Shown here piece by piece: positions 1-64,000 of a stretch of 64,000 bases of DNA (position 1 is its first letter; each line of letters opens with the position of its first letter). The stretch is from contig MSDW01000001.1 in NCBI GenBank assembly GCA_001914405.1, forward strand, positions 1,305,169 through 1,369,168. The letters are read 5' to 3'. The notes below the pieces were generated by a model. It ran no database searches and had not been told where the DNA came from. It worked only from the letters and a program-made list of their open reading frames with translations. A program made the position numbers and the translations under genes. This DNA is from Candidatus Methanohalarchaeum thermophilum (GTDB lineage Archaea > Halobacteriota > Methanonatronarchaeia > Methanonatronarchaeales > Methanonatronarchaeaceae).

Positions 1-515
1 TCGCATTTTAGGCTGTATTCGTCTTCGTGGTTCCATGCTGCTCTGGCTGGGTTATTTATTTGATCGCACGCCTCTATACATCTCTGACATCCAATACACT
101 TTTCCTCATCAACCAACCTAACATTACCATTAACCTCATCAACAGACAAAGCACCAGTAGGACAAGCAGCAACACACTCCGGATACTGACACTGCCTACA
201 CTGCTCCTGCACCAAATCATCAGGAAAACCAGCCAACGGATCTTCAAAAACCTGGATCCGGGAGAGGGAGAGGTTTTCCTTGCCCTCATGAGCTAAAGAA
301 CAGGCGAGCATGCAGCTTCTACATCCTGCACACTTTTCTCTATCAACCAATAGATAAGCCTCTGACGGTGGAGTCTCTACCATTGTTTTTATTTCTTCGA
401 AGCTTCTGCCTTCGGCTTTTTCTATTGTATCAGTAAGAGACCCTAAAGCAAACCCTGCTACTGCTGCTCCAGCACCTCCTGCAATTCCCTTTAAAAAATC
501 TCTTCTATTAACCAT
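1..515 (-). CDS. Tat-exported ferredoxin-like iron-sulfur protein (partial, C-terminus beyond window)
   Basis: The minus-strand reading frame opens at an ATG at 513-515 and runs off the left edge, so at least 171 codons are present. The N-terminus has a twin-arginine motif (RRDFLK, residues 4-9) followed by an Ala/Gly-rich hydrophobic stretch, a typical Tat signal for a protein folded with its cofactors before export. Three cysteine groups follow: C62/65/68/72, C106/109/114/118 and C140/143/146/150, the pattern of electron-transfer subunits with several [4Fe-4S] clusters (DmsB/HybA-like, or the small subunits that accompany aldehyde ferredoxin oxidoreductases). The catalytic partner should lie to the left of the window. 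An electron-transfer role is well supported; the enzyme it serves is unknown. Confidence 0.85.
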   Translation of the reverse strand, partial: MVNRRDFLKGIAGGAGAAVAGFALGSLTDTIEKAEGRSFEEIKTMVETPPSEAYLLVDREKCAGCRSCMLACSLAHEGKENLSLSRIQVFEDPLAGFPDDLVQEQCRQCQYPECVAACPTGALSVDEVNGNVRLVDEEKCIGCQRCIEACDQINNPARAAWNHEDEYSLKC

Positions 516-1470
516 TTTAAACTGAAACCCCTTTCACTATCCTAATTCATTGTTTTAAATAAATCTATTGCCCAATTAAACAACTTCAATACCTTTAATT
601 TTTAAACAAATAAATAAAAAAACTTAAAAAATTAAACCAAACCAAAATTTTTTGAAAAAAATTAAAACAAAAATACTAAAATCTAAAAAAAAATAAAATA
701 ATCTTATAGCCCACAGGATTCTTCACTCCCTCTAGAACAAAACCCTAGAAAACCACAAATCAACAAAAAATTAAAAAACCGAAAAACCAATCACCATCAC
801 TGTCTTCCAAGACTAAAAACCTTCAAAACTACATAATATAACATAAATAACCAATAAATTGGCTTTTCACTTTAATCAGAAACTTAAAGTACTTTATATA
901 GCTTTCAATTTATTTTTTTATTTCTAGGTGAAAAAATAGATTAATCGTACTTTTCAAATTGCATTATGGCTTATATAAGAAGAAATGGTAGTTGATCATC
1001 TCTATTTTGTCTTATCATCTTCTATATTTCAAAAAACTATTTCCTGATTTTCGAGTTTGTCGGGTGAACTACCCCTACCTTACTCGCTTGCGCTCGTGTG
1101 GGGGGGACTTCTTACCAAATAAGTTAAATCCTTCAGACCGACATCTAGTGTTGGTTATTTTCGAGTTTTGGTATAGTCTTTATATTTTTTTTGCGGAAAG
1201 CTTTTTTGGGGGCCAGAAAAAACCGTGGAGAGCTTCTAGCTGCCTTTGGTTTTGCTTGATCTAGGTCTTTTTCTGGAGCGAATAGTTTCAATCTCGGTTG
1301 AGTTCATTGGACGAAGTCCGATATAAAAAGCAATCTTTCTCTTAGGATAAGAATACTTTTATTTCAAGTCCTTATTCTTATGTGAGAAAATTGATTTGGT
1401 TAGAAGTTTTCTTCTTTACTGGTTAATTTGGTTTGTGGTTATTTTGGGTTTTAGATTGTTTTTTATTTGG
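516..1470. other. Intergenic region, AT-rich, with transposon-end relics
   Basis: No convincing gene is seen. 540-840 is A-rich and T-poor on the plus strand, upstream of the minus-strand ferredoxin gene. A short fused-end repeat lies at 1064-1129. About 1150-1330 carries a decayed stretch resembling the interior of the long non-coding elements found at 5957-6381, 10690-11165 and 60215-60699 (shared words such as ggagcgaatagtt). Confidence 0.6.
1064..1129 (-). repeat. Short fused-end element (about 66 bp)
   Basis: Read on the minus strand it starts with the motif ttaacttatttggt, passes through a hairpin built around cgagcgcaagcg, and ends with ggtaggggtagttcac. The same right end closes both TnpB elements (16485 and 20645), so this looks like the two ends of an IS200/IS605-type element joined directly with nothing between them. 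Related units lie at 9529, 12024, 13068 and 33120. Confidence 0.6.
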
Positions 1471-1992
1471 TTATATTTTTTTTATGGCTATCTCTATTGC
1501 TTTCCTTAGGCTAGCTTTGGGCATGATTGTTACGACTGGTATATTTATTATTTTTTCTATTGTTGAACTGACTATTGGTGCACATATTAGGGCGGAAGCT
1601 CCGTCTCTTTCTGCTCTTATTGAGGATATTATTACTTCGTCCATTGATGTTGCTGCATATTCCTCTATTTGGATTTTTTGGTCGTTTTTTTCTATGTATT
1701 TTTTTTCGATTTTGTCTAGTACTGGTCTGGTACCTATTATAGCTATGAATTTGTTTTTTTTCTTTTCTCCTGTAAGTTCTCTAACTGTATTGATTATTTT
1801 TCGGACGGTTTTTAGATTTGGTTCTCTTTCGCTTGATACTATTTTGTATAGTGTGCTTGCTGGTATATTGGCTGCTTTGCTGAAGTTTGATATGTTGGTT
1901 TTTAGTTCTTCTGTTATTGTTGTCTTTAGTGTTTTTGCGAATTCTTTATTTGATTTTAAGGCTGCTTTAATTAATTTTCTCTCAGCCCTCAT
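1471..1992 (-). CDS. HTH transcriptional regulator with PrpR-N-like effector domain
   Basis: 173 residues. Residues about 30-72 form a Cro/XRE-type helix-turn-helix (FSKAANIPASTLYKIVSSE, then a third helix with KTVRKIINTVREL). The C-terminal part (IRAERDGASALICAPIVSSTIEKIINIPVVTIMP) resembles the signal-sensing PrpR-N fold of archaeal one-component regulators. It is divergent from the ABC transporter gene at 2124, with a shared 130-bp AT-rich intergenic region, so it may control that transporter. The long plus-strand open frame over the same region is its shadow: the minus frame has a coherent protein composition, the plus frame is a run of F/I/S/L. Confidence 0.75.
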   Translation of the reverse strand: MRAERKLIKAALKSNKEFAKTLKTTITEELKTNISNFSKAANIPASTLYKIVSSEREPNLKTVRKIINTVRELTGEKKKNKFIAIIGTRPVLDKIEKKYIEKNDQKIQIEEYAATSMDEVIISSIRAERDGASALICAPIVSSTIEKIINIPVVTIMPKASLRKAIEIAIKKI

Positions 1993-2123
1993 GTTTGCCT
2001 CCTTTTGTTAATTATATTGGATAATATTGTTAAAATATACATTAATTTTTCCTTTTTATACAATTATTCTATGTTTTAGTAAAAAAATTTAATATGGGGA
2101 AAGAGGGATTGTAAAAAAGAAAC

Positions 2124-3242
2124 ATGAAAAGCGAGATCAAAACCACATTATCAATAGGATTAATAGTGGCATTACTATTGGTGTCATTTGGATGTTTACA
2201 AAATAACGAAAACAACCAAGATCAACCTATTCAATTAGTAAGACGTGGAGGACAACAGATGGTTGATTCTCTATCTGAAGGAAGTATCTCTGCTTTTATA
2301 GGCTGGGAGCCTTACAACGCCCAGGCAGTAGTAAACAATGATGCAAAAATCCTGATGAACAGCAGTGAAATATGGAATCATCATCCCTGTTGTGTTGTAG
2401 CATATGATAGCAACTGGTACCAAGAAGTCGGAGAAGAAAAAGCAGATAATATACTTAAAAGATACCTTTGGGCACATGTAAAGGCGACAGAGTGGGTTCA
2501 CGAGGCAAAATCAAGTAATTCGGATAACCATAAAAGATTAATAGATATTTCGGAATCTTACACGAAAAGAAGTGAAGATGTAGTAGAATTTGGACTTGGT
2601 AATGTAGACTATGACTACAAACTGGACAAGGAGGGAGTCAATACATATATCTCAAAATTAAGGGAATACGGGCTATTCCAAGAAGGCAAATGGAATCAAG
2701 CTGGATTTGAGTCTGCAGAAGATTACACAGATAACTTAATCCAAGAAAAATACCTTAAATGGGCGATCGAACATAAAAATAGTAGTGCAGAAGAGATAAA
2801 AGAACTAACCGGGGGATCAGATTATTCAATTGAAGTAGGAATCTTGGTTGAAGATCTACACGAAGTAGCATTTATGGCAGCCAGAGACTTAGGGCTATTT
2901 GAAGAAGTAGGCCTAAATGTCAAAATCCCCGATGAAGCTCCCTATGATAATGGAGCCAACGAAATGTTATCAGGTTTCAAGGAAAATGACATCGATATAG
3001 GGAATTTAGGAATAGCACCAGCTTCAATCCACAGAATAAATAGCAATAACTTCGATACAAATGACACTAAAATAAATGTCATTAGCGCCATAAATTACAA
3101 TGGATCTGCAATCGTAGTAAACGATGAAATTAATTCTCTAAGAGATCTTCAAGGTAAAACTATGGCCTATCCAGGTGAAGGAACCGTCCAGATGTTCTTG
3201 ACATACATGGCTGCAGAAAAGGCAAATATCTCAGTTAGATAA
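2124..3242 (+). CDS. ABC transporter substrate-binding lipoprotein, halves in swapped order
   Basis: 372 residues with a lipoprotein signal (hydrophobic helix, then FGCLQ lipobox, Cys at about 24). The family is the NMT1/SsuA/TauA type that binds nitrate, sulfonates, pyrimidine precursors and similar small solutes. The order is odd. The signal is followed directly by what is normally the C-terminal half (DSLSEGSISAFIGWEPYNA, HHPCCVV, AHVKATEWV). Only then comes what is normally the N-terminal half (EVGILVEDLHEVAFMAARD, DIGNLGIAPASI, INSLRDLQGKTMAYPGEGT). The frame stops just where the second half should resume, 43 nt before the permease gene. This is either a circular permutation or what remains of a tandem two-domain protein after deletions. 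Function as a binding protein is uncertain. Confidence 0.8.
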   Translation: MKSEIKTTLSIGLIVALLLVSFGCLQNNENNQDQPIQLVRRGGQQMVDSLSEGSISAFIGWEPYNAQAVVNNDAKILMNSSEIWNHHPCCVVAYDSNWYQEVGEEKADNILKRYLWAHVKATEWVHEAKSSNSDNHKRLIDISESYTKRSEDVVEFGLGNVDYDYKLDKEGVNTYISKLREYGLFQEGKWNQAGFESAEDYTDNLIQEKYLKWAIEHKNSSAEEIKELTGGSDYSIEVGILVEDLHEVAFMAARDLGLFEEVGLNVKIPDEAPYDNGANEMLSGFKENDIDIGNLGIAPASIHRINSNNFDTNDTKINVISAINYNGSAIVVNDEINSLRDLQGKTMAYPGEGTVQMFLTYMAAEKANISVR

Positions 3243-3285
3243 AATAAAGTGGATAAAGAAGAGATAAAGCCAAGGCAAGATTACC

Positions 3286-4098
3286 ATGGATATCCCAGAT
3301 CTACCTAAAAAGTACCGCAGCACTATTCGTAGAATCTCTTCTATTTTATTATTTATAGTAATCTGGCATATATTAGTTGTATCTGCAGACAAAGGAATAT
3401 ACACTATACCTGGGTTAGAGTTTGGAAGTATACCAACGCCTATAGAAACTTGGAACGGATTCATTGAATCTATAGGTACAACTAGAACGGGTCCAGTAGT
3501 CAGATATGGAATAGAATACCACATACTATATAGCCTAAGAAGAGTACTAATAGCATTCATTTTTTCACTAATTGTTGGAATACCAATCGGACTAGGCATA
3601 GGATACTCAAAAACTATTAGAGATCTATTTGAACCAATAATAGAATTATCAAGACATGTACCACCAATAGCCTGGATTCCACTAACATTATTTATAATCT
3701 CTATAGGATGGTTTAGGCCAGTTTTCATAGTTTTTATTGGAATAGTATTTCCATTAGTCCTAAATACAGTCTATGGAGTCCAAAATACAAACGAAAGATT
3801 TGTAGAAATAGCAAAAACTCTAGGAGCAAATAAATACCAAGTATTACTAAAGGTAGTTATCCCAGCTTCTATTCCATCCATCATGACAGGCGCTAGAGTA
3901 GGCCTAGGAATAGGCTGGATGACTATAGTAGCGGCGGAAATGATTATAGAATCTAGAATCGGAATAGGTTACATGATATGGCAAACCGGCGAAATAGGCC
4001 ATTACCCCAGCATGATCGCCGCAATGATAGTAACAGGCATAGTCGGATTCTCAATGGATAGAGGAATCAGATTACTCAAATCAAAAATCTGGACCTAA
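3286..4098 (+). CDS. ABC transporter permease, NitT/TauT (SsuC) type
   Basis: 270 residues with about six hydrophobic segments. The cytoplasmic coupling motif for the ATPase is clear ([20 protein letters not shown], about residues 183-202), followed by [15 protein letters not shown], typical of SsuC/TauC/NrtB permeases. It follows the binding protein by 43 nt and should form the membrane channel for its solute. No ATP-binding subunit follows; the gene is trailed by transposon relics. It either borrows an ATPase encoded elsewhere or belongs to a broken operon. The ATG at 3286 is the first in-frame start after a stop at 3265-3267. Confidence 0.85.
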
Positions 4099-4339
4099 AA
4101 ACAACAAAACCTAATTTTTCCCTACAAATAAAAGAAAAAGAAAAAAATTTAGGGAATAAAATAAAAGAAGAACTGAGAGGCCTCTGATTTCTGTTTTCCT
4201 CTTAAGAGTTTTATCTTAATGGGTCGCTAAAGGCCCTCGCCCTTTAGGACGGGGATACAGCGACCTAAACTCAACGAACTTTAAGTGTGGGCTCAAAGAA
4301 CATGGATGTAGGTTCTAAAACAGAGGCAGAACCTAAGAG

Positions 4340-4720
4340 GTATGACTTAACAGCGGGAGTTCCTACTTAGTTACTTTCTCCGATATCATCTTATCTTTTG
4401 TACGAGATACCGTAAACCTTTTCTAGAGAACGGGGTAGCAGAGATATTAGAGGAATAAGTAGATAGAGTTTTAAAGAAGAGAGATATTGAGGTACTCAAC
4501 AAAGAGACAAGCACCAACCACACCTACATCCCCTTCAGAACCAAACCCAGCCACAGACCTATCGAAAACCGTTAAAATACTCAAGGGAATGACAAGCAGG
4601 AAACTACGGAACGAATACAGTCACCCCCAGAAACAGGACGCTCTCTGGTAACTAACATACAATCTCGCAACTACAGGGGAAGTCACCCCTTAACCAACTT
4701 AAAGGACATGTCGAAGGCCA
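4340..4720 (+). pseudogene. tnpA: tnpA relic (Y1 transposase of IS200 family)
   Basis: Conceptual translation in more than one frame gives recognisable Y1 HUH-transposase segments: RYHLIFCTRYRKPFLENG, DIEVLNKETSTNHTYIPF, ILKGMTSRKLRNEY, and the catalytic-tyrosine region with LTYNLATTGEV. Premature stops and at least one frame change break it. The metal-binding HUH site reads NHTYI, so its second histidine is already lost. Y1 transposases cut and join single-stranded element ends at hairpins; this copy cannot make an intact enzyme. Confidence 0.75.
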
Positions 4721-4729
4721 AAGGTGAGG

Positions 4730-5715
4730 AATATTGCAGAAAACTATGCAGGCTGGAATTATTAGCCTTACTAACATCAAAGGAAGAACAGCTTGAAAAG
4801 GAATACGAGAATTTCCAGGATTACCTATACAACGATTCTGACGTAGAACTTTATTTTGCGAATAAGCAGCGAGCAAATAGATACTAAGACACAATCAAAG
4901 ATGGTAAAGAGTACCCAATTTCAATATGAAATGACCTGATAGAAGCACGAGGATGTGATTTGGATGTGGGGGATTACTTTGTGGAGATTCCGATAGCACA
5001 GCGTTATGGAGGATTAAAGGTTCCTGTCAAAACTCATACTAGGATTCCAGAAGGTTCTGAGTCCATTGAATCCAAACTTTACCGTTAAGAAACCCAGTTC
5101 TATATCAATATTACCCTTTCCTATGAGGAACTTGAACAATTTGAGGATGATAGAGTGATTGGTATTGACTTTGGTTTGGAGCGTCTTGTTGTTGGAGTAA
5201 CTTTGTTAGTGGCAGATGAAAGGGGTGTAGGATGTGTTCTTTGAAGGAGATGAGGTTAAGGAGACTCAGTGTTAGTATGTCTATTTCCGTAGAAGCTCTT
5301 CAGAAGGCAAGAAGTGGAAGTACAAGGAGTACGATAAGGTTAGGGATCAGCTCCATGTGATCACCATAGCCATTGCAGAAAAGGCAGAGGAAGAGAATCT
5401 TGCTGTAGCAGCGGGAGACCTAGAAGATATCCAGGACCAAGGTAATGGGAAGACAATGAACTGGAGGCTCCATAGCTTCCCACTACAAATTTAGGAAGTT
5501 ATTGGGGGATAAGTGTCGGGAGCGGAGCGTCCAGTATATAGAGGTTAGTGAAGCTTACACATCGCAGACATGTTATAAGTGTGGAAGAGTAAGCTGGTAG
5601 GGTTACTTAAGATCATGTTTTTTGTGGTGGCTCCAAGCTTGAATAGGGATTTGGCTGGAGCTGCTAACATCGCAAAACTGGCTGTGTCCAAGCTTGGGAC
5701 AAAGCCTTTGGAAAC
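4730..5715 (+). pseudogene. tnpB: tnpB relic (RNA-guided nuclease family, IS605 type)
   Basis: Recognisable TnpB pieces occur in shifting frames: VPVKTHTRIPEGSESIESKL, the first RuvC motif IGIDFGLERLVVGVT, GDLEDIQDQGNGKTMN around the second, the zinc-ribbon start YTSQTCYKCG, and the last RuvC motif region NRDLAGAANIAKLAVSKLGT. Several stops and frameshifts make it non-coding. It lies just downstream of the tnpA relic, as in IS605. Confidence 0.75.
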
Positions 5716-5739
5716 AGTAGGGGCATAGTGGCAATACCC

Positions 5740-5941
5740 CTCCCCTCTTACTAAAATGGACTTTCCTCAGCGAATAAGGTCTAAGCTGAGGGAAATGGAA
5801 CTTCCTAGCCATGACCTAGGGCTCTTCCTATCGAATTTTTGGTTTCCGGTAGGAGGAAGTCGGCGAGTGAAGCAGGAACCTCAAAAACCCAAAACTCAAA
5901 ACTTCAATGAATCTCTGCCCTTTAAGGCGGAGAGAATGTCA
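5740..5941 (+). ncRNA. Candidate omega-RNA-like 3' scaffold of the decayed element
   Basis: The block after the tnpB relic contains a hairpin-rich segment (cttcctatcg ... ccggtagg, then aggaagtcggcgagtgaag). Homologous blocks end the elements at about 24110-24284 and 27510-27676. In TnpB systems the RNA guide scaffold derives from this 3' region and the element's right end. The assignment rests on position and repetition only; transcription is not shown. Confidence 0.35.
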
Positions 5942-5956
5942 CCTCTTGGATTAAGG

Positions 5957-6381
5957 TTTTATTTTAGTGGTTGAGAAGTCCCTTTATTAAATCTTTGATT
6001 TTGGTAGAGTGATGAATCAATCACTAAGTGTTAAGTGGTTCTAAGACCGATCAAGGGTTGGTAGTTGGTTGGGGGTCTGCCTTGAACAAAAAGCAATCCC
6101 TTTTTAAAGACAAGTTTATAGGGTAAGCCTGAAACGGTTTTGGAGTAGGGGTCCAGGTGGTTAGTGTGGAGCAGCCATTGAGGAATAAGAGGAGCCATTG
6201 AGGCTAATATATGGGCTCTTGTATCTGCCCTAATCCGGGTCTTCCTCAGAGCAATAGTTCCCTTGCTGACTGGGTGTATGAGACAAGCCCAGTGAACAAG
6301 GCAAACTTCAATTTGGATAAGGCCCATAAGGAAGCCCGCTTCCTCACCGAACAAATGTGAAGTTGGGTAGGGGTCACTTCA
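5957..6381 (+). mobile_element. Non-autonomous element, long-body family (about 425 bp)
   Basis: Starts with the left-end motif attttagtggttgagaag, then a hairpin and gatgaatcaa, and ends with taggggtcacttcac. The interior has no coherent ORF but shares words with 60215-60699 (tggtagttggttgg; taatatatggg ... gtatttgtcct) and, inverted, with 18677-19158 and 61276-61737. It looks like a deletion derivative of a TnpB-type element with its own conserved body. Confidence 0.65.
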
Positions 6382-6440
6382 CTATTCCTAAAGATTATAA
6401 AATTATTACTTAGATATTCTCTTCGTGGAATGGATTATCT

Positions 6441-7133
6441 ATGTTCGATGAAATTGAATCGGTTAAGCAGAATTATAGGTATATTTTGTTGATGTTAGTG
6501 TTCTTAGTTGCTATAATAATTGCATATAGGTATCTAAGTCCTTTTTTAGATTTTTTCTATGATATTGATAGTCTAAGGGAATTTATTCGTGGCTTTGGTG
6601 TTTTTTCTCCTATTTTGTTTATTGGCGTAATGATATTCCAGATTTTGGCTGCTCCTATACCAGGTCATGTGATTTATTTAGCTGGTGGTTACCTTTTTTC
6701 TCCAATTCCGGGTATTATATATAGCTTAATTGGGCTGTTCATAGGTAGTTTTATAGCTATATATTTAAGTAGGTGTTTAGGTAGGCCTTTTGTAGAAAGG
6801 ATGGTTAGTGCTGAACACTTGGAGAAATTTGATCAACTCTCTTCGGGTTACGGTTTACCGGCTATCTTTTTTATTTTTTTATTACCTGGTTTTCCTGATG
6901 ATGCTTTATGTTTTATCTCAGGGTTAACCAACCTTAGATTGAGAGGCTTATTAATAGCTGTAATGATGGGTCGAGCACCTAGTTTAATTTTAATGGTGAT
7001 AGCAGGTCGAAATTTGGCTGAGGCAGAATGGATGATGTTTTTTTTGATTATCTTAGTGATATCTATAGTTAGTTTAATAGCTTTAAAATATCGTAAAAGG
7101 ATTTTTAATTATGGAAACAGCACACAAAAGTAA
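6441..7133 (+). CDS. VTT-domain (TVP38/TMEM64 family) membrane protein
   Basis: 230 residues, strongly hydrophobic, with about six membrane segments. The central part matches the VTT/SNARE-associated (DedA-like) fold: APIPGHVIYLAGGYLFSPIPGIIYSLIGLFIGS, with the re-entrant G-rich loop, and later LLPGFPDDALCFISGLTNL and MGRAPSLILMV. Relatives in other organisms act as lipid scramblases or transporters. It sits between two transposon-derived repeats and its nearest gene neighbours are on the other strand, so it is probably transcribed alone. Length is normal for the family. The substrate in archaea is not known. Confidence 0.8.
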   Translation: MFDEIESVKQNYRYILLMLVFLVAIIIAYRYLSPFLDFFYDIDSLREFIRGFGVFSPILFIGVMIFQILAAPIPGHVIYLAGGYLFSPIPGIIYSLIGLFIGSFIAIYLSRCLGRPFVERMVSAEHLEKFDQLSSGYGLPAIFFIFLLPGFPDDALCFISGLTNLRLRGLLIAVMMGRAPSLILMVIAGRNLAEAEWMMFFLIILVISIVSLIALKYRKRIFNYGNSTQK

Positions 7134-7164
7134 TAAATAAATAGAGTACTCTAATGGTTTTTCT

Positions 7165-7222
7165 CTAATTTATTTGGTGAGAACTTTTCCTTTCTTATGA
7201 ATGTAAGCGAGTAAGATGAGAG
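7165..7222 (+). repeat. Short fused-end element, degenerate
   Basis: Contains the left-end variant taatttatttggtgagaac followed by a hairpin (cttatgaatgtaagcgagtaag). It occupies the gap between the converging genes at 6441 and 7230, where it could act as a shared terminator. Confidence 0.4.
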
Positions 7223-7229
7223 TTTTTCT

Positions 7230-7901
7230 TTAGAGGATTGCTGAGATAAAAGATCTTAGTTCTGTCCATAGAGTTATTCTTGCTAGAATTAGGAAAGTGA
7301 TTGAGGTTATAAGTAGGTTTAGTTTAATTTTTTTCATCCAATTAGGGTATTTTTCACAGTTTTTAGCTATATAGGAGAGGTAATCGCTTATTGCTAATAT
7401 GGATGCTATTAAGATAAGCCATAGTATGGCTTCAGCTAAAAGTGATGCGTTTATGACTAGAGCAAAAAGCACGATAAATTGGAGGTTTATTACTATCTTA
7501 CCTGGGATTCTAGATTTGATTTTACTTAGTTCAGGGATACCCGTGTAAAGAGATAGTAGTGCTAGTATTACTATGAAGATATCTTTTGCAAAAAATATAA
7601 GTAGATAGTCGTATGTCAGTCCTTGTGTGTCGCCGTACTCTATCATGTAGTGTACAAAGCCAAATAACAATATCACTAGGACTACTTTGTCTACGATAGG
7701 ATCAAATATACTGCCAAAATTGGTTTTCATGTCATATTTTCTAGCTATGTAGCCATCTAATCCATCGGTAGCTACTAAGATAAAAAACAAAGGTAATTTG
7801 ATTGATGATTCTATATAAAATAATATCAAAAAGGCAAGAGGAATTCGAGAAGCGGTAATTAAGTTTGGTAGATTAAGCAATTTTTTTATTTTGGATGACA
7901 T
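7230..7901 (-). CDS. CDP-alcohol phosphatidyltransferase family enzyme
   Basis: 223 residues, about six membrane segments. The full catalytic signature D-x2-D-G-x2-A-R-x8-G-x3-D-x3-D is present at D46, D49, G50, A53, R54, G63, D67 and D71. Such enzymes join a CDP-activated lipid (CDP-archaeol here) to a polar alcohol to make membrane phospholipids. The exact head group (glycerol phosphate, inositol phosphate or other) cannot be read from sequence. Its start overlaps the stop of the upstream EEP hydrolase gene (TAATG), so the two are translationally coupled and may act in the same lipid pathway. Confidence 0.85.
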   Translation of the reverse strand: MSSKIKKLLNLPNLITASRIPLAFLILFYIESSIKLPLFFILVATDGLDGYIARKYDMKTNFGSIFDPIVDKVVLVILLFGFVHYMIEYGDTQGLTYDYLLIFFAKDIFIVILALLSLYTGIPELSKIKSRIPGKIVINLQFIVLFALVINASLLAEAILWLILIASILAISDYLSYIAKNCEKYPNWMKKIKLNLLITSITFLILARITLWTELRSFISAIL

Positions 7902-8662
7902 TATGGATTTATTTCGGTTATAAGAGCATTATGATCGGAAACTCTTTTAGGTAACTGTTCGTATCTTGATACATCTAAGTTAGGAGAATGAATCAATAGA
8001 TCGTATCTAGGTTCATTGAAGATATATCTGTCTAAGTTTGCTTCTGGAATAGTCTTCTTAGGATCTCGAGCTTGTAAGTTAAACTCGGTTAATAAATCTT
8101 CTATTTCTTCTAAACCCCCTAAGAGATTAAAATCTCCTATAATAGCTACTTTATTGAGTCTTTTAGTAAGATAAAAAAGTTCTTTAAGTTGTTCTCTTCT
8201 CATATTAGAAGAAAGAGGTAAGTGAACTGTGAAAACAGAGAAAGATTCATCAATATTTACTTCGATCGCGAGGTTTTTTAATCCCTTCGAAAAGTAGTGA
8301 GGCCTAACTTCCCAATTATGTTTAAATAAAACCGAATTAGATAAATGCCTAAGCAACGGGATCTTATTAGCCTTATTCCCATACTTATTATAGCTTTTAC
8401 AGCTGTAATCCCTAAGCGAAAAATCCTTTCTGATCTTTTTAGTGTGGCCAGGAGTCCTAGTCCTAATAGAACCTTCATCAACCTCCTGAAACGCCACTAA
8501 ATCAGGTTCTTCCTCTTCGATGAGATTAAGCGCTTCATCGATCTTTCCATGCTCTAATTCTTGGTTACAGCCCAATATAGCTCTATATGGCTTCTTCAAG
8601 TAATCTAAAGTACTTCCATTGTAACCTAAGAAATATCCAACATTCCAACTAAGAATCTTCAT
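7901..8662 (-). CDS. Endonuclease/exonuclease/phosphatase (EEP) superfamily hydrolase
   Basis: 253 residues. Motifs of the DNase I-like fold run in order: LSWNVGYF at the N-terminus (metal-site Asn), LVAFQEVDEG (catalytic Glu, about residue 60), FTVHLPLSS, IIGDFNLLG (Asp/Asn pair, about 177-179) and SDHNALI at the C-terminus (catalytic Asp-His). The family covers DNA-repair nucleases, RNA deadenylases and phosphodiesterases acting on lipids. Coupling to a phospholipid synthase gene by a TAATG overlap favours a lipid or soluble phosphodiester substrate, but this is inference. No signal peptide is seen. Confidence 0.85.
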   Translation of the reverse strand: MKILSWNVGYFLGYNGSTLDYLKKPYRAILGCNQELEHGKIDEALNLIEEEEPDLVAFQEVDEGSIRTRTPGHTKKIRKDFSLRDYSCKSYNKYGNKANKIPLLRHLSNSVLFKHNWEVRPHYFSKGLKNLAIEVNIDESFSVFTVHLPLSSNMRREQLKELFYLTKRLNKVAIIGDFNLLGGLEEIEDLLTEFNLQARDPKKTIPEANLDRYIFNEPRYDLLIHSPNLDVSRYEQLPKRVSDHNALITEINP

Positions 8663-8744
8663 CCAACCTAAATTAATCTTGAAAAGTTAAACTTTTTTTG
8701 TAACAGAAATTAAGAAATAGGGACTAGGGACTAGAGGAAATAAC

Positions 8745-9130
8745 GTGAAGTGACCCCATAGCAAGCTGTGGGGGTTCTCTGCGGGTGATTCTGCCTCTTC
8801 ATCGGGCTTCTCTCATTCACCTCGGTCAGCAGAGAACTTGCGCTTTGGACGGGACCATATTGTATGGGTGGCAGGGTGATTTTGGTCGCCCCTAGTATAC
8901 TAGGTGCTGTTACAGGTTCTCTGTAGCTTCACACTACTCGACGCCACCCCCTCTCAACTTCTCGATTTCTTGAGAGGTGGAGCATGTAAAGCACTCAAAA
9001 ACCCCCACTTTTAGGGGTAAAAGATACTTAGTAGTATTATAATTTAAGTTTAACGGGATTCACTCCTCCCCACGACAAGCCGTGAGGTTCTCTCCCTCTC
9101 CCTACTATAGATCTCAAAAACTTAGATAGA
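8745..9130 (-). mobile_element. Degenerate non-autonomous element(s)
   Basis: Begins (inverted) with gtgaagtgacccc, the reverse of the long-body right end, and shares gcagagaacttgcgctttg-type words with the element at 61276-61737. Shorter pieces with cccacgacaagccgtgagg and a ccccacttttagggg hairpin follow. No coding frame is seen. It is probably two or more nested, decayed copies; borders are approximate. Confidence 0.5.
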
Positions 9131-9222
9131 GACATATATTGCTTTTCTTATAGCAAACTCTTTTTTACCGAGCCTAATTTATTATTAAAAATTATTATAA
9201 TTATTTTTCATTTTATAGAACT

Positions 9223-9263
9223 TTTTATATACCAGATACATCAAATGATACAATGAAAGGTGA
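9223..9263 (+). promoter_or_regulatory. TATA box and Shine-Dalgarno for a short gene
   Basis: A TATA element (tttttatata, about 9222-9231) lies about 40 nt before the ATG at 9269, and a strong archaeal ribosome-binding site (aaaggtga, 9256-9263) sits five bases before that ATG. Both signals at proper spacing support the very short ORF as a real gene. Confidence 0.6.
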
Positions 9264-9268
9264 TAAAA

Positions 9269-9382
9269 ATGAAAGATAATAAATTAGAAAGAAAAAAGAA
9301 AGTAGACCAAGATAAATGTTGCCTAGAGATCCACGACTCATTAGAAGCCAGAATAGAAAGAATAAACAGAAGAAACCTATAA
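9269..9382 (+). CDS. 37-residue highly charged small protein
   Basis: The ORF encodes 37 residues with a Lys/Arg-rich N-terminus (KLERKKK) and the central stretch DQDKCCLEIHDSLEARIERI, including an adjacent Cys pair at 17-18. A consensus ribosome-binding site and a TATA box precede it (9223-9263), which is why it is called despite its size. A small DNA-, RNA- or protein-binding regulator is possible; no family is recognised. It stands alone between repeat elements. Confidence 0.5.
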   Translation: MKDNKLERKKKVDQDKCCLEIHDSLEARIERINRRNL

Positions 9383-9528
9383 AAACAATATACTCTTAAT
9401 TATATCTCAATAAAATCCTCCTCCTAGCAAAATACTACAACTAGACCCAGATATAAAACTAACCTCAAAAAAGATTCTCTTGATTCTTCCTAACTCTTTT
9501 TCATTTAACAATAACTTGAACCAAAGAG

Positions 9529-9600
9529 GTGACTTCCTCTCCTACCTAAAATCAAAGGATTTTGGAAGGAGTTTTCTCAACCATTAGGAATAAAAAATAA
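9529..9600 (-). repeat. Short fused-end element (about 70 bp)
   Basis: Begins gtgacttcc, has a palindrome (cctaaaatc ... gattttgg) and ends gttttctcaaccattagg, which is the reverse of the left end ttagtggttgagaag. The same layout occurs at 11099-11165. It lies in a region without genes between 9382 and 9693. Confidence 0.6.
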
Positions 9601-9692
9601 ATCAAAATAAATATTCTTTAATAAAATCTAAATAAATGATTAAAAAGTTTTTAGGTTCGGATATTTTCTATTCTCTTTTGGATAATAGGATC

Positions 9693-10016
9693 TTAATTAT
9701 AGCCAATTTTCTTTAAAAGTTCTTCAACCTCTTTTTTTCGTTTTTTAAGTTCTTCAGCAAAAGCCTTTTTTCCTTCCTCTGTTATGTAATAAACTTTATC
9801 CTTTTCTTGTTTTACATATCCTCCTTCTTTCAGTTTCTCCAGATTCTCTTTAGCTTTTTTATCATCAATACCTCTTGATTCAGCGACATCCATTAAAGAT
9901 AACTCATCTTTATCTAAAAACACCTTTAGGATTTGCCTGACTTCATAGTTTTTTAAGACTTTTTTATCCAACAAATCAATCACCCTTAGCATATTATAAT
10001 AGTCGATCCAACACAT
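9693..10016 (-). CDS. Small winged-helix DNA-binding protein
   Basis: 107 residues. The core (residues about 25-75) is a winged helix: LKVFLDKDELSLMDVAESRG, recognition helix DDKKAKENLEKLKEGG, wing YVKQEKDKVYYITEEG. A Lys/Glu-rich helix at the C-terminus could be a dimerisation arm. It resembles archaeal PadR/MarR-like regulators in length and layout. The start is uncertain: the longest frame begins at 10016, a second ATG lies at 9992, and AGGGTGA just inside the frame could serve a still later start. Target genes are unknown; the neighbour at 10121 lies upstream on the same strand and may be co-transcribed. Confidence 0.6.
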   Translation of the reverse strand: MCWIDYYNMLRVIDLLDKKVLKNYEVRQILKVFLDKDELSLMDVAESRGIDDKKAKENLEKLKEGGYVKQEKDKVYYITEEGKKAFAEELKKRKKEVEELLKKIGYN

Positions 10017-10029
10017 AAAAACTATATGG

Positions 10030-10112
10030 AAAAAATGACTAACCAGAACTCAAAGATCACTCACCTAATCTTTGATTAAGAAGGAAACTTCTTGGCACAT
10101 AAGTTAAATTAG
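10030..10112 (-). repeat. Degenerate short fused-end element
   Basis: Read on the minus strand it contains aatttaacttatgtgccaagaag, a variant of the left end ttaacttatttggtgagaag, then ttaatcaaagattaggtgag. It sits in the gap between two small minus-strand genes. Confidence 0.4.
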
Positions 10113-10120
10113 ATAAAAAG

Positions 10121-10408
10121 TTAAAAATTATTTTTTTTAACTAAATCCATTATTAAAACAATTAAGAAACTAAATACTCCATCTAAAATAATTAAAAAAC
10201 CTAAAAAACTCCAAGAAGGAGTAATAATAAGTTCAACACTTCTTTTAATTCCTCTTAATTCAAAAAATACAGCAAAAAACCAAGTAAGAAATGTAACAAA
10301 TCCAATGAAAAAAATAATTAATATAAACAAATAAAGATACCTTATCACAAAATACTCACTATCTTTATTTTCATTACTACCTCTAACAGGTTTTGAAGGA
10401 AGTTTCAT
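10121..10408 (-). CDS. Small two-helix membrane protein, function unknown
   Basis: 95 residues with two clear hydrophobic helices (about residues 25-50, YLFILIIFFIGFVTFLTWF, and 65-88, FLGFLIILDGVFSFLIVLI) and a charged N-terminal tail. No family is recognised. It lies upstream of the winged-helix gene on the same strand; a membrane protein plus small regulator pairing is possible, but a repeat element lies between them. Base composition is as AT-rich as its surroundings. Confidence 0.45.
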   Translation of the reverse strand: MKLPSKPVRGSNENKDSEYFVIRYLYLFILIIFFIGFVTFLTWFFAVFFELRGIKRSVELIITPSWSFLGFLIILDGVFSFLIVLIMDLVKKNNF

Positions 10409-10689
10409 ATTAACGATTCAATAACCTATAAAATATTATTAAGATAACCTTTCATATATATCTATTAAATTGAATAAAAACCTTGGCTAGCAAATTACTT
10501 AACCCAGCTCCTCGACATTACCAACTAATTTTCGTCTTATATTTCTTAAAGTTGCCGAAGACACTTCACAAGATTCAGGTAATTTATTCTACAGTCGTTT
10601 CAACACCATCTCTAAATCCCTAACTTATACATTAAAGGCAAAAGACTTGTGTCCTTATAGAGCATGGGATGAATGCTTTAGTAGTACTT

Positions 10690-11165
10690 ATGTAATCTTA
10701 GGAACTGGTTAGAGGTGATCTGGGAGTTAGGTGTTCTGCTTCATTAAAATATGTGGCCACTTCATTTATTGGCCAAAAGATCGGATGGCCTTGAAGCTTT
10801 TTGGAGTAAGGAGAGTTTAGGTGGCTGATGTGGACCAACCAGTTAGAATAAAAGGTCAAAGTAAGTTGGGATGACATATGCTGGTGGAACACCTGCAAGA
10901 CACGCCAATGGAGTGGATGCAAAAAGCTAACTACTTCTGGCTATGTCACCAGGAACTGAGTCTATATCTTTCCATGGAGCGAATAGTTCTCCCTGTTGAT
11001 CGGATGCATGAGAAAATCCCGATGCAAAAAAGCAAATTCCATTTGAATAAGGTGTGCAGAGAAGCTCACGCCTTTAGAAAGTGAGTTAATTCATAGATAG
11101 TGAATTCCTCTCCTACCAAAATCAGAGATTTTGGGGAGTGTCCTTCTCAACCATTAAGCCTAAGA
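10690..11165 (+). mobile_element. Non-autonomous element, long-body family, closed by a short unit
   Basis: The body shares ggagcgaatagttctcc and gcaaattccatttgaataagg with the elements at 5957-6381 and 60215-60699. The right part (11099-11165) is a short fused-end unit in minus orientation, with gtgaattcctctcctacc, an aaaatcagagatttt palindrome and tcttctcaaccattaag. No coding frame is seen. The left border is uncertain. Confidence 0.55.
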
Positions 11166-11187
11166 CGGTTTACCGATTTTCATCAGA

Positions 11188-11547
11188 AGGCCCACTTGCT
11201 TTAGCGGTGGGATGGATGGTAGGTTATTATTAAAAGCAAGAATGAAGTTATATTCAGGGTTTCGGGTAGGCTTCGAGTCCTTGAAGCTGGTTGAGGGCGG
11301 TAGGACTGGGCGGAATGAGTTTCGTCTTGGTGCTAAAGCCTCTATTCGGAAATCAGGGAGCACTGCTGGCGGTGCTCTGGACTCCGGATCGTTGAATACT
11401 GTCCTCTGTATATCAAGACGGTTTTTAGGTATCGGAGAACCTGCAAAAAGACCCGTCTGTGGCAGGATGATTTCATCGGTAACTCGAAACCCGGATGATA
11501 CGGGTGAATGGATGAAACCCCACGAATTTATTCATGGGAGGACGTCA
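11188..11547 (+). mobile_element. Non-autonomous IS605-type element of a second subgroup (about 360 bp)
   Basis: The left end has a hairpin (gcccacttgctttagcggtggg); the right end has a matching one (cccacgaatttattcatggg) followed by aggacgtca, the layout of IS605-family right ends. The interior is visibly richer in G and C than the surroundings, which suggests transfer from another host. The open frame through it is not protein-like. Confidence 0.55.
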
Positions 11548-12023
11548 GAATCCCTTAGTGGATCCATTGTTCAATCATTTTTCTTCAAAGGGTTTTTTGA
11601 GCTTTCCTTCAATTCCTTAATTAGATTAAATTCGCTACAAAACCTAGTAATAAACCTATTAGCATCTATTTTTGATTTAACTTGATTTGATTTGGCTTAA
11701 ACTTGATATAAGCCAAATAACTCTTTATTATTTTTGAAATGCCATAATCTCGGAATCAATCAAAGCCTACAGTACTTCAGGTGTATTGTCACGTATACAG
11801 CAAAAATACAATTAACAATTAGTAGTCAAAAAACCGGTAACCGATACTTTAACAGCAAGATCAGCGAACTAATAGACTAGCATAGGTTTTTTAACTTATT
11901 TGGTGAGAGATTCTCTTCTTAAGTCTCTGATTAGGAGGGTAGATCACAGAGCAATCACTGAATGAGGATTAGGTGGATCAGATCCGTTCACCTTTTTTTA
12001 TATCAGATTTGTTTCTCCTTTTT
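11548..12023. other. Intergenic region with a decayed short element
   Basis: No gene is seen. About 11890-11960 carries ttaacttatttggtgagagattctc and related hairpin words, a decayed short fused-end unit. Confidence 0.45.
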
Positions 12024-12084
12024 TTTTATCTTAGTGGTTGAGATGACCTATTACTAAGTCTCTAATTAGGTAGGGGTAGTTCAC
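12024..12084 (+). repeat. Minimal fused-end element (61 bp) at the msrB stop codon
   Basis: Starts tttttatcttagtggttgaga and ends ggtaggggtagttcac, with a short stem around cctatta ... taattagg. It is the shortest clear member of the family. The last bases (tca on the plus strand, 12081-12083) are read by the minus-strand msrB gene as its TGA stop, so insertion occurred at or created the end of that gene. Confidence 0.65.
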
Positions 12085-12533
12085 TTGAATATATTAGTGT
12101 ATTTACCGTAGCCTTTTTCTTCTAGTTTTTCTTTAGGTATAAATTCTAGTGCAGCAGAGTTAATACAGTATCTTAGGCCAGTGGGGTCTGGTCCATCTTT
12201 AAACAAGTGGCCAAGGTGTGAATCTGCCTTAGCACTTCTAACCTCTGTTCTACCTAAATTATCGATTTCTTTGACTATATTATCTTCTTCTAGAGCTTTA
12301 TTGAAACTAGGCCACCCAGAACCGGATTTAAATTTACTTTTAGAACTAAAAAGTGGTTCACCTGAAACTATATCTACATAAATCCCCTCTTTATCGTTAT
12401 TCCAATACTCGTTATTAAATGGTTCTTCAGTTCCGTCTTCCTGCGTCACTTCATATTCTATATTAGACAAATCTTCAGTCTCTTTCTCAAAATCTTTATC
12501 CTCTTCTTTTTCAACATCATTTTTTTCAACCAT
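12081..12533 (-). CDS. msrB: Peptide-methionine (R)-S-oxide reductase MsrB
   Basis: About 150 residues. It reduces methionine-R-sulfoxide in proteins, an oxidative-damage repair reaction. The catalytic cysteine is C123 in [11 protein letters not shown]. The fold motifs [29 protein letters not shown] and [11 protein letters not shown] are all present. The two structural zinc CxxC pairs of many MsrBs are absent ([10 protein letters not shown] replaces the first). The first 40 residues are an acidic extension ([15 protein letters not shown]). The ATG at 12533 is preferred to a GTG three codons earlier. The stop codon falls in a transposon-end repeat, so the present C-terminus may be slightly altered. 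Confidence 0.9.
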
Positions 12534-12678
12534 CACTAACACTTACCGCACAAATAAAGCTGTTTTTATCTAAATAATTAAGTATCTCCTTAGGTTTTTA
12601 ACTATATCTTCTTGTTTTTTAACATTATTTTTTTCTATTCCTTGATAAATATAGTTTTTCAGAACTGGGTTACTGTTA

Positions 12679-12999
12679 GTGACTTCCTTCCTTACCAAAA
12701 TCAAGGGATTTTGGAGGGGGCTTCCAGAATCAAGGGGGTTTTCTTCCTTCCGCCGTCATCCAATTTCAGTCCTGGGCGGCGCTTATCTAGGAAGGTTTTT
12801 AGGGAGGTTCACTGGCCCAAGCCAGCGAGCTTGGTAACCAGAGGCTACATCTGTCCACGGGCTTTTGGCTTCGGCCACAACCCCTGCCTAGCTCACACCA
12901 AAACCTAAGACACGGAGCCATTTAAGCCTTATAGGTTGATTCATCTCGCTACCAAAATCAGAGATTAAGTAAGGGGTCTTCTCAACCACCAAGATAAAT
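12679..12999 (-). mobile_element. Non-autonomous element, copy 1 of a close pair (321 bp)
   Basis: Starts gtgacttccttccttacc with an aaaatcaagggatttt palindrome and ends gtcttctcaaccaccaagata. The interior carries cctgggcggcgcttatc, a ccaagc-cagcga-gcttgg hairpin and tccacgggcttttggct. A nearly identical copy lies at 26879-27197. Differences between the two include indels that change any reading frame, so the interior is not protein coding. GC content is visibly higher than in the surroundings. Confidence 0.75.
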
Positions 13000-13067
13000 T
13001 GCTTATTTGAGGTTCTTTTAAAAAATTGTATTGGTCTACTAAGACTGGATTTCGCTGTTTTCCTATT

Positions 13068-13148
13068 TTTTATCTTAGTGGTTGAGAAGACTTCTTCCCC
13101 TTATTTCTGATTAGGTGGGGGTGTTCCCTAAATGATTTGGGACTTCAC
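13068..13148 (+). repeat. Short fused-end element overlapping the 3' end of the endonuclease V gene
   Basis: Starts tttatcttagtggttgagaag, has a ccttatttctgattaggtgggg hairpin and ends gggacttcac. The last six or seven codons and the stop of the minus-strand endonuclease V gene are read from inside this element. Confidence 0.55.
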
Positions 13149-13790
13149 TTGATTAACATAGTTGTCTGCGTTTCGGATAGGTTCAGGTAGCTTATGGTTC
13201 TTTATAAAATACTTGGATATTTTAAGGGATGTTTTTTTGCTTATTTTGTGGCCTGGGGAGATGTAAATTGGGTTACATTCGCTCTTCGACTTAAAACAAT
13301 AACCAACAGTTTCTTTATCTATCTTGACTTTGGAATATTCTCCAACTTTTTTAACATTTCTCTCTTTTTCTCCACAAAATGGATTCTTAATAACGCCTAT
13401 CGTGGGTTTGTTTAGATTTAAGCCTATATGAGTAGCTAAACCAGCCTTTCTGGGGTGTAGGATACCAGATCCATCTAAAATAACTAAATCAGGGTCAATC
13501 TTTAATTTCTTTATTGACTCTAAAACTGAGTTTCCCTCTCTAAAAGCTAAAAAACCACTAATATATGGAAAGTTAATATCCCTGGTTACATAATTTTTGT
13601 CTATAACACTAAAATCACAGTTTAAAACAACTGAACCTGATATAATCTTTTTTTCTTCTATAAATGCTTGATCGACTCCAGCGACTGAGTTTATCTCATT
13701 GACTTCAAATTTGTCTTCAATTATGCTTTTTTCTTTAATCTCTTCTTGAATTTCTCTCATATCTTCCTTATCTATGGAAGTTGGAATCAT
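13128..13790 (-). CDS. nfi: Endonuclease V (deaminated-base repair)
   Basis: 220 residues, the usual length. Endonuclease V nicks DNA or RNA near inosine left by adenine deamination. Motifs: VAGVDQAF with catalytic D40; PYISGFLAFRE (75-85) with the wedge Tyr and catalytic E85; LDGSGILHPRKAGLATHIG (105-123) with D106 and the conserved His; then GVIKNPFCG in place of the usual GVAK segment. A single gene between repeats. Its C-terminus (QVKSQII) is encoded within a repeat and may differ from the ancestral end. Confidence 0.92.
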   Translation of the reverse strand: MIPTSIDKEDMREIQEEIKEKSIIEDKFEVNEINSVAGVDQAFIEEKKIISGSVVLNCDFSVIDKNYVTRDINFPYISGFLAFREGNSVLESIKKLKIDPDLVILDGSGILHPRKAGLATHIGLNLNKPTIGVIKNPFCGEKERNVKKVGEYSKVKIDKETVGYCFKSKSECNPIYISPGHKISKKTSLKISKYFIKNHKLPEPIRNADNYVNQVKSQII

Positions 13791-13878
13791 TACCAGTCCA
13801 TTAAATAAAGGAACAATTAGATATAAATAATTTTCAGTAAATAAACTTATTTGGATAAAAATGATGTAAAGAGGTATA

Positions 13879-13931
13879 TGTCAGCTACCCCTATCTAATC
13901 AAGGATTTAGGAGGGGTTCTTCTTGAGGTGA
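13879..13931 (-). repeat. Short fused-end element directly before the sulfatase-fold gene
   Basis: Contains cagctacccctatctaatc and its partner gatttaggaggggttcttcttga, a degenerate unit. Its last bases (gaggtgag) supply the ribosome-binding site of the gene starting at 13936. Confidence 0.45.
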
Positions 13932-13935
13932 GAAG

Positions 13936-14757
13936 ATGAAAGAGCAGGACCCCCTTAATGAGGAATGGGATAACTTAATCATATTAGATGCCTGCCGTTA
14001 CGATTTCTTCAAGAGAAACTACCAGGACTATCTTTCAGGTGAACTTGAGAAAAGAAAAAGTAAAGCCTCTAATACAGGAGAATGGTTAACTAAAAACTTC
14101 AAGGAAAAATACGATATAACCTATATTTCAGCAAATCCCTATGTTAATAACTTTGGGATCCCCTTAAACAAATGTCATCCAAAGTTTGAATACGAGTGGA
14201 AGGCTACGGACCACTTTAAGCAGATAATAAATGTTTGGGCCACAAGTTGGGATCGAGATCTAGGGACGGTCCATCCTAGGGAGGTCAATATGCAGTTCTT
14301 CAGAACTAAAATCCAAGGAAACAAAAAAATTCTGCATTACCTACAACCCCATATGCCTCATCTCTCTGAAACCTCTGTAGGATCCTGGGCGAACACTATA
14401 AATAGAGTGAAAAAAGGAGATAAACTAGAATCGTTCCAAAATTGGCTAAGACCAAGATTAAGAAAGAGAATAGGTAAACTAAATTATTGGAAAATAAGAA
14501 AACTACTAAACCTTGAACCCAGAAATCCATTTGAAGTAGCTTGGAGAAAAAAAGATCCCACTGAAATAAAGGAAAAATACGAAGATAACTTAATTAAAGT
14601 ATTGGATACAGTTTCCAACCTAATAGAAGAAATAAACGGAAAAACTATAGTAACAGCAGACCACGGAGAAGCCTTCGGCGAAAAAGGAATATGGGAACAC
14701 CCCCCAAAAACACATATACCAGAATTAACAACAGTACCATGGCTAAAAACGAAATAA
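13936..14757 (+). CDS. Sulfatase/alkaline-phosphatase-fold protein
   Basis: 273 residues. The N-terminal motif LIILDACRYDFF (14-25) holds the first metal-binding Asp (D18) and matches sulfatase-like proteins common in haloarchaea. HYLQPHMPHL in the middle and TADHGEAFGE near the C-terminus (about 238-247) supply the remaining metal ligands (Asp-His pair). Sulfatase maturation needs a CxPxR-type site; here the residue after D18 is Ala followed by Cys20-Arg21, so a true sulfatase mechanism is doubtful. A phosphotransferase or phosphodiesterase acting on surface glycans or lipids is as likely. The start has a strong upstream GAGGTGAG supplied by a repeat. Not in an operon. Confidence 0.8.
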   Translation: MKEQDPLNEEWDNLIILDACRYDFFKRNYQDYLSGELEKRKSKASNTGEWLTKNFKEKYDITYISANPYVNNFGIPLNKCHPKFEYEWKATDHFKQIINVWATSWDRDLGTVHPREVNMQFFRTKIQGNKKILHYLQPHMPHLSETSVGSWANTINRVKKGDKLESFQNWLRPRLRKRIGKLNYWKIRKLLNLEPRNPFEVAWRKKDPTEIKEKYEDNLIKVLDTVSNLIEEINGKTIVTADHGEAFGEKGIWEHPPKTHIPELTTVPWLKTK

Positions 14758-14970
14758 AACCAAAAAAAACAAATTAAAATAAAAGAAAAACACTTAAAAA
14801 CTACTAAAAATAAAACAAAATAAGGAAATAATAGAAAAAAATAAATAAAATAAAAAAGAGATATAAAAAAATAGAGTAAAAGAAAACAATTAAATAAATA
14901 TAAATAAAAACTCATAACAAAAAATAAGAAATAACACTATTGGCTAGAATAAGCTAGGAATTAGGTGCCT
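14758..14970. other. A-rich, T-poor trailer of the sulfatase-fold gene
   Basis: No gene. The plus strand is almost free of G and T just after the stop codon (in 14761-14820 only 9 of 60 bases are G or T). This continues the compositional drift seen inside the gene. Confidence 0.5.
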
Positions 14971-15074
14971 TTATCTATTTGACTGAGAAGGCACCTTTCC
15001 TAAGTCTTTTGATTTGGGTGGTGTGATGGTTCAGTCTACTGGAAAATCTTTAGATATACTGGTAAGCATTAGGT

Positions 15075-16422
15075 ATGATCGGATATAGTAGGATGAAGAA
15101 GTGTTTGAGGCAGAATCTTCGTGGACTAACTAAACAAGAATACGAGATATTGAAAAAAATGAGCCATAAATCCAAGGACCTATACAACGCAACTCTCTAC
15201 AAGAAGGAGACAATACTTCTTTGACAATGGGGAATACTTTAACTACTACAACACTTACAAATGTTTAAAAGTTGAAAGTGAGAGCTATAGAGTTTTGGCC
15301 TCTCAGGTCGCTCGGTAAGCGATGAAGCATGTAGACAAAGCTTTTAAATCTTTTTTTAAGTTAGTAGAGAAAAAGAGAAAAGAGAGGAGAGGGTAGGTAT
15401 GATGGTGAAGCTAGTCCACCCCGTTACTTAGAAAAGGATGGATACTTTTCGTTGATATTTCCTAAGTCAGAGTTTCCAGGTTAAAGAAGACCACATAAGA
15501 GTTGGTGTTCCAAAAGGTTTCAGGGAAAAATATGAGTATGATAAAAGAGAAGTCCAGATTGATTTCTCTTATGAGAAACTAAAACAAAGCCACATAGATA
15601 TCAAACAACTGCATCTTATTATTAGGGCAAAGGCGGAGTATTTTGAGTATAGGGTTGTTTATGAGGAGGAGAAGGAACCAGTTGAGGCAAAGGGAGGGTT
15701 CTTGGTTAGGTATTGATTTGGGGTTAGATAATTTAGCTACTTGTGTTGACCACTTTGGACGCTCATTTATCTAGGATGGGCGATTACTTATAATTGTATA
15801 ACAGGTGGTTTGATAAGGAGGTAGTTAAGTTAGGTTGCAGTCTATAAAGGATGGGCAAGGATTTGAGGGGTGCATAGAGAGAATAAACAAATTATTTTGG
15901 AATCGAGATAATTACATCCATGATTACTTGAATAAGGTGATTAGGGCAATTGTTGACTATTATAAAGAAAATAGGATAGAGAGGGTGTTTTGTGGTGATG
16001 GAAAGGGTTGGAAGCAGGAGGTAGATTTAGGTGACGGCAATAATGAAGGATTTGTGGAGGTTCCGTTTGATTGGTTTAAGCAAAAGCTCAAGCACAAACT
16101 AGGGTATTATGGTATTATTTAGGGTATTATGGTATTGAATTTGTGTTAGTGGATGAATCTTACACAAGTAAATGTGATGCTTTAGCTAATGCTGAGGTGA
16201 GGAGGAAACCAAGTTATAGGGGAAAGAGAATTGAGAGAGGATTATACGAAACAAGTGATGGCGCATTAATTAATGCTGACTTAGATGGTGCTTTGAATAT
16301 TGCTAAGAAAGGGTATGTCTGAAACTAATTTGGAGTTGGGAGTAGGAGGTAGTGGTGGTGTGGACACGCCAAGGAGAATAAGGAAACCTCTTTGGGTTAG
16401 GATGCGGCTCAGATATAAGTGA
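15075..16422 (+). pseudogene. tnpB: tnpB, copy 1, multiply frameshifted
   Basis: Starts with [19 protein letters not shown] and reads recognisable TnpB protein in successive frames. A shift near 15200 breaks the N-terminal domain. A shift just before the first RuvC motif ([15 protein letters not shown], near 15712) and another after it (15833, before SIKDGQG) are shared with copy 2. A 20-nt tandem duplication (16101-16116 repeated at 16121-16136) is private to this copy. The C-terminal RuvC motif [16 protein letters not shown] is intact. No functional nuclease can be made. Confidence 0.85.
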
Positions 16423-16447
16423 GAGCCTAATTCAAACTTCTCCTGAA
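16351..16447 (+). ncRNA. Candidate reRNA (omega-RNA) segment of TnpB element copy 1
   Basis: This 97-nt block at the 3' end of the dead tnpB differs from the corresponding block of copy 2 (20510-20606) at one position only, while the upstream gene bodies differ at many positions. In TnpB systems this region plus the right-end hairpin gives the guide-RNA scaffold. Conservation without a working protein suggests an RNA or end-recognition role. Transcription is inferred. Confidence 0.45.
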
Positions 16448-16485
16448 GCCTCTTCCTAATCCTCGATCAGGTAGGGGTAGTTCAC

Positions 16486-16675
16486 TTTAATTATTTCCTG
16501 AAGGCAATTGAAGATTCAAGATAAACTAGTGTAATTGATAGGTCTTATTTAGTTTACATTGATTGATAAAATAAATTTGACTTTTCCTATGGCTAGTGTA
16601 GGTAGGGGTTTCTGGCGGGTTTTTTGTAACTGGGCAAGATTGAAGTAAAAATAAAATTATCATCTATAGAGAATA
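16486..16675. other. Upstream region of tRNA-Leu(TAA)
   Basis: No gene. An AT-rich stretch (aaataaaattatc, about 16649-16661) is positioned as a TATA box for the tRNA starting at 16676. Confidence 0.4.
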
Positions 16676-16760
<85 letters not shown>

Positions 16761-16765
16761 TGAGT

Positions 16766-16913
16766 CACTTAATTGCTTGTACCTGTTTTCTAATTCATTC
16801 GTTAAATGCTTTAATGTCTTTTCTCAGGTCTTGAGGATATTCAAGCCGTTTTTCATAGCTTTTTCAACTACTTTTGAGTCTATTCTTAGTGTTACCTTCT
16901 TTTTCTCTGGCAT
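16766..16913 (-). pseudogene. CcdA/ribbon-helix-helix antitoxin relic with in-frame stop
   Basis: From the ATG at 16911-16913 the frame reads MPEKKKVTLRIDSKVVEKAMKN, typical of an RHH antitoxin N-terminus. It meets a TGA at 16824-16826 and then continues in the same frame as EKTLKHLTNELENRYKQLSD, which fits the toxin-binding C-terminal helix of CcdA-like antitoxins. No toxin gene is adjacent. It abuts the 3' end of the tRNA-Leu gene, a usual place for integrated elements, so it may be left from one. As it stands only a 29-residue peptide could be made. Confidence 0.55.
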
Positions 16914-17191
16914 GCATCTAAGTTAGTCTGCCAATAGGATAAGAATTCATATTAATTTAATAAAATGAGTGAATTAAGGTTTTCACTGGATTTTAAATTT
17001 TGGAATTATTATATATGTCCTTCGTATACTGTAACTTATGTGTATTTGTTGTATCTTTGGGATTTTTTGAAATTTAGATAAACAATTTTAGTGGCTTAAG
17101 ACCAATAAATTATTTATTAAATCTATATTATTGTATTCATTTAATTTGAAATAGTTTTATAAGGTTTTCTATATTTACCTGTTTTTTCGAG

Positions 17192-17419
17192 TTATTTCTG
17201 CATGTATATTTTTTTGGCCATGTTTCTGCCTATTGTTAGTTTGCAGGATCCGTTTTCTATGACTACGGGGCCGTGAGGTTGTTTTGCTATAACTCGAACC
17301 TCTTTACCCACCATTACTCCTCTTTTTTTCAGGCGTCTTTGAAACTCCTTTCCCCCTCTAAGTTCAACAATCTTTCCTTTCTCACCAGTTTTAAAAGACT
17401 TAAGTGTTTTTTTCATCAT
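17192..17419 (-). CDS. feoA: FeoA-domain protein
   Basis: 75 residues forming one SH3-like FeoA domain: GEKGKIVELRGGKEFQRRLKKRGVMVGKEVRVI, then GPVVIENGSCKLTIGRNMAKKIYM. FeoA is a small cytoplasmic partner of the ferrous-iron channel FeoB; similar domains also end DtxR-type regulators. No feoB lies in the window. Two consecutive Met codons open the frame; either may be the start. Likely a single-gene transcript. Confidence 0.85.
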   Translation of the reverse strand: MMKKTLKSFKTGEKGKIVELRGGKEFQRRLKKRGVMVGKEVRVIAKQPHGPVVIENGSCKLTIGRNMAKKIYMQK

Positions 17420-17797
17420 TAACCCACTAAATTAAATTTCTAAAATTTATTATTCGATCTATTTTATTTAATTTCATTTAGAACCAGTTTATTTTTAAGA
17501 TTTTTTTTTAATTAATTAAATTCACTTTCTCAATAGAAATAACCCAAGAGTTCTACACCTCTCTTCAAGGTAATTTAAGCTCTATCATAGAAAAAGACAT
17601 AAATTAAATAACAATCTAATATAGTAGATGAATATGTAAAAAGGTTTCTTATGTTACGTTTAATATGTGATAGATATTAAGATATTTCAGGGGATTTTTT
17701 GATTTCTTTTAAAATTGGAGTCCAGTTTTTCTAGATAAAAAACATAATGAGGTTCTTTGAGAATATAGCGTATTGATTTAGATAAATAACTTGAGAG
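17420..17797. other. AT-rich intergenic region
   Basis: No gene or repeat is recognised between the divergent feoA and DNA methyltransferase genes. It must hold both promoters; several TATA-like runs are present and none can be singled out. Confidence 0.4.
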
Positions 17798-18658
17798 GTG
17801 GTTCTTATAAGGAATCAGAGAATAGGGGAGTTAGAGGTCAATAAGATTTATAATATGGATTGTATTGAAGGGATGAAGAAGTTACCGGAGAATAGTGTTG
17901 ATGTTGTCGTAACTTCTCCTCCGTATGATGATCTGCGTGCATATGAGAATGAAGAATATTCAGAGTCTATTGATTTGCATGACCTTGGAGAGGGAGTTTA
18001 TAGGGTTCTTAAGGATGGTGCTGTTGCTGTAATGGTGATACAGGATCAGACTGAGAATTGGGGGAAGACGTTGACATCTTTTAAAACTATAATTGATTGG
18101 TGTGATAATATTGGGTTTAAGCTTTTTGAAACTGTTATTTATCAAAAACATGGTGTGGAAGGTGCTTGGTGGAAGAAAAGATTCCGGGTGGACCATGAAT
18201 ATATGCCTATATTTCTAAAAGGAGAGAAACCAAAATATTTCAACAAAGAACCATTAAAAATCCCATCTAAGCATGGGGGAGAAGTTTTGACTGGTAGTGG
18301 TAACAGAAAAACTAATGGTGAGACAACTGACACTGTTACAAGAGAGATAAATGAAAAAAAATGTAGGGGAACTATTTGGCCTTATCTAAAAGCTGGAGAC
18401 AAAAACGAATTAAAAAGAGAGCATCCTGCAACTTTTCAGGATGATATACCCAAAGATTTTATCCAGTGCTTTTGCCCTGAAGATGGCGTGGTTTTAGATC
18501 CTATGATAGGAAGCGGATCCACAGCTGTAGCGGCCAAAAAATTAGGAAGGAAATACATAGGATTTGATATCGTAGAAAAATATATTCAAATAGCTAGAAA
18601 AAGAGCTAAGAAAACTGATTTATCTTTAGATAGGTTCAATAAGAACTCCAAAGAATAA
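17798..18658 (+). CDS. Site-specific DNA methyltransferase (amino-methylating, orphan)
   Basis: About 286 residues. The catalytic motif TSPPYD (about 39-44) marks amino-methyltransferases and the serine form is commoner in N4-cytosine enzymes. The SAM-binding motif DPMIGSGSTAVAAKKLGRKYIGFD comes near the C-terminus, so motif order is beta-class (catalytic first). KIYNMDCIEGMKKLP at the N-terminus is typical. The variable middle (VDHEYMPIFLKGEKPKYF to TIWPYLKAG) should recognise the target. No restriction endonuclease is adjacent, so it may be a regulatory or self-protecting orphan. A GTG at 17798 is used as start because the NKIYNMDC motif lies before the first internal ATG (17855). Confidence 0.88.
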   Translation: MVLIRNQRIGELEVNKIYNMDCIEGMKKLPENSVDVVVTSPPYDDLRAYENEEYSESIDLHDLGEGVYRVLKDGAVAVMVIQDQTENWGKTLTSFKTIIDWCDNIGFKLFETVIYQKHGVEGAWWKKRFRVDHEYMPIFLKGEKPKYFNKEPLKIPSKHGGEVLTGSGNRKTNGETTDTVTREINEKKCRGTIWPYLKAGDKNELKREHPATFQDDIPKDFIQCFCPEDGVVLDPMIGSGSTAVAAKKLGRKYIGFDIVEKYIQIARKRAKKTDLSLDRFNKNSKE

Positions 18659-18676
18659 TTCATTTTAAATTCATAT

Positions 18677-19158
18677 GTGAAGTGATCTCTACCTTATTTG
18701 CTTACGTCGTGAGGAAATGGGCTTCCATGTGGGCTTTATCTGGAGTGGGGTTTGCTTTTTTCCATCCGAGGGGTTCTCTCACTGCACCTTGATCGTCATC
18801 GGGATTCTTTGCTCCGTGGGAGAAGAATTGGATTAGGACAAATACAAGAGCCCATATATTAACTTAACTTTTAGGGTGGTTCTCTTAATTCTCTCTTGGT
18901 AGCTCCTACATCAGCCATTAGGACTCACCCACAAAGGTTTTGAGTTTACCTAAAACCTATTCGATTTAGGGTTTTGGGGCATTTAACTTAGCTAGAATGC
19001 TTCAGGAGACATGGAATCTCTTTTTGTTCAAAAGAAAGGTCAGAAAAGCAAATTAACTGCCAGCTCCTTTTAACTAGTTTTCGATATCTCTTAAATAGTA
19101 CTGAAGGCATTCATCTTTATGGCAGGGCCGTGGAGTTTTCTTTCTTACACTTTTATGG
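18677..19158 (-). mobile_element. Non-autonomous element, long-body family (about 480 bp), inverted
   Basis: Reverse complement of the element at 60215-60699 over most of its length: gtgaagtgatctctacc, gagtggggtttgctttttt, gcccatatattaactta and ccattaggactcaccc all have counterparts there. It abuts the left end of TnpB element copy 2. No coherent protein frame. Confidence 0.65.
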
Positions 19159-19255
19159 ATTATCTATTTGACTGAGAAGACATCCTCCTATATCTCTGAT
19201 TTAGGTGGGTGATGAATGAGTCTTCTGGAAAAACATTAAATATAATCAGAAATAT

Positions 19256-20581
19256 ATGCTATATGTTAGGAAAATGAAGAAGTCTTTGAGACAGAATCTA
19301 CGAGGACTAACTAAACAAGAATATGAGATATTGAAGAAGATGAGTCATAAGTCCAAGGATCTCTACAACGAAACACTCTATGAGGTAAGACAATTTTTCT
19401 TCAACAATGGAGAATACCTAAGTTACTACGACGCTTATGAACGGCTTAAAGGTGAAAGCGAGAACTACAGAGTCTTACCTTCTCAAATGGCTCAACAAAC
19501 AATGAAGCATGTGGATAAGGCGTTCAAATCATTTTTTAATTTAATTAAAAAGAAAAGGGAAGGTAAATACGATGCTGAAGCACATCCACCCCGTTACTTA
19601 GATAAAGATGGGTACTTTTCACTAATCTATCCAAACCAGAGCTTCCAAGTCAAAGAAGACCACATAAGAATCGGTGTTCCAAAAAATTTCAGGGAAAAAT
19701 ATGGGTATGACAAAAAAGAAATAAGGATAGATTTCACTTATGAGAAACTAAAACAAAGCCACATAGACATCAAACAACTACACATAATTCCAAGAGCAAA
19801 AGCACAATACTTCGAATACAGAATAATTTACGAAGAAGAAAAAAAAACCAATCGATACCAAGGAGGGTACTTGGTTAAGTATCGATTTGGGGTTAGATAA
19901 TTTGGCTACTTGTGTTGACCATCTTGGACGCTCATTTATCTTGGATGGGCGATTACTCAAATCGTACAACAAGTGGTGGAACAAAGAAGTAGCTAAATTA
20001 AGTTACAATCTATAAAGGATAAGCAAGGTATTGAAGGCAATACTAGGAGAATAAATAGATTGTTTCGGGATCGAGATAACTATGTACACGATTATTTGAA
20101 TAAAGCAACCAAGGCAATTGTTGACTATTGTAAGGAAAATAAGATTGAGAAAGTGTTTTGTGGGGATGGAAAGGGTTGGAAACGAGGAATTAATTTAGGT
20201 GGTAGCAACAATGAGAAATTTGTTCAAATATCTTTTGATAAGTTCAAGCAGAAACTTAAGCATAAGTTAGAGTTCTATGGTATAGAGTTTGAGTTAGTTG
20301 ATGAATCTTACACTAGTAAGTGCAGTTTCTTTGATAGCGAGTCTATAGAACATCACGAAGAGTACGTTGGTTCAAGGGTGGAAAGAGGCTTATTTAAAAC
20401 AAGTGATGGAGTTTTAATAAATGCTGATGTAAATGGAGCGTTAAATATCGCTAAGAAAGGATTAAAAGAAATAGATATGGGTAAGCCTGAAACTTTGGGA
20501 GTAGGGTGTAGTGGTGGTGTGGACACGCCAAGGAGAATAAGGAAACCTCTTTGGGTTAGGATGCGGCTCAGATATAAGTGA
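19256..20581 (+). pseudogene. tnpB: tnpB, copy 2, frameshifted
   Basis: The N-terminal domain is intact for about 205 codons ([12 protein letters not shown] to [10 protein letters not shown]). The frame is then lost just before the RuvC motif [18 protein letters not shown] (near 19885) and again near 20003, before [10 protein letters not shown], through what looks like a 5-nt insertion between the codons for KL and QS. Both breaks also occur in copy 1. The last part ([19 protein letters not shown] to [11 protein letters not shown]) is open. Only one Cys of the usual zinc ribbon remains (YTSKCSFFD). It cannot make a full nuclease unless recoding restores the frame. Confidence 0.85.
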
Positions 20582-20606
20582 GAGCCTAGTTCAAACTTCT
20601 CCTGAA
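20510..20606 (+). ncRNA. Candidate reRNA (omega-RNA) segment of TnpB element copy 2
   Basis: Matches 16351-16447 at 96 of 97 positions counted by eye, against a much more diverged gene body. It spans the last tnpB codons, its stop and the start of the right-end region, where TnpB guide RNAs are encoded in characterised elements. Confidence 0.45.
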
Positions 20607-20722
20607 CCCCCTTCCTAATCTTTTGATTAGGTAGGGGTAGTTCACAATAACTACAAAATATACAAAAAATTAAATAAATATTCAGTCAATCAAAAAAATA
20701 AATACTAAGGTTAAATAGAGAT

Positions 20723-20775
20723 GTGAAGTGACCCATAGCAAGCGGTGGGGGTCTCTCCCTCTCTACTATAGAAAA
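20723..20775 (-). repeat. Short element fragment
   Basis: gtgaagtgacccatagcaag followed by cggtgggggtctctccctctctactatag; the same words occur at 8745-8780 and 9058-9110. A decayed end of the long-body family. The rest of 20646-21019 is AT-rich with no gene. Confidence 0.45.
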
Positions 20776-21019
20776 AACTAGATAAAATCAGAGATATCAA
20801 AGAAATTAAATTAAAAAAATAACTCTAGTGTACTTGATCACTCAGCTAATCAATTTAAAACAGCTTATAAATTAATAAATCTATAAAAAAGCAATAAAAA
20901 ACTTTTTTTATAAAAAATAGTTTTTATGAAATGAAAACAATAATTTTGGGTTCTAAGTAACAGGGATATATGGTTTAAAGGATGGAAACTACTTTATTTA
21001 TCTGAAGATTACTGGTTTC

Positions 21020-21430
21020 TTAATCTTGGATCATTTTTTGGTTAATCATATCCCACTTTTGATCCAAATTTGCTTTTATTACTTCCCCGTTTTCCACTGT
21101 TATGTGAGCTGTATGAGGAGTAATTACTTGTGTTACTGGTTCACCAGTTCTGTCTCCATATCCTCCATGGGTCGATTTGAATTCAAAGACAAATGTATAC
21201 AAGTTTGTTTTATTCGCTATCTCGGGATAAAGCGTTTCTACATGAGTCAGGTTCTGTCCATCAAAGTTATAAGTAGGTGAATTAAGGACAAATTTTCTAG
21301 CTACCTCTAAGCTTTCTTCTTCTGTGAGCTCGCTATTTTGACTTCCTTTATTCCAGATCATGTATAATCCGGAGAAGATAAGGATTAAAGATATAAACAC
21401 AACAATTAAGTTCTTATATTTAATCTCCAT
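21020..21430 (-). CDS. Membrane-anchored small extracytoplasmic protein, unknown function
   Basis: 136 residues: one N-terminal membrane helix (about 8-26, NLIVVFISLILIFSGLYMI), then a domain facing outside. Its layout (an EEESLEVARKFVLNSPTYNFDG helix, then FVFEFKSTHGGYGDRTGEP and TPHTAHITVENGEVIKANLD strands) resembles PepSY-like or inhibitor-type folds seen in archaeal surface proteins. The GGYGDRTG stretch looks like a conserved functional loop. No operon partner. The function is not known. Confidence 0.6.
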   Translation of the reverse strand: MEIKYKNLIVVFISLILIFSGLYMIWNKGSQNSELTEEESLEVARKFVLNSPTYNFDGQNLTHVETLYPEIANKTNLYTFVFEFKSTHGGYGDRTGEPVTQVITPHTAHITVENGEVIKANLDQKWDMINQKMIQD

Positions 21431-21608
21431 ATAACAAGATTTTCACTTACAGCATAATTAATTTTACATTATGAATCTTTTAGGCTTAAATAATTCAAGT
21501 TCTATTAGTTTTTGGAGAAAAGATAAATATGGTTTGTGCACTAACATTTCTTTAGAGTTTTCGAGTTTTGTTCAACTTGAGTTTATTGGGATTTTGTTAG
21601 GTGATTTG

Positions 21609-22100
21609 ATGGACGAAATTGATAGGGATATTTTGAAGATATTGCAGGATGATGGCAAGACCCCTGTAGAGGATATTGCTGAGATGGTTGATCTAGATGT
21701 GGGAGAGGTGAAAGAGAGAATTAGGGATCTGGAAGAGGATGATGTGATTAGAAAATATAAGGCAGTGATAGATTGGGATAAAGCTAAGGCTGGTCTGGTT
21801 TATGCTTCTATAGATTTGAAGGTAGAATTAAATAGAGAAAAAGGATATGATAAGATCTGTGAGAGAATAGCTGGTTTTAATGAGGTAAGAACGATTAGGT
21901 TGATCTCGGGTGAGTCGGATATTCGTGTTTTGGTTCAGGAAAAATCGATGGAGGATGTGTACTCTTTTGTTTCCAAGAAAATTTCTACATTGGAGAGTGT
22001 AAGGGATACGGTCACGCACTTTGTTCTGAGGACCTACAAGGAAGATGGGGAGATCTTTTTTGAATCAGAAACTAATCATAGGCTATCAATTTCACCTTAA
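21609..22100 (+). CDS. Lrp/AsnC family transcriptional regulator
   Basis: 163 residues from the ATG at 21609. The open frame extends upstream, but AGGTGA (21599-21604) and the family's start MDEIDRDILKILQDDG fix this start. An N-terminal AsnC helix-turn-helix (to about residue 50) is followed by the RAM ligand-binding domain (LVYASIDLKVE, IRLISGESDIRVLVQEKSMEDVYSFV). Lrp proteins sense amino acids and control their metabolism. The stop is followed three bases later by an aminotransferase gene, so the two form an operon and this regulator probably responds to that enzyme's substrate. Confidence 0.88.
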   Translation: MDEIDRDILKILQDDGKTPVEDIAEMVDLDVGEVKERIRDLEEDDVIRKYKAVIDWDKAKAGLVYASIDLKVELNREKGYDKICERIAGFNEVRTIRLISGESDIRVLVQEKSMEDVYSFVSKKISTLESVRDTVTHFVLRTYKEDGEIFFESETNHRLSISP

Positions 22101-22103
22101 AAA

Positions 22104-23258
22104 ATGAAGGTTTCAGAAAAAGTTAAAGAGGTCCCTCCTTCAGGGATAAGGGAATTTTTTGACCTCGTTTTACAGATGGATGATGTAGTTTCTTTAGGTG
22201 TTGGGGAACCTGATTTCGTTACTCCTTGGAGGATAAGGGAAGCAGGGATATATTCGTTGGAGAGTGGTTACACATCGTACACCTCAAATAAGGGATTACC
22301 TGAATTAAGGAAATTAATCAGTGATGAACTAGAAAACAAGTATTCCGTAAAATACAATCCAGAAAAAGAGATTCTAATAACATCAGGTGTTAGCGAAGCG
22401 TACGACCTAGCGATAAGATCATTAGTTGAGCAAGGTGATAAGGTAGCAGTTTTTGAACCATCATATGTTTCTTATAGCCCATGCATAAAGTTTGCAGGAG
22501 GGGATGTAGTAAAAATTGATACATCCTTTGATTCTGGATTTAAGCCCTCAACGGATAAAATTAAAAGAGTATTAAAAAATAGAGACATTAAGGTATTGGT
22601 TTTGAATAACCCGAATAACCCAACGGGAGTCTGTCTTGAAGAAGAAAAGGTTAGAGAAATATCAGAGATCTGTAAAGAAGAGGATACATCTTTAATTTCT
22701 GATGAAATATACAGCAAGCTAGTTTACGATAGAGGTTATTTTTCTCCATTACAAGTAAAAGGAATGAAAGAGAGATCTATTTTATTAGATGGTTTCTCGA
22801 AGTCCTATGCTATGACTGGTTGGAGAATAGGATATGTTGCAGGTCCAGAACATGTAATTAATGCTATGAATAAGATACATCAATATACTATGCTTTGTGC
22901 TCCTATTATGTCGCAAAAGGCAGCTGTAGAAGCAATAAAAAGCAAAAAAGAAATTAAAGACATGAAAGAGGAGTACAATAGAAGAAGAAAGCTGACATTG
23001 AGTAGATTAACTGAGATGGGGTTGAAATGCGTGGAACCAGAGGGTGCTTTTTATGTTTTTCCATCGATAAAGGAAACAGGTTTGTCCAGTAAAGAATTTG
23101 CCAAAAAATTGGTTAAAGAAAAAAAGGTTGCCGTTGTCCCAGGAACTGCCTTTGGCGAATCTGGAGAAGGATACATTAGATGTTCATACGCAAATTCAAG
23201 GGAAAACCTTAAAATAGCATTTAAAAGAATGAAAGAATTTATAAATGAAATAAAATAA
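22104..23258 (+). CDS. PLP-dependent class I/II aminotransferase
   Basis: 384 residues, normal length. Fold-type I motifs: LGVGEPDFVTP (31-41), the substrate/PLP loop YTSYTSNKGLPELR, NNPNNPTGV (168-176), SDEIYSKLVY with the cofactor-contacting D200, and FSKSYAMTGWRIGY with the Schiff-base lysine K233. A C-terminal Arg for the carboxylate lies in YIRCSYANS. Aspartate, aromatic or branched-chain amino acids are possible substrates. The Lrp gene directly upstream (3-nt gap) is a pairing common in methanogens. The 3' part of the gene is more A-rich than its 5' part. Confidence 0.9.
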   Translation: MKVSEKVKEVPPSGIREFFDLVLQMDDVVSLGVGEPDFVTPWRIREAGIYSLESGYTSYTSNKGLPELRKLISDELENKYSVKYNPEKEILITSGVSEAYDLAIRSLVEQGDKVAVFEPSYVSYSPCIKFAGGDVVKIDTSFDSGFKPSTDKIKRVLKNRDIKVLVLNNPNNPTGVCLEEEKVREISEICKEEDTSLISDEIYSKLVYDRGYFSPLQVKGMKERSILLDGFSKSYAMTGWRIGYVAGPEHVINAMNKIHQYTMLCAPIMSQKAAVEAIKSKKEIKDMKEEYNRRRKLTLSRLTEMGLKCVEPEGAFYVFPSIKETGLSSKEFAKKLVKEKKVAVVPGTAFGESGEGYIRCSYANSRENLKIAFKRMKEFINEIK

Positions 23259-23380
23259 AGAAAAATAAAATTAATTTGTTAAAATGAACTAAATAAACGG
23301 ATCTTATTGTTTTTGGCAGATTGGATAAATGAATCTGCTTGGGATGTGTTATGTAGTTTTTCTTATTTTTTGGCTTTGAA

Positions 23381-23650
23381 TTAATGGTGGGGTTTGCCTT
23401 TTCGCTTTCTTCTGACAATGAGGTAAATTGAGAGCAGGATAGCGGTCATAATAATAAAGAAACAACAGGTTGTAACGAAACAGTTGCATATGAAACAGTA
23501 AATTATTAATGTGTATTGAAGTCCTACAGCTAATAATAATATGTAGAATGGTAATCCAGCTATAATTAATTTAGTTATATTTCTAGATTCGGCTCCTTTT
23601 TCTTTTTCTTGTGCTGGAGAATTAGATAAGTTAGTAAACAAACACATCAC
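23381..23650 (-). CDS. Small cysteine-rich two-helix membrane protein
   Basis: 89 residues with two membrane helices (about 27-44 and 50-75). The second region carries six Cys residues (YCFICNCFVTTCC), then a basic tail RRKRKGKPHH. It resembles DUF4870/TM2-like small membrane proteins only in layout. An AGGTGAT directly overlaps the GTG/ATG start codons at 23650/23647; a TTG four codons in would have normal spacing. No partner gene. Confidence 0.5.
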   Translation of the reverse strand: MMCLFTNLSNSPAQEKEKGAESRNITKLIIAGLPFYILLLAVGLQYTLIIYCFICNCFVTTCCFFIIMTAILLSIYLIVRRKRKGKPHH

Positions 23651-23784
23651 CTCAATTGTAAATAAGATCGCATGCTATAAATAACTGCTTATTATTTACA
23701 ACAAGTCTAATACCTTATATTATAGAGTATATATAATATTATATAGCTAAAATTCTATTGTCTCTCTGTGGGTTTGTAATGAAG

Positions 23785-24284
23785 CAGCATAGACCTCTTC
23801 CTTTAGAGAGGGGATACACGGCACTTCTCTTATACAGAACGACACTAAAACACTTAAGTGTGAGCTCCAACAAACTTAGATGTATCGGGTTGTGGCGACA
23901 AGCCTGGGACAAGCCCGTTTCTTGGTTTCTCTCTGCCACGGAGAGAGAGAAGGGCGCACCAAACGAAGTTCTTTAGAACTGAATTCTCCAAGAAGTTGTG
24001 CGACAGGTTTCTTGTGGTAGAGCCCTCCAGTTTCTAACTGGGCCTCTCCTAGCGAACAATATATAAGCTAGGAGGAGAGAAACTCCCTAGCAAGGAACCA
24101 AGGCCTCTTCCTATCGGCTTTTTGGTTCGATAGGTATGAAGTCGACGAGCGGAGGAGAACCGTCAACAATGGCTATGAAGAGCTAATGGCTTTTCACGCC
24201 ACTACCCTCAGTACTACCTTAACTGTGGACTAAAAGGGCGGGAATGGAGAGAAGCTCTGCCCTTTAGAGCGGAGAGGATGTTAC
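23785..24284 (+). mobile_element. IS605-type non-autonomous element (about 500 bp)
   Basis: The left hairpin cctcttcctttagagagggg is followed by atacacggcacttctc, sharing words with the left end at 4229. The right end is tctgccctttagagcggaga then ggatgttac. The interior includes cttcctatcggctttttgg and gaagtcgacgagcggagg, homologous to the scaffold blocks at 5820 and 27510. No transposase or TnpB frame remains. Confidence 0.65.
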
Positions 24285-24401
24285 TTCAGACCAAGCACCC
24301 TTAAGCTAGTGGATTGTATGAAACAGGTTCAATATACAAAAAATTCTATTTTTAGATAATGCCTACATGGCAATATTTTTTCTCTCTAGAAAGAAGTTAA
24401 T

Positions 24402-26165
24402 TTAGGTGTAATAGTAATTATTGGTCTTTTTCTGTTTTCTATCTAGGTTTGATCCTGCTTTATTTATTCTAGGTCTATTTGTGTCTTCATCTCTTCTAAA
24501 GGTTATGTCTAGATCTCTTAAAAAGATATTCATGCCTTTTTTCATTTTGAATGGTCCTTTAGCTTTTCCTTTTTTTCCGGGTTCTCCTTCGAAAACCAGT
24601 AGTCTGTCGCTGAGCAGGTCAATCATGTATATATCGTGGTCAACTACCATTGCGGTTTTGTTAGCTTGAGAAGTTTCTCTTTTTATAGTTTTTGTGGCTA
24701 ATGCTCTTTGTTCGACATCTAAATGAGCTGAAGGCTCGTCTAATATATATAGGTCTGCTTCTCGGCTTAGGCATGCTGCTATTGCTACTCTCTGTAACTC
24801 TCCACCACTTAAATCAGTTATTTTTTGGCCTAAAATATTTGAAAGGGAAAGTGGCTTTAGTATTCTGGTTTTGTAATAAGAGCTACCAAATTTGTCTGTG
24901 ATGGTGCTAAGAAATGTTTCGACTTTGCCTTCAAAATCGGCTTCAATATACTGTGGTTTGTAAGATATATCAAGATCTAGGTTTATTTTTCCCGAAGTTG
25001 GTTTACTCTTTCCTGCGAAAACTTTTACCATAGTACTTTTACCTATCGCATTGGGTCCGACTATTCCTATAGTTTCTCCTTCGTAGAGTTTACCTGATTC
25101 CACATTTAAAACAAAGTCTTCATATCTTTTTTCAAAACTGGAGTATTCGCCTAATGTTTTTCCAAATTCTTTATTAATGACTGTAGAATTTTTAAATCCT
25201 ATTTTGTCTTTTCTGATTCTAATATTTTCTTCAGGTAGAAATCCTTCTAGATATTGGTTAATTCCTCTTCTTGTTCCTTTAGGCTTAGTAAGCACCCCGT
25301 ATCCTCCAGGTTCCCCATAAGCTAGATGAATATTTTCTGAAATAAGATCCAGGATTGCTAGATCGTGTTCTACAACTAAAATAGTTTTTTCCTCCGAGAT
25401 CTCTTTTACCAATTTCGCCACTCTTTTTCTCTGGTAGATATCTAGATAGGGAGTAACTTCGTCTAAGAAATATAGGTCTGCTTCTCGGCTTAGGCATGCT
25501 GCTATTGCCACTCTCTGTAACTCTCCACCACTTAAGACATCTATGTCTCTGTTTAGTATTCCTCTTAGGCCTAGAAACTCGGTTATATTGTCTAATTCAT
25601 TTCTTTCGTCTACGCTCTCCAGTAAATCATTAACCTCTCCCTCGTGGACACTTGGAAGATGATTAATGTATTGAGGCTTATATGAAACATCAATTTCATC
25701 TTTATGAATTTTTTTGAAATGCCGCTGGAGCACGGAACCCGAAAATCGATCAATAATCTCTTCCCAACTAGGTTCTTCTTCTCTTCCAAGATTTGGCTTG
25801 AGTTCTCCCGCTAATATATTGACTGCAGTAGTTTTACCAATTCCATTTGAACCTAGAATACCTGTAACCGATTCTTCAATTGGTATAGGTAACTTATATA
25901 AAGCAAATCCGTTTTTACCGTATCTATGTACTGGGTTTTCTTCTAATTCTTCAGGTAAATTAATTATCTTAATAGCATCAAATGGACATTTTCTAACACA
26001 TATATTACATCCACTACATAACTCTTCGTTAATTATAGGCTTGTCTCTTCCTCTCTCAAATTTTATAGTTTCATCACCACTTCGGACTCTTGGACAGAAA
26101 TTATAGCATTCCTTAGAGCATTTCTTAGGCTGACATTTTTCCTCATCTAAAACAGCGATCCTCAT
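24402..26165 (-). CDS. abcE1: ABCE1/Rli1 ribosome-recycling ATPase
   Basis: 587 residues, the normal size. ABCE1 splits ribosomes after termination or Pelota-mediated rescue. The N-terminal iron-sulfur domain has two ferredoxin-like sets, C11/16/20/24 and C50/53/56/60. The first ATPase has Walker A GSNGIGKTT (about 105-113) and signature LSGGELQRVAIAACLSREADLYFLD; the second has GPNAIGKST and an identical signature. The first Walker B/D-loop reads FLDEVTPYLDIYQ, where DEPSSYLD is usual, so the proline after the catalytic Glu is replaced. Closely preceded by an Emc6-like gene on the same strand, and near rqcH and pelota, its functional partners. Confidence 0.95.
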   Translation of the reverse strand: MRIAVLDEEKCQPKKCSKECYNFCPRVRSGDETIKFERGRDKPIINEELCSGCNICVRKCPFDAIKIINLPEELEENPVHRYGKNGFALYKLPIPIEESVTGILGSNGIGKTTAVNILAGELKPNLGREEEPSWEEIIDRFSGSVLQRHFKKIHKDEIDVSYKPQYINHLPSVHEGEVNDLLESVDERNELDNITEFLGLRGILNRDIDVLSGGELQRVAIAACLSREADLYFLDEVTPYLDIYQRKRVAKLVKEISEEKTILVVEHDLAILDLISENIHLAYGEPGGYGVLTKPKGTRRGINQYLEGFLPEENIRIRKDKIGFKNSTVINKEFGKTLGEYSSFEKRYEDFVLNVESGKLYEGETIGIVGPNAIGKSTMVKVFAGKSKPTSGKINLDLDISYKPQYIEADFEGKVETFLSTITDKFGSSYYKTRILKPLSLSNILGQKITDLSGGELQRVAIAACLSREADLYILDEPSAHLDVEQRALATKTIKRETSQANKTAMVVDHDIYMIDLLSDRLLVFEGEPGKKGKAKGPFKMKKGMNIFLRDLDITFRRDEDTNRPRINKAGSNLDRKQKKTNNYYYT

Positions 26166-26174
26166 TTAAGATCC

Positions 26175-26468
26175 CTAATATACACTGTTTAAAATTAAAG
26201 TCCAAACGATAAATCCAAAGGACAATGTCATCAAGCCAAGATAAGCCCAATCTTTCCCAGAGAAATCTCCTGGATCTATATCAATCATAGGATATATACT
26301 TTGCTGTATCCAGATGAAAAACACTATAACTATAAAACCAAAAAAATCCCGCTGTAAAGGTCCTTCCGGTCCTTTAGAAATGAAAAATGCAACAAACCCT
26401 GCAACTATCCCTAATAAACTCGATAATGCTGTCTTCTTCAGAGATTCCACATACTTCGAATCACTCAA
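26175..26468 (-). CDS. Emc6-like small membrane protein
   Basis: 97 residues with about three hydrophobic segments (SSLLGIVAGFVAFFI, FFGFIVIVFFIWI, YLGLMTLSFGFIVWTLIL) and the loop YPMIDIDPGDFSGKDWAYLG. It matches the archaeal Emc6-like family by layout and by the DPxDFxxKDW loop. Emc6 relatives work with Emc3-type insertases in membrane-protein insertion, and an Emc3-like gene lies at 47006. The start is a TTG at 26468. It lies 9 bp upstream of abcE1, so it is co-transcribed with it. Confidence 0.65.
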   Translation of the reverse strand: MSDSKYVESLKKTALSSLLGIVAGFVAFFISKGPEGPLQRDFFGFIVIVFFIWIQQSIYPMIDIDPGDFSGKDWAYLGLMTLSFGFIVWTLILNSVY

Positions 26469-26878
26469 ATTAAGACCCCACTTAATCTAATGAAAATCTT
26501 GTGTATCTAATATCCCTTATTTTACTTTAACTTATTCGTCAAAGCCCCAACAAAGATAAATTTTCTACTAGTACAAAATAATGAAACAACAACCCATAAA
26601 CCAAAATAGATAAAAAATAACACTCCAAAGACAAAAAGATAAATTTAAACTAATTAAATTAACTTTAATCTTTCTAAACAATTTTATCCCAATTCTTTAA
26701 TATAATAAAGAGATTTCATGGCATAAATTCCTCGTATATCTTTTAATGGAGTAAAATCTTAGTATAGCACGAACTCGTTCAAAAATATTAACTTCTATGA
26801 GATTTTAAAAGAGCTGTAGACCCTTTCTCATTTCAGGAGAGAACTTAAAACTTCCTCAATAAGATCTATATCAAAGGT
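26469..26878. other. AT-rich intergenic region
   Basis: No gene or clear repeat is seen before the element starting at 26879. Confidence 0.4.
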
Positions 26879-27197
26879 GTGACTTCCTCCCTTACCAAAA
26901 TCAAGGGATTTTGGAGGGGGCTTCCAGAGTCAAAGGGGTTCACTTCCTTCCGCTGTCATCCAATCTCAGTCCTGGGCGGCGCTTATCTAGGAAGCTTTTT
27001 GGGGAGGTTCCCTGGCCCAAGCCAGCGAGCTTGGTAACCAGAACTCTCAAATTGTCCACGGGCTTTTGGCTTTGGCCACAAACTCTGCCTAGCTTACACC
27101 AAAACCTAAGACAAGGAGCCATTTAAGCCTTATAGGTTGATTCATCCCTTTCCTAATCAAGAGATTAGGAAGGGGTCTTCTCAACCACCAAGATAAA
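26879..27197 (-). mobile_element. Non-autonomous element, copy 2 of a close pair (319 bp)
   Basis: Nearly the same sequence as 12679-12999 from the gtgacttcc start through cctgggcggcgcttatc and the ccaagccagcgagcttgg hairpin to gtcttctcaaccaccaagata. The inner palindrome at its far end (cctaatcaagagattagg) is better preserved than in copy 1. The two copies are 14 kb apart in the same orientation. Confidence 0.75.
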
Positions 27198-27249
27198 TAT
27201 AAAATGTATTGATGGAGAAAAAAATATCACAATAAGAGAGCACCAAGCC

Positions 27250-27676
27250 AAGTGGTTATCTTAGTGGTTGGGTAGGATGCGTTTTTTGGGGGAGGATACA
27301 CTTAACTTAGCTTTTAGGTAGTTTTGATGTTAGTAAGGAGTATTGGGTTTATGGTAAGGTTTGTGGTGGAGTTTTTCTTCTAGTTTTTGGAGTTGGGTGT
27401 GGGGGATGTTATGGGTTTTTGGGGATTCGATTTTTTGTTAGCTGTGGACGGTGGAGAGGGTGTTTGTGGGAGTGCTAACTGAGCTTCGGTTGACATAAGA
27501 CTCAATTCTTCCTATTTTTGGATGGAAGTCGGTGATATGCGGAGGGAGAACTCATGAAAATGGCATATAAGGGGTTGATGGCTTTTTGCGTTACTTTTAT
27601 GGTAATATCTCAACCTTGGAGCTTGGTGGGTGTGAATGGATGTAAGCTCCATCCTTCTAAGGCGGATAGCATGTCA
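27250..27676 (+). mobile_element. Decayed IS605-type element, scaffold-bearing
   Basis: Starts near ttatcttagtggttgggtag and ends with ctccatccttctaaggcgga followed by tagcatgtca. The stretch ggaagtcggtgatatgcgg near 27525 matches the scaffold blocks at 5850 and 24140. No protein frame. Confidence 0.5.
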
Positions 27677-27689
27677 CAACAGAATCATC

Positions 27690-27974
27690 TCAAAATATTT
27701 CGTTTCGTTTAAGACAAATTAAATGAACTGATAGGGGGAAGAAGGCGGAAAGAAACTATTGTCTTTGAAATAAGTGAATTTAACATAGCTAAACGGGTGC
27801 TTGAAAGGTTTGAAAGTTTATCTTCTGAGCTTGGAGTACCGTGGCAGTGTACGCAGTTATTGCTGTTGAATAAACCATTGGATACTCCTCTATAGAGGAA
27901 TAAGTTGTTGAAGTAGGTGGTAGCCCTTGTAGTTGGTCAGAAGCTCTGTCTTTTTAGGTCGGAGAGGATGTTAT
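27690..27974 (+). mobile_element. Decayed IS605-type element fragment
   Basis: Ends with agctctgtctttttaggtcgg then agaggatgtta at about 27974, a right-end hairpin like those at 24284 and 61866. The left border is not identified; it may be nested with the preceding element. Confidence 0.4.
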
Positions 27975-28019
27975 GTGTATGCCAAGAAATAATAATTTAA
28001 GGAACTAATTTTTGTTGAT

Positions 28020-30020
28020 ATGAAGGAGAGGTTGACTAGCGTTGATGTAGCAGCTTTGCAGGAAGAATTAAATCAATTGAAGGGTGCAAAGATTGAAAAA
28101 ACTTATCAATTGACCAGAGATGAGATTCTAATAAAGATGTATCACTATGATCAGGGTAATGTAAATTTAATAATAGAATCGGGTAAAAGAATGCATTTAA
28201 CTGATTATCCTAGACCAGCACCAGAGAGACCACCTGATTTTCCGATGGTAGTAAGAAAACATACTAAAGGCGGGACATTGAAGGAATTTAAGCAATTTGA
28301 TTTTGATAGGATTACTGTAATTGAGATAGAAAGAGGGGAAGAGGAATTTAAGCTAATATCAGAATTGTTTGGTAAAGGAAATGTTATTTTAACGAGGAGA
28401 GATGGGGCTATAATAAATTCATTAAGAAGAGAGGAAAGAAAGAAGAGGAAAATCAAAAAAGGACAAAAGTATGAATTTCCTTCTTCTAAGGATAATCCTC
28501 TTCAGGTCGAAAAAGAGAGATTTAGAAAGGTATTGAAGTCTTCAGATAGCGATGTAGTTAGGACTCTGGCTACTAGGTTAAACATCGGTGGAACCTATGC
28601 AGAGGAGATATGTGAAAGGTCAGGTATTGATAAAAATAAAGAGATTGATGAATTAACGGAAGAAGAGATGGCTTTACTCTTCGATGTGATGAAGGAACTC
28701 TTTAATCCTATAAAAGAAGGCAAAACACATCCGAGGATCGTGGAAGAAGGTAACGAGATGATAGATGTTACTCCACTAAAATTAGAGGTATATAGTGATA
28801 AAAAACAAACTGAATTTGATAGCTTAAACAAAGCCCTAGATGAATATTTTAATGTAAAAGAAGTAGATAAAGTAGAAGAAAAAAAAGAAAGTAAATTTAA
28901 TGAAGAGTTGAAGGCACTTGAAGGTAGAAAACACTCCCAGTTAAGTACAGCGAGGGAATACGAGGAAAAATACGAGGAAGGTATAGAAAAAGGAGACTTG
29001 ATCTATGGCTACTTCAATAAATTAGAGAAATTATTAGATATAGTAAGGAAGGCTCAGGATAAATACGGTTGGGAAGAAGTAAAAGAAAAAATTGAGGAAG
29101 GAAAAAAGAAGAACCTAGATTTAGCCAATATGGTTGAAGAGATAAAAGAAAATAAGGGAGAAATTGAAGTTAAATTGGATGAAAAAATTGTTAGTTTGGA
29201 TATAACCAAATCAATTCCTGAGAATGCAAAAGAGACATATGAAAAAGCTAAAAAATTAAAAAGAAAGTCTAAAGGAGCAAGAAAAGCTGCCAAAGATACT
29301 GAAAAAAAGATAAAAGAACTTAAAGAAAAAGGAAAGAAATCAATTGATGTAAGAGAAACTCCTCAAAGAAAAATAAACCAGAAAAGCTCTTGGTATGATA
29401 AATATAGGTGGTTTAAGTCTACAGATGGCTTTTTGGTAATAGGAGGAAGAAACGCAGACCAAAACGAAGAAATAGTCAAAAAACATATGCAGAGCCAAGA
29501 TCTATTTTTCCATACTGAAATGGAGGGAGCTCCAGCAGTTATACTTAAAACAGAAGGTAAAGACGTTCATGAAAGAAATTTAAGAGAAGCTGCAAAATTT
29601 GCCGGATCTACTTCTCAGGCTTGGAAAAAATTCTATTCCACCGATGTGTATTATGTTAACCCTGATCAGGTAACCAAAAACCCAGAAAGTGGGGAGTTCA
29701 TAAAAAAAGGAAGCTTCGTGATCAGAGGAAATAGAAACTACTTCAATAACATGGAGCTAGAACATTCGGTAGGCCTAGAAATAGATGAATACACCAGAGT
29801 TATAGGAGGTCCACCAGAAGCAATAAAATCAAATTCAAAATACCAAGTCGAATTGGAACCAGGAGATGAAGAAAGAAGCCAAGTAGCCAAAAAGATAAAA
29901 GAAATATTTGAAGAGAGATCAGAGCCAGAGGAGAAGAAGATAATGGAAAAGGTAGCTACCACGGATGAAATAGAAAGATTCTTCCCTCCAGGAAAACTAA
30001 GGATAAAAGAAAAAAATTAA
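28020..30020 (+). CDS. rqcH: RqcH/Rqc2/NEMF (NFACT) ribosome quality-control factor
   Basis: 666 residues. The N-terminal NFACT-N domain starts MKERLTSVDVAALQEELNQLKGAKIEKTYQL and includes LTDYPRPAPERPPDFPMVVRKH. HhH-like and long coiled-coil parts follow (about 285-450, very rich in Lys/Glu). The NFACT-R (DUF814) domain starts at WYDKYRWFKSTDGFLVIGGRNADQNE and includes HTEMEGAPAVILK. A C-terminal region ends FPPGKLRIKEKN. These proteins bind obstructed large subunits carrying peptidyl-tRNA and, in bacteria and eukaryotes, direct tailing of the stalled chain. The pelota gene follows 46 nt later on the same strand, and abcE1 is nearby. Confidence 0.93.
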   Translation: MKERLTSVDVAALQEELNQLKGAKIEKTYQLTRDEILIKMYHYDQGNVNLIIESGKRMHLTDYPRPAPERPPDFPMVVRKHTKGGTLKEFKQFDFDRITVIEIERGEEEFKLISELFGKGNVILTRRDGAIINSLRREERKKRKIKKGQKYEFPSSKDNPLQVEKERFRKVLKSSDSDVVRTLATRLNIGGTYAEEICERSGIDKNKEIDELTEEEMALLFDVMKELFNPIKEGKTHPRIVEEGNEMIDVTPLKLEVYSDKKQTEFDSLNKALDEYFNVKEVDKVEEKKESKFNEELKALEGRKHSQLSTAREYEEKYEEGIEKGDLIYGYFNKLEKLLDIVRKAQDKYGWEEVKEKIEEGKKKNLDLANMVEEIKENKGEIEVKLDEKIVSLDITKSIPENAKETYEKAKKLKRKSKGARKAAKDTEKKIKELKEKGKKSIDVRETPQRKINQKSSWYDKYRWFKSTDGFLVIGGRNADQNEEIVKKHMQSQDLFFHTEMEGAPAVILKTEGKDVHERNLREAAKFAGSTSQAWKKFYSTDVYYVNPDQVTKNPESGEFIKKGSFVIRGNRNYFNNMELEHSVGLEIDEYTRVIGGPPEAIKSNSKYQVELEPGDEERSQVAKKIKEIFEERSEPEEKKIMEKVATTDEIERFFPPGKLRIKEKN

Positions 30021-30066
30021 AAGATTATACAAGTAAACAAGGTTCTTTCACCAGAGGATACTAAGA

Positions 30067-31134
30067 ATGAAGATTAAAGAAAGAGATAAGGATGAACAAA
30101 GAATATCTCTAATTCCAGAGAACGAAGACGACTTCTGGACCCTATATCAAGTAATAGAAAGAGGGGATCAAGTCAAAGCACTTACATTTAGAAGTCCAGA
30201 AGATTCTTCAGATAAAATAAGGCCTGAAGAAAGAGAAAAAGAAGCTATAAAGTTAAGAATAGAGGTACAAGATATCGAATACCAGGATTTTTCCGGAAGA
30301 CTGAGAGTAAGTGGAGTTATAAAAGAGGGAAAAGAGGACTACATAGGAAGATACCACACAATAAATCTAGAGGAGAACAAGGATGTCGATATCTGGAAAA
30401 ATGAATGGAAGAAAGATCAATTAGATCGATTAAATTCCGCTGTAAAAGAGACTGATAAACCAAAAACACTTATAGTTTCAATTGAAGAGGGAAAATCCGC
30501 TATTTCAGTTGTTAAAAGACATGGCCTTAGCGAAGTCAACGAAATTAACTCCGGGTCTGGAAAAACTCTTGGAGACGGCGTAAACAAGAGAAAGGAATTC
30601 TTTGGAAGAACATATTCTATGATAAAAAGAATTGTGAAATCAAAGGGAGTTGACGAAATAATACTAGCAGGCCCTGGATTCACCAAGAAGGACTTCCAGA
30701 AATTCGTTAAAGAAAAGAACTCCGATATATCAGAAAAAATACATGTGGAGGACACATCAACAGGAGGAGAAAGAGGGATAAAAGAGGCTATAAACAGAGG
30801 AGCCGTTCAAAGAATATGGAAAGAATCAAGGATTACAACCGAGTCTAAATTAATTGAAAGATTACTGGAAGAAATAGCAAAAGAAGGTAAAGCTACCTAT
30901 GGAAAAGAAAGTGTAAAAAAAGCTATTAAACTAGGAGCAGTAAAAAAACTATTAATCAATGAAAAAACACTAAAAAAACATAGAGAAGAGGGAATAGAGG
31001 AAATAGAACACATAATAGAAGAAACAAGAAATAAAGGTGGAAAAACAAAAATAATAAGCAGTGAATACGAACCAGGAGAAAAACTAGAAGCTCTAGGAGG
31101 AATAGCAGCACTACTAAGATTCAAAATAAGCTAA
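30067..31134 (+). CDS. pelA: Pelota (Dom34), ribosome rescue factor
   Basis: 355 residues, three domains like release factor aRF1 but without the GGQ loop. The N-terminal Sm-like domain comprises EDDFWTLYQVIERGDQVKALTFR and DFSGRLRVSGVI. The central domain includes SIEEGKSAISVVKRHGL. The C-terminal eL30-like domain ends KIISSEYEPGEKLEALGGIAALLRF. Pelota enters the empty A site of stalled ribosomes with aEF1A and then hands over to ABCE1. Co-directional with rqcH and probably in its operon. Confidence 0.93.
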   Translation: MKIKERDKDEQRISLIPENEDDFWTLYQVIERGDQVKALTFRSPEDSSDKIRPEEREKEAIKLRIEVQDIEYQDFSGRLRVSGVIKEGKEDYIGRYHTINLEENKDVDIWKNEWKKDQLDRLNSAVKETDKPKTLIVSIEEGKSAISVVKRHGLSEVNEINSGSGKTLGDGVNKRKEFFGRTYSMIKRIVKSKGVDEIILAGPGFTKKDFQKFVKEKNSDISEKIHVEDTSTGGERGIKEAINRGAVQRIWKESRITTESKLIERLLEEIAKEGKATYGKESVKKAIKLGAVKKLLINEKTLKKHREEGIEEIEHIIEETRNKGGKTKIISSEYEPGEKLEALGGIAALLRFKIS

Positions 31135-31183
31135 ATTAAATCAAACCCAACTTTAAGACTAAAATAAGAAATTAAAAAAAATA

Positions 31184-31642
31184 TCAGAAATAATCCTTAA
31201 AATCCTTTAAATCCTTTATCTCTTCTGAATCCTTTCCCGCATCTTCTATTACTTCTTTTTCCATTAAAATCTCTGAACCAGTCCTAGCAGCAATAGCTAT
31301 ACAATCACTTGGCCTAGAATCAATTTTTATAGATCTCTCCTTTTTCTCTAAGATCAACTGTGCAAAAAAAACGCCATTCTCTAGTTCATCAATAACTATC
31401 TTATTAACATCGATCTCAAGTTCATCAAGAAACTTCTCAATCAAGTCATGCGTGAAAGGTCTAGCCGGTTCTCCATCCTCTAAACCTCTTTGAGCTGAAA
31501 GAGCTTCTCCAAGGCCAACATATATAGGTATAAAATCATCTTCACTGGTCTTTAAAACCACAACTGGAGCAATACCCTTAGATGTCTCGGAAACAAATAT
31601 ACCATACAGCTCTACAGGAACCTGATTTCTATTTTCTTCCAT
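31184..31642 (-). CDS. Bifunctional-nuclease-domain (DUF151) protein
   Basis: 152 residues. DUF151 signature: VELYGIFVSETSKGIAPVVVLK, IPIYVGLGEALSAQ, RPFTHDLIEKFL, then RPSDCIAIAARTGSEILMEKEVIEDAG. Members bind or degrade nucleic acid in vitro; the cellular role is unsettled. The C-terminal tail is acidic. It converges on pelota, with about 50 nt between the stops. Confidence 0.88.
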   Translation of the reverse strand: MEENRNQVPVELYGIFVSETSKGIAPVVVLKTSEDDFIPIYVGLGEALSAQRGLEDGEPARPFTHDLIEKFLDELEIDVNKIVIDELENGVFFAQLILEKKERSIKIDSRPSDCIAIAARTGSEILMEKEVIEDAGKDSEEIKDLKDFKDYF

Positions 31643-31730
31643 AACCTAAACCACTCATCTTCTTAATTTAACTAATCTTTAAATATTCCTTTCTCTCCTA
31701 GAGAAAACCTCAACCAAATCCAGTAGTTCA

Positions 31731-31985
31731 CTAAAAGGGATCAGGATCGGGGATCTCTCTTTCATCATCCGGGTTAGTATACTCTCTACAATCCAAACAG
31801 TGCTTTGTCCTCACCTTACCACGAAGAGAACAATAAACTATAGAATAACTTCCAGCATTCACATGTTTAATAAAATACTTACAGTCAGATGTCTCTAAAT
31901 CACTATCGTGATCGAACAACCCTTGATCAATATCGTCTCCAGGAAACCTCTTATCATCATCCCCAAGAGATGGCGAATCTGGCAT
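31731..31985 (-). CDS. Very acidic small protein with a Cys-rich, zinc-finger-like core
   Basis: 84 residues. The N-terminal 35 residues are Asp-rich (DDDKRFPGDDIDQGLFDHDSD). The core has C35, then YCSLRGKVRTKHCLDCREY, giving four Cys residues spaced to bind one metal. The tail is again acidic (PDDEREIPDPDPF). The Cys-x-n-Cys ... HCLDC arrangement is reminiscent of small archaeal zinc proteins, but no family is named with confidence. It lies between the DUF151 and MscS genes on the same strand. Confidence 0.55.
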   Translation of the reverse strand: MPDSPSLGDDDKRFPGDDIDQGLFDHDSDLETSDCKYFIKHVNAGSYSIVYCSLRGKVRTKHCLDCREYTNPDDEREIPDPDPF

Positions 31986-32054
31986 ATCAATTAAATAATA
32001 GTATTCATTATACTTAATAACAACTCCATCTTAGACTACACCGCCTTTATATTA

Positions 32055-32115
32055 GTGATGGAGAAAAAACCCCTTCCTCACAAACGAAAAACTAGTAAAG
32101 TAAGAGGTAGGGACA
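32055..32115 (+). repeat. Short fused-end element, degenerate
   Basis: cccttcctcacaaacgaaaa, actagtaaagtaagaggtaggg; related to the unit at 33120-33214. It lies between the small acidic gene and the MscS gene. Confidence 0.4.
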
Positions 32116-32129
32116 TGGGTAGAGGTGGT

Positions 32130-33002
32130 TTACCCTTGGTTAGGTGGTTCTGGTTGTGGTTCTGATTGATTTTTCAACCAAACATCTCTTTGAGGGAAAG
32201 GTATAGTGATACCTTCTTCTTTTAGCCTCTTATTAACCTCAAAATTAAGCTGGCTCTTCACCTTCCATTTTTTGAGAGGAGCAAGGATCCAACACTTTAG
32301 TTTAAACTGTAAAGCCGAATCACCGAATTCCGAAAAAAACACCTCAGGTTCAGGGTAGTTCAATACTGTATCATTATCCCTAGCTATCTCAAGTAGAATC
32401 TCTTTCACTTTTTCAACATTTGTACCATATTTTACTCCAACGGAAGTACTAATTCTGATTTTTTCATCTTTGTACGAATAATTAACAAAGGGCTTAGAAA
32501 ATAACTCTTGATTAGGGACTATAATATGTAGGTTATCAATAGTTTTTACTGTGGTAGACCTTACTCCAGTATCAGTAACTTTTCCTAATTTGTTATCAAA
32601 CTCAACGATATCACCAATCCTCACCGTCCGATCACCCATTAATATCAAACCAGAAATCATGTTGCTTGTAATAGACTGAAGCCCAAAACCTATGATTATA
32701 CCAGCAACACCAGCAGCAGCTAAAACACCAGTTAAAGGCACTCCAATAGAGTTAAACCCAATGTAAATACCAATAACAACTATAAAATAATGAATTAGCT
32801 TTAAAATAGGATTTGCAGCTTCATCCTTAAAACCACTTCGGTCAAGAGCCGCTCTAACCACCTTTCTAACCCATCTAGAAACCAAAAAGGTACCTACCAA
32901 AATTATAACTAAAACGAACAAATCACCCACAGTAATTGTATTCTCCGAGATCGACAACAACTTAATCTTAGAGATCTCACCTATCAAACTTATAAAATCC
33001 AT
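32130..33002 (-). CDS. mscS: MscS-family mechanosensitive channel
   Basis: 290 residues. Membrane helices lie at about 24-44, 67-85 and 88-118; the last is the pore helix with the Gly/Ala packing pattern GVLAAAGVAGIIIGFGLQSITSNMISGL. The beta domain follows (GDIVEFDNKLGKVTDTGVRSTTVKTIDNLHIIVPNQ) and then the C-terminal vestibule domain (LKCWILAPLKKWKVKSQLNFEVNKRLKEEGITIPFPQRDV). It releases small solutes upon hypo-osmotic shock, a useful function in a salt-adapted cell. Normal small-MscS length with a short proline-rich tail. Confidence 0.93.
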   Translation of the reverse strand: MDFISLIGEISKIKLLSISENTITVGDLFVLVIILVGTFLVSRWVRKVVRAALDRSGFKDEAANPILKLIHYFIVVIGIYIGFNSIGVPLTGVLAAAGVAGIIIGFGLQSITSNMISGLILMGDRTVRIGDIVEFDNKLGKVTDTGVRSTTVKTIDNLHIIVPNQELFSKPFVNYSYKDEKIRISTSVGVKYGTNVEKVKEILLEIARDNDTVLNYPEPEVFFSEFGDSALQFKLKCWILAPLKKWKVKSQLNFEVNKRLKEEGITIPFPQRDVWLKNQSEPQPEPPNQG

Positions 33003-33119
33003 AATACCCCTCTATGAAGACGATAATTAGCTCATATAATCTAAATTAACTATCTAGTTTCAACATACACCAAATACACATTAAAACCAAATTAATAAAT
33101 AATCGATAATATAATATAC

Positions 33120-33214
33120 ATTTTAACTTATTTGGTGATAAACCTCTCTTCTTCACAAGTGAAAAACTAGTAATCTTCTTCACTGCCCAAAAACTAGTAA
33201 GGTAAGGGTAGTTC
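33120..33214 (+). repeat. Fused-end element (about 95 bp)
   Basis: Starts ttttaacttatttggtgata and ends ggtaagggtagttcac. Between them are two copies of cttcac ... aaaactagtaa, so it looks like two short units merged. It lies between the mscS gene and the promoter of the gene at 33345. Confidence 0.55.
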
Positions 33215-33289
33215 ACAGCTAAGAAAAATAAAAATAAGAAAAAGTATTATAAAAACTAAGCGATATGATGAAAACAGTTAATGGATTGG

Positions 33290-33322
33290 TTTTTATACAG
33301 GAATATTAATTCTATTCCTGTA
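33290..33322 (+). promoter_or_regulatory. TATA box followed by a perfect 9-bp inverted repeat
   Basis: tttttata (33290-33297) is a good TATA box for the gene at 33345. It runs directly into a perfect inverted repeat, TACAGGAAT (33296-33304) and ATTCCTGTA (33314-33322), with a 9-nt gap, covering the expected transcription start. It could be an operator for a dimeric repressor or a 5' hairpin. AGGTGA follows before the ATG. Confidence 0.6.
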
Positions 33323-33344
33323 GAACTAATAAAGGTGACAAACT

Positions 33345-33671
33345 ATGAAAGGAAGGAAATTTAAGGCTAAGAGAGGCCATTACATTAAAAAAGATGAAGT
33401 AGAAGAAGCTATTAAAGATATTTTTGAGGAATATGAGAAGAATGATAATTTATTTAAAGTTAGAAATTACTTATCTTTCGAATTACTCGAGATAGAAGTA
33501 CTCGAACATAAGAACAAGAAGAATAGGCTTAGAGTATATACTGAAGCAGATCTATCAAAATCAGATAAAGCATTGGATAGCAAAAGAGACCTAAATAAAT
33601 TCTTAAAGAAAATTACTGGTTACACGGCAAAGGAAAGGATGAAGAGAATGAAAAAAGAAGTCGAAGACTAG
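33345..33671 (+). CDS. Conserved archaeal protein of about 108 residues (DUF5611-like)
   Basis: 108 residues, rich in Lys and Glu. The start MKGRKFKAKRGHYI, the two-strand middle (LLEIEVLEHKNKKNRLRVYTEADLS) and the end LNKFLKKITGYTAKERMKRMKKEVE look like the DUF5611 family of methanogen proteins; this is recalled by pattern, not checked. The function is unknown. A strong ribosome-binding site and a promoter with an inverted repeat precede it (33290-33322). The stop overlaps by four bases with the converging gene at 33668. Confidence 0.65.
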   Translation: MKGRKFKAKRGHYIKKDEVEEAIKDIFEEYEKNDNLFKVRNYLSFELLEIEVLEHKNKKNRLRVYTEADLSKSDKALDSKRDLNKFLKKITGYTAKERMKRMKKEVED

Positions 33672-34393
33672 TCAATTATTTCAATTTTGTATCTTTTGAC
33701 TAAGTTACCAGTCTTTAGGTAAGCATACTCCTTATCGATATCGAGGTATTTTTTTTTATCCTCTAGTTCACTAGGAACAAGTATATCGTCCGGTGATAAG
33801 TTTCTCTCGAACTTGAATTCAATTTTAAATTCACCTATTTTTGTTTCGACTTTTTCTATCCATTTATCACCGATCTCACCATCCAGATAATCTCCAAATA
33901 ATGGCTCTCTTATTTCTTTATCTCTTTCTTTGTCTCTTTCGAATTCTCTTAGTTCCTTTAGGATTTTCTTAATGTCTTCTGGAAGAATATCAATAAACTC
34001 TTCCTCAATCTCATCGTCGGCTATATCATTAATCTCTCTGATATTTTTACTGATCTCAATAATTACTTCCTTTAATTTATCTTCAGTGAAATAACCTTTT
34101 TCTAAAGCGTAGAAAAAAGTTGAACCTGCCCTAATTACTTTATCTTCGAAAGCGCTTTTGGCGTTAGAGAAGTCGCTGGCTGAATATTCCTTATCTATAA
34201 ATGGAAATAGCTGTGGTAGCTTTTCACCGGCCTCAGTCATAGGAACTCTTCCAGTTTCTTCCTCCCTGAACTCCAAGATAGCCTCTGAAATCATCCATTC
34301 TCTTGTAGTCAACAAAGAACGATCTTTCAAGAATTTATTTATTGATCCATAACTATCTTTATCTACCTTCTGGAATTTACTAAACCTATCCAT
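33668..34393 (-). CDS. Conserved archaeal protein, DUF5806-like
   Basis: 241 residues. The N-terminal half (FSKFQKVDKDSYGSINKFLKDRSLLTTREWMISEAIL, EETGRVPMTEAGEKLPQLFPFI, FEDKVIRAGSTFFYALEKGYF) matches a family frequent in haloarchaea and other Euryarchaeota, named DUF5806 from memory. The C-terminal half is a charged extension with several short strands. The helical N-terminal part may bind nucleic acid, but no function is established. Divergent from the ribosomal block at 34482, with about 90 bp between. Confidence 0.6.
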   Translation of the reverse strand: MDRFSKFQKVDKDSYGSINKFLKDRSLLTTREWMISEAILEFREEETGRVPMTEAGEKLPQLFPFIDKEYSASDFSNAKSAFEDKVIRAGSTFFYALEKGYFTEDKLKEVIIEISKNIREINDIADDEIEEEFIDILPEDIKKILKELREFERDKERDKEIREPLFGDYLDGEIGDKWIEKVETKIGEFKIEFKFERNLSPDDILVPSELEDKKKYLDIDKEYAYLKTGNLVKRYKIEIID

Positions 34394-34454
34394 TTAGTTA
34401 AAAATTAATTCACACCTATAATATTTTTTTTATGCATAAATTACCGAAATAGAC

Positions 34455-34467
34455 GAAATATTTAAGT
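34455..34467 (+). promoter_or_regulatory. TATA box of the ribosomal-protein block
   Basis: The AT-rich core gaaatatttaagt lies about 20-25 nt before the ATG at 34482, which would place transcription start very near the start codon (a leaderless or nearly leaderless mRNA). It is the only promoter-like signal before L3 that stands out; genes from here to 50531 are packed tightly, most with gaps under 15 bp. Confidence 0.5.
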
Positions 34468-34481
34468 GGAGAAAGAACAAC

Positions 34482-35318
34482 ATGGAAAAACCAAGACAAG
34501 AGTTAAGGGTGTTGATCCCCTCTTCAGTTACATCAGAGCTTGGTGATAAGAAGATAAAAACAGTGAAATTAGGGCATATAGCAAGGTCCTTATCGATATT
34601 TAGGGTGCAGAATGTAACAGTCTACAGGACTAAAAGAGACAGTGAGTTAGATTTCATTAAAAAGGTTCTACAGTATGCGGAAACCCCACCATACTTAAAG
34701 AAGAAGTTGTTCGGTTTATCGGATGACTTAAGGTATGTCGGCGTGATTCCGCCTCTGCAAACTCCTCACCACAATGTAACGAAAGAAATAAGTGAAGGAG
34801 AATATAGAGAGGGGATGGTTGTTGATACTGACCTCGAAGATCAAGTAGGTTCTGATTACTGCGCGAGGGCTTATATTGGCTTAGACGAGCCAGCCCTTCT
34901 CGCTAAATGTGGAAACATAAGCGAGAATAAGCGCATAACTGTCAGAACTGTTTCGTGTGGAGATCAAGTTGTAGTGAAAAGAACCTCAAAAGATGAGGTT
35001 CCATACTATTGGGGCTACGAGACAAAGGTATCAAATCACCTAGATAATGAGTTAATAAGGCTAAAAGAAAAAGGTTGGAGAATAGTCTCAACCTCCGTCT
35101 ACGGAGAAATAGTAGATAAGAACAGCCTAGAGGATCATCTATCCAAAAAAACAGCAATCATATTTGGATCCCCTAACAAAGGGGTAAGAGAGTATCTAGA
35201 AGACCCCTCTATAGTAGATGAGGAAATCAATACGGTACCCAACCAAGGAACCGAAACCGTAAGGACGGAGGAAGCAATACAGTCCACATTATCAATATTT
35301 AATTTAGTTAGAAAATAA
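34482..35318 (+). CDS. SPOUT-fold RNA methyltransferase (COG2106)
   Basis: 278 residues. The family has a trefoil-knot SAM site split by an inserted beta domain. Visible parts are RVLIPSSVTSEL, the substrate-side motif ARSLSIFRVQNVTVYRT, PPLQTPHH, an inserted OB-like domain (about 95-165), and the knot region IIFGSPNKGVREYL then NTVPNQGTETVRTEEAIQSTLSIFN. It is thought to methylate rRNA; the eukaryotic relative (SPOUT1) acts on RNA. It commonly sits before L3 in Euryarchaeota, as here, with 9 nt between. Confidence 0.88.
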   Translation: MEKPRQELRVLIPSSVTSELGDKKIKTVKLGHIARSLSIFRVQNVTVYRTKRDSELDFIKKVLQYAETPPYLKKKLFGLSDDLRYVGVIPPLQTPHHNVTKEISEGEYREGMVVDTDLEDQVGSDYCARAYIGLDEPALLAKCGNISENKRITVRTVSCGDQVVVKRTSKDEVPYYWGYETKVSNHLDNELIRLKEKGWRIVSTSVYGEIVDKNSLEDHLSKKTAIIFGSPNKGVREYLEDPSIVDEEINTVPNQGTETVRTEEAIQSTLSIFNLVRK

Positions 35319-35327
35319 GGTGAAAGA

Positions 35328-36281
35328 ATGGTTGATAAAAATAGACCTAGAAAAGGGTCACTAGCTTTTAGCCCAAGAAAAAGAGCTGAAAGTGAAATAC
35401 CTAGGATAAGATCATATCCAGACAAAGATACAGCTAAGCTTCTCGGTTTCCTAGGATACAAGGCAGGAATGACCGATATAGTCGTAGTTGATGACAAACC
35501 CAATTCAGTGACAGAAGGATCTGAGATCACAGTACCCGTGACAGTGATTGAGGTTCCTAGGATCTCAATAATCGGAATCAGAGGGTACAAAGAAACTCCA
35601 TATGGATTAAGGCCCTTTACTGAAACCGACGGATCAAAAGATAAACTAGAAGAATTCAAGGAAATGGTAGAAAAAGAAAAATTAGATGAAATTAGATTAA
35701 AGATTAAAACTTCACCTAACAGAGTATCCTCAATACCTAAAAAAGAATCCGAGATAACTGAAATGCCTATCGGAGGAGAATTAAAAGATCAATTAGATCT
35801 AGCAGAGGAATTACTAGGTGAAAAGGTTGGTCTTAATGAGGTATATGATGAAGGAGAATTTGTAGATGTTTCCGCCGTTACAAAAGGAAAAGGAACCGAA
35901 GGCCCCGTAAAGAGATGGGGAGTCAAGATACAAGACAGAAAAGCTCAGAGAAAAGGAAAAGGAAGACATATAGGTAACCTAGGTCCTTGGCATCCTACAC
36001 ATGTAAGATGGCAGGTTCCTCAGATGGGCCAAACCGGCTACCACCAGAGAACGGAGTTAAACAAGAGAATAATGAAAATTGGCTCAGATCCGTCTGAAGT
36101 AAATCCTGAAGGAGGATTCCTAAAATACGGAGAAGTAAGTAATAACTATGCACTTCTAAAAGGCAGCGTTCCAGGGCCATCAAAGAGACTAGTAAGAATG
36201 AGAGACGCAATAAGGCCTAAAGGCATAGAAGGAAAGCCCGAGATAAAATATATCTCAACTGAAAGCAAGCAAGGGGTGTAA
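35328..36281 (+). CDS. rpl3: 50S ribosomal protein L3
   Basis: 317 residues, archaeal/eukaryotic uL3 type. Recognised by NRPRKGSLAFSPRKRAESEIPRIRSYP, LGFLGYKAGMTDIVVVDD, DVSAVTKGKGTEGPVKRWGVK, and HIGNLGPWHPTHVRWQVPQMGQTGYHQRTELNKRI with the W-finger that reaches toward the peptidyl-transferase centre. First ribosomal gene of the block; a ribosome-binding site (aaggtga) precedes the ATG. Confidence 0.97.
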   Translation: MVDKNRPRKGSLAFSPRKRAESEIPRIRSYPDKDTAKLLGFLGYKAGMTDIVVVDDKPNSVTEGSEITVPVTVIEVPRISIIGIRGYKETPYGLRPFTETDGSKDKLEEFKEMVEKEKLDEIRLKIKTSPNRVSSIPKKESEITEMPIGGELKDQLDLAEELLGEKVGLNEVYDEGEFVDVSAVTKGKGTEGPVKRWGVKIQDRKAQRKGKGRHIGNLGPWHPTHVRWQVPQMGQTGYHQRTELNKRIMKIGSDPSEVNPEGGFLKYGEVSNNYALLKGSVPGPSKRLVRMRDAIRPKGIEGKPEIKYISTESKQGV

Positions 36282-36284
36282 TCA

Positions 36285-37019
36285 ATGACAAAGGTTAAAA
36301 ATGTATATGGAGAAGATAAGGAAGAAATAAAATTACCTGAAGTATTTAACACGGAATTTAGGCCTGATTTAATAAAAAAATCTGTTATAGCTGCACAAAA
36401 TAACAGAAAACAGCCATATGGTTCAGACGAAAGAGCCGGAAAAAGAACTACAGCCGAATCTTGGGGAGCTGGACAGGGAGCAGCTATGGTACCAAGAGTA
36501 AAAGACGGAAGAAGAGCAGCATTAGTTCCGCAAACAGTTGGAGGTAGAAGAGCTCATCCACCTAAATCACAGAAAGACCAAGAAAAAGCTATAAATAAAA
36601 AAGAAAGAAGAAAAGCGCTTAAGAGCGCTATAGGCGCTACTAAGGATCTAGATTTAATCGAAAAAAGAGGACACGAATTCGAAGAAGCACCGATCATAGT
36701 TGAAAACGAGTTCCAGGCTCTGAATAAAACTAGCGAAGTCAAGGATTTCCTTGAATCAGTAGGAGCCTACAGAGATATAAAGAGATCAAAGAAAGGAAGA
36801 AAAAGGAAGAAGAGAGGGGGATACAGAACACCAAAGAGCATATTAGTAATCTATGGTGAAGACGAAGGAATAGAAAGAGGAGCAAGGAACCTACCAGGAG
36901 TAGATATAGTGGAAGCTACTGAATTAAGCACAGAATTACTTGCTCCAGGCGCAGAACCAGGTAGATTAACAGTTTGGACAGTTTCAGCATTAGATAAGGT
37001 GGAGGAGGTTTACGAATGA
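36285..37019 (+). CDS. rpl4: 50S ribosomal protein L4
   Basis: 244 residues, uL4 (eukaryotic L1e type). The extended internal loop that lines the exit tunnel is visible: NRKQPYGSDERAGKRTTAESWGAGQGAAMVPRV, then GRRAALVPQTVGGRRAHPPKS. The C-terminal half has the PKSILVIYGEDEGIERGARNLPGVDI core. It overlaps the start of L23 by four bases. Confidence 0.97.
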   Translation: MTKVKNVYGEDKEEIKLPEVFNTEFRPDLIKKSVIAAQNNRKQPYGSDERAGKRTTAESWGAGQGAAMVPRVKDGRRAALVPQTVGGRRAHPPKSQKDQEKAINKKERRKALKSAIGATKDLDLIEKRGHEFEEAPIIVENEFQALNKTSEVKDFLESVGAYRDIKRSKKGRKRKKRGGYRTPKSILVIYGEDEGIERGARNLPGVDIVEATELSTELLAPGAEPGRLTVWTVSALDKVEEVYE

Positions 37020-37267
37020 CTTTAATTAAAAACCCGTTGGTCACCGAAAAAACAACTAGGTTAATGGAAGAAAATAATACCTTAACCTTCGTAGTAGATA
37101 TAGACTCTAAAAAACCACAAATAAAAAACGCAATAGAAGAAACCTACGATGTAAAAGTTGAAAAAGTAAACAGCATGATCACCTCAAAGGGTAAGAAAAA
37201 AGTATATGTTAAACTTGCTCCTGAATTTGATGCTGAAGAAATAGCAGGAAGAATAGGTATATTCTAA
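37016..37267 (+). CDS. rpl23: 50S ribosomal protein L23
   Basis: 83 residues, uL23, at the tunnel exit where SRP docks. Motifs are LIKNPLVTEKTTRLMEENNTLTFVV, IKNAIEETYDVKVEKVNSMIT, KGKKKVYVKL and IAGRIGIF. The last codons and the stop are part of an 18-bp tandem duplication (37252-37287). Confidence 0.96.
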   Translation: MTLIKNPLVTEKTTRLMEENNTLTFVVDIDSKKPQIKNAIEETYDVKVEKVNSMITSKGKKKVYVKLAPEFDAEEIAGRIGIF

Positions 37268-37287
37268 AAAATAGGTATATTCTAAAA
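37252..37287 (+). repeat. Perfect 18-bp tandem duplication across the L23 stop codon
   Basis: The unit aataggtatattctaaaa occurs at 37252-37269 and again at 37270-37287. The first copy encodes the L23 end and its TAA; the second is untranslated and lengthens the L23-L2 gap to 42 nt, unusually wide for this block. Confidence 0.9.
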
Positions 37288-37309
37288 AAAAATATGAAGG
37301 TGTTAATTT

Positions 37310-38014
37310 ATGGGAAAAAGATTAAGACAACAAAGAAGTGGAAAAGGAGGAAACTACTCCTCACCTTCACATAAATATAAAGAAGATCTTAAACATCCAT
37401 CAACGGACGAAACTATTACCGGAAAAGTAACGGGCATAGAACATGACCCATCCAGAAACGCTCCAATAGCAAGAGTTAAATTCGAAACAGGCGAAGAAAG
37501 ACTCGTCTTGGTTCAAGAAGGAATAAAAACAGGTGACGAAATAAAATGCGGGGTAGATGTTGAAATTGAACCAGGAAACACCACCCAATTAGCAGAAATA
37601 CCTGAAGGAACACCGGTGAGTAATATAGAAAATAAGCCAGGAGATGGAGGCCAGTTCGCCAGATCCTCTGGAACATACGGAATACTGATAGCACACGATG
37701 TAGGAAAAGCCATAGTCCAGTTACCGTCAGGAGAACTGAAACAACTAAACCCAGAGTGTAGAGCAACCATCGGAGTAGTAGCCGGAGGCGGCAGAAAAGA
37801 AAAACCATACATCAAGGCAGGAAACAAGTACCACAAGATGAAGTCCAAGGGCGGAAAGTATCCAAAAGTGAGAGGAGTAGCAATGAACGCAGTAGATCAT
37901 CCATTCGGTGGAGAAGGAAGACAACATCCAGGAAAACCGAAAACCTCTGGAGGAAGTGAATCGCCAGGAAGAAAAGTTGGTAGTATAAGAGCAAGCAGAA
38001 CAGGTAAGGAGTGA
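37310..38014 (+). CDS. rpl2: 50S ribosomal protein L2
   Basis: 234 residues, uL2, needed for subunit joining and peptidyl-transferase architecture. Motifs are GKRLRQQRSGKGGNYSSPSHKYKEDL, IEHDPSRNAPIARVKFE, PSGELKQLNPECRATIGVVAGGGRKEKP, and VRGVAMNAVDHPFGGE with the conserved near-active-site histidine. AAGGTG precedes the ATG. Confidence 0.97.
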   Translation: MGKRLRQQRSGKGGNYSSPSHKYKEDLKHPSTDETITGKVTGIEHDPSRNAPIARVKFETGEERLVLVQEGIKTGDEIKCGVDVEIEPGNTTQLAEIPEGTPVSNIENKPGDGGQFARSSGTYGILIAHDVGKAIVQLPSGELKQLNPECRATIGVVAGGGRKEKPYIKAGNKYHKMKSKGGKYPKVRGVAMNAVDHPFGGEGRQHPGKPKTSGGSESPGRKVGSIRASRTGKE

Positions 38015-38020
38015 TAAAAT

Positions 38021-38419
38021 ATGCCAGAAGAAGACTTCACGTATAGAGGATATGACATAGAAGAACTCCAAAAAATGAGTATAAACGAATTCAAGGAAGT
38101 AGCTGGCTCTAGAGTCAGACGAAAAATAGATAGAGGATTTGACGAACAGGAAAAGAAACTCATGGAGAAGGCTGAAGAAGTCAAAGGAAAAGGAACAGAC
38201 ACCGTCATTAAAACACATCTCCGAGATATGGTGATATTACCCGATTTTGTTGGACTAAAATTTGGAATACATAAAGGAAACGACTTTGAAGTAGTTAAAA
38301 TCCAACCAGAAATGATCGGACACTACTTAGGGGAGTTCACAATGACTAGAAAGAAAGTAGAGCATGGAGGACCTGGTATAGGTGCAACAAGATCATCAAA
38401 ATATGTTCCACTCAAATAA
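38021..38419 (+). CDS. rps19: 30S ribosomal protein S19
   Basis: 132 residues, uS19 at the head of the small subunit. Archaeal N-terminal extension (FTYRGYDIEELQKMSINEFKEVAGSRVRRKIDRGF), then the core THLRDMVILPDFVGLKFGIHKGNDF and MIGHYLGEFTMTRKKVEHGGPGIGATRSSKYVPLK. Follows L2 by six bases. Confidence 0.96.
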   Translation: MPEEDFTYRGYDIEELQKMSINEFKEVAGSRVRRKIDRGFDEQEKKLMEKAEEVKGKGTDTVIKTHLRDMVILPDFVGLKFGIHKGNDFEVVKIQPEMIGHYLGEFTMTRKKVEHGGPGIGATRSSKYVPLK

Positions 38420-38428
38420 GGTGTAAAA

Positions 38429-38887
38429 ATGGGAGACTTAGGTTACTCAATAGATCCGGATCCAAAAAAGACTTCAAAGGCTATGGGAAGAGAACTACAT
38501 ATATCCCCAAAGGACTCAGTAGAAATATGCGATAAAATAAGAGGAAAAGACCTAGACAGAGCCAAAAATATACTAGAAGATGTAATAAATGGAGAAAAAC
38601 CTATTCCATTCAAAAAACATAATAAAAAGAAAGGCCACAGAAGCAACCTAGAAAACTGGGATTCAGGAGGATACCCCAAGAAAGCCGCTTCAGAGATATT
38701 AAAAACAATAGAAAACGCAGAAAACAACGCCGAATACAAGGGACTAGATACCGAAAAACTAAAAATTAAGCACATAGCAGCTCACAGAGGCCAAGAGATA
38801 GAGGGAATGACACCTAGAGCATTTGGAAGAGCAACACCAAGCAACACTTCGACAACCCATATAGAGGTAGTATTGGAGGAGAAATAA
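38429..38887 (+). CDS. rpl22: 50S ribosomal protein L22
   Basis: 152 residues, uL22, whose long loop contacts the exit tunnel. Motifs are [82 protein letters not shown] and [37 protein letters not shown]. Its stop overlaps the start of S3 (TAATG). Confidence 0.96.
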
Positions 38888-39756
38888 TGCCAATAGAAGA
38901 AAGATTCATAGAAGAAGGATTAAGAAAAGCCGAAATTGATGAATTCCTTAGAAATGAACTAGAAAGAGAAGGATACGGTGGAATAGAAATAAATAGAACG
39001 CCAACAGGGACACAGATAATTCTCTACGTCGAAAAACCCGGCATGGTCATAGGTAAGGGCGGAAAAAGAATCAACGAACTTACAAACAAATTCGAGGAAG
39101 AAATCGATGTAGAAGACCCATCAATCGAGGTCAAAGAAGTAGACAACCCAAACAAAAACGCTCAAGTAGTAGCACAGAGATTAGCAAACGCACTAGAAAG
39201 AGGATGGTACTTCAGAAAGGCAGGTTATTCAACACTTAGAGACATAATGGATGCCGGAGCACTAGGAGCACAGATAGTGCTCTCAGGAAAACTAACCGGA
39301 TCTAGATCCAGGGTAGAGAAATTCACTGAAGGATACATAAAATACAGCGGACAACCAGCCAAAGACATAGTAGACGAAGGACAAGCAGTAGCCAAAAAAC
39401 AACTAGGCACCATAGGAGTAACAGTCAGAATAATAAATGAAAATGCAACACTTCCAGACGAAGTAGAAATCGTTGAACCCGAAGAAATAGAGGAAGAAGA
39501 GTTCGAAATAAAAGAAGAAGCAGAAGACGAAGAAAAAACCAAAGAAGCAGAAGACGAAGAAGAAGAAGAAGAAGCCAAGGAAGAGGTAGAAGCCGAAGAA
39601 GAAAAGGAAAAACCAGAAGATGACGAGCATGTAGTCTGTAGGGAATGTGGCGAAGAATTTAAAGCAATTACTGCAAGCCATCTCGGAACTCACGATATGA
39701 CAATGGAAGAGTACAAGGAAAAGTACCCAGATGCCCCAACTCAAGGAGGTAGCTAA
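38887..39756 (+). CDS. rps3: 30S ribosomal protein S3 with acidic linker and zinc-finger-like tail
   Basis: 289 residues; archaeal uS3 is usually around 200-250. Residues 1-205 are normal S3: [21 protein letters not shown], the KH motif [12 protein letters not shown] (about 56-67), and a C-terminal domain with [21 protein letters not shown]. From about 200 to 250 follows an almost purely Glu/Lys/Ala linker. The last 40 residues read [36 protein letters not shown], a C-x2-C ... H-x3-H finger of the kind found in MucR/Ros-like and phage or HNH-associated DNA-binding tails. Such a tail on S3 is not part of the usual family. It is in frame and followed directly by L29, so it is not a sequencing run-on. 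Confidence 0.93.
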
Positions 39757-39758
39757 CA

Positions 39759-39971
39759 ATGGCTATACTGAAACCCGATGATATAAGAGAAATGTCAACG
39801 GAAGAAAGAAAAAATGAGCTGTTGGATCTAGAGACGGAACTAGTCAATGAAAGAGCAGTAGCAGCAGCCGGAGGACAGCCAGAAAACCCAGGTAGGATAA
39901 AAGAGATAAGAAAAACTATAGCTAGAATTAAGACAATCATGAGGGAGGAAAATGAAGAGATCCCCGAGTAA
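39759..39971 (+). CDS. rpl29: 50S ribosomal protein L29
   Basis: 70 residues, uL29, near the tunnel exit. The core is [58 protein letters not shown]. It starts two bases after the S3 stop and overlaps the RNase P gene start by 20 bases. Confidence 0.94.
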
Positions 39972-40203
39972 CATAAAGAGACACGAGTTAATTGGACTCG
40001 AAGCAGAAGTCTCCGAAAGCACGAACTTAGACCACGAAGGAATTAGAGGCGAAGTAATAGACGAAACCAAAAAAACTATAAACATCTCAGGAAAAATTAT
40101 CCCGAAAGAAGACTGCAACTTTATTTTTACGCTACCTGAACATAAAGTAAAGATTAATGGAAATATCATTAATTCTTCACCTGAAGAAAGAATAAAAAAC
40201 TAA
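39952..40203 (+). CDS. rnp1: RNase P protein component 1 (Rpp29)
   Basis: 83 residues, Sm-like barrel of the archaeal RNase P protein that supports 5' tRNA maturation. Recognised by [34 protein letters not shown] and then [27 protein letters not shown]. Its place between L29 and S17 is standard in Euryarchaeota. The overlap with L29 implies coupled translation. Confidence 0.92.
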
Positions 40204-40226
40204 AAAATTAATGTAGAGGAATCTTA

Positions 40227-40550
40227 ATGTCAACAAAAAATATTGGACTTGATGTGGAGCCACCTGAAAAAGAATGTGAAGATGAGTATTGTCCATTTCA
40301 CGGTAAATTACCAGTAAGAGGTCAGACTCTAGAAGGCGAGGTAAAGTCGATAGTAGATGAAAAAACCGTAGTTATCGAAAGAGAATATGCGGAAAAGGCA
40401 TTAAAATACGAGAGATATGAAAAAAGAAGGTCAGGAAAAACAGTCCACCGGCCTCCCTGCATCGATTTAGAAAAAGGAGACGAAGTCCTTGTAGCAGAGT
40501 GTAGACCTATTAGCAAAACAAAATCCTTTGTTGTAGTAGAGAAGAGGTGA
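40227..40550 (+). CDS. rps17: 30S ribosomal protein S17
   Basis: 107 residues, uS17. Archaeal form with NIGLDVEPPEKECEDEYCPFHGKLPVRGQTLEGEV, VIEREYAEKALKYERYEKRRSGKTVHRPPCIDLEKGDEVLVAECRPISKTKSFVVVE. Cys residues at about 17, 22 and 78 are seen. Gap of 23 bases from rnp1. Confidence 0.96.
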   Translation: MSTKNIGLDVEPPEKECEDEYCPFHGKLPVRGQTLEGEVKSIVDEKTVVIEREYAEKALKYERYEKRRSGKTVHRPPCIDLEKGDEVLVAECRPISKTKSFVVVEKR

Positions 40551-40556
40551 AAAGAC

Positions 40557-40955
40557 ATGAGAGGAATAAAAGCAAGTGTAACAAAGGGAATACAGACAGG
40601 GACAAAATTGAATTGTGCAGACAACACTGGAGCTAGAGTATTGGAATTTGTTTCAGCGAAAGAATACAATAGCGTTAGAAGAAGACAACCAAAGGCAGGA
40701 ATATCTGACAAAATAGTGGTTTCAGTAAAAGAAGGCGATCCCGAGATGAAGAAACAAGTTCTAGATGCCGTTATAATTAGACAAAAAAAGGAGTACCGAA
40801 GACCAGATGGCCTAAGAGTACAGTTTGAAGACAATGCAGCAGTACTAGTAGACGAAGCAGAAGAAACAAAAGGAACAGAGATAAAAGGTCCAGTTGCCAA
40901 AGAAGCAGCGGAGAGATTTCCTAAAGTAGCTAGCGCAGCTACAATGATAATCTAA
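40557..40955 (+). CDS. rpl14: 50S ribosomal protein L14
   Basis: 132 residues, uL14, which forms an intersubunit bridge. Motifs are KGIQTGTKLNCADNTGARVLEFVSAKEY, AGISDKIVVSVKEGDPEMKKQVLDAVIIRQKKEYRRPDGLRVQFEDNAAVLVDE and GPVAKEAAERFPKVASAATMII. Confidence 0.97.
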   Translation: MRGIKASVTKGIQTGTKLNCADNTGARVLEFVSAKEYNSVRRRQPKAGISDKIVVSVKEGDPEMKKQVLDAVIIRQKKEYRRPDGLRVQFEDNAAVLVDEAEETKGTEIKGPVAKEAAERFPKVASAATMII

Positions 40956-40968
40956 AGAGGTGATAAAA

Positions 40969-41316
40969 ATGACTGAAAAACCCGAAAAACAAAGAAAAAA
41001 ACAAGCTCAAGCAGATCTACACGAAAAACAAAAGAAAATGGCATCCATGTTATCAAAGGAACTAAGAGAAGATTACGAAAAAAGAAGAATACCAGTCAGA
41101 GCAGGAGATAAAGTAGAGGTAATGAGAGGAGATGCAAAAGGAGAAACTGGAGAAGTAAGTGAAGTAGATCTGACAAGAGAAAAAGTTACCGTAGAGGGAG
41201 TTATAGTCGAAAAACCCGATGGATCGGAAGTACCAAAACCACTTGACCCCTCAAACTTAAAAATAATTGATTTAGATACTTCAGATAGAGAAAGAATAAA
41301 ATTACTTGGGAGATAA
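40969..41316 (+). CDS. rpl24: 50S ribosomal protein L24
   Basis: 115 residues, uL24 with a KOW domain (RAGDKVEVMRGDAKGETGEVSEVDLTREKVTVEG). The open frame begins at 40960, but that GTG is part of the AGAGGTGAT ribosome-binding site, so the ATG at 40969 is used. The N-terminus is the basic archaeal extension (RKKQAQADLHEKQKKMASMLSKELREDYEKR). Confidence 0.95.
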   Translation: MTEKPEKQRKKQAQADLHEKQKKMASMLSKELREDYEKRRIPVRAGDKVEVMRGDAKGETGEVSEVDLTREKVTVEGVIVEKPDGSEVPKPLDPSNLKIIDLDTSDRERIKLLGR

Positions 41317-41319
41317 ATT

Positions 41320-42015
41320 ATGCATCAAAAAAGAATATCAGCTCCTAGATCTTGGAAGGTTTCAAATAAGGAAGATTTCTGGGTGTCATCACCAAATACA
41401 CCTCATCCAAAAGAAAGGTCTATGCCATTAAATGTCGTTTTAAGAGATGTTATAGGGATAGTTGATAACACGAGAGAAGTTAAGAGAATACTTTCAAGAG
41501 AAGATCTAAAGATAGACGGAAGAGTAGTGAAAGACCACGAGTTTGGAGTCGGTCTCTTTGACGTGATAAGTATACCTAAATCTGACTTTTATGTTAGAGT
41601 CTCCATGGACTCTAAAAACAAATTGTCATTCATCGAAATAACCGAAGAAGAATCCAAGTACAAAGTCTGTAAGATCACAGATAAAAAACATGTTCCTGGA
41701 GGAAACATCCAACTAAACCTCCATGACGGAAAGAACATTAGATTAGAAGAAACAGAGCTTAAACCTAAGAACTCGGTTAAAATAAAGCTACCTAGCCAAG
41801 AAATAGAAAAATCAATCAGCTTCGAAGAAGGAAAACTAGCCTTTGTTTTTGCTGGACAACATTCAGGTGAACTAGCAGAGATAAAAGCATACGAGGTAAT
41901 GAAAGGATCCAAGTCAAATACTGTAATTCTAGAAAACGAAAAAGAATTCTCAACTATAGAGGATTACATAATAATCGTAGGAGATCAAGAACCAGAGGTG
42001 ACAGTAAGTGACTAA
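41320..42015 (+). CDS. rps4e: 30S ribosomal protein S4e
   Basis: 231 residues, eS4, specific to archaea and eukaryotes. N-terminal MHQKRISAPRSWKVSNKEDFWVSSPNTPHPKERSMPLNVVLRDVIGIVDNTREVKRIL, S4-like RNA-binding part REDLKIDGRVVKDHEFGVGLFDVISI, and a KOW near LAFVFAGQHSGELAEIKAYE. Its end overlaps the L5 start by eight bases. Confidence 0.96.
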   Translation: MHQKRISAPRSWKVSNKEDFWVSSPNTPHPKERSMPLNVVLRDVIGIVDNTREVKRILSREDLKIDGRVVKDHEFGVGLFDVISIPKSDFYVRVSMDSKNKLSFIEITEEESKYKVCKITDKKHVPGGNIQLNLHDGKNIRLEETELKPKNSVKIKLPSQEIEKSISFEEGKLAFVFAGQHSGELAEIKAYEVMKGSKSNTVILENEKEFSTIEDYIIIVGDQEPEVTVSD

Positions 42016-42535
42016 AACCAAAAACGAGATGAAGGAACCAGAGATAGAGAAAGTCACAGTAAATATAGGAGTCGGAAGCAGTGGAGAAGATCTAATAAAT
42101 GCAGAGAACCTATTAGATGAAATCACTGGACAGGAACCAGTAAGAACGAGATCTAAACAAAATAACCCTACATTTGAGATAAAAGAAGGAGAACCAATAG
42201 GGTGTAAGGTAACCTTAAGAGGTAAAAAAGCCGTAGAATTCTTAGAAAAGGCCTTAGAGGTAATAGGCAACGAAATTCCTGAAAAATCAATCGACGAATA
42301 CGGAAACTTTGCTTTTGGCATAGAGGAACACACCAACTTCCCCGAAATGGAATACGACCCCAGCGTCGGAATATTTGGCATGGATATATCGGTGACGATG
42401 GAGAGACCTGGATACAGAGTAAAGAAGAGATCAGTTGAACAAAAAAAGATCCCAGAAGAACACACCCTCGACCCTGAAGACACTATAAAATACCTAAAAG
42501 AACAGTTTGAAACGGAGGTCACGCAAAATGAGTGA
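42008..42535 (+). CDS. rpl5: 50S ribosomal protein L5
   Basis: 175 residues, uL5, binds 5S rRNA. Motifs are [75 protein letters not shown] and [41 protein letters not shown]. The start is a GTG inside the S4e end (preceded by gaggtg), or the ATG at 42029. The C-terminus overlaps S14 by eight bases. Confidence 0.96.
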
Positions 42536-42680
42536 AACGGAATCAGAAACAGAAACTGAAAGAAGCACCTGCCGTAGGTGCGGAAGAAAACAAGGTCTGA
42601 TTAGTAAGTACAACATCTATTTGTGTAGGCAATGTTTTAGAGAAATAGCAGAAAATATGGGTTTCGAAAAGTATAGGTGA
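42528..42680 (+). CDS. rps14: 30S ribosomal protein S14 (zinc type)
   Basis: 50 residues. uS14 with one zinc site formed by C15/C18 and C33/C36 ([35 protein letters not shown]), the archaeal short form. It has an added acidic N-terminus ([10 protein letters not shown]). Sits between L5 and S8 as in all archaea. Its TGA overlaps the ribosome-binding site of S8. Confidence 0.95.
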
Positions 42681-42685
42681 TAAAA

Positions 42686-43075
42686 ATGCAGATGAATCCA
42701 TTATCAGATTCTTTATCCACAATAGATAATGCCGAAAAATCTGGAAAACTAAAGTGTACCGTAGAACCAGCTTCAAAGCTGATAGGGAATGTCCTTAATG
42801 TAATGCAGGAAAATGACTACATAGGAGGATACGAGTTAGTAGAAGACAATAAAGGCGGTAAATTCGAAGTAACTTTAAATGGGAACATAAATAAGTGCAA
42901 ATCGATAAAACCTCAGTTTTCAACAAGAAAGGACGAATTCGAAAAATGGGAAAAAAGATTTCTACCAGGAAGAGATTTTGGAGTTTTAATATTAACCACC
43001 TCAAAGGGAGTAAGATCCCATAGAGAAGCCCGAAAAGATGGAATAGGTGGTAAACTTTTAGCTTATGTGTACTAG
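42686..43075 (+). CDS. rps8: 30S ribosomal protein S8
   Basis: 129 residues, uS8, an early small-subunit assembly protein. Motifs are NPLSDSLSTIDNAEKSGKLKCTVEPASKLIGNVLNVMQENDYIGGYELVED, FLPGRDFGVLILTTSKGVRSHREARKDGIGGKLLAYVY. The ATG at 42686 is used; the GTG nine bases upstream is the ribosome-binding site (aggtgat). Confidence 0.97.
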   Translation: MQMNPLSDSLSTIDNAEKSGKLKCTVEPASKLIGNVLNVMQENDYIGGYELVEDNKGGKFEVTLNGNINKCKSIKPQFSTRKDEFEKWEKRFLPGRDFGVLILTTSKGVRSHREARKDGIGGKLLAYVY

Positions 43076-43079
43076 GTGA

Positions 43080-43610
43080 ATGAAGATGGCTAGGAAGGAA
43101 GTTAAATTACCAGAAGATGTAGAAGCAGAGATAGAAGACGACGAAGTAACAATCAAAAGAGGAGACAGAGAGGTTAGTAGAGAACTGACCTCGCCAAAAA
43201 TTGAGATAAAGAAGAAAGATAAAAAAATAACCCTAAAATCAAAGACAGACAGAAAAAAAGATAAGGCTCTCTTAGGAACCTTCACATCCCACATAAAGAA
43301 CATGGTTAAAGGCGTCCAAAAGGACTATGTATACAAAATAAAGGTTCTTTATTCTCACTTTCCTATCAAGGTAGAAACAAACGAAAATCACTTAATAATT
43401 AGGAATTTTTTAGGCGAAAATAATCCAAGAAAAGTTGAAGTAATAGGCGAACAAACCGAACTCGAGGTTTCAGAGGAAGAAGTAAAGATAAGAGGACCAG
43501 ATAAAGAAGCTGTATCACAGACAGCAGCAAAGATACAACAAGAAACAAACATAAAAGGAAAAGATCCAAGGATATTCCAAGATGGAATGTACATCGTCGA
43601 GGAGGAATAA
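43080..43610 (+). CDS. rpl6: 50S ribosomal protein L6
   Basis: 176 residues, uL6 with its two-fold repeated domain: VKLPEDVEAEIEDDEVTIKRGDREVSRELTSPKIEIKKKD, ALLGTFTSHIKNMVKGVQKDYVYKIKVLYSHFPIKVE, FLGENNPRKVEVIGEQTELEVSEEEVKIRGPDKEAVSQTAAKIQQETNIKGKDPRIFQDGMYIVEEE. The second Met (43086) is an alternative start. Confidence 0.97.
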   Translation: MKMARKEVKLPEDVEAEIEDDEVTIKRGDREVSRELTSPKIEIKKKDKKITLKSKTDRKKDKALLGTFTSHIKNMVKGVQKDYVYKIKVLYSHFPIKVETNENHLIIRNFLGENNPRKVEVIGEQTELEVSEEEVKIRGPDKEAVSQTAAKIQQETNIKGKDPRIFQDGMYIVEEE

Positions 43611-43613
43611 AAT

Positions 43614-43955
43614 ATGACAAAAAAGTTTAGAAGACAAGAAAGCCAAAAGCATAAGAAGGTTAAAAATAAGTGGAGAAGGCCAAAAGGACTTCAAAGTAAT
43701 CAAAGGAAAGAGACTGCAGGAGCACCACCAAAACCAAAGGTAGGCAGAAAAAAACCCGAGGATAAAAGAGGGCTACATCCATCAGGATACGAGGAAAAAC
43801 TAGTTCACAACGCAAAAAACCTCGAAGAAATCGATACTGAAAAAGAAGCCATCAAGATATCCAGTAAAGTAGGTCAACGAAAAAGAAAACGTATACAAAA
43901 AAAAGCCAAAGAACTAGGAATAAAAATACTAAACCCAAAGAAAATTGAGGGATAA
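43614..43955 (+). CDS. rpl32e: 50S ribosomal protein L32e
   Basis: 113 residues, eL32. FRRQESQKHKKVKNKWRRPKGLQSNQRKETAGAPPKPKVGRKKPEDKRGLHPSGYEEKLVHNAKNL is the family core. It lies between L6 and L19e, the archaeal order. Confidence 0.95.
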   Translation: MTKKFRRQESQKHKKVKNKWRRPKGLQSNQRKETAGAPPKPKVGRKKPEDKRGLHPSGYEEKLVHNAKNLEEIDTEKEAIKISSKVGQRKRKRIQKKAKELGIKILNPKKIEG

Positions 43956-43957
43956 AA

Positions 43958-44413
43958 ATGTCAGATCTAAGACCACAAAAGAGAATGGCTTCAGACATAC
44001 TAGATGTCGGAGAAAACAAAATATGGCTAGATCCCTCTAGACAAGAAGACATATCCTCAGCAATAACCAGGGAAGATGTTAAAGAACTAATAGATGAAGG
44101 CGCAATAACTTCTAAAAAAGAAAAAGGCAACAGTAGAGGCAGAATCAGAGAAAGACAAGACAAGAAAAAAAGAAGCCAGAAAAAAGGCCAAGGAAAAAGA
44201 AAAGGCACAAAGACCGCAAGAAACCCAAGGAAAAAGGAATGGATGAATAAAATTAGAGCTCAAAGAGAGATCCTGAAAGAGTACCGAGATGAAGGTAAGA
44301 TATCGAGAAACACGTACAGAAAATACTATAAAAAGAGTAAAGGCGGGGAATTTGAGGATATTAGACACCTTAAAACGGCATTAGAAGAAGAAATAGAGGA
44401 GGTAAAAGAATGA
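43958..44413 (+). CDS. rpl19e: 50S ribosomal protein L19e
   Basis: 151 residues, eL19, whose long C-terminal helix reaches the small subunit. DLRPQKRMASDILDVGENKIWLDPSRQEDISSAITREDVKELIDEGAI is diagnostic, then the basic helix with RIRERQDKKKRSQKKGQGKRKGTKTARNPRKKEW. Overlaps L18 by four bases. Confidence 0.96.
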   Translation: MSDLRPQKRMASDILDVGENKIWLDPSRQEDISSAITREDVKELIDEGAITSKKEKGNSRGRIRERQDKKKRSQKKGQGKRKGTKTARNPRKKEWMNKIRAQREILKEYRDEGKISRNTYRKYYKKSKGGEFEDIRHLKTALEEEIEEVKE

Positions 44414-44964
44414 ACTCTAGAGAAAGAATTCCACCTAAAAGAAGAAGAGAAGGAAAGACAGATTATTCACAAAGACTTGATTTACTTAAATCAGGAAAAC
44501 CTAGATTAGTAGTTAGAAAAACAAACAAACACTTTAGAGCACAACTAGTAATTCCATCAGAAGAAGGAGACAATGTAATAACCCAGGCACACACCAAGAA
44601 TCTAGAAGAATATGGATGGAAAGCTTCAACATCTAACACACCAGCAGCTTACCTAGTAGGTTACTTGGCTGGGAAAAAAATAAAATCAAGAGATATAACA
44701 GAAGTAATTCCAGATATTGGATTAGACCCAATAACAAAAGGATCCTCTCTATTTGCAGTAATAGAAGGAGTAAGAGATGCAGGAATAAGTGCACCTGTAA
44801 GCGAGAAAATAATACCCTCCAAAGATAGAATAAGAGGCGAACACATAGCCTCATACGCCGAAAGTAAAGAAAAAGAATTTAATTCATACGAAATTGATCC
44901 TTCAAAATTACCAGATCACTTTGAAGAAATTAAAAATAACATAAATCAAGATTTTGGTGAATAA
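44410..44964 (+). CDS. rpl18: 50S ribosomal protein L18
   Basis: 184 residues, uL18 (5S rRNA binding), archaeal L5-like form. [69 protein letters not shown] and [39 protein letters not shown] match the family. Confidence 0.96.
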
Positions 44965-44966
44965 AA

Positions 44967-45590
44967 ATGTCTACTTCATCTGAAGAATCTGAAATTTGGG
45001 AACCAAAAACCAAGTTAGGAAGACTTGTCGCCTCTGGTGAGATAAATTCCATGGAAAAGGCTCTAAACACGGGTCTACCACTAAAAGAGGTAGAAATAGT
45101 CGACCAATTACTCAGCCTAGATGACGAGGTACTAGATGTCAACATGGTTCAGAGAATGACTGATTCCGGTAGAAGAGTAAAATACAGAACCCAGGTAGTA
45201 GTCGGAAACAGAGGAGGTTTCGTTGGTATCGGACAAGCAAGAGACGAAGAAGTAGGACCCGCAATCAGAAAGGCAATAGAAAACGCCAAATTGAACATAA
45301 CTAAAGTAAGAAGAGGATGTGGTTCCTGGGAATGTGGATGTGGAGAAGAACACTCACTTCCACTTAAGATAACAGGCAGATCCGGAAGCGCAAGAGTCAC
45401 TGTGATACCAGCACCAAAAGGAATAGGACTAGCAGCAGGAGACAACGCAAAAAAAGTACTAGAACTAGCAGGGATCAGAGACGCTTGGTCGTTTACCAAG
45501 GGAGAAACTAGGACCACGATTAATTTCGGAGAAGCCACATTTAACGCACTAAAAAAGACTTCTGAAGTCAGATTCCCTAAGAGGAAATAA
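44967..45590 (+). CDS. rps5: 30S ribosomal protein S5
   Basis: 207 residues, uS5 (S2 of eukaryotes). [90 protein letters not shown], with [53 protein letters not shown]. Three Cys residues in CGSWECGCG are typical of the archaeal form. Confidence 0.97.
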
Positions 45591-45591
45591 A

Positions 45592-46032
45592 ATGTACGCC
45601 GTAATCAGAATAAGAGGGACTATAGGAGTAAAAGAAGATATTAAAGACACAATGAAGCTACTGAATTTAGAAAAAACAAATCACTGCGTTCTACTAGAAG
45701 AAAAAAAGGAAAATGAAGGCATGCTACAGAAAGCAAAAGACTACTTGACTTGGGGAGAAGTAAACAAAAAAGGCCTAAAAACTTTGCTAAAAAGAGCAGA
45801 CCCCAATGAACAAGATTTAGATTCAATAAAAGAAGAATATGGTTCCTTAGAACAAATCTCAGAACAAATACTAGAAAATAACAAGACCTTACAGGATCTA
45901 GGACTAAAAAAGGTTATAAGACTTCATCCACCCCGAAAAGGATTCAAAAACAAAAAAAGAGACTACAAAGAAGGCGGAAGCCTAGGATATAGAGGAAAAG
46001 AAATAAACAAACTAATAAAAAGAATGAGGTGA
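45592..46032 (+). CDS. rpl30: 50S ribosomal protein L30
   Basis: 146 residues, uL30 archaeal/eukaryotic L7 type. YAVIRIRGTIGVKEDIKDTMKLLNLEKTNHCVLLEEKKENEGMLQKAKDYLTWGEV and VIRLHPPRKGFKNKKRDYKEGGSLGYRGKEINKLIKRM. One base separates it from S5. Confidence 0.95.
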   Translation: MYAVIRIRGTIGVKEDIKDTMKLLNLEKTNHCVLLEEKKENEGMLQKAKDYLTWGEVNKKGLKTLLKRADPNEQDLDSIKEEYGSLEQISEQILENNKTLQDLGLKKVIRLHPPRKGFKNKKRDYKEGGSLGYRGKEINKLIKRMR

Positions 46033-46037
46033 ACTAA

Positions 46038-46448
46038 ATGACTAAAAAAGGAAGAGGAACAAATACACATGGTGGAGGATCAGGAAAAGAAAACAGAGGA
46101 GCAGGACACAGAGGAGGCAGAGGAAAAGCCGGAGGCCAAAAACACGAAAAATACCCACAACAAAAATGGGGAAAACAAGGCTTCAAAAGACCACAAAAAC
46201 TAACAAAAGAAAAAGAAACCATAAACATAGGCGAAATAGACCAGATCGCAGAACATCTAGTTGAACAGGGAAAAGCAGAACAAAAAGACCAAGAGATAAA
46301 AATAGATGTAAAAGAACTAGGAGCAGAAAAAGTACTAGGAAGAGGAAAAGTCAAAAACCAACTTAAGGTAATAGCAGAAGACTTCTCAAACTCAGCCAAG
46401 GAAAAGATAAGAGAAGCTGGCGGCGAAGCGGAGGAAAAAAATGAGTGA
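46038..46448 (+). CDS. rpl15: 50S ribosomal protein L15
   Basis: 136 residues, uL15. The Gly-rich N-terminus (KKGRGTNTHGGGSGKENRGAGHRGGRGKAGGQKHEKYPQQKWGKQGFKRP) and the globular end (VLGRGKVKNQLKVIAEDFSNSAKEKIREAGG) match. Normally secY follows L15 in archaea; here the adenylate kinase gene overlaps the L15 stop by eight bases and secY is absent. Confidence 0.96.
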   Translation: MTKKGRGTNTHGGGSGKENRGAGHRGGRGKAGGQKHEKYPQQKWGKQGFKRPQKLTKEKETINIGEIDQIAEHLVEQGKAEQKDQEIKIDVKELGAEKVLGRGKVKNQLKVIAEDFSNSAKEKIREAGGEAEEKNE

Positions 46449-47016
46449 GGTCATAGTTCTAACAGGTTCACCAGGAGTAGGAAAGACAACGGTAACAGAC
46501 AAAGCACTCGAATCCACAGAAAAAACCTACCAAATGGTAAACTACGGAGACAAGATGCTTGAAGTAGCAAAAGACCAAGGACTAGTAGAAGACAGAGATC
46601 AAATGAGGAAACTAGAACCAAGCCAACAAAAGAACTTACAGAAAAAAGCAGGAGAAGAAATATCAAAAATGGCCGAAGAAAAACCAGTAATAGTTGACAC
46701 CCATAGCACAATAAAGACCCCAAGAGGATACCTACCAGGGATGCCTGAATGGGTTCTAAAGCCACTTAACCCAGATCTAATAATCGTAATAGAAGCAGAC
46801 CCACAAGAAATCATAAGTAGAAGAAAAAAAGACCAAGAAGAAAGAGAAAGAGATCTAGAAACAGAAGAAGACCTAGCAGAACACCAATCCATGAACAGAT
46901 CCGCAGCAATGGCATACTCAGTTTTCACAGGAGCAACCGTAAAAATAATACAAAACCACGATGGAAAACTCGAGGAGGCCGCACAAAAACTATCGAGGGT
47001 ATTTGATGAGGGATAA
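46441..47016 (+). CDS. adkA: Adenylate kinase, archaeal type
   Basis: 191 residues, archaeal AdkA, which is unrelated in detail to bacterial Adk. It interconverts AMP, ADP and ATP. P-loop LTGSPGVGKTTVTDKAL (residues 6-22), VNYGDKMLEVAKDQGLVEDRDQMRKL, VDTHSTIKTPRGYLPGMPEWVLKPLNPDLIIVIEADP and the C-terminal NHDGKLEEAA. Overlaps L15 and the next gene, so it is in the same transcript. Confidence 0.94.
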   Translation: MSEVIVLTGSPGVGKTTVTDKALESTEKTYQMVNYGDKMLEVAKDQGLVEDRDQMRKLEPSQQKNLQKKAGEEISKMAEEKPVIVDTHSTIKTPRGYLPGMPEWVLKPLNPDLIIVIEADPQEIISRRKKDQEERERDLETEEDLAEHQSMNRSAAMAYSVFTGATVKIIQNHDGKLEEAAQKLSRVFDEG

Positions 47017-47617
47017 ATTTAAGGATCTAATAGAAAAAATCCTGCTCTTTCTATCCATAGGATTAATGATTGCCATATTCCTAGATCCAACATTCTTCAG
47101 GACACTAGGAGAAATTGCACACACATATGTTCTATGGCCCGTATCATATCTACCGGTAGAATACGCTATACTTATAGTAGCAGCAATAACAGGTTTTTTG
47201 AGTACACTATCACAGAAATACGGAATGAACACAGAACAACAAAAAGAAAAACAAGCTAGAATGAAGGAAATAACAAACGAACTTAAAGAAGCAAAGATGT
47301 CGGGAAACGAAGAAAAAGTCGAAGAACTAAAAGAAGAAAGAGCCAAAATGACGCAAGAAATGATGGGAAACCTAACCCAACAATTTAAACCAATGGCATA
47401 CATCTTACTAGCCACAATTCCAATGTTCGCCTGGATAAGATTCATAACAGATCCAACTAGCCAAGTTTACCAAGCCACTGGACTAATAATACCGCTCTTA
47501 GGAGAGGTAAAATTCGATGCAAGGATACTAATAATTCCAGGATGGATCGTTTGGTACTTCATCTGCTCGATACCAATGAGCCAGATTTCGAGGAAAGCAC
47601 TAGATGTCGGGATATAA
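47006..47617 (+). CDS. Emc3/Get1/YidC-like membrane insertase (DUF106)
   Basis: About 203 residues from the ATG at 47006 (overlapping adkA by 11 bases). Membrane helices lie at about 11-30, 40-62, 130-150 and 180-195, with a charged coiled coil between helices 2 and 3 (EQQKEKQARMKEITNELKEAKMSGNEEKVEELKEERAKMTQEMMG). This is the DUF106 layout, archaeal homologues of Emc3 and YidC that insert membrane proteins. It belongs next to secY in most archaea, a natural companion. The stop is shared with the next start (TAATG). Confidence 0.9.
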   Translation: MRDKFKDLIEKILLFLSIGLMIAIFLDPTFFRTLGEIAHTYVLWPVSYLPVEYAILIVAAITGFLSTLSQKYGMNTEQQKEKQARMKEITNELKEAKMSGNEEKVEELKEERAKMTQEMMGNLTQQFKPMAYILLATIPMFAWIRFITDPTSQVYQATGLIIPLLGEVKFDARILIIPGWIVWYFICSIPMSQISRKALDVGI

Positions 47618-48144
47618 TGAGAATAGCAATAGGCGGTCCCGCAGGAGCAGGAACAAGCACAACATCCAAGATGCTAGCAGAAAAAACAAACCTCGATTAC
47701 ATCTGCGCTGGCGACATATTTAGGAAAAAAGCCAAAGAAAAAGACCTAACCCTCGCTGAATTCGGTGAACTAGCAGAAGAAAACCCCGAGATCGACAAAG
47801 AAATAGACAAAGAACAAAAAAGAATAGGAAAAGAAAGAGACGACATCATAATTGAAGGAAGGCTATCCGGATGGATGGTGGAAGACGCAGACATAAAAAT
47901 ATGGCTCAAAGCACCCATTGAGTTAAGAGCCAGAAGAATATCACAAAGAGAAGACATAACCCAAGAAGAAGCTCTAAAAAACATAGTATCTAGAGAAAGA
48001 TCCGAAAAACAGAGATATGAGAGCTATTACGACATAAATATTGAAGATCTTTCAATATATGACTTGGTTATAGAAACATCAAAATGGCCGAAGGAAGCAG
48101 TTGTTAACATAGCTGAAGAGGCCATAAATAGCTATAAGCCATAA
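47617..48144 (+). CDS. cmk: Cytidylate kinase
   Basis: 175 residues, archaeal CMP kinase, making CDP for nucleotide and lipid precursors. P-loop IAIGGPAGAGTSTTSKMLAEKTNLDYICAGDIFR, AEENPEIDKEIDKEQ, IIEGRLSGWM, IKIWLKAPIELRARRISQREDI and RYESYYDINIEDLSIYDLVIET. The ATG at 47617 is preferred to upstream in-frame starts because it begins with MRIAIGGPAGAG and overlaps the preceding stop. Confidence 0.94.
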   Translation: MRIAIGGPAGAGTSTTSKMLAEKTNLDYICAGDIFRKKAKEKDLTLAEFGELAEENPEIDKEIDKEQKRIGKERDDIIIEGRLSGWMVEDADIKIWLKAPIELRARRISQREDITQEEALKNIVSRERSEKQRYESYYDINIEDLSIYDLVIETSKWPKEAVVNIAEEAINSYKP

Positions 48145-48184
48145 ATTTTACATCACTTAAAAACAAATTCTCAACGATTTTGAA

Positions 48185-48285
48185 GCCGGGATGGCTGAGT
48201 GGAAAAGCGCATGCCTGGAGAGCCAGATAACCTATAAAGCATGTGGGGCTTTCGCCCCTCGAGGGTTCGAATCCCTCTCCCGGCG
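48185..48285 (+). tRNA. tRNA-Ser (anticodon GGA), with a probable 17-nt intron
   Basis: 101 nt. Acceptor GCCGGGA/TCCCGGC with discriminator G; D-arm GCT...AGC; anticodon stem CATGC (48210-48214) and GCATG (48239-48243); loop CTGGAGA with anticodon GGA; long variable arm GGGGCTTTCGCCCC; T-arm GAGGG-TTCGAAT-CCCTC. Seventeen bases (about 48221-48237) interrupt the loop at the canonical position 37/38 and must be spliced out for a normal cloverleaf of 84 nt. The bulge-helix-bulge site cannot be drawn with certainty; the intron edge may be off by one. Confidence 0.88.
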
Positions 48286-48318
48286 TTACAATTAAACTGA
48301 TTGAAATAAAGGGATAAG

Positions 48319-48801
48319 ATGTCAGAAGAAGTTAAACACATAGTGAGAATTAAAAACACTAACCTTGAAGGAAGCAAAAAAGTAGATCACGGTCTTACCG
48401 GAATAAAAGGAATAGGATTCCGGACGGCCCAAGCTATAGCAGAAATCAGCGGAGTAGACCAACAAAAAAGACTGGGAGAGTTATCGGAAGAAGAAGTAAA
48501 TAACCTAGAACAAGCAGTAGACGAACTACAAGAAGAAGCACCCGGATGGTTTCTAAACAGAACAAAAGATGTAGAAACCGGAGAAGACGAATATCTAACC
48601 GGATCGGATGTCGTAGTAATCAGAAAACAAGACATAGACAGAATGAAAAAAATCAGCTCCTACAAAGGAGTTAGACACAAAAGAGGACAAAAAGTCAGAG
48701 GACAAAAAACAAGATCAACTGGAAGAACCGACAGCACCGTAGGAGTAAAAAGAGCAGAACTCAAGAAAGCAGCAGAAGAAGAAAAAGAAGAGGAGGAATA
48801 A
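48319..48801 (+). CDS. rps13: 30S ribosomal protein S13
   Basis: 160 residues, uS13, contacts the P-site tRNA. VKHIVRIKNTNLEGSKKVDHGLTGIKGIGFRTAQAIAEISG (helix-hairpin-helix region), YKGVRHKRGQKVRGQKTRSTGRTDSTVGVKR. Acidic C-terminal end. First gene after tRNA-Ser, so it may start a second transcript of the block. Confidence 0.96.
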   Translation: MSEEVKHIVRIKNTNLEGSKKVDHGLTGIKGIGFRTAQAIAEISGVDQQKRLGELSEEEVNNLEQAVDELQEEAPGWFLNRTKDVETGEDEYLTGSDVVVIRKQDIDRMKKISSYKGVRHKRGQKVRGQKTRSTGRTDSTVGVKRAELKKAAEEEKEEEE

Positions 48802-48804
48802 AAA

Positions 48805-49344
48805 ATGCCAAGAGGATCAGGAAAGCAATACGAGACCCCACCACGCCCCTGGCAACAGGACAGAATGGAAAGTGAGTCACGATTAATAGAAAACTACGGC
48901 CTAAAAAACAAAAAAGAACTATGGAGAGCAGAAAGCAAACTAAGAAAATACAGAAGAGAAGCTAGAAATCTACTAGCAGAAATAGGAAGATCAGGAAAAA
49001 GGGCACAAAAAGCAGAAAAAGAAAAAGAAGAGTTCCTAACAAAACTAAAAAAATATGGCTTGGTTACTGAAGACGCAAGCCTAGACGATGTACTAGCCCT
49101 AGATACAAGAAGACTACTACAAAGAAGACTACAAACCCAAGTCCACAAAAAAGGACTAGCAACCTCAATAAAACAAGCAAGACAGTTCATAGTACATGGC
49201 CATATAGCAGTAGACGGAAAAAAAGTCACAATTCCAAGCTACAAGATTAAAAAAGACCAAGAACAAAAAATAGAATACTACACAAACTCACCCCTAAATA
49301 ACGAACAACACCCTGAAAAACCAGAGAAAGTAAAGGAGGAGTAA
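48805..49344 (+). CDS. rps4: 30S ribosomal protein S4
   Basis: 179 residues, uS4, a primary 16S binder. [55 protein letters not shown] and the S4 RNA-binding domain [44 protein letters not shown]. Three bases after S13. Confidence 0.97.
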
Positions 49345-49347
49345 AAA

Positions 49348-49737
<390 letters not shown>

Positions 49738-49742
49738 AAAAC

Positions 49743-50531
49743 ATGAAAACTGAAATAAGAGAAACCTCCTCCCAAAACACAGAATTCCTACTAAAAGAAG
49801 CAAACCAAGCAAAAGCAAACGCACTAAGAAGAACACTAATCTCAGAAGTCCCATCACTAGCAATAGAAGATGTAAAAGTCTACGAAAACAGCAGCGTACT
49901 ATTCGACGAAATACTAGCACTAAGACTAGGACTAATACCACTAAAAACAGAACTAAATGAATTCAAATTACCAGAAGAATGTCAATGCAATGGAGAAGGA
50001 TGCTCAGCATGCCAAACAACAATCAGCCTAGGCGGAGAAGGAGAAAACATCCTATACTCATCAGACCTACAAACAGGAGAAGGAATCGAAGTACCAATAA
50101 AAGACATACCAATCGTAAAACTAGTAGAAGGCCAAGAAGTAATATTAGAAGCAAAAGCACAATTAGGAACCGGAAAAAAACACTCAAAGTGGCAACCAGT
50201 AGTAGCATGCAGCTACAAAACCTATCCAATACAAGAAATATCAGAACAATGCAACCAATGCGGAGAATGCGTAGAAACATGCCCAAGAAATGTATACAAA
50301 ATAGAAGACAACGAACTAAAAACCCCAAACCAAGAAAAATGCATGCAATGCGAACAATGTGTAGAAGAATGTCCACAAAACGCAATAACAATAACCGACG
50401 ACAAGACAAAATACATATTCACATTTGAAACAGACCAATCACTAACACCAAAACAGATCCTACAACAAGGAACAAAACAAATAAAACAAAAACTCCAAGA
50501 ATTCAAACAAAAACTCAACCAACAAACATAA
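49743..50531 (+). CDS. rpo3: DNA-directed RNA polymerase subunit D (Rpo3) with two Fe-S motifs
   Basis: 262 residues. Assembly platform subunit (alpha-like, Rpb3/Rpb5 family) starting MKTEIRETSSQNTEFLLKEANQAKANALRRTLISEVPSLAIEDVKVYENSS. C80/82/87/90 (CQCNGEGCSAC) match the zinc site of Rpb3. The inserted ferredoxin-like domain carries two complete sets, C170/173/176/180 and C200/203/206/210, so two [4Fe-4S] clusters can be expected, as in Methanosarcina Rpo3; many archaea keep one or none. C-terminal dimerisation helix with TPKQILQQGTKQIKQKLQEF. Last gene of the block and very poor in G and T on the coding strand. Confidence 0.96.
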   Translation: MKTEIRETSSQNTEFLLKEANQAKANALRRTLISEVPSLAIEDVKVYENSSVLFDEILALRLGLIPLKTELNEFKLPEECQCNGEGCSACQTTISLGGEGENILYSSDLQTGEGIEVPIKDIPIVKLVEGQEVILEAKAQLGTGKKHSKWQPVVACSYKTYPIQEISEQCNQCGECVETCPRNVYKIEDNELKTPNQEKCMQCEQCVEECPQNAITITDDKTKYIFTFETDQSLTPKQILQQGTKQIKQKLQEFKQKLNQQT

Positions 50532-50698
50532 AAAACAAGAAAAAACAAATTCACCCACTACTTCTAAAAACCAAACAAAAAACCTCAACACCTAAAGACA
50601 AAAACCAAGACAAAAATAACCTAAAAAAACAAAATAAGAGAAATAAATAGATTTAGACTAACAAAAAATTACTTAAATGGGAGAAGCACTCCCAAGTA
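50532..50698. other. Trailer of the ribosomal block, extremely A/C-rich
   Basis: No gene. T and G are nearly absent on the plus strand (in 50581-50640 only 9 of 60 bases are G or T), continuing the composition of the 3' end of rpo3. Towards 50699 an AT-rich stretch may hold the TATA box of tRNA-Leu(GAG). Confidence 0.5.
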
Positions 50699-50783
50699 GC
50701 GGGGGTTACCGAGTCAGGCCAAAGGTGCAGCGTTGAGGGCGCTGTCCCGTAGGGGTCCGAGGGTTCAAATCCCTCCTCCCGCA
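50699..50783 (+). tRNA. tRNA-Leu (anticodon GAG)
   Basis: 85 nt. Acceptor GCGGGGG with CTCCCGC (one G-T pair), anticodon stem CAGCG/CGCTG and loop TTGAGGG (anticodon GAG), long variable arm TCCCGTAGGGGTCC, T-arm GAGGG-TTCAAAT-CCCTC. CCA not encoded. The sequence just after it resembles that after tRNA-Leu(TAA) at 16760. Confidence 0.95.
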
Positions 50784-50869
50784 TGAATCACTTTTAATTG
50801 GCTTTATCTACCTTTTATATATCAAAAAGTGGTCTAATTGTCTTTTCTAGGTTGGCTAAGGCCTTGGGC

Positions 50870-51160
50870 TTCTGCATCGAATAGGTTCTAGGGTAAGCTT
50901 GAAAACGTCTTTGATTAAATATAGTTTAGTGGTTTGAGTGGATTTGGCAAGGAGAGAACAGGGAGGAAACAAATTAGGTTAGTATCTAGCAATTTTTTGT
51001 GGCCTGTTCTGATCTTCTCTCTGGGAACAAATAATTCTCTGTGTTGATTTGGGTGTCCGTGGGATAAATCCGGATGTTTAAGGCAACTTCCTCTGGATAA
51101 GGAGCTACATGGAAAACCTTCTTTTCTCACGAACGGAACTGGGTAAGGTAAGAGAGGGCT
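50870..51160 (+). mobile_element. Decayed long-body family element
   Basis: ctgatcttctctctgggaac, aaataattctctg and cctctggataagg correspond to words in the bodies at 10690-11165 and 60215-60699. Ends with a degenerate right end (ggtaagagagggctttaca) just before the stop of the ZIP gene. No protein frame. Confidence 0.5.
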
Positions 51161-51919
51161 TTACAGGGTGAGACTGGCCATCATTATGAGCATTCCTAAG
51201 AAGAGGCCTATGTTTGATATGTGTTCGTTTCCGTATTCTTGGGAGATAGGTAAGAGTTCGTCGAAGCTTATGAATACCATTATTCCGGCAACTGTTGCAA
51301 GTATTATGTTTAGGATTTGTTTATTAAGGTAGGGTGCTAGTATGAGGTAGCTGGAGGCCGCTCCTATTGGTTCGGCTATACCTGAGAACATTGAGTATGT
51401 GAAAGCTTTTTTTTCGCTTCCTGTAGCATAATAGATAGGTACGGAGACTGCTATGCCTTCTGGAATATTGTGAATAGCTATTGCAATAGCAATAGGAAAT
51501 CCAAGTTCAAGTGATTCTAATGAGACAGTAAATACCGCTATGCCCTCTGGGAAATTGTGTAAAGTGAGACCTATAGCAACGAGAATCCCGGTATTTGCTA
51601 GTTTTTTATTAATAGATGATTCGTGGAATGAATCTAATTTTGCGTCTAAATGTGCATGAGGAATAAATATATCTAATAGAAAAAAGAATCCTACGCCACT
51701 AAAAAAAGCTATATTCGCTGTTAAAAAACCAATATATTGGATAGCATTACCAAGTAATTCAACGAAGGAAACATAAATCATTACACCAGCGGAAAAACCC
51801 ATTAAAAAAGAAAGATGGCTAAATCTAGGTTCCTTAATAAAATAACCTATAAGAGCACCTATTCCTGTGGATAATCCCGCGAGAACACTGAGCATAAAAC
51901 TAGTGACAGCAGGCTCCAA
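51161..51919 (-). CDS. zupT: ZIP family metal transporter (ZupT-like)
   Basis: 252 residues, eight membrane segments. Metal-site motifs are HNFPEG (about residues 121-126) and HNIPEG (about 149-154), as in ZupT/GufA. FLMGFSAGVMIYVSFVELL precedes them. It imports zinc or other divalent metals. The start is a TTG at 51919 with AGGTGAT eight bases upstream. The loop between helices 3 and 4 has a short His/Asp stretch (PHAHLDAKLDSFHES), the usual metal-gathering loop. Confidence 0.92.
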   Translation of the reverse strand: MEPAVTSFMLSVLAGLSTGIGALIGYFIKEPRFSHLSFLMGFSAGVMIYVSFVELLGNAIQYIGFLTANIAFFSGVGFFFLLDIFIPHAHLDAKLDSFHESSINKKLANTGILVAIGLTLHNFPEGIAVFTVSLESLELGFPIAIAIAIHNIPEGIAVSVPIYYATGSEKKAFTYSMFSGIAEPIGAASSYLILAPYLNKQILNIILATVAGIMVFISFDELLPISQEYGNEHISNIGLFLGMLIMMASLTL

Positions 51920-51966
51920 AACAAAATCACCTTTTTAAGGAAAAATATGATTGATTAAATTAAAAA

Positions 51967-52040
51967 CCTTTATCTTAGTGGTTGAGAAGACTCTCTTCCT
52001 AGTCTCTGATTTTGGATAGTAGGATGAGTAAACTGTAAAA
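51967..52040 (+). repeat. Left-end relic of a transposon-derived element
   Basis: tttatcttagtggttgagaag followed by a hairpin-like segment and ggatgagtaaactg, as at 19161. No right end is recognised before the RND gene at 52156. Confidence 0.45.
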
Positions 52041-52155
52041 CTTAGATAGTTCTGATAGTGATTAAGGTATAAATGGCAGTTTATTTGGCTTTTGTCTGTT
52101 TTATATCCATCAAAAAGTGAATTTAATGTGTTTGATAAACTGTACACCCGTCAAA

Positions 52156-54588
52156 CTAACATTTTGCCCATGCATGTAGTGTTAGGGGTAATACTGTGAT
52201 GGCGGCTAGATAGGAGTAAAAAGTGCTTAAAGCGGTTAGTAATCCGAATTGAGCTAGTATTGGTGAGGCTGCGAGGGTTGTACATAATGCACTGCCTGCT
52301 GTTGTTAATATGCTTGCTGTGACTCCGCCGCCTGTTCCTCCTAGAGTAATCAAGAGTGATTCGTGTACTTTTTCTTGTTTTTTGTATTCGTCAATGAATC
52401 TATGTGTTATGTGTACTGAGTAAGCTACTCCTAGGCCTACCGTTATTGCAAGTATAGTTGCAGTTAGAGCGTTGAAGGCGATTCCTAGTATTGGCATTGA
52501 TCCTACTAATAGGATAAGAGCTACTGTGATTGGTGCCATGTTTATTAATCCAAGGGACCAGTATCCTTCAAGTAATCCAAAGGTGATTGATAAAAAGATT
52601 GCAGTTAAGAAGAATGCCACTAAGAAACTTTTTATCGCTGATGCAGTTAGTGCTTCTGTTAGAGCTCTGAAAACTATTATGTCACCTGTTGCAGTGGAAT
52701 CAAATCTAAATCTTTCAGTAAAACTTTTTGCATCTACTGTTACTTCTTTGTCTGTTTTATCTGCTTTTACTTGGTAGTCTATTCTCATGGATCTCATGTC
52801 TTCAGTTATATATTCTAGTGCCTGGTTCCTATAGGTGGAATGAAGAAGTTCTTGATAAATTGTTTTAAGGTTTCTGTCTGGAACTCCGTTACCTGAAAGG
52901 TCATTTTTATCCAAAAGTTCGGCGAATTCTGGATCTTGTTGGGCATATTCGTGCATAATGTCTATAATGCTCTGGGATACTGTTCTACCATTTTTAGTGA
53001 CGAATGAGGTTGGTGGATCCTGTCCTCTTCGATATATTGATTCAAGTGAGTGGTCTTTCTTGAGATTGCCTTCGACGTAGATGGTCACGATCTCTGACTG
53101 TGTTGTTTCAAATGAATCTCGGATGTAATTGGCAGTAGCTGTGATTTCGTATTCTTGGGGAGCAAATCTATCTGGGATTATTTCAATCTGCCACGGAAGA
53201 TCATCGTATGGCAAAAAATCCTCATCTTCGAATTCGGATTTGACATTTGTAGCTGAGTAAAATGCTCCTGCGGTTATGATTAATATTATTGTTATTAGAA
53301 TCAGTGGTCGGCTGTTTGCTAATTTTTCGCTGAATCGTAGTATTTTGCCTAAAATGGATCCTTTTCCTCCTAGTGGAGTGAGGCTGAATTGGGGGATATT
53401 ATATTTTTTTCTGAGTTTATCTATATGAAACTTTAAGGTAGGTAAAAAGATACCAAACAATAAGAAAGTAAAAAACATTCCTATAGAAACTACTGCACCA
53501 AATTCTCTAATAGGCTCTAAATCTGCTGTTAAATTACTTGAAAACCCTATTATGTTTGTTACTGTAACTATAAAGAAAGCTATTAGTAATTGGCTATTGG
53601 AGATCCACATGCTTTTGGTGATTGGCTTGTTAGAGGTTCGTTCCTCCCTGTATCTATTAATTGCGTGAATTCCAAAGTCTATGCCTACTCCAAGAACTAG
53701 TACTGGAACTGCTATCATAACTAAGCTAAAAGGAATTCCAAAATATCCCATAAAACCAAAAGTCCAGATTAGAGCTAAGATCAATGACAATAAACCAAGT
53801 AAAAGATCGATTGGATCACGATAAGCTATAACGAGAAAAACAAAAACCAAGATAGTTACACTAGGAACTACAAGTGAAAGGGATTCAAAGATTGCAACAT
53901 CAAATTTAGCGTTCTTTAGGGCTGAACCATACACCCTAAACTCTCCATCCATAGTTGAGGTAATATCTCTGATCTTCTTTTGGATTCTTTCGAGATCAGT
54001 GCTATCTTCTTCAATTGAATGAGAGATAATCAACATAGTATCAGATGCTCTAGGTTGATTAGGGTTAAGGTCTTTACTTAGGATTCTTTGGGTCTCTGAC
54101 CTGGTTTCTATTAGTTCTTGGCCTGCTTTAAGAACCTCTAAATTGGTAGAAGATTTAATAACTTGGATCTGATCTGAAATATCGGTCGCCAGAGGATCGA
54201 TCATTCTGGCTACACCCGAAGCAACTCCAGTTACCTTGTCAACCCTAAGCGAAGGATCCTGTTGCACCTCTTTCTGTAACTCTAGTAATTTTAAAATAGA
54301 ACGCTTTGAAAAAATATTATCACTAGAATAAATAATTTCAGTAGTTGATTTATCAATTTTAAAGCTTTGTCCAAATTTATTATTAATATATTGCTGAGTA
54401 TCATGCTCTGGAACACTTTCAAAGAATCTTTCCGTTCCTGCATCTATACCAATCTTTGGTAAACCAGCGGCAAGGATCAATGTGACAACAAAAAACACCA
54501 ATAAAACCTTCTTCGAATGTTCGATAATCTGGTGATTAAGAGGATCCGTTAATTCATCAGGATCGATCGAAATTTTTTTACTAAACAT
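52156..54588 (-). CDS. RND/MMPL superfamily exporter
   Basis: About 810 residues with two repeated halves, each with one membrane helix, a large external domain, and a cluster of five helices. Helix 4-type motifs with the proton-relay pattern appear in both halves (VLVLGVGIDFGIHAINRYREE and LAITVGLGVAYSVHITHRFIDEY). Such exporters without a periplasmic partner move lipids, sterol-like or hydrophobic compounds, or surface polymers in archaea. The second ATG (54588) has the better distance to the GGAGGT at 54597-54602. The upstream gene encodes a large CARDB-type surface protein 51 bp away, suggesting one complex. Confidence 0.9.
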   Translation of the reverse strand: MFSKKISIDPDELTDPLNHQIIEHSKKVLLVFFVVTLILAAGLPKIGIDAGTERFFESVPEHDTQQYINNKFGQSFKIDKSTTEIIYSSDNIFSKRSILKLLELQKEVQQDPSLRVDKVTGVASGVARMIDPLATDISDQIQVIKSSTNLEVLKAGQELIETRSETQRILSKDLNPNQPRASDTMLIISHSIEEDSTDLERIQKKIRDITSTMDGEFRVYGSALKNAKFDVAIFESLSLVVPSVTILVFVFLVIAYRDPIDLLLGLLSLILALIWTFGFMGYFGIPFSLVMIAVPVLVLGVGIDFGIHAINRYREERTSNKPITKSMWISNSQLLIAFFIVTVTNIIGFSSNLTADLEPIREFGAVVSIGMFFTFLLFGIFLPTLKFHIDKLRKKYNIPQFSLTPLGGKGSILGKILRFSEKLANSRPLILITIILIITAGAFYSATNVKSEFEDEDFLPYDDLPWQIEIIPDRFAPQEYEITATANYIRDSFETTQSEIVTIYVEGNLKKDHSLESIYRRGQDPPTSFVTKNGRTVSQSIIDIMHEYAQQDPEFAELLDKNDLSGNGVPDRNLKTIYQELLHSTYRNQALEYITEDMRSMRIDYQVKADKTDKEVTVDAKSFTERFRFDSTATGDIIVFRALTEALTASAIKSFLVAFFLTAIFLSITFGLLEGYWSLGLINMAPITVALILLVGSMPILGIAFNALTATILAITVGLGVAYSVHITHRFIDEYKKQEKVHESLLITLGGTGGGVTASILTTAGSALCTTLAASPILAQFGLLTALSTFYSYLAAITVLPLTLHAWAKC

Positions 54589-54644
54589 TGTCATTGACCT
54601 CCTCCTCTGCCTAAAGACGGAGTTATTCGTGCGTTAGTTTTTTT

Positions 54645-57251
54645 TCATTCTTCTGAAGGATCCTGTTGTTTGGAGCTGAGTTGACTAAAATCTCCTTTGT
54701 ACCATGCCATTGAAGTTATTCCTATTACAAAGCATAATATAGGAATAAATAAACTCATGCTAATTATTGAATCAGGTTTGGTTACTTTAATCGGTACTCT
54801 ATAAGTATCTGAGAGATGGCTATCACCTTGACCCCCGTCATATCTGAAGTCAATAGATACAGGATAGGTTTTTTGCATAGCTGAGCCTTCGACAGATAAT
54901 TTAAAACTCAAATTTTTCGATTCATTCGGTTTAAGTTCTTTGATGAAAGCTTCTTCATCTTCAGTATCCAAAGGGATACTAGTAAAGAGCTTAGCCTGGA
55001 TATTTCGAAGAGATTCATTTTTGTTGTTGGTTATATTAAGAACAAGTTCACCAGAATCACCTGCTTCAAACTCTGTTTTATTTCCTTTAACGATAAATGA
55101 ATCTCTTTCAGGAGCAATATTTATCTCTAAGTCTCTTGTATCACTTTCTTTGATGTTGTTGTAAGGATCCCTGTATCTAGCTGAGAATTCAAAGATCCTT
55201 GGACCATATTCTGCTTCCTCTGTTACGCTAATCCGATGCCTAAAATCGCGAGTTTCCCCGGGATCTAGGTCTCCAACAGTGTATCTAGTGTTTCTCAAAT
55301 GAATATTTTCTCTCTCACTTTTTGCGATCACTACTACATTTTTAACCGATCTATTTCCTGTATTAGTGATCTCGCCCAAAAGATCACCTTCTTCACCAAT
55401 ATAAAGATCACTTTCAATTTTTTTGAAGTTAAACTCCTGTATTGGAAGTGGCTCAAGGCCTATAGAATAAGATTGGCTAGGCATTTCATTTCCTGCACTA
55501 TTCTTGTAATCTATACTGACATCTATCGAATAATTACGTTTGATCGCAGTATCTTCAAATCCAGCTCTAATAATTAATGTCTTATTTTCTCCAACACTCC
55601 AATTTCCAATAAAAGTCTCAGATGTAGGGGTACTTGGATCAGGTTTCTTAATGGAAAAACCACTAGGAAATCCGCTAGGAGCCTCTATCTGTTCCGAAGT
55701 CCCTCCAGAACCAAAGAATAATGCATCAGAACTTGAAGAAAAGGTTATAGAGGTTTCAGTTGCATTTAGAGGACCATTATTAGTTAAATTTAATTTAATT
55801 CTTCCAGTTCCACCTATTGGTATATCGTGGCGAACTGATTCGACAGGAAAACTAGGTTCATTATGAGGATTAAATTTAAGATAATCGGTTATAGTGTTCT
55901 CATTATCGTCTTTATCCGTAAATTTGAAATCTAATTGTATAGGATAAGCTCTATCTACGGAGCCAGAAGTAGTTCCAACTCTAAATTTAGTTAATTTTTC
56001 TTCTCCCGGATCCCATTTACCAAAAAAGGCTTCTGCGGATCTTGATTCCTCAGAACCAAGATATATCTCGGATTCTTGGGTTGAAGCACTAATAGAAACA
56101 TTTGAAACTCTTTCATCACCTGTATAATTAAATTTAACCTTAATAATCCCTTCTCCATCTAAAGGAACATTATGACTAGTACTATTTATCCTAAATCTAG
56201 GCTTCTCTTGTGGAGTTATACCAAATGAATTTGTTTCAGAATCCTGTTGGTTTTCACTATCAGTGAACTCTATTGTAGCATCGATTGGATATGGTCGCTT
56301 AACAGCACTATCAGATGTTCCTGCACGAAACTTGAATTCCTTAGTTTCACCAACAAACCATTTTCCTGCCATAGCTTCAGAACTTGTAGACCTTGAACCA
56401 AAATAAAAATCCGAATCAGATGAAGTTACAGATAATGTAGAATCTTCAACATCTTCATCACCGGTGTTCATTACTTTTAGAGTCACTGTTCCTTCTCCAC
56501 CTAAAGGAACATCGTGTTTTATCTCCTTTATATCAAAACGAGCTTCCGGCTCAATTACAACTGTAATATATCCTATTTCTTCTTTGGACACAACCGTTTC
56601 GTTATACTCTAAATCCCCGGTTTTTGTTTCATTATATCTAACAGTCTCAGCATGTCGATACTTCATTGTAACCTCGACTTTGTATGTTCCAGAATCAGCA
56701 TCCTCGTTAACGATGACATCAAAGTTATGTGGGCCACTAGCTTCTCCATTTTGTATTGTTCCAATAGATCTTTGACCAGTTTTAACTGTTATTGGAGCTT
56801 CTCTGGTATCTGTTATATTAAGTCTAACAGATCTAGCTTCTCCAGCTTTAGTTCTAGCTTCTTCTGGATGGGTTTGGCCTTCATCCTCTATATCTGCATT
56901 ATTAGTAACAGTTATCCCGACCGTTCCTTGTTGACCTGGATCGAGTCTTGCATTTGGTGCAGATAAGTTAAGGTCTGGATATCCTCTTACAGTCCCACTG
57001 CTATTCTCTGCTTTAACATCTTGGATCATTATTGGAGAAAATAAGATACCTAAAATAAGTATAAGGAAAGAAATTATATGTATTAATCGCCTTTTTTCAT
57101 TAAATCTATATTTTATTAATCTGCTATAAGTATAGGAAACCTTACTAAATAAAATATTATTGGCTTTATTCTTTTTATTTTTTATTTTCTGTTTGAGGCC
57201 GTTTTTTCCACCAATATTGTTCTTTTTTTCCCTTTTAATTTTTTTCTTCAA
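54645..57251 (-). CDS. Large exported CARDB/COG1361-type repeat protein with C-terminal anchor
   Basis: About 868 residues. A basic N-terminal tail precedes a signal/anchor helix (about 59-80, IISFLILILGILFSPIMI), then repeated Ig-like domains. At least three copies of a roughly 130-residue unit are seen with HDVPLGGEG, FYFGS, GKWFVGE, FRAGT and KRPYPIDATIEF and variants (HNVPLDGEG, HDIPIGGTG). Two more CARDB-like domains follow, then a membrane helix near the C-terminus (SLFIPILCFVIGITSMAW) and a short cytoplasmic tail. It probably stands outside the membrane and feeds or shields the RND exporter encoded next. The start is taken as the TTG at 57251, at good distance from AGGTGA; the GTG at 57260 overlaps that site. 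Confidence 0.82.
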   Translation of the reverse strand: MKKKIKREKKNNIGGKNGLKQKIKNKKNKANNILFSKVSYTYSRLIKYRFNEKRRLIHIISFLILILGILFSPIMIQDVKAENSSGTVRGYPDLNLSAPNARLDPGQQGTVGITVTNNADIEDEGQTHPEEARTKAGEARSVRLNITDTREAPITVKTGQRSIGTIQNGEASGPHNFDVIVNEDADSGTYKVEVTMKYRHAETVRYNETKTGDLEYNETVVSKEEIGYITVVIEPEARFDIKEIKHDVPLGGEGTVTLKVMNTGDEDVEDSTLSVTSSDSDFYFGSRSTSSEAMAGKWFVGETKEFKFRAGTSDSAVKRPYPIDATIEFTDSENQQDSETNSFGITPQEKPRFRINSTSHNVPLDGEGIIKVKFNYTGDERVSNVSISASTQESEIYLGSEESRSAEAFFGKWDPGEEKLTKFRVGTTSGSVDRAYPIQLDFKFTDKDDNENTITDYLKFNPHNEPSFPVESVRHDIPIGGTGRIKLNLTNNGPLNATETSITFSSSSDALFFGSGGTSEQIEAPSGFPSGFSIKKPDPSTPTSETFIGNWSVGENKTLIIRAGFEDTAIKRNYSIDVSIDYKNSAGNEMPSQSYSIGLEPLPIQEFNFKKIESDLYIGEEGDLLGEITNTGNRSVKNVVVIAKSERENIHLRNTRYTVGDLDPGETRDFRHRISVTEEAEYGPRIFEFSARYRDPYNNIKESDTRDLEINIAPERDSFIVKGNKTEFEAGDSGELVLNITNNKNESLRNIQAKLFTSIPLDTEDEEAFIKELKPNESKNLSFKLSVEGSAMQKTYPVSIDFRYDGGQGDSHLSDTYRVPIKVTKPDSIISMSLFIPILCFVIGITSMAWYKGDFSQLSSKQQDPSEE

Positions 57252-57571
57252 AGGTTTCACCTTTTTAAATTTTTTTTATAAAAATTTATTTGTTTTAAAA
57301 AACTGGGTAATCGTACTTTTTTTAATTAAATAGTTTTAGGACAATTCAAATACCTATTTATTATAATCATAATAAATTTAATATTTACTTTATTAATAAA
57401 TTTTATGAAAAAAATACAAATATAAATAAAACTTAAAAATAATAAAAAATAAAAAATATTAAAAACAAAAATATAAAAAGAATTAGACTATTTCATTCGA
57501 TTTGAAAAAAAGCTAAAGATCAAAAAAGGTAATAAAATTACCATTTCTTATTTTTGTAAAAAGATGATAAA
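57252..57571. other. Divergent promoter region, very AT-rich
   Basis: Between the surface protein gene (minus) and the GbsR-like regulator (plus). No gene. Several long A/T runs; individual boxes cannot be assigned. A site for the GbsR-like regulator would be expected here. Confidence 0.4.
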
Positions 57572-58066
57572 ATGAAGGGAGACAAAAAATACGAAACAGC
57601 GCGCCAAAATTTTATAAGAGCATTTACAGAAGCAATTGATAATGTTTATGACGATCCTTTGTTTGGAAGAATTATGGGGATACTTGTTTTTGAAAACAAA
57701 CCACTAAGCGTAGCTGAACTAGCCGAAGAAACTGGATACTCTAAATCCCATATCAACAACATAATCAGAAAACTAAAAACAGATGACCTAATTAAGGCAA
57801 AAAGGAAACCTGGGAGCAAAAAAAACTACTACGAGTTAGAAAACATCAACGAATGGATGCTAACCGAAGCTGAAAAAATAAAAAAAAGCTCTAAACAAAT
57901 CATAGAAGCAACTAAATATTCTATCAATGATATAAATGACAAAGAAAAAACCCAATATCTAAAAAAAGTATTAGAGACACATAAAATGGTCCATAAGAGT
58001 ATGGAACTACTACAAAAATTAGAAAGAGAAGAATTAGAAAGATTATTACAAAAATATAATATCTAA
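57572..58066 (+). CDS. GbsR/MarR-type HTH regulator
   Basis: 164 residues. Winged helix in the middle (DPLFGRIMGILVFENKPLSVAELAEETGYSKSHINNIIRKLKTDDLIKAKRKPGSKKNYYELE), with flanking helices for dimerisation, the GbsR layout (preceded by FIRAFTEAIDNVYDD). In archaea such regulators often stand next to RND exporters, and this gene is divergent from the exporter pair at 52156-57251, so it is likely to control it. Confidence 0.82.
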   Translation: MKGDKKYETARQNFIRAFTEAIDNVYDDPLFGRIMGILVFENKPLSVAELAEETGYSKSHINNIIRKLKTDDLIKAKRKPGSKKNYYELENINEWMLTEAEKIKKSSKQIIEATKYSINDINDKEKTQYLKKVLETHKMVHKSMELLQKLEREELERLLQKYNI

Positions 58067-58141
58067 GAACCTTAGAAAAATAAAATAAGGGGTCTTGATT
58101 TTAATAAAATAAAAAAAGGTTTTTTTCTTTTTTTATTTTTT

Positions 58142-58783
58142 TTATTCTCTTAGTAGTTTTAGGGCTTCTTTTTTGGCTTGTACTGCGTTTGGTGCCCATC
58201 CGTCTGCTCCGAAGTTTTCGGCGGTTTCTTTGGTTATAGGGGCTCCTCCACACATTACTTTTACATTTTTGCCTAGTTGTTTGTTGGCTATGTCTACTAG
58301 TTTGTCTATTCCTTCCATTGTTGAGGTCATCATTGCAGATACGGCGATCATATCGGCTTTTTCTTTCTCGGCTGTATCTACTATTTTTTCTAGGGGGACA
58401 TCTTTTCCTAGGTCTATTACTTCCATGCCACCTAGGTCGATCATTAGTTTTACTAGGTTTTTGCCTATGTCGTGGACATCTCCTTCTGATACGGCCATTA
58501 TGATTTTTCCTTCTCCGTGCATTTCTTCTTCGTCGATGTGTGGTTTGAGCACATCTAAAGCGGAGTATAGAGCTTCAGAAGCCATCATGATCTCGGGGAC
58601 AAACATTTCGCCTTCATCGTATAGGTCTCCGACTTCTGCTATTCCTTTTACCAGTCCCTCCATTATTGCATCTAAAGGGTCTACTCCTTCGTCTAGTGCT
58701 TTTTCTGCGGCTTCTACGGCCCTATCTTCATCCATATCCACAACAGCCTCATGTAGTTCTTCAAAAATTTCTTTTTCTGTCAT
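58142..58783 (-). CDS. Corrinoid protein of a methyltransferase system (MtaC/MtbC/MttC type)
   Basis: 213 residues. The N-terminal helical cap (EEGVDPLDAIMEGLVKGI-like, here ALDEGVDPLDAIMEGLVKGIAEVGDLYDEGEMFVPEIMMASEALYSAL) is followed by a Rossmann B12-binding domain with EGDVHDIGKNLV (cobalt ligand H104), then AVSAMMTST and VMCGGAPIT. It carries a methyl group on cobalt between a substrate-specific methyltransferase and a second one leading to coenzyme M. Strong ribosome-binding site (AAGGAGGT). 27 bases downstream of the UroD-type methyltransferase gene. Confidence 0.93.
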   Translation of the reverse strand: MTEKEIFEELHEAVVDMDEDRAVEAAEKALDEGVDPLDAIMEGLVKGIAEVGDLYDEGEMFVPEIMMASEALYSALDVLKPHIDEEEMHGEGKIIMAVSEGDVHDIGKNLVKLMIDLGGMEVIDLGKDVPLEKIVDTAEKEKADMIAVSAMMTSTMEGIDKLVDIANKQLGKNVKVMCGGAPITKETAENFGADGWAPNAVQAKKEALKLLRE

Positions 58784-58810
58784 TTTTATATACCTCCTTC
58801 TTTCTTAGTT

Positions 58811-59929
58811 TTATTCATATTCTCCATGGTCTTTAGCTGCTCTAACCATTGCCTCAACATTAGTAATAGATGCATTTGGTGGTGTTTCACAGGCTGGGCC
58901 GAGCATGAAGCCTTTTGGACTGTCTTTAGCTTTTTTGACCTGTTCCTTGGATGCTTCATATACTTCTTTTGGTGAACCGTATCTTAGTAAAGTAGTATCT
59001 ACATTACCCATTATTATGTGGTCGTCTCCGTAGTAATCTACAACTTCCTTGATGTCTGCTGGGTCATCTCCATCGTATGCTACATGCATAATTGATGCTT
59101 CGGTTGATGGAACTATGTCGTGAGCTTTCCAGTCGTTTGAGTGGTCTCCACATAGATGATACCATACGAAAGGACCAGCACCGTTGTTCAGTGATTTTTC
59201 TACCATCTCTTTTAGATACTTGATATTAAATTCTAGGTTTTGTTCTTTGGATAAGACATCGCTGGATCCTAGGATTGATCCTGTTGCTATGAATGTTGGT
59301 CCTCCGTATTTTTCGGCTACGATTGTGTTTACATTTATTGCATGTTGTGTGTATTTTTCTAGTAGAGTGTGGACTAGGCTTGGGTCTTTTCTTACCCATA
59401 GTGTTAGTTTGTTTGGATCTACTAGGTTTCCTGCGACCGTAAACATTCCGTATGGAAATGACCAAGGAATGAAGGCATCTCCAAGTATTTTTTTGGCTTC
59501 GTCTAGGGCTTTCCAGTGTTGTTGCATTGTTGGGCCCTCTGCAAGGTCTTCCGGTGCCATAACTTCAAATTCTTCAACTTCTTCTTTAGTTTCAAATGCG
59601 GGTTCTTTGGCTGAGGGTGCCTGTGAGTATTCTGATGTTGGCCAGGAAAGTTTTCCACCGTAATCTTCTATCCAGTAGTCTGCATAGAGCCACATGGGGA
59701 ACATCATTGTGTCATAGATGTAATGGGCTTGTACGAGAGAACGAACTCCCCATCTTGGGTTTTTATAGAATTGCATTAGGTCTTCGTTGAAGAGTTGCTT
59801 GGCTGGTTGACCGAGCATTATAGGGTTTACTGGTACTCTAGAGGGGGTTTCTCCTTGTAGTAATTTTCCAGATTCCATTGCCCTTTTTAGTATGGATTCT
59901 TTTTTTAAGGGCGCAAAATCTTTTACCAT
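58811..59929 (-). CDS. UroD-family corrinoid methyltransferase (MtaA/MtbA-like)
   Basis: 372 residues from the ATG at 59929. The fold of uroporphyrinogen decarboxylase is used by methylcobamide:coenzyme M methyltransferases (MtaA, MtbA) and by some substrate-specific demethylases. Zinc ligand candidates: His and Cys in WYHLCGDHSND and Cys in GFMLGPACETPPNASITNV. GNVDTTLLRYGSPKEV is also family-typical. The open frame reaches 60025, but a TATA box (59966-59978) and GGAGGT (59941-59946) lie in that extension, so the shorter start is right. Forms an operon with the corrinoid protein. No MtaB-, MtmB-, MtbB- or MttB-type gene is present, so the methyl donor is open. Confidence 0.85.
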   Translation of the reverse strand: MVKDFAPLKKESILKRAMESGKLLQGETPSRVPVNPIMLGQPAKQLFNEDLMQFYKNPRWGVRSLVQAHYIYDTMMFPMWLYADYWIEDYGGKLSWPTSEYSQAPSAKEPAFETKEEVEEFEVMAPEDLAEGPTMQQHWKALDEAKKILGDAFIPWSFPYGMFTVAGNLVDPNKLTLWVRKDPSLVHTLLEKYTQHAINVNTIVAEKYGGPTFIATGSILGSSDVLSKEQNLEFNIKYLKEMVEKSLNNGAGPFVWYHLCGDHSNDWKAHDIVPSTEASIMHVAYDGDDPADIKEVVDYYGDDHIIMGNVDTTLLRYGSPKEVYEASKEQVKKAKDSPKGFMLGPACETPPNASITNVEAMVRAAKDHGEYE

Positions 59930-59940
59930 TTGACTTAAGT

Positions 59941-59978
59941 ACCTCCAATGAGTAAGTAACCTCACATAATATTTATAT
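59941..59978 (-). promoter_or_regulatory. TATA box and ribosome-binding site of the methyltransferase operon
   Basis: On the minus strand, atataaatattat (59966-59978) is a clear TATA box; a start about 25 nt downstream gives a short leader containing GGAGGT (59941-59946) before the ATG at 59929. Confidence 0.65.
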
Positions 59979-60214
59979 CCCTGGGTAAATACGCCTACAC
60001 TTGCCATATAAAAATAAGAATTCAATTAATTTTCACTTAACGATGTTAAGAAAGTTTTTTTAGCCATCTAGCGACCCAACATAATTAAAATTTAAAAATT
60101 CAAACAAAGACTACAAATTAAAACACCCTAAAAGCAAAAACAACAAATAATACCTATATATTTAAACAAAAAACCAATACCATCAATTTATCTCCTTGTG
60201 GATTTTTAAGGGAG

Positions 60215-60699
60215 CAGTATATGTCCCAGTCCTTTTAGAGCGGAGAATACATGGCCCTCTCTAATACAGAATGATTCAATTTTAGCACTTAAATGATTGT
60301 TAAGAACAATTAAGAGTAACTGGTAGTTGGTTGGATTTATCTGCTCTATCAAAAAACGATTTACATGTCTCTTGAGGTATTATGGCTAATTTAAAAGCCC
60401 CAAGACACTAAATCGAATAAGGTGTATTTGGGGAACTCGAAACCTCTGTGGGTGAGTCCTAGTGGCTGGTGTAGGAGCTACCAAGGGAGAACAACCGGGG
60501 CCATCCTAAGAGTTAAGTTAATATATGGGTTTTTGTATTTGTCCTGATCCAAGTCTTCTTTCACGGAGCAAAGAATTCCGATGACGATCAAGGTGCAGTG
60601 AGAGAACCCCTCGAATGGAAAAAAGCAAACTCCGCTCCGGATAAGGCTTACTATGTAAGCTTCTTTCTAAGTCTATGATTTAGGTAGGGGTCACTTCAC
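60215..60699 (+). mobile_element. Non-autonomous element, long-body family, reference copy (about 485 bp)
   Basis: The left end has cagtccttttagagcggag and atacatggccctctc, like the IS605-type left ends at 4229 and 23785. The right end is a ctaagtctatgatttagg hairpin then taggggtcacttcac, like the element at 5957-6381. It therefore joins features of both end types. The body matches 18677-19158 (inverted) along most of its length. No protein frame. Confidence 0.65.
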
Positions 60700-60878
60700 T
60701 TCCAGAAAGTGTTTTTGCTTTAATTTGTAGAAACTTTTTGCCTATAATCAAGATTTTTTCACTCCTCAATCTATCTTGGTCGAGTCAATAATTGATTTAA
60801 TTATCTAGAATACATTAAAAACATTAAAAATAAATTAATATCTTATTGTATCTAATTATTGTCTCTAATATTAATAAT

Positions 60879-60910
60879 TAATATAATATAATATAATATA
60901 ATATAATATT
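60879..60910. repeat. Pentanucleotide run (ATATA)n
   Basis: About six tandem copies of a five-base AT-only unit. Likely slippage-prone. Confidence 0.8.
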
Positions 60911-61275
60911 GATCTTGATTTTAAAACTAACTTCCTGTTCTTTGGTTTGTCAACTTTGAGGGGGTTTGATGGAACTGTAAGGGTTTTCTCTTTAGGGTGC
61001 GGGTGGGTTCACGGACTCTTTCATAATTTTTATGTATTTTGAACTCTGGTTTAGGGGTGATGGGTTTAGTGGTAAGACTAGAGTTTTCTAGGTGTATGGA
61101 AGTGTATTTGGGTAGTAGGGATTGAATTCCTCATTAAACATAGGTAGTAAGCATCTATTATAAGCTTAGAGTTCTCTGTGGCAGGATTCAAATCCACCTA
61201 ATGTGCTGTTGATCTGGGTCTCTGGAGGCTTTTGCCGACAAGTCTGTGGTGGTTAGGGTAGGGTGGTAGGATGTC
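60911..61275. other. Intergenic region, no gene seen
   Basis: Plus strand rich in G and T. Parts (gggttcacggactc, tctgtggcaggattc) look like old element debris, but no borders can be drawn. Confidence 0.35.
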
Positions 61276-61737
61276 GTGAAGTGACTCCTTCCTAAATCAA
61301 ATGATTTAGGAGGGGGCTTCCCTGTGACCTTGTTTTCGAAAGAGGAGTTTGTTTTCCACGGTGCTTGTCTCATATACACCGTCAACAGGGAACTTGCGCT
61401 TTGAGGAAGGGTGGATTAGGGGCACAGTTCCCATATATTAGCTATACAATGGCTCCTCTTATTCTCTCCGGTTGCTCCACACAACCACTACACCCTACTC
61501 CCGAAGTTTCGGGCTTACCCATCTACCTTACTACTTATCATACACCTCTCGATGCAGAGTCCGAGGCTTTAGCCAGATGCCTCAAGGCATGGGATTGCTT
61601 TTTGGTAATGCAGACTCCCAACCAACTGCCAGTTACTCTTAATTAGTCTTAAAAACACTTAAAACATCTTTAGTTGATTCATCACCCACCTAAATTAAAA
61701 ATTTAGGAAGGTGTCTTCTCAACTATTTAGATAAAAA
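61276..61737 (-). mobile_element. Non-autonomous element, long-body family (about 462 bp), inverted
   Basis: Starts gtgaagtgactcc with a cctaaatcaaatgatttagg palindrome and ends gattcatcacccacc, a ttaaaaatttaggaagg hairpin and gtcttctcaac. The body shares cagggaacttgcgctttg with 8745 and, inverted, tggcagttggttgggagtc with 6055 and 60320. Good palindromes at both ends make it one of the best-preserved copies. Confidence 0.7.
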
Positions 61738-61866
61738 GTGAGTGTTTTGTCCCGTTCCGAAGTGTCTCTAGGAAGCTTTTTCAGTAGGTAAGCTGAAAAC
61801 AGATGAGAATACAAGGTTGAATGGTTAGAGAGTTCCTTTCTCTTAGTTTGGAGAGGATGTTATGGT
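61738..61866 (+). mobile_element. Right-end relic of an IS605-type element
   Basis: Ends agttcctttctcttagtttgg then agaggatgtta, the right-end layout seen at 5941, 24284 and 27974. Confidence 0.4.
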
Positions 61867-61973
61867 TTAAGATCTGGTTTTATTTGTTTCTTTTTTATTG
61901 GTTGTCTGTTTTTTCTTTTTTAAATTTGCATAATTTATTTATTTTCTTAGATTAATAGTTTTTATGTAGATAA

Positions 61974-63416
61974 ATGACTTTAAGTTGCTCTATTTTTCAA
62001 TTAAATGATTTACATGGTTATTTGGAGCCTCATCAGGAGTTATTTTGGAAAGATGGTGATGAAGTATACAGGGAGACAGGTGGTCTTGCACGGATTAGTT
62101 CATTTATCGAGAATAAATTTGAAAGTAGTTCTAGAGCTGTTTTTTTGGATAATGGAGATACATTTCATGGAACATATGTTCCAGTAAAGAATAAAGGCAT
62201 ACGAATGGCTGAAGTTATGAACGAGTTAGGTATTGATGCAATGACTCTTCATTGGGAGTTTGCCTACGGACCAGAGAGAGTTAAGGAGTTAGAAGATGAA
62301 CTAAGTTACCCAATTCTAGCGATAAACTGTTATAGGGAAGAAGATGAAGAGAGGTTATTTGATCCTTACAAAATTATTGAGAGAAATGGCCTAAAGATAG
62401 GTATAATCGGTATTGCTGCTACTATAGTAGATAAAACTATGCCAAAAGAATTTAGTGAAGGCATATACTTTACATTAGGAGATCAAGAGTTACCTTACTT
62501 CATTAATCTTCTCAAAGAAGAAGAAAACGTTGATTTGATCTTGGTTCTGTCTCATCTTGGTTTTCCACAAGAAGCAAGATTAGCCAAGGAAGTTGATGGA
62601 ATAGATGTATTGCTGAGCGGACACACACATAATCGATTATACGAAGCTTCAGAGATTAACAACACTATTATATATCAGTCTGGATGCCATGGCTCGTTTA
62701 TAGGAGAACTAAATTTAAAAATGAAAGATAACAAGATAAAAGATTACAGGCATATCTTAAATATAATCGACAAATCAATTGAGGAAGATAAAGAAATTAC
62801 TGAAACTATAAATAAGATAAAGGAACCCTATAAAGATTACTTATCAAAAAAAGTAGGTAAATCTATTGATGGCCTTCACAGGTATAATGTAATGGAATCT
62901 AAGATGGACAACTTATTGCTTAAATCTATCAGAGATTTTAAGAATACTCAATTAGCTTTTTCAAATGGATGGCGCTACGGTTCACCAATACCCCCAGATT
63001 CAGAAATTACTGTGGAAAACCTCTGGCAAATAGTTCCAGCCAATCCACCAGTTTCAACATGCGATTTAAAGGGAAAAGAAATCTGGGATATGATGGAAGA
63101 AAATCTAGAGAAAACATTCTCTAGAAATCCCTATAACCAGATGGGTGGCTATATCAAACGATGTATTGGCCTAAACATCTACTTTAAGGTAGAAAACCCT
63201 AAAAACGAAAGAATACAAGAAATATATATAGGAGATAACAAAATACAGGAAGAAAAATACTACTCAACAACTTATCTAAGCACTCAAGCCGTACCAAGAA
63301 AATATGGAAAAAATAGAAAAACGCATCAAATAAACGCAATAGAAGCATTAAAAAGATACATCAAAAATAATTCACCAATAAAAATCGGAAAAACTAATTC
63401 GATTGTACCAATATAA
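61974..63416 (+). CDS. Metallophosphoesterase / 5'-nucleotidase family protein (SoxB/UshA-like)
   Basis: 480 residues. N-terminal binuclear metal domain: FQLNDLHGYLEPH (Asp, His; about 8-20), FLDNGDTFHGT (about 57-67), MTLHWEFAYGP where UshA has GNHEFD and SoxB has GHWEFTYG, LSHLGFPQEARLA and LSGHTHNRLYE. The C-terminal substrate domain has FSNGWRYGSPIPPDSEITVENLWQIVPANPPV, ELKGKEIWDMMEENLEK-like DLKGKEIWDM and NQMGGYIKRCIGLNIYF. The WEF motif and domain layout are nearer SoxB (thiosulfate oxidation) than classic nucleotidases, but no signal peptide is present and no sox genes are near. A cytoplasmic phosphoesterase is the safer call. Confidence 0.85.
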   Translation: MTLSCSIFQLNDLHGYLEPHQELFWKDGDEVYRETGGLARISSFIENKFESSSRAVFLDNGDTFHGTYVPVKNKGIRMAEVMNELGIDAMTLHWEFAYGPERVKELEDELSYPILAINCYREEDEERLFDPYKIIERNGLKIGIIGIAATIVDKTMPKEFSEGIYFTLGDQELPYFINLLKEEENVDLILVLSHLGFPQEARLAKEVDGIDVLLSGHTHNRLYEASEINNTIIYQSGCHGSFIGELNLKMKDNKIKDYRHILNIIDKSIEEDKEITETINKIKEPYKDYLSKKVGKSIDGLHRYNVMESKMDNLLLKSIRDFKNTQLAFSNGWRYGSPIPPDSEITVENLWQIVPANPPVSTCDLKGKEIWDMMEENLEKTFSRNPYNQMGGYIKRCIGLNIYFKVENPKNERIQEIYIGDNKIQEEKYYSTTYLSTQAVPRKYGKNRKTHQINAIEALKRYIKNNSPIKIGKTNSIVPI

Positions 63417-63508
63417 ACTAAAGAAAAAAGAGATCCATCTACCTCTAATCATGATGGAGACTCATTTATTCATTACTAGAGGCATTTTTAAGCTCTTTTA
63501 GATATCTT

Positions 63509-63724
63509 TTATTCCTTTTTGTTTTTTAGTACTTCTGAATATGTAATGTATTCTACAACTAAAAGTGAGAGAGGAAAAAGGAAAGATAGCAGTATCTGAG
63601 TATCTAAGCCAATAACCTTTTTTCCAGAGATTTCGTTGAAGAATTGAAACATTAGAAAAATAATCGCTCCTAAAGTTGCATTTTGTAGTAAAGCAAATAT
63701 CCAAAAAGATTTTTTACTGGTCAT
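63509..63724 (-). CDS. Small two-helix membrane protein, unknown function
   Basis: 71 residues with two hydrophobic helices (about 8-27, FALLQNATLGAIIFLMFQFF, and 41-60, TQILLSFLFPLSLLVVEYI). No family recognised. Converges on the phosphoesterase gene, about 90 bp away. An alternative frame over the same bases is not protein-like. Confidence 0.5.
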   Translation of the reverse strand: MTSKKSFWIFALLQNATLGAIIFLMFQFFNEISGKKVIGLDTQILLSFLFPLSLLVVEYITYSEVLKNKKE

Positions 63725-63845
63725 TAATCTAATTTAAATAATAAACTAATTTTAAGTTTTCTATTGTGAGCTAGAACGTAGATAAAAATAAAGTTTTTGA
63801 ATAGTATATTAAAATTAAAACTTAAGGGTTTATCAGAAATTTTAT

Positions 63846-64000
63846 TTTAGTAGTTGAGAATCCTCTTTTTTCTTGTGGGCTTCAATTGGGTAAGATTGGG
63901 TTATTTCCTATGGTTTTTGATTTTTTGAGATGTTTGGTTTTTGATTTTCTTTTTATAGTAGAGAAAGGCAGATAACCTCTCGGCTCTGCTGTGGGGATGA
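63846..64000 (+). mobile_element. Left end of a transposon-derived element, cut by the window edge
   Basis: ttttattttagtagttgagaa followed by hairpin-like cctcttttttcttgtggg; the last bases (cctctcggctctgctgtgggga) suggest an IS605-type end motif. It continues beyond the window. Confidence 0.4.

Follow-up and report, generated by a model that had tools for sequence, protein, structure and literature searches.

In the window, i.e., the whole 64-kb stretch of DNA analysed here, an ORF running from ATG to TAA on the plus strand (2124-3242) encodes a lipoprotein-like protein, which is followed by an ABC permease gene and preceded by a divergent regulator-like gene. Substrate-binding proteins (SBPs) of this kind are divided below into three modules: n1, the start of lobe 1; n2, the hinge and the first helix of lobe 2; and c, the remainder. 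The features of the locus are the following:

1471-1992, minus strand: divergently oriented, regulator-like gene whose HTH_3-like and PrpR_N-like regions score slightly under the Pfam cut-offs
2124-3242, plus strand: circularly permuted SsuA/NMT1-type substrate-binding protein of 372 aa, order c-n1-n2 (Pfam, NCBIfam, module HMM)
2124-2195, plus strand: signal peptide ending in lipobox-like SFGC with Cys24 (sequence; Cys aligned with three orthologues)
2229-2726, plus strand: module c, canonically last (remainder of lobe 2, then back into lobe 1), aa 36-201 (module HMM, conservation)
2727-2828, plus strand: linker of 34 aa bridging the former C- and N-termini, aa 202-235 (module HMM)
2829-3122, plus strand: module n1, the canonically N-terminal part of lobe 1, aa 236-333 (module HMM)
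3135-3230, plus strand: module n2, hinge and first helix of lobe 2, aa 338-369 (module HMM)
3286-4098, plus strand: ABC permease (BPD_transp_1), the conserved partner (Pfam/NCBIfam)

Two Pfam profiles match the protein above their gathering cut-offs, one part each and in swapped order: NMT1_2 (PF13379) with profile positions 147-241 of 252 at aa 29-130 (E 1.4e-19; 71.3 vs 24.7 bits), and NMT1 (PF09084) with positions 6-113 of 216 at aa 249-364 (E 3e-07; 31 vs 20.5 bits). OpuAC (PF04069) is absent among the Pfam matches at E<=0.01. The SsuA_fam model TIGR01728 likewise matches in two separate stretches, and the protein stays under its whole-protein cut-off (68.2 vs 163.5). The second-best NCBIfam relative, SaoX (NF040735), yields a score of 42.7 at a cut-off of 300. 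The swapped stretches of both Pfam and SsuA_fam make the swapped order real, beyond chance, and thereby bear out a preliminary description according to which the second half of the fold follows the signal and the first half comes last.

Each of n1, n2 and c is found exactly once by the module HMM, and their order is rotated, as in a circular permutant. Lobe 2 itself is interrupted by the cut, which separates its first helix (GTVQMFLTYMAAEKANI, now C-terminal) from the next strand; this strand (IQLVRRGG), canonically situated after the helix, now follows directly after the anchor, and the ORF stops 3 aa past n2. Module c contains the segments WEP (61-63) and HPCC (87-90). Searches of PDB sequences yielded only weak matches to CmpC/nitrate-transporter chains for the whole protein, via its c part, and only marginal ones for the n1-n2 part, including TauA (6ssy, E 0.032).

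Concerning predicted structure, AF2 models built on an input of four permuted sequences reach a pLDDT of 81.5 and a pTM of 0.81 in the best of five models (lowest pLDDT 55.4). This predicted confidence is as expected for one closed unit and lends limited support to a closure of the swapped halves into a single fold, the point which the preliminary description had proposed to check. Since Foldseek and VIA keep the chain order, a low score is expected for a permutant: with the c-n1-n2 model, Foldseek returned only two matches at E<=0.001 (TM 0.30-0.41; best E 2.5e-4, OpuAC), and VIA reached a Z of 9.3 for NikA and 8.6 for OpuAC, which is little higher than the best values of 7-8 that the tool gives as typical for models lacking a clear match. 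Nearly all fold-search rows shown by both are binding proteins. The AF2 model of an n2-c-n1 protein is weak (pLDDT 66.1, pTM 0.57).

Three circular orders among related binding proteins

Among 113 distinct binding-protein ORFs from 150 loci, 76 exhibit the order c-n1-n2, 29 the canonical order n1-n2-c and three the order n2-c-n1, with five being partial; since permuted queries served to find most of the loci, these proportions are not a natural frequency. As a control for profile bias, 20 further SBP loci with lower profile matches were classed, and all 20 are canonical. The three n2-c-n1 cases are L088 (Theionarchaea), the protein of genome G038 (loci L008, L118 and L149) and that of genome G321 (L139), and their cut is the hinge, just before a 'DLxGK' segment. 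All c-n1-n2 proteins share a breakpoint within a few residues, and their linker between c and n1 measures 12-42 aa (median 31, 76 proteins). The G321 cut is exact to a residue: n1 ends with 'SALVL' and n2 starts with 'PELASKY', where the canonical protein of L132 reads 'SALVLLPELAANY'.

The SsuA_fam cut-off is passed by the canonical proteins of L094 (195.3) and L110 (193) and by the permuted one of L139 (179.9), and it is failed by the permuted proteins of L004 (114.5), L088 (145.9) and G038 (160). Because this model splits permuted proteins in two and four of the five tested fall under its cut-off, the permutation is easily missed in annotation.

The order c-n1-n2 is carried by at least 38 of 392 genomes of the phylum, counting that of the window; as classification was confined to fetched loci, the true number may be higher. 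A first search of 60 relatives matched eight genomes, again including the window's own. Three of these possess colinear full-length orthologues with 52%, 32% and 34% identity, the first being colinear over aa 23-371; G011, G027 and G029 have the canonical order, and G038 turned out to be n2-c-n1. The wider searches of the phylum and of genome contigs were made with a four-row profile, a scan of the genome contigs with the single protein having returned no relatives. Among the best 80 of 456 contig matches of the four-row alignment, which were those used, c-n1-n2 is found beyond the phylum in Thermoplasmata and Bacillota; carriers named as deposited in this set are Thermoplasmata, Methanomassiliicoccales, Methanoperedenaceae and Archaeoglobi, and, within Bacillota, among others Thermincola and Syntrophomonas. 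The order also occurs on single-contig genomes (G024, G116, G153 and CP070751.1).

In all six pairs of close permuted relatives tested, dN/dS lies between 0.064 and 0.12, indicating purifying selection. Variability per site in the 76 permuted proteins correlates with that in the 29 canonical ones (Spearman 0.785, 255 columns). Thirteen residues that are at least 86% conserved in both of these orders are kept in the window protein: W61, P63, S80, H87, C89, C90, H246, G277, G296, P299, G327, S328 and Q356. Within HPCC (2382-2393, aa 87-90), each Cys is present in at least 93% of canonical and of c-n1-n2 proteins; the second is also found in two of the three n2-c-n1 proteins and is replaced by Asp in G038. 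The motif is a possible ligand, metal or vicinal-disulfide site.

The preliminary description had left the choice between a true circular permutant and the central part of what was once a tandem two-domain protein. A tandem pair that loses its first n and its last c would leave precisely c-n1-n2, and duplication is given as a standard model of permutation in PMC3320104. A local origin of this kind, or a deletion or misassembly in the window genome, is nevertheless contradicted by single-copy c-n1-n2 in many independent genomes, by the purifying selection on permuted relatives, and by the loci themselves: no ORF of at least 100 aa in any of the 150 contains a module twice, such that neither a tandem intermediate nor a full tandem orthologue, of which the window copy would be a deletion, was seen among them. 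We therefore regard a local event as hardly credible. The first option, a true circular permutant, stands, with the same single-copy order being found in distant archaea and in Bacillota. An ancient tandem ancestor may nonetheless underlie the permuted order.

Two proteins were considered as tandem candidates on account of their length (L131, 1170 aa, 2818-6327, minus strand; L132, 819 aa, 2642-5098, plus strand) and were rejected, each containing one canonical set embedded in a larger protein. In one of them the SBP domain is preceded by repeats which we take to resemble a right-handed beta-helix.

Number of order changes and the rearrangement within one genus

Trees of permease and ATPase were chosen as unpermuted neighbours of the binding protein. 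The largest comprises 97 rows, i.e., the 108 complete SBPs minus nine without an adjacent permease and two with truncated permeases (L103, L108), the five partial SBPs being excluded; a second one of 55 rows is a hand-thinned subset of these, and a third one of 70 rows adds 15 of the 20 control loci. The window is represented in them by its permease only. Each of the three trees requires six changes of order, and so does the tree of the de-permuted binding protein itself (108 rows). The n2-c-n1 cases account for three separate changes, and c-n1-n2 for the other three. As one clade, the c-n1-n2 proteins appear in none of 200 bootstrap trees and are rejected by the AU test (p = 0.0064 and p = 0.0018).

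Since the trees are unrooted, they are possibly explained by two or more gains of c-n1-n2, or by one gain followed by reversals, e.g., in Anaerolineales (L105) or in Asgard archaea; mosaic operons could furthermore inflate the count. A single ancient permutation to c-n1-n2, inherited and passed on by gene transfer, with canonical members as reversals or mosaic operons and the recurrence thus overstated, would account for the breakpoint common to all c-n1-n2 proteins within a few residues and for the grouping of clades A, B and C in the SBP tree, where they enclose a single canonical row. It is at odds with the result of the AU test and bootstraps, although that result is compatible both with two gains and with a single gain followed by reversals, and with a group of ten members (families f12, f21 and f22) placed among canonical operons in both gene sets; the three n2-c-n1 events are left untouched by it. 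We consider this single origin possible, but rather doubtful.

The SBP of L105 (5902-6954) exhibits the canonical order and is situated beside or inside a permuted clade of Thermoplasmata in the trees; it is a possible reversal.

One of the changes can be followed at the DNA level. G038 and G011 belong to one genus, and the binding protein is present in all four genomes examined from their family; three of these are canonical, and only G038, an assembly of 220 contigs, is n2-c-n1. In the canonical locus L006, the n1 part (1105-1382) aligns to 2017-2294 of L008 from G038 at 83%, and the part comprising n2 and c (1384-1988) aligns to 1384-1985 of L008 at 78%. The flanks are colinear between both loci (71% upstream, 77% downstream). 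In L008, the n1 block of 278 bp is now situated just before the stop codon, the alignment resumes at 2300 (2009 in L006), and the linker text is split between the front and the junction. As the two pieces abut within one base in the canonical gene, only minor loss or duplication has occurred at the hinge. A block transfer, or the formation of a circle that reopened elsewhere, fits this event as well as a tandem duplication with two deletions.

Gene neighbourhood, ATPase and candidate cargo

The usual gene set consists of a divergent HTH-type regulator, the binding protein, the permease and the ATPase. In the fetched stretches, many of which are short, c-n1-n2 proteins are accompanied by a downstream permease in 69, an ATPase in 67 and a regulator in 45 of 76 cases, canonical proteins in 27, 23 and 7 of 29, and n2-c-n1 proteins in 3, 2 and 2 of 3, respectively. 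The best NCBIfam relatives of the window permease are SaoP, TauC and NtrB, all under their cut-offs (SaoP, NF040733, as the best: 173.6 vs 295). Relatives of the window regulator adjoin both permuted and canonical binding-protein genes.

No ATPase match at E<=1e-15 is found inside the window. The best candidate in the genome is situated about 483 kb away (G000:C1:824401-825102) and has no adjoining permease. It is 56% identical to the ATPase of the Methanocellales orthologue and not specially close to the ATPase of the nearest orthologue, its closest matches being those of L039, L146 (a canonical operon) and L049 at 57-59%. A second operon in the same genome (L152) comprises a canonical-order binding protein, a permease and an ATPase. 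In most orthologues the ATPase gene follows the permease; in the window, this place is taken by a degenerate stretch similar to an insertion sequence. Its fragments (4351-5728) are in different frames and resemble an IS200/IS605-type element; we take the pieces to be TnpA-like 'YHLIFCTRYRKPFL', TnpB-like 'VIGIDFGLERLVV', a zinc-ribbon, and 'NRDLAGAANIAKLAV'.

The missing ATPase, the degenerate stretch and the long branch of the window in the trees might suggest that the halves no longer form a binding protein and that the gene is a decaying relic in this genome. The intact frame of 372 aa, in which the most strongly conserved residues are kept, the intact frames of permease and regulator, and the unpaired ATPase of the right type elsewhere in the genome all speak against such decay, which we judge improbable. 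Very probably, the ORF instead encodes a functional, circularly permuted lipoprotein that binds the substrate of an ABC importer of the SsuA/TauA/NrtA type. Its chain would adopt the two-lobed fold usual for type II binding proteins, with the ligand between the lobes and the conserved W-E-P and H-P-C-C segments taking part in its binding; the permease (3286-4098) would import the cargo, and the ATPase encoded about 483 kb away would power this import.

For seven c-n1-n2 SBPs (L034, L035, L144, L145, L089, L096, L054), no permease was found in the vicinity; one clade, of Methanoperedens- and ANME-like genomes, comprises six of these proteins. They may be orphan or paralogous receptors. In Mnemosynella, a second SsuA-like protein without an evident signal peptide (L058:5016-5921) is encoded directly upstream of the permuted gene. 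This ORF of 302 aa was considered as a half protein and rejected, as it is SsuA-like in ordinary order (69.2 bits, below the cut-off).

Concerning the cargo, the canonical protein of L110 matches structure chains of TauA (6ssy), NrtA (2g29), SsuA (3uif/2x26) and a bicarbonate transporter (2i48), which we take to be CmpA. Neighbouring genes were surveyed around 63 binding proteins that have a permease and sufficiently long flanks, one representative per cluster being scanned. Judged by these representatives, recurrent clusters include MtaA/CmuA-like URO-D proteins (11 loci), RACo-type activators (9) and B12-binding corrinoid proteins (6), which are found near both c-n1-n2 and canonical genes; several other neighbours are housekeeping genes. 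In the archaeal genome G024, an MtrH-family methyltransferase gene (L004:557-1507) lies immediately upstream of the permuted SBP gene. These four kinds of neighbours give a weak hint of methylated compounds, and it may be speculated that the conserved Cys pair suits a thiol or a soft-metal ligand. A small methylated or sulfur-containing organic compound is our best guess for the cargo, and a weak one.

Membrane anchor and comparison with known systems

Cys24 of the window protein aligns with the lipobox Cys of three orthologues, and its SFGC, with an unusual Ser at position -3, matches a loose lipobox pattern and not the strict one. The strict pattern is found in 52 of 76 c-n1-n2, two of three n2-c-n1 and nine of 29 canonical proteins, the loose one in 57, two and 14, respectively; ancestry confounds this comparison between the orders, and canonical members can be anchored too. 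Some groups apparently use a transmembrane anchor. The permuted protein of L139 (2436-3590, minus strand) possesses a signal peptide without a lipobox and a C-terminal tail of the form 'TPGF...hydrophobic...ARRR'. We assume this tail to resemble a PGF-CTERM anchor, PGF-CTERM not being among the NCBIfam matches of the protein. Given the tail and the lack of a lipobox, the anchor may be C-terminal, which in the order n2-c-n1 is again the hinge.

In the canonical order, the membrane anchor would precede the start of lobe 1; the permutation to c-n1-n2 relocates it to lobe 2, and that to n2-c-n1 to the hinge. Tentatively, we favour that permutants persist as neutral or slightly favourable re-sitings of the anchor. 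On a similarly provisional footing, the binding protein of a single type of ABC-importer operon might have undergone no fewer than four to five independent re-cuts. These would be confined to two sites, the lobe hinge (three re-cuts) and a single loop of lobe 2 (two or more, barring reversion), and would have come about because an anchor (N-terminal lipid, or the apparent C-terminal anchor in L139) that is moved to the hinge or to lobe 2 changes the docking or the opening of the tethered protein.

Permuted binding proteins are already known among type I sugar binders and glycine-betaine binders (PMC4990184 and PMC2395249, respectively). TpMglB-2 (Tp0684, 'Type Ic') is described in the former as a naturally permuted, membrane-tethered glucose-binding lipoprotein, and its authors propose tethering there as a possible reason for the permutation. 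The window protein equally is a naturally permuted lipoprotein SBP. TpMglB-2 belongs to the bacterial type I (cluster B) sugar fold, whereas the window family, by its Pfam matches, is of the SsuA/NMT1 type and mostly archaeal in our sample; unlike TpMglB-2, it exhibits three circular orders in homologous operons. OpuAC and ProX, reported in PMC2395249 as permuted relative to each other and detected by CPSARST, resemble the window family in that the permutation occurs within type II binding proteins, and OpuAC chains (2b4m, 5nxx, 3chg) are among the structural matches of the window model; the OpuAC/ProX pairs are far diverged (<24% identity) and were found by structure.

SsuA, TauA, NrtA and CmpA constitute the sequence family of the window protein, but are canonical (n1-n2-c). 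SaoX and SaoP of the Sec-assisted organometallic system are related to the window SBP and permease, with scores far below the curated cut-offs. In the open-access literature searched, we encountered neither a permuted member of the SsuA/NMT1 family nor an operon in which permutation recurs. To meet it repeatedly in a single type of operon, as here, is unusual.

As a rule, natural circular permutations are deduced by comparing distant homologues, when the event itself is long past. In the present family, canonical and permuted proteins share a common gene neighbourhood, a trace at the DNA level exists within one genus, and two cut sites recur; these features permit direct tests of how permutations originate (by tandem duplication vs block transfer) and of the role of anchor position.
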